A stretch of DNA of 14,637 nt. Origin: Clostridia bacterium (GTDB taxonomy: Bacteria; UBA6262; WVXT01; JAUXBS01). Both the position numbers and the translations under genes were made by a program. Below, piece by piece: positions 1 through 14,637 of this stretch (the stretch's first letter is position 1; every line of letters begins with the position of its first letter). The stretch is taken from the NCBI GenBank assembly GCA_030618495.1, contig JAUXDE010000037.1, positions 1 to 14,637 on the forward strand. Direction: 5' to 3'. The notes under the pieces are model-generated. The model worked only from the letters and a program-made list of their open reading frames with translations, was not told the origin of the DNA and ran no database searches.

Positions 1-270
1 CCTGATGTTACTCTAAGTTATTTAAATATTTCAAAGCGATGGTACGAGTTGCATAACATTAGTAAAGCGTTCGAAGTTTGCGTTAAGGTTATTAAGCTTG
101 ACCCGGATTGTTCCAGCGCCCATAACAATCTTGGAGTTTACTATATTGAGATGGGAAATTTAAAACATGCATACGGCCAATTTCTTAAAGCGCTTGAGTT
201 AGACCCGGAACATCAAGATGCTAAGAATAACATGAAAAAGCTCCGGACAGTAATGCAAAACTATAATTAA
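1..270 (+). CDS. TPR-repeat protein, C-terminal fragment (5' end outside window)
   Basis: The frame is open from the first base of the window to TAA at 268-270, giving the last 89 residues of a protein that starts upstream. Residues about 38-71 form a canonical 34-residue tetratricopeptide repeat: A-NNLG-Y at its start, then A--F-KAL-LDPEH. The stretch just before it (AFEVCVKVIKLDPDC, about 23-37) is the second helix of the preceding repeat. TPRs are protein-protein interaction scaffolds, and nothing here tells the partner or the role. A TTG at 49 could be read as an internal start, but the repeat structure already runs before it, so a truncated larger protein is the better reading. It converges on the response regulator gene, with only 39 bp between the stops. 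Sure about TPR, unsure about everything else. Confidence 0.8.
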   Translation, partial: PDVTLSYLNISKRWYELHNISKAFEVCVKVIKLDPDCSSAHNNLGVYYIEMGNLKHAYGQFLKALELDPEHQDAKNNMKKLRTVMQNYN

Positions 271-309
271 AGAATAGTTGTTCAGTGGGAAAAAGGACAG
301 GTTACCGCT

Positions 310-705
310 TTAGTCTTCTTCGTTTTTCTTTTCTTTCAGCCTGCGGTGCACTTTCAGGGCATTCTCTATTTTGGATTTTAATTCATCATCATCTATCGGT
401 TTGGCAACATAGTCAATTGCGCCAAAAACACCCGCATCGTGTCTTGATGAATGGTCATTTAAGGAACTTATCATGATTACGGGTATTTTAAACCTTTTTC
501 TCATCTCAGAACAAACACTGATGCCGTCCAGTTCCGGCATCATGATATCCAGCAAAGCCAGGTCAGGTTTTTCCTTTTCCGCTGTTTCAATACCCTTGTG
601 CGGGTCATTGACAGAAACCGTCTCATATCCCCAGTTTTTCAATTTTAATTCAATGAGCTTTGCCACCTGCGGCTCATCATCGATAATAAGTATTTTCTCT
701 TTCAC
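310..705 (-). CDS. Single-domain response regulator (CheY-like receiver)
   Basis: The 131-residue protein is one receiver domain with no output domain. The acidic pair is D9-D10, the phospho-acceptor is D53 in LLDIMMPELDG, the switch Ser is S80 (MISS), and the conserved Lys is K102 in YVAKP. The C-terminal tail after about 118 is highly charged (RRLKEKKNEED). Such stand-alone receivers pass a signal by binding a partner protein or act in a phosphorelay; no kinase or partner is visible here. The start is GTG at 703-705. An AGGAGG lies 8 bases upstream, and the nearest ATG (711-713) is out of frame. The gene has its own strong promoter, so it is probably a separate transcription unit from the housekeeping run. 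Family certain, pathway unknown. Confidence 0.93.
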   Translation of the reverse strand: MKEKILIIDDEPQVAKLIELKLKNWGYETVSVNDPHKGIETAEKEKPDLALLDIMMPELDGISVCSEMRKRFKIPVIMISSLNDHSSRHDAGVFGAIDYVAKPIDDDELKSKIENALKVHRRLKEKKNEED

Positions 706-713
706 TTTCCCAT

Positions 714-719
714 CCTCCT
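714..719 (-). promoter_or_regulatory. Shine-Dalgarno of the response regulator, deciding a GTG start
   Basis: AGGAGG on the minus strand lies 8 bases before the GTG at 703-705. No in-frame ATG exists nearby, so this site fixes the unusual GTG start. Confidence 0.8.
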
Positions 720-735
720 ATCAACTGACAATTTC

Positions 736-764
736 ATTATACTATCAACATAGAAACGAGTCAA
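736..764 (-). promoter_or_regulatory. Sigma-70-type promoter for the response regulator gene
   Basis: On the minus strand, TTGACT (759-764) is followed after exactly 17 bases by a perfect TATAAT (736-741). Transcription would begin near 729 and leave a leader of about 24 bases containing the AGGAGG ribosome site. The promoter lies between the mobile-element boundary at 800 and the gene, so it belongs to the host gene and not to the element. This is motif evidence only. Confidence 0.75.
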
Positions 765-799
765 GAAAAAAAAGTTCAAATGAAATTCAGGTCGGATAA

Positions 800-831
800 A
801 GTGTGTTGTCTCTAACATATCTTGACATTTG
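800..831 (+). repeat. Left terminal inverted repeat of the outer element
   Basis: Pairs with 1303-1334: 24 bp perfect from the outside, then 6 of the next 8. A TTGACA hexamer at 822-827 lies in it, but no good -10 follows. Confidence 0.8.
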
Positions 832-1020
832 AAGAGCAGGATTTGAGATGGGTTCAAGGAAAGACAACGAAGGCATATCGAGAATATGGCTAGGAGGAAT
901 GACGAAGAAGCCGCTCAAAGAGAGCCCTTCCCGAAGGGCGATGATCTTTTAAACATAGTCTTCGTCGCTCGTCACTTATGTATCGCAGCGGATACACCGC
1001 GTTCCTCGCTCCTTGACTTA

Positions 1021-1054
1021 AGTGTCTTATTAAACAACCTATGTAATCATAACA
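1021..1054 (+). repeat. Terminal inverted repeat of the inner element, plus-strand copy
   Basis: Pairs with 1256-1289 over 34 bp with two mismatches (C/T at repeat position 19 and T/C at position 27). Confidence 0.8.
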
Positions 1055-1255
1055 GAGGTTTTTTTAGCCGGATTCAAAGAACGAGGAACGATGTTTGCTT
1101 GTTGCAAATAAGTGACGAGTGATGCGGAATCAGGTTAAAAGAATTTCTGCCCGAAAGGGCATGTCCGTATATGGTTGTTTGCTGCCTCACTTCGCCTTGA
1201 CGTGCATAAAGCACGCCAGTGTTGTCATTCGTTGCAACCAAACCATATCCAGACA

Positions 1256-1289
1256 TGTTATGGTTACATAAGTTGTTTAATAAGACACT
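1256..1289 (-). repeat. Terminal inverted repeat of the inner element, minus-strand copy
   Basis: Reverse complement of 1021-1054 with two mismatches. The flank just outside (TAGAAT) continues the sequence of the interrupted outer element. Confidence 0.8.
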
Positions 1290-1302
1290 AGAATACCTAT
1301 CG

Positions 1303-1334
1303 CAAATATAAAGATATGTTAGAGACAACACACT
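1303..1334 (-). repeat. Right terminal inverted repeat of the outer element
   Basis: Reverse complement of 800-831 with two mismatches. It overlaps the end of the upstream methyltransferase gene: the TAA at 1319-1321 and the four codons before it lie inside this repeat. Confidence 0.8.
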
Positions 1335-2428
1335 AGTTCAATTACCGATTCCAAATGCGGTGTCTGCGGGAACAAATCAAACAATGCCGCGCTCCTGACA
1401 CTGTACCCTTCAAATTTTTTCAGGTCCTCCCCCAGCTGTTTCGCGTTACAGGATATATAGATAATAGCCTCAGCCCTTGTGTTATTCAAATGCTTAATGG
1501 CTTTCGGGTGAATCCCCTGCCTGGAAGGGTCGGCAATAACGAAAAACCCGGCAGGCAGTTCGACTTCCCTCAACCGTTTGGCATTCAGCATTATCGCCTT
1601 AACATTTTCGGTTTTACTATTCTTAATATTCTTTTGAGCAGCTTCAATGGATAACTCATTATTATCTACTACAAGCACTTCATTAAACAGTCCTGCACTG
1701 CTAATCCCAAAAACGCCGACACCGCCATACAGGTCAACAAGGCAGGAGCCTCGCGTATCATAGGATTTAAGCAGATTATAGCAGTGCTCACTTACGATGT
1801 CGGCCATTTTACTGTTATTCTGGAAAAAACCCTGGACGTGGAACAAGAACTCCCTTCCAAAACATACTGTCTTGAGAAAACAATCGCCTTTTATGACCTC
1901 AAAGTTATCCGAAATGCTCACATCCGTATTCGCGGGAACATACGCGACAATAACATTGCCTGCTGTTGAAACGGAGGCGTATTCCCTGATTTTTTCAACC
2001 GCTTCTTCCAGTTTGCCTGAATCCTGGTTAAGAATAAACGATATTGAGGAATCCTCATTCGGGGTCCTGATAACGGCATAACGAAACACGCCCTGCTTCT
2101 TCCTTACATCAAAATAATCAACACCCTTAAAAAACTCTCTTATTTCCCTGATTAGCAGGTTTAATTCCGCCCTTGAGATCGCGCATTGCGCGATATCGAC
2201 TATTTCCCGCCATTTCCCCCTTCTCCGGAAACCAAGCCCACCCCCATGAAAAACCATATCCATCCTGTTCCTGTAGTAATACTCATTGGCGGAAAACACC
2301 TTGATATCCTCAAACTGAATTGCATCCGCAAGAACCTTCCTCTTGCTCTCCAGTTGAGCGGGATAATCAACGTCCTGCATGGTACAGCTTCCGCAATCCC
2401 CGTAGTACGGGCATAAGGGTTTGGCCAT
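1319..2428 (-). CDS. RNA uracil-C5 (m5U) methyltransferase, RlmC/RlmD/TrmA family
   Basis: SAM-dependent enzyme that makes 5-methyluridine in rRNA or tRNA. With the start chosen here (369 aa), C6-x5-C12-x2-C15 plus C82 form the iron-sulfur cluster site of the RlmC/RlmD branch. The SAM loop is VDLYGGVGVFG, the conserved ADPSRQGIH follows, the catalytic nucleophile is C327 in YISCN, and the general base is E360 in FPQTPHLES. There is no N-terminal TRAM domain, so the layout is closer to RlmC than to RlmD; the target nucleotide cannot be told from sequence. An ATG at 2452 would add eight residues, but it has no ribosome site, while the ATG at 2428 has GGAG five bases upstream. It follows cysS by 37 bp. 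The last four residues and the stop come from the terminal repeat of the adjacent mobile element. All catalytic residues precede that point. Confidence 0.92.
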   Translation of the reverse strand: MAKPLCPYYGDCGSCTMQDVDYPAQLESKRKVLADAIQFEDIKVFSANEYYYRNRMDMVFHGGGLGFRRRGKWREIVDIAQCAISRAELNLLIREIREFFKGVDYFDVRKKQGVFRYAVIRTPNEDSSISFILNQDSGKLEEAVEKIREYASVSTAGNVIVAYVPANTDVSISDNFEVIKGDCFLKTVCFGREFLFHVQGFFQNNSKMADIVSEHCYNLLKSYDTRGSCLVDLYGGVGVFGISSAGLFNEVLVVDNNELSIEAAQKNIKNSKTENVKAIMLNAKRLREVELPAGFFVIADPSRQGIHPKAIKHLNNTRAEAIIYISCNAKQLGEDLKKFEGYSVRSAALFDLFPQTPHLESVIELVCCL

Positions 2429-2433
2429 TTTTT

Positions 2434-2437
2434 CTCC
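2434..2437 (-). promoter_or_regulatory. Shine-Dalgarno selecting the ATG at 2428
   Basis: GGAG on the minus strand, within GGGAGA, is five bases before ATG 2428. The upstream in-frame ATG at 2452 is preceded only by an A/T-rich run. Confidence 0.65.
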
Positions 2438-2465
2438 CGTGATTCCAAACATTTATTTAAATGAT

Positions 2466-3908
2466 TTATTTTTTCTTCAGGAAAGTCCCCGAAGGCGTGT
2501 CTTCAACCGCGTACCCCATGGCTTTAAGCCTGTCACGAATTTCATCCGACTTCTGCCAATCCTTGTTCTTCCTGGCTTCATCTCTTTGTTTTCTTAAGTC
2601 ATCAGCCTCCGAGAGAATATCGCTTTCCTGCAGTCTGCCGGCATCAATCCCAAGCACGTTTAATAGCCCTTCTACGGTAGAAGCGCCTTTCATTAATAAC
2701 TCAAGCGGCGGGGCCTGCCTGCCAAATTCGGCGGAGAGTTGATTGACCAGTTTATGTATTTTACCGATTGCTTCCGCAGTGTTGAAATCATCGTCCATTG
2801 CCTTTTCAAAACCATCCCTGCATTCCGAAATCATGTCGTTTATCCTGTCCCTGTCCTCCGCGGAAGCGCCTTTATTGCCGGCAATTGCCTTCCCGTCCGG
2901 GATTTCCGGCTTCCTGGATGAGAGATCCCTGATTTTTTTTGCCTCATTCTTTATTTTGTAAATTCCCCTCTTCGCTTCTTCAAGCCCGGCATCCGAGAAG
3001 TCTATGGGAGTCCTGTAGTGCTTGGTGAGCAAAAAGTACCTCAGGACCATGGAATTATATTTTCCAAGCAAATCAGATAACGTAAACGCATTTCCCAACG
3101 ACTTTGACATCTTCTCTTCATTTATGGTTACAAAACCGTTGTGGAACCAGAACCTGCTGAACTGCTTACCCGTAGCAGCCTCCGACTGGGCTATCTCATT
3201 CTCGTGGTGCGGGAATATCAAATCTCTTCCGCCGCCGTGTATGTCAAGGGTACCCCCGAGATATTTCATGCTCATCACCGAACATTCGATGTGCCAGCCG
3301 GGCCTTCCTTTACCCCAGGGGCTTGGCCATGAAGGTTCTTCCGGCTTTGCCTTCTTCCACAGGGCAAAATCAAGCGGGTTCTGCTTTGCCTGGTCCACCT
3401 TTATTCTCGCTCCCGCAACCATGTCTTCCTTTTTTCTTTTTGAGAGTTTACCATAGGGCTGAAACTTATCAACCGAGAAGTAAACGGTACCGTTTACTTC
3501 GTAGGCATATTCCTTTTCAATGAGTTTTTCGACTAACTTTACTATATCTTTGATATGTTTTGTTACTCTTGGATACTTATTGGCCTTTTTTATATTCAGC
3601 CTGTCCATTACATCTTCATACTTCTTAATGTTGGTTTCTACTAATTCTTCCGTGCTTATCTTCAACTTATTAGCCCTGTTAATGATTTTGTCGTCAATGT
3701 CGGTGTAATTTTGAACATAATTTACATCATACCCCCTGTATTCCAGGTATCTCCTTATCACGTCAAAGACAACGTAGCACCTTGCATGGCCTACATGACA
3801 TTCATCATAGGGGGTAATGCCGCAAACATACATCTTCACTTTACCCGGCTCCAAAGGCTTGAATTCCTCTTTCTTTGACGATAATGTATTCTGCACAACA
3901 AGAGCCAT
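2466..3908 (-). CDS. cysS: Cysteinyl-tRNA synthetase
   Basis: Class I aminoacyl-tRNA synthetase that charges tRNA-Cys in the cytoplasm; 480 aa, near the usual 460-480. The HIGH-type signature is HVGHA (38-42) and the KMSKS loop is 266-270. The zinc site that selects cysteine is complete: C29, C209, H234 and E238, nearly the same numbering as in E. coli (C28, C209, H234, E238). WHIECS and FPHHENE are family hallmarks. The C-terminal helical part (about 330-480) is the DALR-type and anticodon-binding region, ending in a basic tail. The gene starts 5 bases after the ispDF stop. Its AGGG ribosome site (3918-3921) overlaps the end of ispDF, so the two are almost surely co-translated. The ispDF-cysS order matches the Firmicutes radA-yacL-ispD-ispF-gltX-cysS region without gltX and cysE. 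Confidence 0.98.
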   Translation of the reverse strand: MALVVQNTLSSKKEEFKPLEPGKVKMYVCGITPYDECHVGHARCYVVFDVIRRYLEYRGYDVNYVQNYTDIDDKIINRANKLKISTEELVETNIKKYEDVMDRLNIKKANKYPRVTKHIKDIVKLVEKLIEKEYAYEVNGTVYFSVDKFQPYGKLSKRKKEDMVAGARIKVDQAKQNPLDFALWKKAKPEEPSWPSPWGKGRPGWHIECSVMSMKYLGGTLDIHGGGRDLIFPHHENEIAQSEAATGKQFSRFWFHNGFVTINEEKMSKSLGNAFTLSDLLGKYNSMVLRYFLLTKHYRTPIDFSDAGLEEAKRGIYKIKNEAKKIRDLSSRKPEIPDGKAIAGNKGASAEDRDRINDMISECRDGFEKAMDDDFNTAEAIGKIHKLVNQLSAEFGRQAPPLELLMKGASTVEGLLNVLGIDAGRLQESDILSEADDLRKQRDEARKNKDWQKSDEIRDRLKAMGYAVEDTPSGTFLKKK

Positions 3909-3913
3909 GATTT

Positions 3914-5128
3914 TTATCCCTGCTTTCTTATGGAAACCACCGAATACGCGGCAATTCCCTTTCCCTTTCCTATCAGCCCCAACCCCTCATTCGTCGTCGC
4001 CTTTATGGCGACATTGCCCGTCTTTGTCTTCAGCTCATGCGCAATTACTTTTCTCATGCCGTTTACATAACCTGACATCTTTGGTTCCTGGGCAATTATC
4101 ATTGAATCGGCATTGTTTACGGCGTACCCCGCTTTTAAGAGCATGCCAACCACCTTGGAGAGAAGTATTATAGACGAAATTCCCCTGTACCTGTTATCAG
4201 TATCCGGGAAATACACTCCGATGTCCCTCTTGCCCATCGCCCCGAGAAGGGCATCGCAAATGGAATGGACCAGGGCGTCTCCGTCGGAATGCCCGAGAAG
4301 GCCTTTCTTAAACGGTATCTTCACCCCGCCGAGAACAAGTTCCCTGCCGGTTACCAACCTGTGAACATCATAACCTATGCCGTATCTTGTATCTTTGCCT
4401 TTAAGCATGGCTTCGGCAAGTTTCAAGTCCTGGGCCGTGGTAATCTTTACATTCCCGTAACTTCCGCCAATGATTTTCACCTTTTTTTTGAGTCGCTCAA
4501 CCAGAACCGCGTCATCCGTGGCATGAAACCCATTCTTCCGCGACTTCTCGTGAGCCGTCATGATAAGGTCATACCGGAATGACTGCGGCGTCTGTGTACG
4601 CCAGATTTTTTCACGGCTCAGGGTTTTCAGAACAAAACCATTGCTGTCCGCCTTCTTAATGGTATCCCTCAGGGGTACGGCAGCCATACTTGCCCCGTAC
4701 TTCTCCGCCTTCCTTACCGAATCCTCTATCATTTCTTTTGTAACAAAAGGCCTTACGCCGTCATGAATAACCACAATCCGGCAATCCCCCTCAACCTGCT
4801 TCAGGGCGTTGAACACCGAATCCTGCCTGCGAGCGCCGCCTTTAACGATTCTAATGTTTTTTTTGTACCCGTACTTATTAATGATATTTTTCCTGCAGTA
4901 ATCCTCCGTCCCGCCGGGTAAGGCAAGAATGATTTCATCAATCATCCTTACTTCCTCAAAAACATCCAGGGTGCGGGCTACAACGGGTTTGCCTACAATA
5001 CTCCTGAACTGTTTTTTCACCTGCCCCTTAAGCCTCTTCCCGGCTCCCGCAGCGGTGATAATGGCAATAACCTTTTTCTTTTTTTTATATTCCTTAGTAA
5101 TCCTTTTTTCCTTTCTTTTCTTTCTCAT
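3914..5128 (-). CDS. ispDF: Bifunctional IspD-IspF (MEP isoprenoid pathway)
   Basis: Fusion of two MEP-pathway enzymes. IspD (about 20-245) turns 2-C-methylerythritol 4-phosphate and CTP into CDP-ME. IspF (about 247-404) cyclises CDP-ME 2-phosphate to the cyclic diphosphate. IspD shows TAAGAGKR (25-32), KKQF (38-41), HDGVRPF (122-128), RDTIKK (154-159), RTQTPQ (177-182) and the ATDDA loop. IspF shows its zinc ligands D254, H256 and H288, then H280, D302, T378-T379 and E381; every one keeps the E. coli spacing. The ATG at 5128 is the only usual start codon in frame, yet it has no Shine-Dalgarno, and it lies at the edge of a 114-bp inverted-repeat element. The first 19 residues are an odd basic extension (13 Lys/Arg). 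The IspE step between the two reactions is not encoded in this window. Confidence 0.96.
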   Translation of the reverse strand: MRKKRKEKRITKEYKKKKKVIAIITAAGAGKRLKGQVKKQFRSIVGKPVVARTLDVFEEVRMIDEIILALPGGTEDYCRKNIINKYGYKKNIRIVKGGARRQDSVFNALKQVEGDCRIVVIHDGVRPFVTKEMIEDSVRKAEKYGASMAAVPLRDTIKKADSNGFVLKTLSREKIWRTQTPQSFRYDLIMTAHEKSRKNGFHATDDAVLVERLKKKVKIIGGSYGNVKITTAQDLKLAEAMLKGKDTRYGIGYDVHRLVTGRELVLGGVKIPFKKGLLGHSDGDALVHSICDALLGAMGKRDIGVYFPDTDNRYRGISSIILLSKVVGMLLKAGYAVNNADSMIIAQEPKMSGYVNGMRKVIAHELKTKTGNVAIKATTNEGLGLIGKGKGIAAYSVVSIRKQG

Positions 5129-5240
5129 CTGATAGGTTTTTAACGAAGAGGTTTAACCACGAAAGGTTAAACCCCAACGCTTTCGTGGTTCAGAGCGAGC
5201 CGCTCACGTGAGCGACCTTTGAGTTAAAGACCTATCAGAT
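5127..5240. repeat. 114-bp structured inverted-repeat element between yacL and ispDF
   Basis: The ends 5127-5144 and 5223-5240 are 18-bp inverted repeats with one mismatch. Inside lie a perfect 14-bp palindrome CGCTCACGTGAGCG (5201-5214), a perfect 11-bp stem AACCACGAAAG / CTTTCGTGGTT (5155-5165 with 5180-5190), and a 9-bp stem GGTTTAACC / GGTTAAACC (5150-5158 with 5165-5173). The last two overlap and cannot form together. It fills nearly the whole 119-bp gap and reaches into the ispDF start codon. It could be a small MITE/REP-like insertion or an RNA leader. I see no U-tract terminator, no promoter and no riboswitch family that I recognise. Confidence 0.72.
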
Positions 5241-5247
5241 CTTCTCT

Positions 5248-6231
5248 TTATTCACGCCCTTTACGGGCAAAAATCATCCTGCCGGCGGATGTCTGCAGGA
5301 TACTGCTTACGGTAACTTCAATCTTTTGCCCAATGTAGTTCTTCCCGTCTTCAACAACCACCATGGTCCCGTCATCAAGGTAAGCCACTCCCTGTTTCTT
5401 TTCCTTGCCCTCCTTTAAGACAAACACCTTAAGTTCCTCCCCGGGAAGCACGGGAGGCTTAATTGCATTTGACAGTTCATTGATGTTAAGTACCCTGATG
5501 CCCTGAACGGAAGCAACCTTGTTCAGGTTGTAGTCCGAAGTTATTATCTTGGCCCCAAGGTCATCCGCCAGTTTTACAATCTTGGCGTCAATTTCGGTAA
5601 TCTTCGGATAATCCTTTTCAAATATCTTGAGCACAATTTTCTTGTTATCCTTTAGTTTTTTCACCACGTCAAGCCCCCGTCGCCCGCGGGCTCTCTTGAT
5701 TGAATCAGCGGAATCAGCTACCTCCTGCAATTCCCTTAAAACGAACCCTGGCACTACAAGAGTCCCGTCCAGAAAATCAGAATCCCCTATATCATTAATT
5801 CTTCCGTCAATAATGGCGCTCGTATCAAGAATTTTCATCAAGGCTTTTCCCGCAGCGCTTTTTGACGGAAAGATATTCTTATCCAGCAAATCCAGCTGGT
5901 CCTTCTTTCTTACGGCAAGGAGCATGCCTATATAAGCGCACGCAATTTTTACCAGCGGGGAATAATCCCCGTAAAAAGCGATTACCTTCTCGTCCCCTAT
6001 CTGGAAAATGGAATAATCCACCATTTTCGCAACGATCAGGCCAATGGCTATCCCGATACCGGCAGAAATCATTGTATCCAGGGCAACTTTGTCAATAATG
6101 ATTTCAATTAATATAATCAACAAGGCCGCTCCCGTTCCCACCAGGATACCCATGACGTGATTTGTAAACTGCAGGTAACCTATAATCCAGCCTGAAACTA
6201 TTACCATCAAACGAATAATCCAGATAATCAT
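5248..6231 (-). CDS. PIN-TRAM membrane protein, YacL type
   Basis: 327 aa. About four hydrophobic N-terminal segments (roughly 1-20, 26-47, 52-70 and 90-107) anchor a cytoplasmic PIN nuclease-type domain (about 130-250) and a C-terminal TRAM domain (about 260-325). The PIN acidic residues are all present: D136 in ILDTSAIIDGR, E167 in VLRELQ, D215 and D233 in TSDYNL. Family members are presumed RNases; the substrate is not known with certainty. The Bacillus counterpart yacL lies between disA and ispD. Here the gene follows radA directly, and its ATG overlaps the radA stop as ATGA, so translation is coupled; AAGGAG lies about 11 bases upstream. The structured repeat separates it from ispDF. Domain order and neighbours make the assignment firm. 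Confidence 0.93.
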   Translation of the reverse strand: MIIWIIRLMVIVSGWIIGYLQFTNHVMGILVGTGAALLIILIEIIIDKVALDTMISAGIGIAIGLIVAKMVDYSIFQIGDEKVIAFYGDYSPLVKIACAYIGMLLAVRKKDQLDLLDKNIFPSKSAAGKALMKILDTSAIIDGRINDIGDSDFLDGTLVVPGFVLRELQEVADSADSIKRARGRRGLDVVKKLKDNKKIVLKIFEKDYPKITEIDAKIVKLADDLGAKIITSDYNLNKVASVQGIRVLNINELSNAIKPPVLPGEELKVFVLKEGKEKKQGVAYLDDGTMVVVEDGKNYIGQKIEVTVSSILQTSAGRMIFARKGRE

Positions 6232-7613
6232 ATCTTTTTTATCTCCTTTTCTTTATCTATAATCTTCACTGCTTCACGAATCGTTGAAACCCCGATAAGT
6301 TCAATCTTCTTGCTTGAAAAACCCTTTAAATTACCCTTTGGGATTATACAGGTTTTAAAACCGAGTTTCCTGGCTTCATTTACCCGTTTATCAATAAAAC
6401 TAACAGCCCTTATCTCTCCCGCCAGGCCAACCTCGCCAATAACTATAATCCCCTCGTCCACCGGTTTGTTCCGGAATGCCGAATAAATCGCCATGATAAT
6501 ACTTAAATCGCAGGCAGGCTCGCTGATTTTTGTCCCCCCGGCAATGTTCAGGAATATATCCTGGTTCTCCAGCCTCGTTCCCAGGATTTTTTCCATAACG
6601 GCAACCATCAGGAGCACCCGGTTATAGTCCAGCCCGCTCACCTGGCGCCTCGGCATGCTGAAACTTGTTCCTGTTACAAGGGCCTGCAGTTCAATCAACA
6701 ACGGCCTGGAACCCTCAATAAGAGTCACTATCACGGAACCCGCCGCTCCAACGGGCCGGGACTCCAAGAACATCAGGGACGGATTGATTACCTGCTCAAG
6801 CCCCGTTTTTTTCATCTGAAAAATACTCAGTTCGGCAGCAGGCCCAAAACGGTTTTTCTCTGTTCTGATAACCCTGTAGAAATTGTCCTTTGTCTCATCA
6901 AAATAAAGTACAGTATCAACGGTATGCTCAAGAATCTTAGGTCCCGCAATCACTCCTTCCTTTGTTACCTGGCCTGAAATAAACACGGGAATCCTTTCGG
7001 ATTTCGCAAAATAATTGATTTCCTCGGCGCACCCCCTCACCTGCCCCACACTGCCCGGTATCGCTGATAAGTCAGGATGGTAAACCGTCTGTATTGAATC
7101 AATTATTACAAGCGCAGGTTTAATATTCCTTGCCTGGTTAAGTATTTCCTGCACGTCCGTTCCGGAATAGACCAGCAGTTGGCTTGAACTGACGCCAAGC
7201 CTATCGCCCCTTAACTTAATCTGCGCCAGGGATTCTTCGCCGGAAACGTAAAGACATTTTTTATTTGATTTTGCAAGCGATTCGGCTACCTGCAACAAGA
7301 GGGTGGACTTGCCTATTCCCGGAGGGCCTGCAAGAAGAGCGAGTGAGCCGGGTACTATTCCCCCGCCCAATATATGGTCAAACTCCGATATCCCCGTAGA
7401 AATCCTTTTATTATCCTCAGTTGAAATATCGGCGATATTGATTGGCGTTTCATCCAGGGAAAACTTTTTGCCATGGGAACGGCTCCCGCCTTTTTTTTCC
7501 CTTATTGACTCCGCAAAAGTATTCCAGTTATTACAACTTGGACACTTGCCGAGCCATCTTGTTTCCTGATGACCGCATTCCTGGCATATAAAAATTGCTT
7601 TTGATTTTGCCAA
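6228..7613 (-). CDS. radA: DNA repair protein RadA (Sms)
   Basis: RecA-like ATPase that helps process recombination intermediates and drives branch migration. 461 aa, almost exactly the usual 460. The N-terminal zinc finger is C10-x2-C13 and C24-x2-C27, the Walker A is GPPGIGKST (96-104), the Walker B is VIIDS (169-173), and the RadA-specific KNRFG is 253-257. The C-terminal Lon-protease-like domain (about 290-455, with GGTKISEPACDLS) is present. The start is TTG at 7611-7613: the zinc finger lies at the usual distance from it, CGGAGA is eight bases upstream, and the ATG at 7618-7620 is out of frame. It ends in a four-base overlap with the yacL-like gene. In Bacillus, disA sits between these two genes; it is absent here. 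Confidence 0.97.
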   Translation of the reverse strand: MAKSKAIFICQECGHQETRWLGKCPSCNNWNTFAESIREKKGGSRSHGKKFSLDETPINIADISTEDNKRISTGISEFDHILGGGIVPGSLALLAGPPGIGKSTLLLQVAESLAKSNKKCLYVSGEESLAQIKLRGDRLGVSSSQLLVYSGTDVQEILNQARNIKPALVIIDSIQTVYHPDLSAIPGSVGQVRGCAEEINYFAKSERIPVFISGQVTKEGVIAGPKILEHTVDTVLYFDETKDNFYRVIRTEKNRFGPAAELSIFQMKKTGLEQVINPSLMFLESRPVGAAGSVIVTLIEGSRPLLIELQALVTGTSFSMPRRQVSGLDYNRVLLMVAVMEKILGTRLENQDIFLNIAGGTKISEPACDLSIIMAIYSAFRNKPVDEGIIVIGEVGLAGEIRAVSFIDKRVNEARKLGFKTCIIPKGNLKGFSSKKIELIGVSTIREAVKIIDKEKEIKKI

Positions 7614-7621
7614 CGATCATT

Positions 7622-7625
7622 CTCC
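7622..7625 (-). promoter_or_regulatory. Shine-Dalgarno supporting the TTG start of radA
   Basis: GGAG on the minus strand lies eight bases before the TTG at 7611-7613. The ATG at 7618-7620 is too close to it and out of frame. Confidence 0.6.
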
Positions 7626-7638
7626 GCAGTCAGTCTTT

Positions 7639-7650
7639 GGGGTCAGACCT
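7639..7650 (-). other. Short GGTCTGACCCC-type motif in the mlaD-radA gap
   Basis: The 46-bp gap between mlaD and radA holds AGGTCTGACCCC (minus strand). I associate this word with repeats near REP-associated (Y1/IS200-like) transposases in many metagenomic genomes, but that is recollection and not a test. GGGG and CCCC at the edges of 7639-7660 could pair weakly. A single short word may be chance. Confidence 0.25.
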
Positions 7651-7659
7651 TAAATGCCC

Positions 7660-8406
7660 CTAGAACCTTTTCTCAAGTTTTTTACCGACTTTTTCGAGAC
7701 TGTTAATTATATTTTCAACTTTCTTTCCAAGTTTCTCGTCACCCGCCAGCTTGTCCAGAACGCTGCCATCTATCTTTAAATCCTTGAGTTTTTCTGAAAC
7801 CTCCGAGAGGTCACTTGATGCCTTGTTAATATTATTAACGGCTCCTTTTAAACTCTGCCCGTCTTTCCCAAGGGACGAATCCAATTTTCCGGTGATTTTT
7901 TCAAGGTTGGACATAATCCTGTTCAAGTTGACCTCTAACTTTCCTCCCTTTTCAAAAATCTTCAATTGCCCTATCAAATCCTGCAGCCCCTTACTCGCGT
8001 CGTCTATCATACTATTCAAATCCATCGAACTCTCGCCCAGGATAGTATCGCCGTCCTTCAGGAGCGGCTTGTCCAGGGAACCTCTTGTCAATTCAAGAAG
8101 TTTGTTCCCCACCATTCCTACGGAAATAATCTTTGCCGTGGCATCTTTATGGACCTTTGCATTCGGCTTCATTCTTACAGTCACGACTGCCTTACCATCC
8201 ACCAGGCTGATATTCTTAACCTTCCCCACTTCCACTCCCGACATCTTAACCTGCCCCTTTACGGGCAATCCCTCGGCGTTATCAAAAAAGACATCTAATC
8301 TATACCCTTTTTCCAGGTTTATATCTTCAAGTAAAACAACAGAAAAAGCAAAAATCAAGATTCCAAATAAAACGAAAAGCCCCACCTTTGTTTCCTGATT
8401 TATCAT
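7660..8406 (-). CDS. mlaD: MlaD-type MCE-domain lipid transport protein
   Basis: 248 aa. One N-terminal membrane helix (about 8-26) anchors a single MCE domain (about 34-110; EGLPVKGQVKMSGVEVGKV and GMVGNKLLELT). In the Mla system such proteins form a hexameric ring on the periplasmic side of the MlaFE transporter and carry phospholipid between the membranes. About 130 residues follow the MCE domain, rich in Lys, Asp, Leu and Ser with heptad-like spacing, and probably form helices or a coiled coil. E. coli MlaD is 183 aa, so this tail is clearly longer. The start overlaps the mlaF stop (ATGA), with AAGGA seven bases upstream. No mlaC or mlaB follows; radA comes next after 46 bp. Confidence 0.93.
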   Translation of the reverse strand: MINQETKVGLFVLFGILIFAFSVVLLEDINLEKGYRLDVFFDNAEGLPVKGQVKMSGVEVGKVKNISLVDGKAVVTVRMKPNAKVHKDATAKIISVGMVGNKLLELTRGSLDKPLLKDGDTILGESSMDLNSMIDDASKGLQDLIGQLKIFEKGGKLEVNLNRIMSNLEKITGKLDSSLGKDGQSLKGAVNNINKASSDLSEVSEKLKDLKIDGSVLDKLAGDEKLGKKVENIINSLEKVGKKLEKRF

Positions 8407-9179
8407 ATTTTATTCCTTTCCCTTACAAACAACACACCGCGCTGAATAGGCCCCTTGCTGCTTCCCGTTACAAATTGTTTCACAACAGGGTTTTTTGTCA
8501 TCCCAATCTCATGAGGAGTGCCTATTTCCTCTATTTTACCTTCATATAGCATTGCAATCCGATTTGAAATTTTATACGCGCTCACCATGTCATGCGTTAC
8601 TGCGATAGAAGTGATTTTCATCTCCTCCTGCAGATGAATAACCAGGTCATTGATAACATCAGCCATAATCGGGTCCAATCCCGTGGATGGCTCATCGTAA
8701 AGTATGTATTCCGGGTCCATGGCAATCGCCCTGGCAAGTGAAACTCTTTTTTTCATTCCTCCGGAAAGCGCGTCCGTTCTTGCTTTTTCAATTCCTTCCA
8801 GGCCCACCATTTTAAGCTTTTCAGAAACCTTCGCCTTTATCTTCTCCTCCGAAAGCTCCGTCAAATGATGCAGTCCGAATGCTATGTTCTCCCCCACTGT
8901 CATTGAATCGAATAAAGCCGCCCCCTGGAAGAGCATGCCGAATCTTCTCTGGATCTTTGCCAGCCTGTGTTCATTCAGCCGGGCGATATTTATACCATCA
9001 ATTTCCACTGACCCTTTATCCGGCTGCATCAGCCCCATGATGGTTCTTAAGAGAACCGTCTTGCCCTCGCCGCTGCCACCGATTATGGTAGTTGTTTCTC
9101 CCTCAACTATATCAAGGTTTACCCCGCGTAGAACGTGATTATTCCCAAAACTTTTATGAAGGTCTCTTATTCTAATCAT
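8403..9179 (-). CDS. mlaF: MlaF-type ABC transporter ATP-binding protein
   Basis: 258-aa ATPase that powers the MlaE permease in lipid transport at the inner membrane. Walker A is GGSGEGKT (34-41), the Q-loop is Q85 in LFQGAALF, the signature is LSGGMKKR (138-145), Walker B and the catalytic Glu are YILYDEPS with D162-E163, and the switch His is H197 in THDM. QGAALFDSMTVGENI and the stretch after the signature are typical of the MlaF/Ttg2A/TGD3 branch. The C-terminal 30 residues resemble the MlaF extension that grips the neighbouring subunit. AAGGTG overlaps the mlaE stop and serves as the ribosome site. The gene overlaps mlaD by four bases. Confidence 0.96.
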   Translation of the reverse strand: MIRIRDLHKSFGNNHVLRGVNLDIVEGETTTIIGGSGEGKTVLLRTIMGLMQPDKGSVEIDGINIARLNEHRLAKIQRRFGMLFQGAALFDSMTVGENIAFGLHHLTELSEEKIKAKVSEKLKMVGLEGIEKARTDALSGGMKKRVSLARAIAMDPEYILYDEPSTGLDPIMADVINDLVIHLQEEMKITSIAVTHDMVSAYKISNRIAMLYEGKIEEIGTPHEIGMTKNPVVKQFVTGSSKGPIQRGVLFVRERNKI

Positions 9180-9192
9180 AATTCATAACACC

Positions 9193-9993
9193 TTACCCAA
9201 CGCCTATTCCCAATGTGGTCAGGAGACTGGTAAGAAAGTAATCCGAAATCAAAATCAGAATCATTGAAATCACCACAGCAGAAGTCGTTGCCTTCCCCAC
9301 CCCCTCGGCCCCGCCCTTACAGCTCAGCCCCTTGTAACAACTTACGACAATTATAATCAAGCCGAAAAAAAACGCCTTTATAAGCCCAAGTGTAATATCA
9401 TCTACGTGTATGTAATCAATGATCTCGCACCAGAACACATTAGGAGGTATCTTATAATTCTTCACTGCCACTATAAACCCCCCGAACGTTCCCACAACAT
9501 CAGTATACAGAGTTAATAGCGGAACCGCTATCATTGCCGCTATAAGTCTTGGAACATAAAGGTACTTTACCGGGTTCGTTCCCAGCGTGTAGAGGGCGTC
9601 TATCTGTTCTGTCACTTTCATTGTTCCTAACTCAGACGTAATCTGCGCCCCGACCCTTCCTGAAAGCACCAGCCCCGTTATCACCGGGCCTAATTCCTTT
9701 AATATCGCAATCGTTGTGCCCAGCCCGACAAAAATCGTCGAACCCAGCCACAGGTTGGAAACATAACCAATATGAAAAGCAAAAACCATGCCTGTAAACA
9801 GGGCAGAAAGCGTGATAACGCTTAATGATTTTATCCCTATTTCAACGACTTGTTTTACTACGTTTTTCCACTCGAACGGAGCGGAGAACATATACCTGAT
9901 GGCGCTTGCGAACAACGCCGCCGCCTCCCCGAGGTACCTGGAAATCTCCAGGATTTTTTTGCCAAACGATTCTATCGGATTTTTCATTTTCAT
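9193..9993 (-). CDS. mlaE: MlaE-type ABC transporter permease
   Basis: 266-aa inner-membrane permease of the MlaFED lipid transporter. An amphipathic N-terminal helix is followed by about five membrane segments. The family signature is ELGPVITGLVLSGRVGAQI (100-118), then SELGTM and EQIDAL (129-134), and a conserved cytoplasmic loop YKGLSCKGGAEGVG (220-233) near the C-terminus. The start is ATG 9993. A second ATG two codons on (9987) is equally possible, since no strong ribosome site marks either. It lies 21 bases after alr and 13 bases before mlaF. The mlaE-F-D order is the standard core; mlaC and mlaB are not adjacent. The presence of the set argues for an outer membrane. Confidence 0.95.
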   Translation of the reverse strand: MKMKNPIESFGKKILEISRYLGEAAALFASAIRYMFSAPFEWKNVVKQVVEIGIKSLSVITLSALFTGMVFAFHIGYVSNLWLGSTIFVGLGTTIAILKELGPVITGLVLSGRVGAQITSELGTMKVTEQIDALYTLGTNPVKYLYVPRLIAAMIAVPLLTLYTDVVGTFGGFIVAVKNYKIPPNVFWCEIIDYIHVDDITLGLIKAFFFGLIIIVVSCYKGLSCKGGAEGVGKATTSAVVISMILILISDYFLTSLLTTLGIGVG

Positions 9994-10014
9994 TTCAATT
10001 ATTGACCGCCGGAA

Positions 10015-11136
10015 TTAAACGTAAACCCTCGGCACCCTCTTACCCACGCAGCACGTAATTTCATAATTTATTGTACCGGTTTTGTCCGCGATTTCCTCGG
10101 CGGTTATTCTTTCCTTACCCTGGCTGCCTATCAACACTGCCTTATCCCCAATCTCCACGCCATCCAGACTCGTGACATCAACCATGCACATGTCCATACA
10201 GATATTGCCGACAACCGGGACACGCTTCCCCCTTATGAGCACTTCACCCCGGTTTGAAAGCATCCTGCTGTACCCGTCAGCGTACCCGACGGGAAGGGTG
10301 GCAATAAAAGAATCCTTTTTTGCCCTCCACAACCTCCTATAACTAACCGTTGCGCCCACGGCAACCTTCTTCAGGTAAACAATCCTTGTTTTTAAACTCA
10401 TTACGGGCATGAGATCAATATCCTTGTCCGCATTCTTATACGGCAGTAAACCGTATAGAGTTATCCCGGGCCTGGCAAGATTAAAATGCGCTTCCGGGTA
10501 TTTAAGCACCGCGGTACTGTTTGAGACGGACTTGTAACCCACGTGAATACCCGATTCTTCCAGCGTTTTTTCAATGTTTCGGAATCTCTTAATCTGTTTT
10601 GTCGTGAATTTCCTGTCTCCTGCAGCCGACGCAAGATGGGTAAACATACCGTCAACTTTTAATCCTGGAAATTCCCTGATTTTCCGTATAAGTTCCCCGG
10701 TATTCTCATGAGAAATGCCTATCCGTCCCATCCCGGTATCAATTTTTATGAATACAGAAACCTTTTTGTTTCTCTGCTCCGCAAGCCTTGAAAGCTCTTT
10801 AGCGGCCATCACGCTGCTTATCGCAGGAATAAGGTCATGTTTCAATACATAGGAAAAATTCTTCAGGGGATAAATACTGCCCATGACCAGGATAGGGGCT
10901 TTTACACCTTTGCTTCTTAGTAAAATCCCCTCTTCAATCAAAGCAACCCCGAGGAGCTTCGCTCCCTGCTCAACGCTTGCCCTGCCCAATTCCACGACAC
11001 CGTGACCGTAAGCATCCGCTTTTACAACGGAAAGTATATGCGTATTCTTATTTAATTTCTTTTTAATTCTCTTAAAATTGTGGCGAAATGCGCCAATATC
11101 AATCTCAGCCCACGTCGGCCTTAAAATCTTATCCAT
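10015..11136 (-). CDS. alr: Alanine racemase
   Basis: PLP enzyme that interconverts L- and D-alanine, giving D-Ala for peptidoglycan. 373 aa, typical length. The PLP lysine is K39 in VVKADAYGHG, the PLP-phosphate region includes MGRIG (136-140), and the second catalytic base is Y266 in TVSYRR. GNICMDMCMVDVT (310-322) forms part of the substrate entry region of the C-terminal beta domain. Residue order is N-terminal TIM barrel (about 1-240), then beta domain. The start is ATG 11136 with only a weak CGGA in front. It sits 33 bases after dnaB and 21 before mlaE. It links a cell-wall gene to the envelope transporter, within a run that otherwise serves replication and translation. Confidence 0.97.
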   Translation of the reverse strand: MDKILRPTWAEIDIGAFRHNFKRIKKKLNKNTHILSVVKADAYGHGVVELGRASVEQGAKLLGVALIEEGILLRSKGVKAPILVMGSIYPLKNFSYVLKHDLIPAISSVMAAKELSRLAEQRNKKVSVFIKIDTGMGRIGISHENTGELIRKIREFPGLKVDGMFTHLASAAGDRKFTTKQIKRFRNIEKTLEESGIHVGYKSVSNSTAVLKYPEAHFNLARPGITLYGLLPYKNADKDIDLMPVMSLKTRIVYLKKVAVGATVSYRRLWRAKKDSFIATLPVGYADGYSRMLSNRGEVLIRGKRVPVVGNICMDMCMVDVTSLDGVEIGDKAVLIGSQGKERITAEEIADKTGTINYEITCCVGKRVPRVYV

Positions 11137-11169
11137 TCTGTTTTCCGTAAAAGGCGACTGTTTTTCTTT

Positions 11170-12507
11170 TTAATCCATCTGTGTTGCGAGATTTTCAAAC
11201 CTGGTATATTCCGACAGAAAAGCCAACTCAAGCGAACCAATCTGTCCGTTACGATGTTTGCCGATAATTATATCGGCCCTTCCCCTCTTGTCAGTTTCCT
11301 CATTATAAATTTCATCCCTGTAAACAAAAAGAACCAGGTCGGCGTCCTGTTCTATGGACCCGGATTCCCTCAAATCCGATAAAAGCGGTTTCTTGTTTGG
11401 TCTTTCCTCCGGTTTCCTTGATAACTGTGAAACGGCGATAACGGGTACCTTCAGGTCCTTTGCCATAATCTTCAGCGAACGGGAAATTTCAGACACATCC
11501 TGCTGGCGGTACTCCGAGCGGCCTGTCCTGCCTGCCATTAACTGCAGGTAATCTATAATGACCATATCAAGCCCGTGTTCCGACTGAAGACGGCGGGCGC
11601 GGGATTTCATTTCAAGAACGTTAAGCGAAGGACTGTCGTCAATATATATGGGCGCTGCGGAAAGAAGGTCCGCAGCGTTTATCAATGCCGGCCAGTCCCG
11701 CTTCTTCAAATATCCCGTTCTTGCGTCATGTGCTTTAACCTTCGCCTGCGAGCACAACATACGCAGCAGCAATTCCTCCCTTGACATCTCAAGACTGAAC
11801 AGGGCTACCGTTTTCTTGCTCTTTATAGCCACGTGCTCCGCGACGTTAAGGCAAAAAGATGTTTTTCCCATAGACGGCCTCGCCGCGACTATTATTAAGT
11901 TGGATGGGTGAAAACCGGCCGTTATCTCGTCAAGTTTCGCAAAACCGCTGGGCACCCCGGGAATCTGTTCTTTCTTATTATAAAGTTTATCTATTTCCTC
12001 AATACTATCGTGCACCATATCCTTAATAGCTATAAAACCCGTCCGCATTCTGTCCTGACAGGCATCAAGAATTGCCTGTTCAGCTTTGTCCATTATATTA
12101 TCAACCTCTTCTTCGCTTGAATAACAATCGGCGATTATTCTGTTTGAAATCTTGATAATCCTGCGTAAAAGCGCATTGTCCTGGACAATTTTCGCATAGT
12201 GCTCGACATTTGCGGCAGTAGCCACGGAATCAATAAGTTCAGTCAGGTAAACCGCGCCGCCAATTTCATTAATCATATTTTTCTTTTTCAGTTCTTCCGT
12301 AACCGTAATAATATCAACCGCCTTGTTCTTTTCATTCAAATCGACTATTACCTGAAATATCTTAGCATGGGTGTCCTCATAAAAACTATCCTTGTTGATT
12401 ATATTGACCGCTTGAAGTATTGCTTCCTTTTCTATCATCATTGAACCCAACAAAGACCGTTCCGCCTCAGTATTCTGCGGCGGCAATTTCGTGGTTGTTT
12501 CAAGCAT
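11170..12507 (-). CDS. dnaB: Replicative DNA helicase DnaB
   Basis: Hexameric 5'-3' helicase that unwinds DNA at the replication fork; 445 aa, the normal size (E. coli 471). The N-terminal helical domain begins with PPQNTEAERSLLGSMM (9-24). Walker A is ARPSMGKTS (209-217), the catalytic Glu is E240 in SLEMS, Walker B is VIIDYLQLM with D319, and SQLSR, DLRESGSIEQDAD and KHRNGQIG carry the remaining RecA-like motifs. No intein interrupts it. The ribosome site AAGGAG is formed by the last two sense codons of rplI, whose stop is four bases before the dnaB ATG, so the two are tightly coupled. rplI-dnaB adjacency is widely conserved. Confidence 0.98.
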   Translation of the reverse strand: MLETTTKLPPQNTEAERSLLGSMMIEKEAILQAVNIINKDSFYEDTHAKIFQVIVDLNEKNKAVDIITVTEELKKKNMINEIGGAVYLTELIDSVATAANVEHYAKIVQDNALLRRIIKISNRIIADCYSSEEEVDNIMDKAEQAILDACQDRMRTGFIAIKDMVHDSIEEIDKLYNKKEQIPGVPSGFAKLDEITAGFHPSNLIIVAARPSMGKTSFCLNVAEHVAIKSKKTVALFSLEMSREELLLRMLCSQAKVKAHDARTGYLKKRDWPALINAADLLSAAPIYIDDSPSLNVLEMKSRARRLQSEHGLDMVIIDYLQLMAGRTGRSEYRQQDVSEISRSLKIMAKDLKVPVIAVSQLSRKPEERPNKKPLLSDLRESGSIEQDADLVLFVYRDEIYNEETDKRGRADIIIGKHRNGQIGSLELAFLSEYTRFENLATQMD

Positions 12508-12511
12508 ATTT

Positions 12512-12955
12512 TTACTCCTTCACTACCCAGACTTTTATTTTACCCGTAATCCCGGTGTGAATCTTTATATCTATTGTATATACGCCCAGTTCTTTTATCG
12601 GCTCATCAAGAACCATATGTTTCTTGTCTATTTCAATATTCTGGGCTTTAAGAGCTTCGGCGATATCAGCTGAAGTTACTGACCCGAACAATTTATCGTT
12701 TTCTCCGACTTTCACCGTAATCGTACAGGAAACATCTTCCAGTTTTTTAGCAAGTTCGCTGGAATTCTTTATTTCCTTTGTTTCTTTCCGTTCAATCGAC
12801 TTAACTTCATTCTCCCACAGTTTTTTGTTATTCGGGGTATCCTTCATAACCATCCCTCTCGGGATCAGGTAATTCCTGGCATATCCTTCTTTTACACTTA
12901 CCGACTCCCCCGCCTTGCCAAGTTTTTCAATATCCTTTTTTAAAATAACATCCAT
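12512..12955 (-). CDS. rplI: 50S ribosomal protein bL9
   Basis: 147 aa, the usual length. The N-terminal RNA-binding domain carries the L9 signature, running from G13-K14 through VKEGYARNYLIPRG (21-34). A long charged connecting helix (about 40-75) leads to the C-terminal domain, with GENDKLFGSVT (83-93). The protein sits near the L1 stalk of the large subunit. The start is ATG 12955 with AAAGGAGA just upstream. It lies 16 bases after the DUF2232 gene and 4 before dnaB, the same neighbours as in many Firmicutes and other phyla. Confidence 0.98.
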   Translation of the reverse strand: MDVILKKDIEKLGKAGESVSVKEGYARNYLIPRGMVMKDTPNNKKLWENEVKSIERKETKEIKNSSELAKKLEDVSCTITVKVGENDKLFGSVTSADIAEALKAQNIEIDKKHMVLDEPIKELGVYTIDIKIHTGITGKIKVWVVKE

Positions 12956-12971
12956 TTCTTTCTCCTTTGCC

Positions 12972-13970
12972 CTAAAGAGTACCGGTATCTTCTTTCTTCT
13001 TTTTCACAGTATCCATCCTCTTACGAAAATCAAACCACACATCAGCCAACCCCACTCCCGCAGAGAAAGGATATTGCATGACAAACAGTACATATAAAAA
13101 AGCCCGCGCGAAGACAGGAACCTTGTATCCATGAAGAAAGTAACTTATCACAGAAAGTCCTGAAACAAAATACACCGCAAGGAAAAACATTCCAATATTA
13201 AGTCCCGCGATGTTAATCTGGCGCATATTAGTGTACGTCCCAATAAAATACAGAACACCTCCCAGGATCAGCCCCCATACCATCCCCTCCCCGGGGCGCC
13301 ACCTGGAAAAATCCGGTAATCTCATCAGCCTGATGCCGTAATTTGGGAAAACTTTTACACCGACAATATAACTCAACCCCACCCCTACAACTGAAAATAT
13401 AAATAACAGCGCGCCCAATCCTTTATTGATAAAATCAACCGTGCTGCTTAATTGTTCTTTCATTTGCTCTGACTGTTCCCGGTCAAGGCTTATATTCTTG
13501 CCCAGGAACGAAAGCGAACCGCTGCCGTACAATTCCAATGCCTGCCGGTTGTTGAGTTCCAAGCCATCCCTGAAAATCTTTACGGGATCCACCTTAAAAA
13601 CCAGGTTAGCTGAAACAACCCACACCAGTACCATGACAACGCAGAGAACTGAACCCAATCCTATTATTCTGGAAGCCGCCAATCCCTGCTTGATGAGCAA
13701 ACTTAATCCGATGCTCAATGAGCCGAAAATCAATAAGTACGTAGCCGCAAAAGGAACGTTCACGGTTATAATCAATGTCAGCCCTGCCGCGGCAAGGCAA
13801 AACAGCCCCGATTTATAACCGTACTTGAAGATAACCAGCACAACCGGCAAACATGAAAAAAAGAAACTCACTTTCAAAACCGGTACGAACAGTCCCAGGT
13901 ATATCAAGGATAAAACAGTTAAAATACTCCAGAATACTTCCGATAACTTTTCTTTTGCCTGTAATCTCAT
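12972..13970 (-). CDS. DUF2232 / YybS-like polytopic membrane protein
   Basis: 332 aa with about eight hydrophobic segments: four or five in the first 125 residues, a soluble stretch at about 125-180 (DPVKIFRDGLELNN...), and further segments to about 305. The tail is basic. Two marks are typical of the family: the LPDFSRWRPGE stretch before a later membrane segment, and the final VWFDFRKR. The position between rpsR and rplI is the one held by yybS in Bacillus, which supports the call. The function is not known; it has been compared with S-component-like membrane proteins, and I cannot confirm that. The ATG overlaps the rpsR stop (ATGA) and has no ribosome site of its own, so it depends on translational coupling. 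The Bacillus neighbour yybT/gdpP is absent. Confidence 0.87.
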   Translation of the reverse strand: MRLQAKEKLSEVFWSILTVLSLIYLGLFVPVLKVSFFFSCLPVVLVIFKYGYKSGLFCLAAAGLTLIITVNVPFAATYLLIFGSLSIGLSLLIKQGLAASRIIGLGSVLCVVMVLVWVVSANLVFKVDPVKIFRDGLELNNRQALELYGSGSLSFLGKNISLDREQSEQMKEQLSSTVDFINKGLGALLFIFSVVGVGLSYIVGVKVFPNYGIRLMRLPDFSRWRPGEGMVWGLILGGVLYFIGTYTNMRQINIAGLNIGMFFLAVYFVSGLSVISYFLHGYKVPVFARAFLYVLFVMQYPFSAGVGLADVWFDFRKRMDTVKKKKEDTGTL

Positions 13971-14257
13971 TTTTCAATATACGACACCAACCCCATGAAC
14001 CTGGCTCTTTTTATTGCTCTTGACAGAAGTCTTTGATGTTTCGCGCAGGTACTTGTAACCGTTCTGGGTAATATCTTACCCCTGTCGGTTACATGTTTCC
14101 TGAGCAGGTTAATATCCTTATAGTCAATAGTTTTTATTTTCTTAACACAAAAGAAACAGGCTCTCTTCCTGAGATAACCGTCCCGAGGCCTTCTATGGTA
14201 TGGCCTCCTCTTTGCAGTACTTCGTCCGCTGTCAGTAGTTCTTTTCTGCTCTGGCAT
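13967..14257 (-). CDS. rpsR: 30S ribosomal protein bS18
   Basis: 96 aa; the core (about 33-92) is standard S18, with YKDINLLRKHVTDRGKILP and TCAKHQRLLSRAIKRAR. The protein binds S6 and 16S rRNA on the platform of the small subunit. The first 32 residues are a longer-than-usual basic extension (E. coli S18 is 75 aa). C34-x2-C37 with C71-x2-H74 gives the zinc-ribbon-like form of the protein. The start is ATG 14257 with GGAGG nine bases upstream. It follows ssb by 18 bases, in the common rpsF-ssb-rpsR order; rpsF would lie just outside the window. It overlaps the DUF2232 gene by four bases. Confidence 0.97.
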   Translation of the reverse strand: MPEQKRTTDSGRSTAKRRPYHRRPRDGYLRKRACFFCVKKIKTIDYKDINLLRKHVTDRGKILPRTVTSTCAKHQRLLSRAIKRARFMGLVSYIEK

Positions 14258-14275
14258 ATTTACTTTCCTCCAAAC

Positions 14276-14637
14276 TTAAAATGGAACATCATGTTCAATA
14301 TCTTTGTCATCCGTGGTATCACTCCCGGTATCTTTCTTTTTTTTAACGGGTTTTTCCGTTGAAGTTTTATCCGCCGTAACAGGTTTATTATCAAGCATTT
14401 GAAGATGATTGATTATAATTTCTGTAATATGGCTGGTAGTGCCCTCTTTGTTCTCCCATGAACGGGTTCGAAGCCTGCCCTCAACGTAAATACGGTTGCC
14501 TTTCTTGAGATACTTGATACAGAACTCCGCCAACTGTCTCCACGCTACTATCCTGTGCCAGTCAGTCCTTACCTGGGGATTCCCGTCTTTATCCTTCCAT
14601 GCCTCGTTTGTTGCTATATTGTAATTAACAACAGCAT
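14276..14637 (-). CDS. ssb: Single-stranded DNA-binding protein, 5' end outside window
   Basis: The frame is open to the window edge and gives the last 119 residues. The visible OB-fold part contains AVVNYNIATNEAW, then TDWHRIVAWRQLAEF and LKKGNRIYVEGRLRTRSWE, all core SSB sequence that binds single-stranded DNA. A flexible Lys/Asp/Thr-rich linker follows, ending in DVPF, the short acidic tip that recruits partner proteins (usually DDIPF). A TTG at 14533 might be mistaken for a start, but conserved SSB sequence continues for at least 34 codons upstream. About 20-30 N-terminal residues are missing. It should be the first visible gene of the run. Confidence 0.96.
   Translation of the reverse strand, partial: AVVNYNIATNEAWKDKDGNPQVRTDWHRIVAWRQLAEFCIKYLKKGNRIYVEGRLRTRSWENKEGTTSHITEIIINHLQMLDNKPVTADKTSTEKPVKKKKDTGSDTTDDKDIEHDVPF

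Follow-up and report, generated by a model that had tools for sequence, protein, structure and literature searches.

Nested insertion of related elements

How does a stretch of only 535 bp come to carry two sets of terminal inverted repeats (TIRs), one inside the other, and is what the two sets enclose related beyond those ends? The question arises at positions 800-1334 of a contig from a Clostridia bacterium (GCA_030618495.1, JAUXDE010000037.1), the whole analysed stretch of which (14,637 nt) we refer to as the window. A sequence-only reading had proposed that a MITE-like element inserted into an older, diverged member of its own family, and that the two may have a conserved non-coding core in addition to transposase-binding ends.

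The proposed architecture was borne out in the window. An outer inverted repeat of 32 nt (800-831 and 1303-1334) encloses an inner one of 34 nt (1021-1054 and 1256-1289), the arms of each being 94% complementary, and the lengths put forward were likewise right, with 266 bp for the outer element minus its insert and 269 bp for the inner element. The marks said to be shared on opposite strands are present as inverted blocks (945-979 with 1108-1142, and 1000-1016 with 1074-1090). Aligned with the reverse complement of the inner element, the outer element gives a local score of 36, as compared to 18 in the forward orientation and to a mean of 17.3 (sd 2.3, maximum 32, n=1000) for shuffled sequences. 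The limits of the elements require a small correction, as the true ends are probably the GTG...CAC termini that lie between TA dinucleotides at 801-1333 and 1022-1288. In the following, the outer element is referred to as family A and the inner element as family B (Table 1).

Table 1. Features of the nested elements and of the adjoining gene in the window
Feature	Position	Strand	Remarks
Outer element (family A), left portion, interrupted by B	800..1020	+	32-bp TIR; 72-97% copies elsewhere in the genome
Outer element (family A), right portion	1290..1334	+	Right TIR 1303-1334; last TA 1334-1335
Inner element (family B), opposite orientation to A	1021..1289	-	TIRs 1021-1054 and 1256-1289; further copies 87-92%
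Element A core hairpin, right-hand type	952..1023	- (purine strand)	R2 49.0 bits, R3 69.1 bits
Element B core hairpin, right-hand type	1067..1135	+ (purine strand)	R2 47.6 bits, R3 56.4 bits
Element A second core, left-hand type, inverted relative to the first	847..915	+	R3 34.9 bits, E 2.4e-7; R2 8.7 bits
Element B second core, left-hand type	1174..1242	-	R3 34.2 bits, E 3.6e-7; R2 15.0 bits
Element A central G+C hairpin GCCCTTCCCGAAGGGC, between its two cores	924..939	.	From the sequence
Element B central G+C hairpin GCCCGAAAGGGC, between its two cores	1149..1160	.	From the sequence
RlmD/TrmA-like methyltransferase gene	1319..2452	-	Final codons and stop from the right TIR of A

Both elements have the properties of MITEs: they are small (266 and 269 bp), are overlapped only by short open reading frames of 78 and 85 aa, carry TIRs of 32 and 34 nt and belong to families with dispersed copies in the same genome; for A, the ortholog of a congener shows an empty site. 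Folded as RNA, element B forms a closed TIR stem with three hairpins, a fold that lies 12.7 sd below shuffled sequences on one strand and 8.8 sd below them on the other.

The site of the outer insertion can be reconstructed from the RlmD-like gene. The window protein now ends in ...VIELVCCL*, its C-terminus having been replaced by a few TIR codons and a stop (window 1319-1345); the ortholog of the congener is uninterrupted and ends in ...VIELYPDCDSR*. When element A and one TA are removed from the window, the remaining ...GAACTATATCCGACCTGA reads ...VIELYPT*, in register with the congener ortholog. This agreement shows that A inserted at a TA where the rlmD-like gene ends and that this TA was duplicated. 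Its copy at the other end of A has since changed by one base, as expected of a 2-bp duplication in which one of the copies mutated. Duplication of a TA target, as for IS630-type elements, is indicated both by most copies of A and by the uninterrupted ortholog. Related copies, TA flanks and the uninterrupted ortholog for the outer insertion all support the view that one family member inserted into an older relative, as does a sibling copy of A without B elsewhere in the genome (contig C64, L012).

Element families in the genome

The sequence-only reading stood or fell with two observations, the occurrence of further copies and an alignment of the two elements better than that of shuffled sequence, and on both counts it held. 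In the 1.69 Mb draft genome (179 contigs), relatives of A as well as B recur. More than 20 further copies or fragments of family A were found, with 11 matches in the only congener, and a TA precedes the GTG end in most of the A copies. Family B is represented elsewhere by one full-length, one nearly complete and one partial copy (Table 1), plus end fragments. The flanks of these copies revealed two more families, C (267 bp) and D (270 bp). Nesting is frequent in this genome, with B in A (the window), C in A, B in C and D in C. It should be noted that copy numbers in the draft are underestimates, because many contigs end inside elements (C21, C41, C42, C63, C64, C107, C129, C163 and C178).

Despite their different outer sequences, families A to D have in common a core of about 55 nt, which occurs twice per element, in inverted orientation, flanking a central G+C hairpin. 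The D element (270 bp, end GTGTTGGGTAACATAAATATC) lies with its own two cores inside a C element (L048, about 2087-2355). At least seven places show C joined to A at an identical site, ATGGCT|TGTACTC (L012, L016, L019, L020, L021, L023 and L026), and two complete cases of this junction lack the right half of A, as if a chimera of an A end and a C end had spread.

The core is a hairpin with tandem G·A pairs

The purine-rich strand of the core consists of CAAGGCGCGAGGAGCGAGCATAC-loop-GTATGTAAGCGACGAGCAACGC. Watson-Crick pairs alternate in the apical stem with tandem G·A / A·G pairs, which are probably sheared. In a first alignment, for which the exact search pattern fixed the 3' side of the core and left the 5' side free, the G·A partners were kept on this unconstrained 5' side in 31-33 of 33 sequences. 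Covariation was assessed on 80 matches from a search of 386 genomes and from other loci; since the alignment is nearly gap-free in the core, bias from fitting it to the model is small there. One pair, enclosed by the two inner G·A blocks, is GC in 44 sequences, CG in 17, AT in 12 and TA in 4, with two exceptions, while the G·A pairs beside it are conserved (G·A 72/80, A·G 74/80, G·A 60/80 and A·G 63/80). Compensatory changes on both sides were seen at every one of the 12 Watson-Crick pairs tested, with 94.5% of cells paired, and the covariation score of 0.683 compares with 0.227 for shuffles and at most 0.069 for slid structures. At three loci, two C-G pairs take the place of one G·A block. 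Covarying pairs and a near-invariant G·A pattern are also seen when each locus outside this genome contributes a single row (n=35). The hairpin of the core covaries in its Watson-Crick pairs and hardly varies at its G·A pairs.

This fold is specific to one strand, because the G·A positions correspond to C·T mismatches on the complementary strand. The conserved G·U/G·T at pair 31-90 of the purine strand (57 of G·T type versus 0 A·C) points in the same direction; apart from this pair, the excess of G·T is weak (29 versus 13, or 9 versus 6 with one row per genome). A coding function of the core was ruled out, as the length of its loop varies freely.

The core, and not the ends, unites elements across phyla

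As the first covariance model (R1) included five sequences of this genome, two further models were built without them: R2 from 28 sequences, none of this genome and few of them left-hand cores, and R3 from 50 matches in other genomes, left-hand cores included. The members of R3 had been gathered with R1, so that R3 is free of this genome's sequences, although the way in which its members were retrieved was not independent of it. R2 recognised both right-hand cores of the window and gave the left-hand cores only low scores (Table 1), with 30 matches in the whole genome; R3 found all four window cores, at E values from 4.5e-17 to 3.6e-7. The suspected non-coding core apart from the ends is thus recovered in both A and B by models devoid of this genome's sequences. 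What the sequence-only reading did not foresee is that this core is a G·A-paired hairpin and that it occurs across phyla.

When one genome per species was searched with the exact core pattern, at least 119 stretches were found among the matches listed, from Acidobacteria, Elusimicrobia, Myxococcales, Saprospirales, Troglogloeales, Berkelbacteria, Vicinamibacteria and others, often with many per genome. Most of the loci that we read are palindromic elements of about 155-180 bp with one core or about 265-300 bp with two. The ends of these elements vary between lineages: across eight lineages, the mean identity of the ends is 54% (shuffled 44%) and that of the cores 76% (shuffled 51%). It is the core, and not the ends, that the elements have in common across phyla. 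The set obtained with the exact pattern is biased, and R1 was therefore run on 386 genomes spread over Bacteria, with matches at E <= 0.001 in 39 of the 386 and in 32 of the 330 genomes of good quality. R1 gave no match in four genomes of the sister family.

Searches of Rfam 15 with the window, with loci of the same genome and with canonical loci returned no relevant match at gathering or permissive thresholds, and neither the core nor the canonical element was found by these searches in phages, plasmids or viral contigs. Among openly accessible papers, the core string used gave no match, and searches for MITEs, for nesting and for hairpins with tandem G·A pairs turned up nothing similar.

Several core elements (L158, L169, L173 and L190) lie in a record titled Klebsiella pneumoniae, a metagenome-assembled genome of 5.6 Mb; plasmids of the same genus were without these elements in the present searches, and the label may be wrong. 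Three species of one genus have one listed match each, of about 109 bp (L275, L278 and L279), in which C-G pairs stand in for one G·A block. The L275 match lies directly behind a ketol-acid reductoisomerase gene. A single inherited RNA gene was considered for these three matches and ruled out, as their surroundings are not alike.

Resemblance to IS630 ends and probable mobilization

Duplication of TA and a preference for CTAG are known properties of IS630-family transposases, and their occurrence here suggests that such enzymes are the movers. No IS630 transposase was found in the genome itself, in its congener or in the sister family; from the first of these, the draft assembly may have lost the gene. 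The full-length insertion sequence with the same ends that the sequence-only reading suggested looking for did not turn up in this genome; other genomes do contain IS630 elements whose ends are similar. IS630 genes are present in 11 of 20 other core-bearing genomes. In Acidobacteria, the IS630 ends read TAGTGTCC[C/T]GT.ACAGTG.TTCG..., and an IS630 of one genome (G407, L302) differs at 1 position in 22 from the ends of core-bearing elements in another (G028). A further genome (G249, L297) contains a TA-flanked IS630 of 1165 bp with an open frame of 382 codons (NCBIfam transpos_IS630, E 6e-77) and the end GTGTAGTGTTGCATAATTAGCTTGAC, to which the family A end GTGTAGTGTTACTAACATATCTTGAC is identical at 20 of 26 positions, a value above all 20,000 shuffles. 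Judged from this resemblance to ends in other organisms, A and B are probably MITEs moved by IS630-type transposases.

None of 23 IS630 fragments or copies from core-bearing genomes has a core of its own, the sole apparent case being a neighbouring MITE. The transposase hence does not need the core. At one locus (L247, about 1379-2813), a core element directly adjoins the end of an IS630-family insertion sequence.

What the core may do

Taken together, we consider it likely that A and B belong to one MITE superfamily with IS630-type ends and TA duplications, moved in trans and united by the G·A-hairpin core. According to this explanation, both would be non-autonomous transposons, B having jumped into A, and IS630-family transposases would move the elements in trans. 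The unity of the superfamily would reside in the internal core of about 55 nt rather than in the ends, with the purine-rich strand folding into Watson-Crick pairs that alternate with tandem G·A pairs. We infer that the core is retained because it helps the element to spread, perhaps as a hairpin in single-stranded DNA that helps to pair or expose the two element ends during replication.

Whether the hairpin acts as DNA or as RNA was approached through its orientation. Among 45 element sites flanked on both sides by a gene no more than 700 bp away, the core was on the same strand as neighbouring genes in 12 cases and on the opposite strand in 15, and thus unbiased; nor was there any bias relative to GC skew. 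In the absence of such a bias, nothing that we computed separates RNA from single-stranded DNA. The lack of an orientation preference, together with the presence of one core per strand in two-core elements, suits a function for the element better than host regulation. We give a role as single-stranded DNA hairpin about an even chance and place it slightly ahead of a structured RNA.

In the RNA alternative, which we rate as a serious possibility somewhat short of even, the core would be transcribed from the elements' own or read-through promoters, be bound by a conserved cellular protein or affect RNA stability, and be retained at the RNA level. Structured RNA often contains tandem G·A pairs, and the G·U/G·T conserved at pair 31-90 likewise speaks for this alternative. 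The RNA of ERIC in Yersinia moreover alters mRNA stability in an orientation-dependent manner (PMC2229807). Against this stand the unbiased orientation relative to flanking genes, the inversion of the two cores of an element, which places one on each strand, the weakness of the G·T excess outside pair 31-90 and the lack of an Rfam match. Other readings dispense with a function of the structure. Template-switch repair of quasi-palindromes is known in bacteria, and as the elements are large palindromes, such switching during replication could repair imperfect hairpins and produce covariation without selection on structure. Repair of this kind would, however, turn G·A into Watson-Crick pairs, whereas in the 35 loci outside this genome the G·A pairs are almost invariant and their neighbours change on both sides; the low scores of the slid controls also count against a mutational origin, which we deem very unlikely.

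It is less likely still that a single MITE family recently spread between phyla and that the core is conserved merely because too little time has elapsed. Near-identical copies do occur within one genome, for example in the Acidobacterial genome of L163, L129 and L139, but the ends have diverged far more than the cores, and all four Watson-Crick combinations at one pair require much change. That unrelated ordinary MITEs became nested by accident, with common marks arising by chance, is a notion to which the frequency of nesting in this genome lends some initial appeal. We give it next to no credence, as the alignment of A with B beats all 1000 shuffles and R3, a model containing no sequence of this genome, reaches E values of 4.5e-17 and 1.8e-13. 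We thus retain the superfamily of IS630-type MITEs united by a hairpin core as the best explanation.

A MITE is usually seen as a relic: the ends, which a transposase reads, define it, and the middle is dispensable. In the present elements it is the middle that is conserved, in about one in ten of the bacterial genomes sampled, and the ends that vary. This suggests that mobile elements harbour a functional structure hitherto overlooked and absent from Rfam, and it offers a direct way of testing the role of a MITE interior.

Relation to known repeats

Like the RUP elements of Streptococcus pneumoniae, the present elements are small and non-coding, with TIRs, a TA target and, in some cases, ends resembling an IS630-family insertion sequence. 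RUP goes with IS630-Spn1; it has been described from pneumococci and is tied to the insertion sequence by its ends (PMC2229807). Compared by description only, the elements studied here differ from RUP in that their interior is common across phyla and their ends vary.

ERIC (IRU, RU-1) of enterobacteria is likewise a small TA-flanked palindrome. Its apical GAGC-NTAN...NTANG-TGA with G·A pairs and its flanks GGCAAG...GCAGCC resemble the core, and the apical stem of ERIC, flanked by G·A pairs, shows compensatory changes from copy to copy. ERIC differs in being shorter (127 bp), in having fewer blocks of G·A pairs and in the greater length of its plain stem. The two ERIC copies present in 50 kb of E. 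coli are the two best matches of R1, at 20.6 and 15.5 bits (matches at L287 286-359, and at L314 24547-24620 and 46491-46564). In the same 50 kb, R2 and R3 ranked one ERIC copy first, at an E value of only 0.08-0.16. The link between ERIC and the core elements is suggestive, a lead and not a result. We advance, tentatively and as a view more apt to fail than to hold, that one ancient nucleic-acid module, a hairpin specific to one strand in which tandem G·A pairs recur at intervals, may be what defines a bacteria-wide superfamily of mobile elements. Its structure would be retained as IS630-type ends come to differ from lineage to lineage, and ERIC would be an outlying member. Should ERIC belong, this would also offer an explanation of where these elements, a tool of strain typing for decades, came from.

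The Correia or NEMIS elements, MITEs described from Neisseria, have long TIRs between TA flanks and fold into hairpins (PMC2229807), and by description the present elements are like them in TA flanks, TIRs and hairpin folding. A different kind of parallel is offered by the GTAG and CGTC REPs, palindromic repeats of 20-40 bp with an unpaired tetranucleotide tag whose superfamilies extend over several phyla, the GTAG REPs going with RAYT (IS200-type) transposases (PMC3733652). The core elements resemble REPs as palindromic repeats that group into superfamilies across phyla; unlike REPs, they are larger and have a TA-flanked architecture with TIRs.
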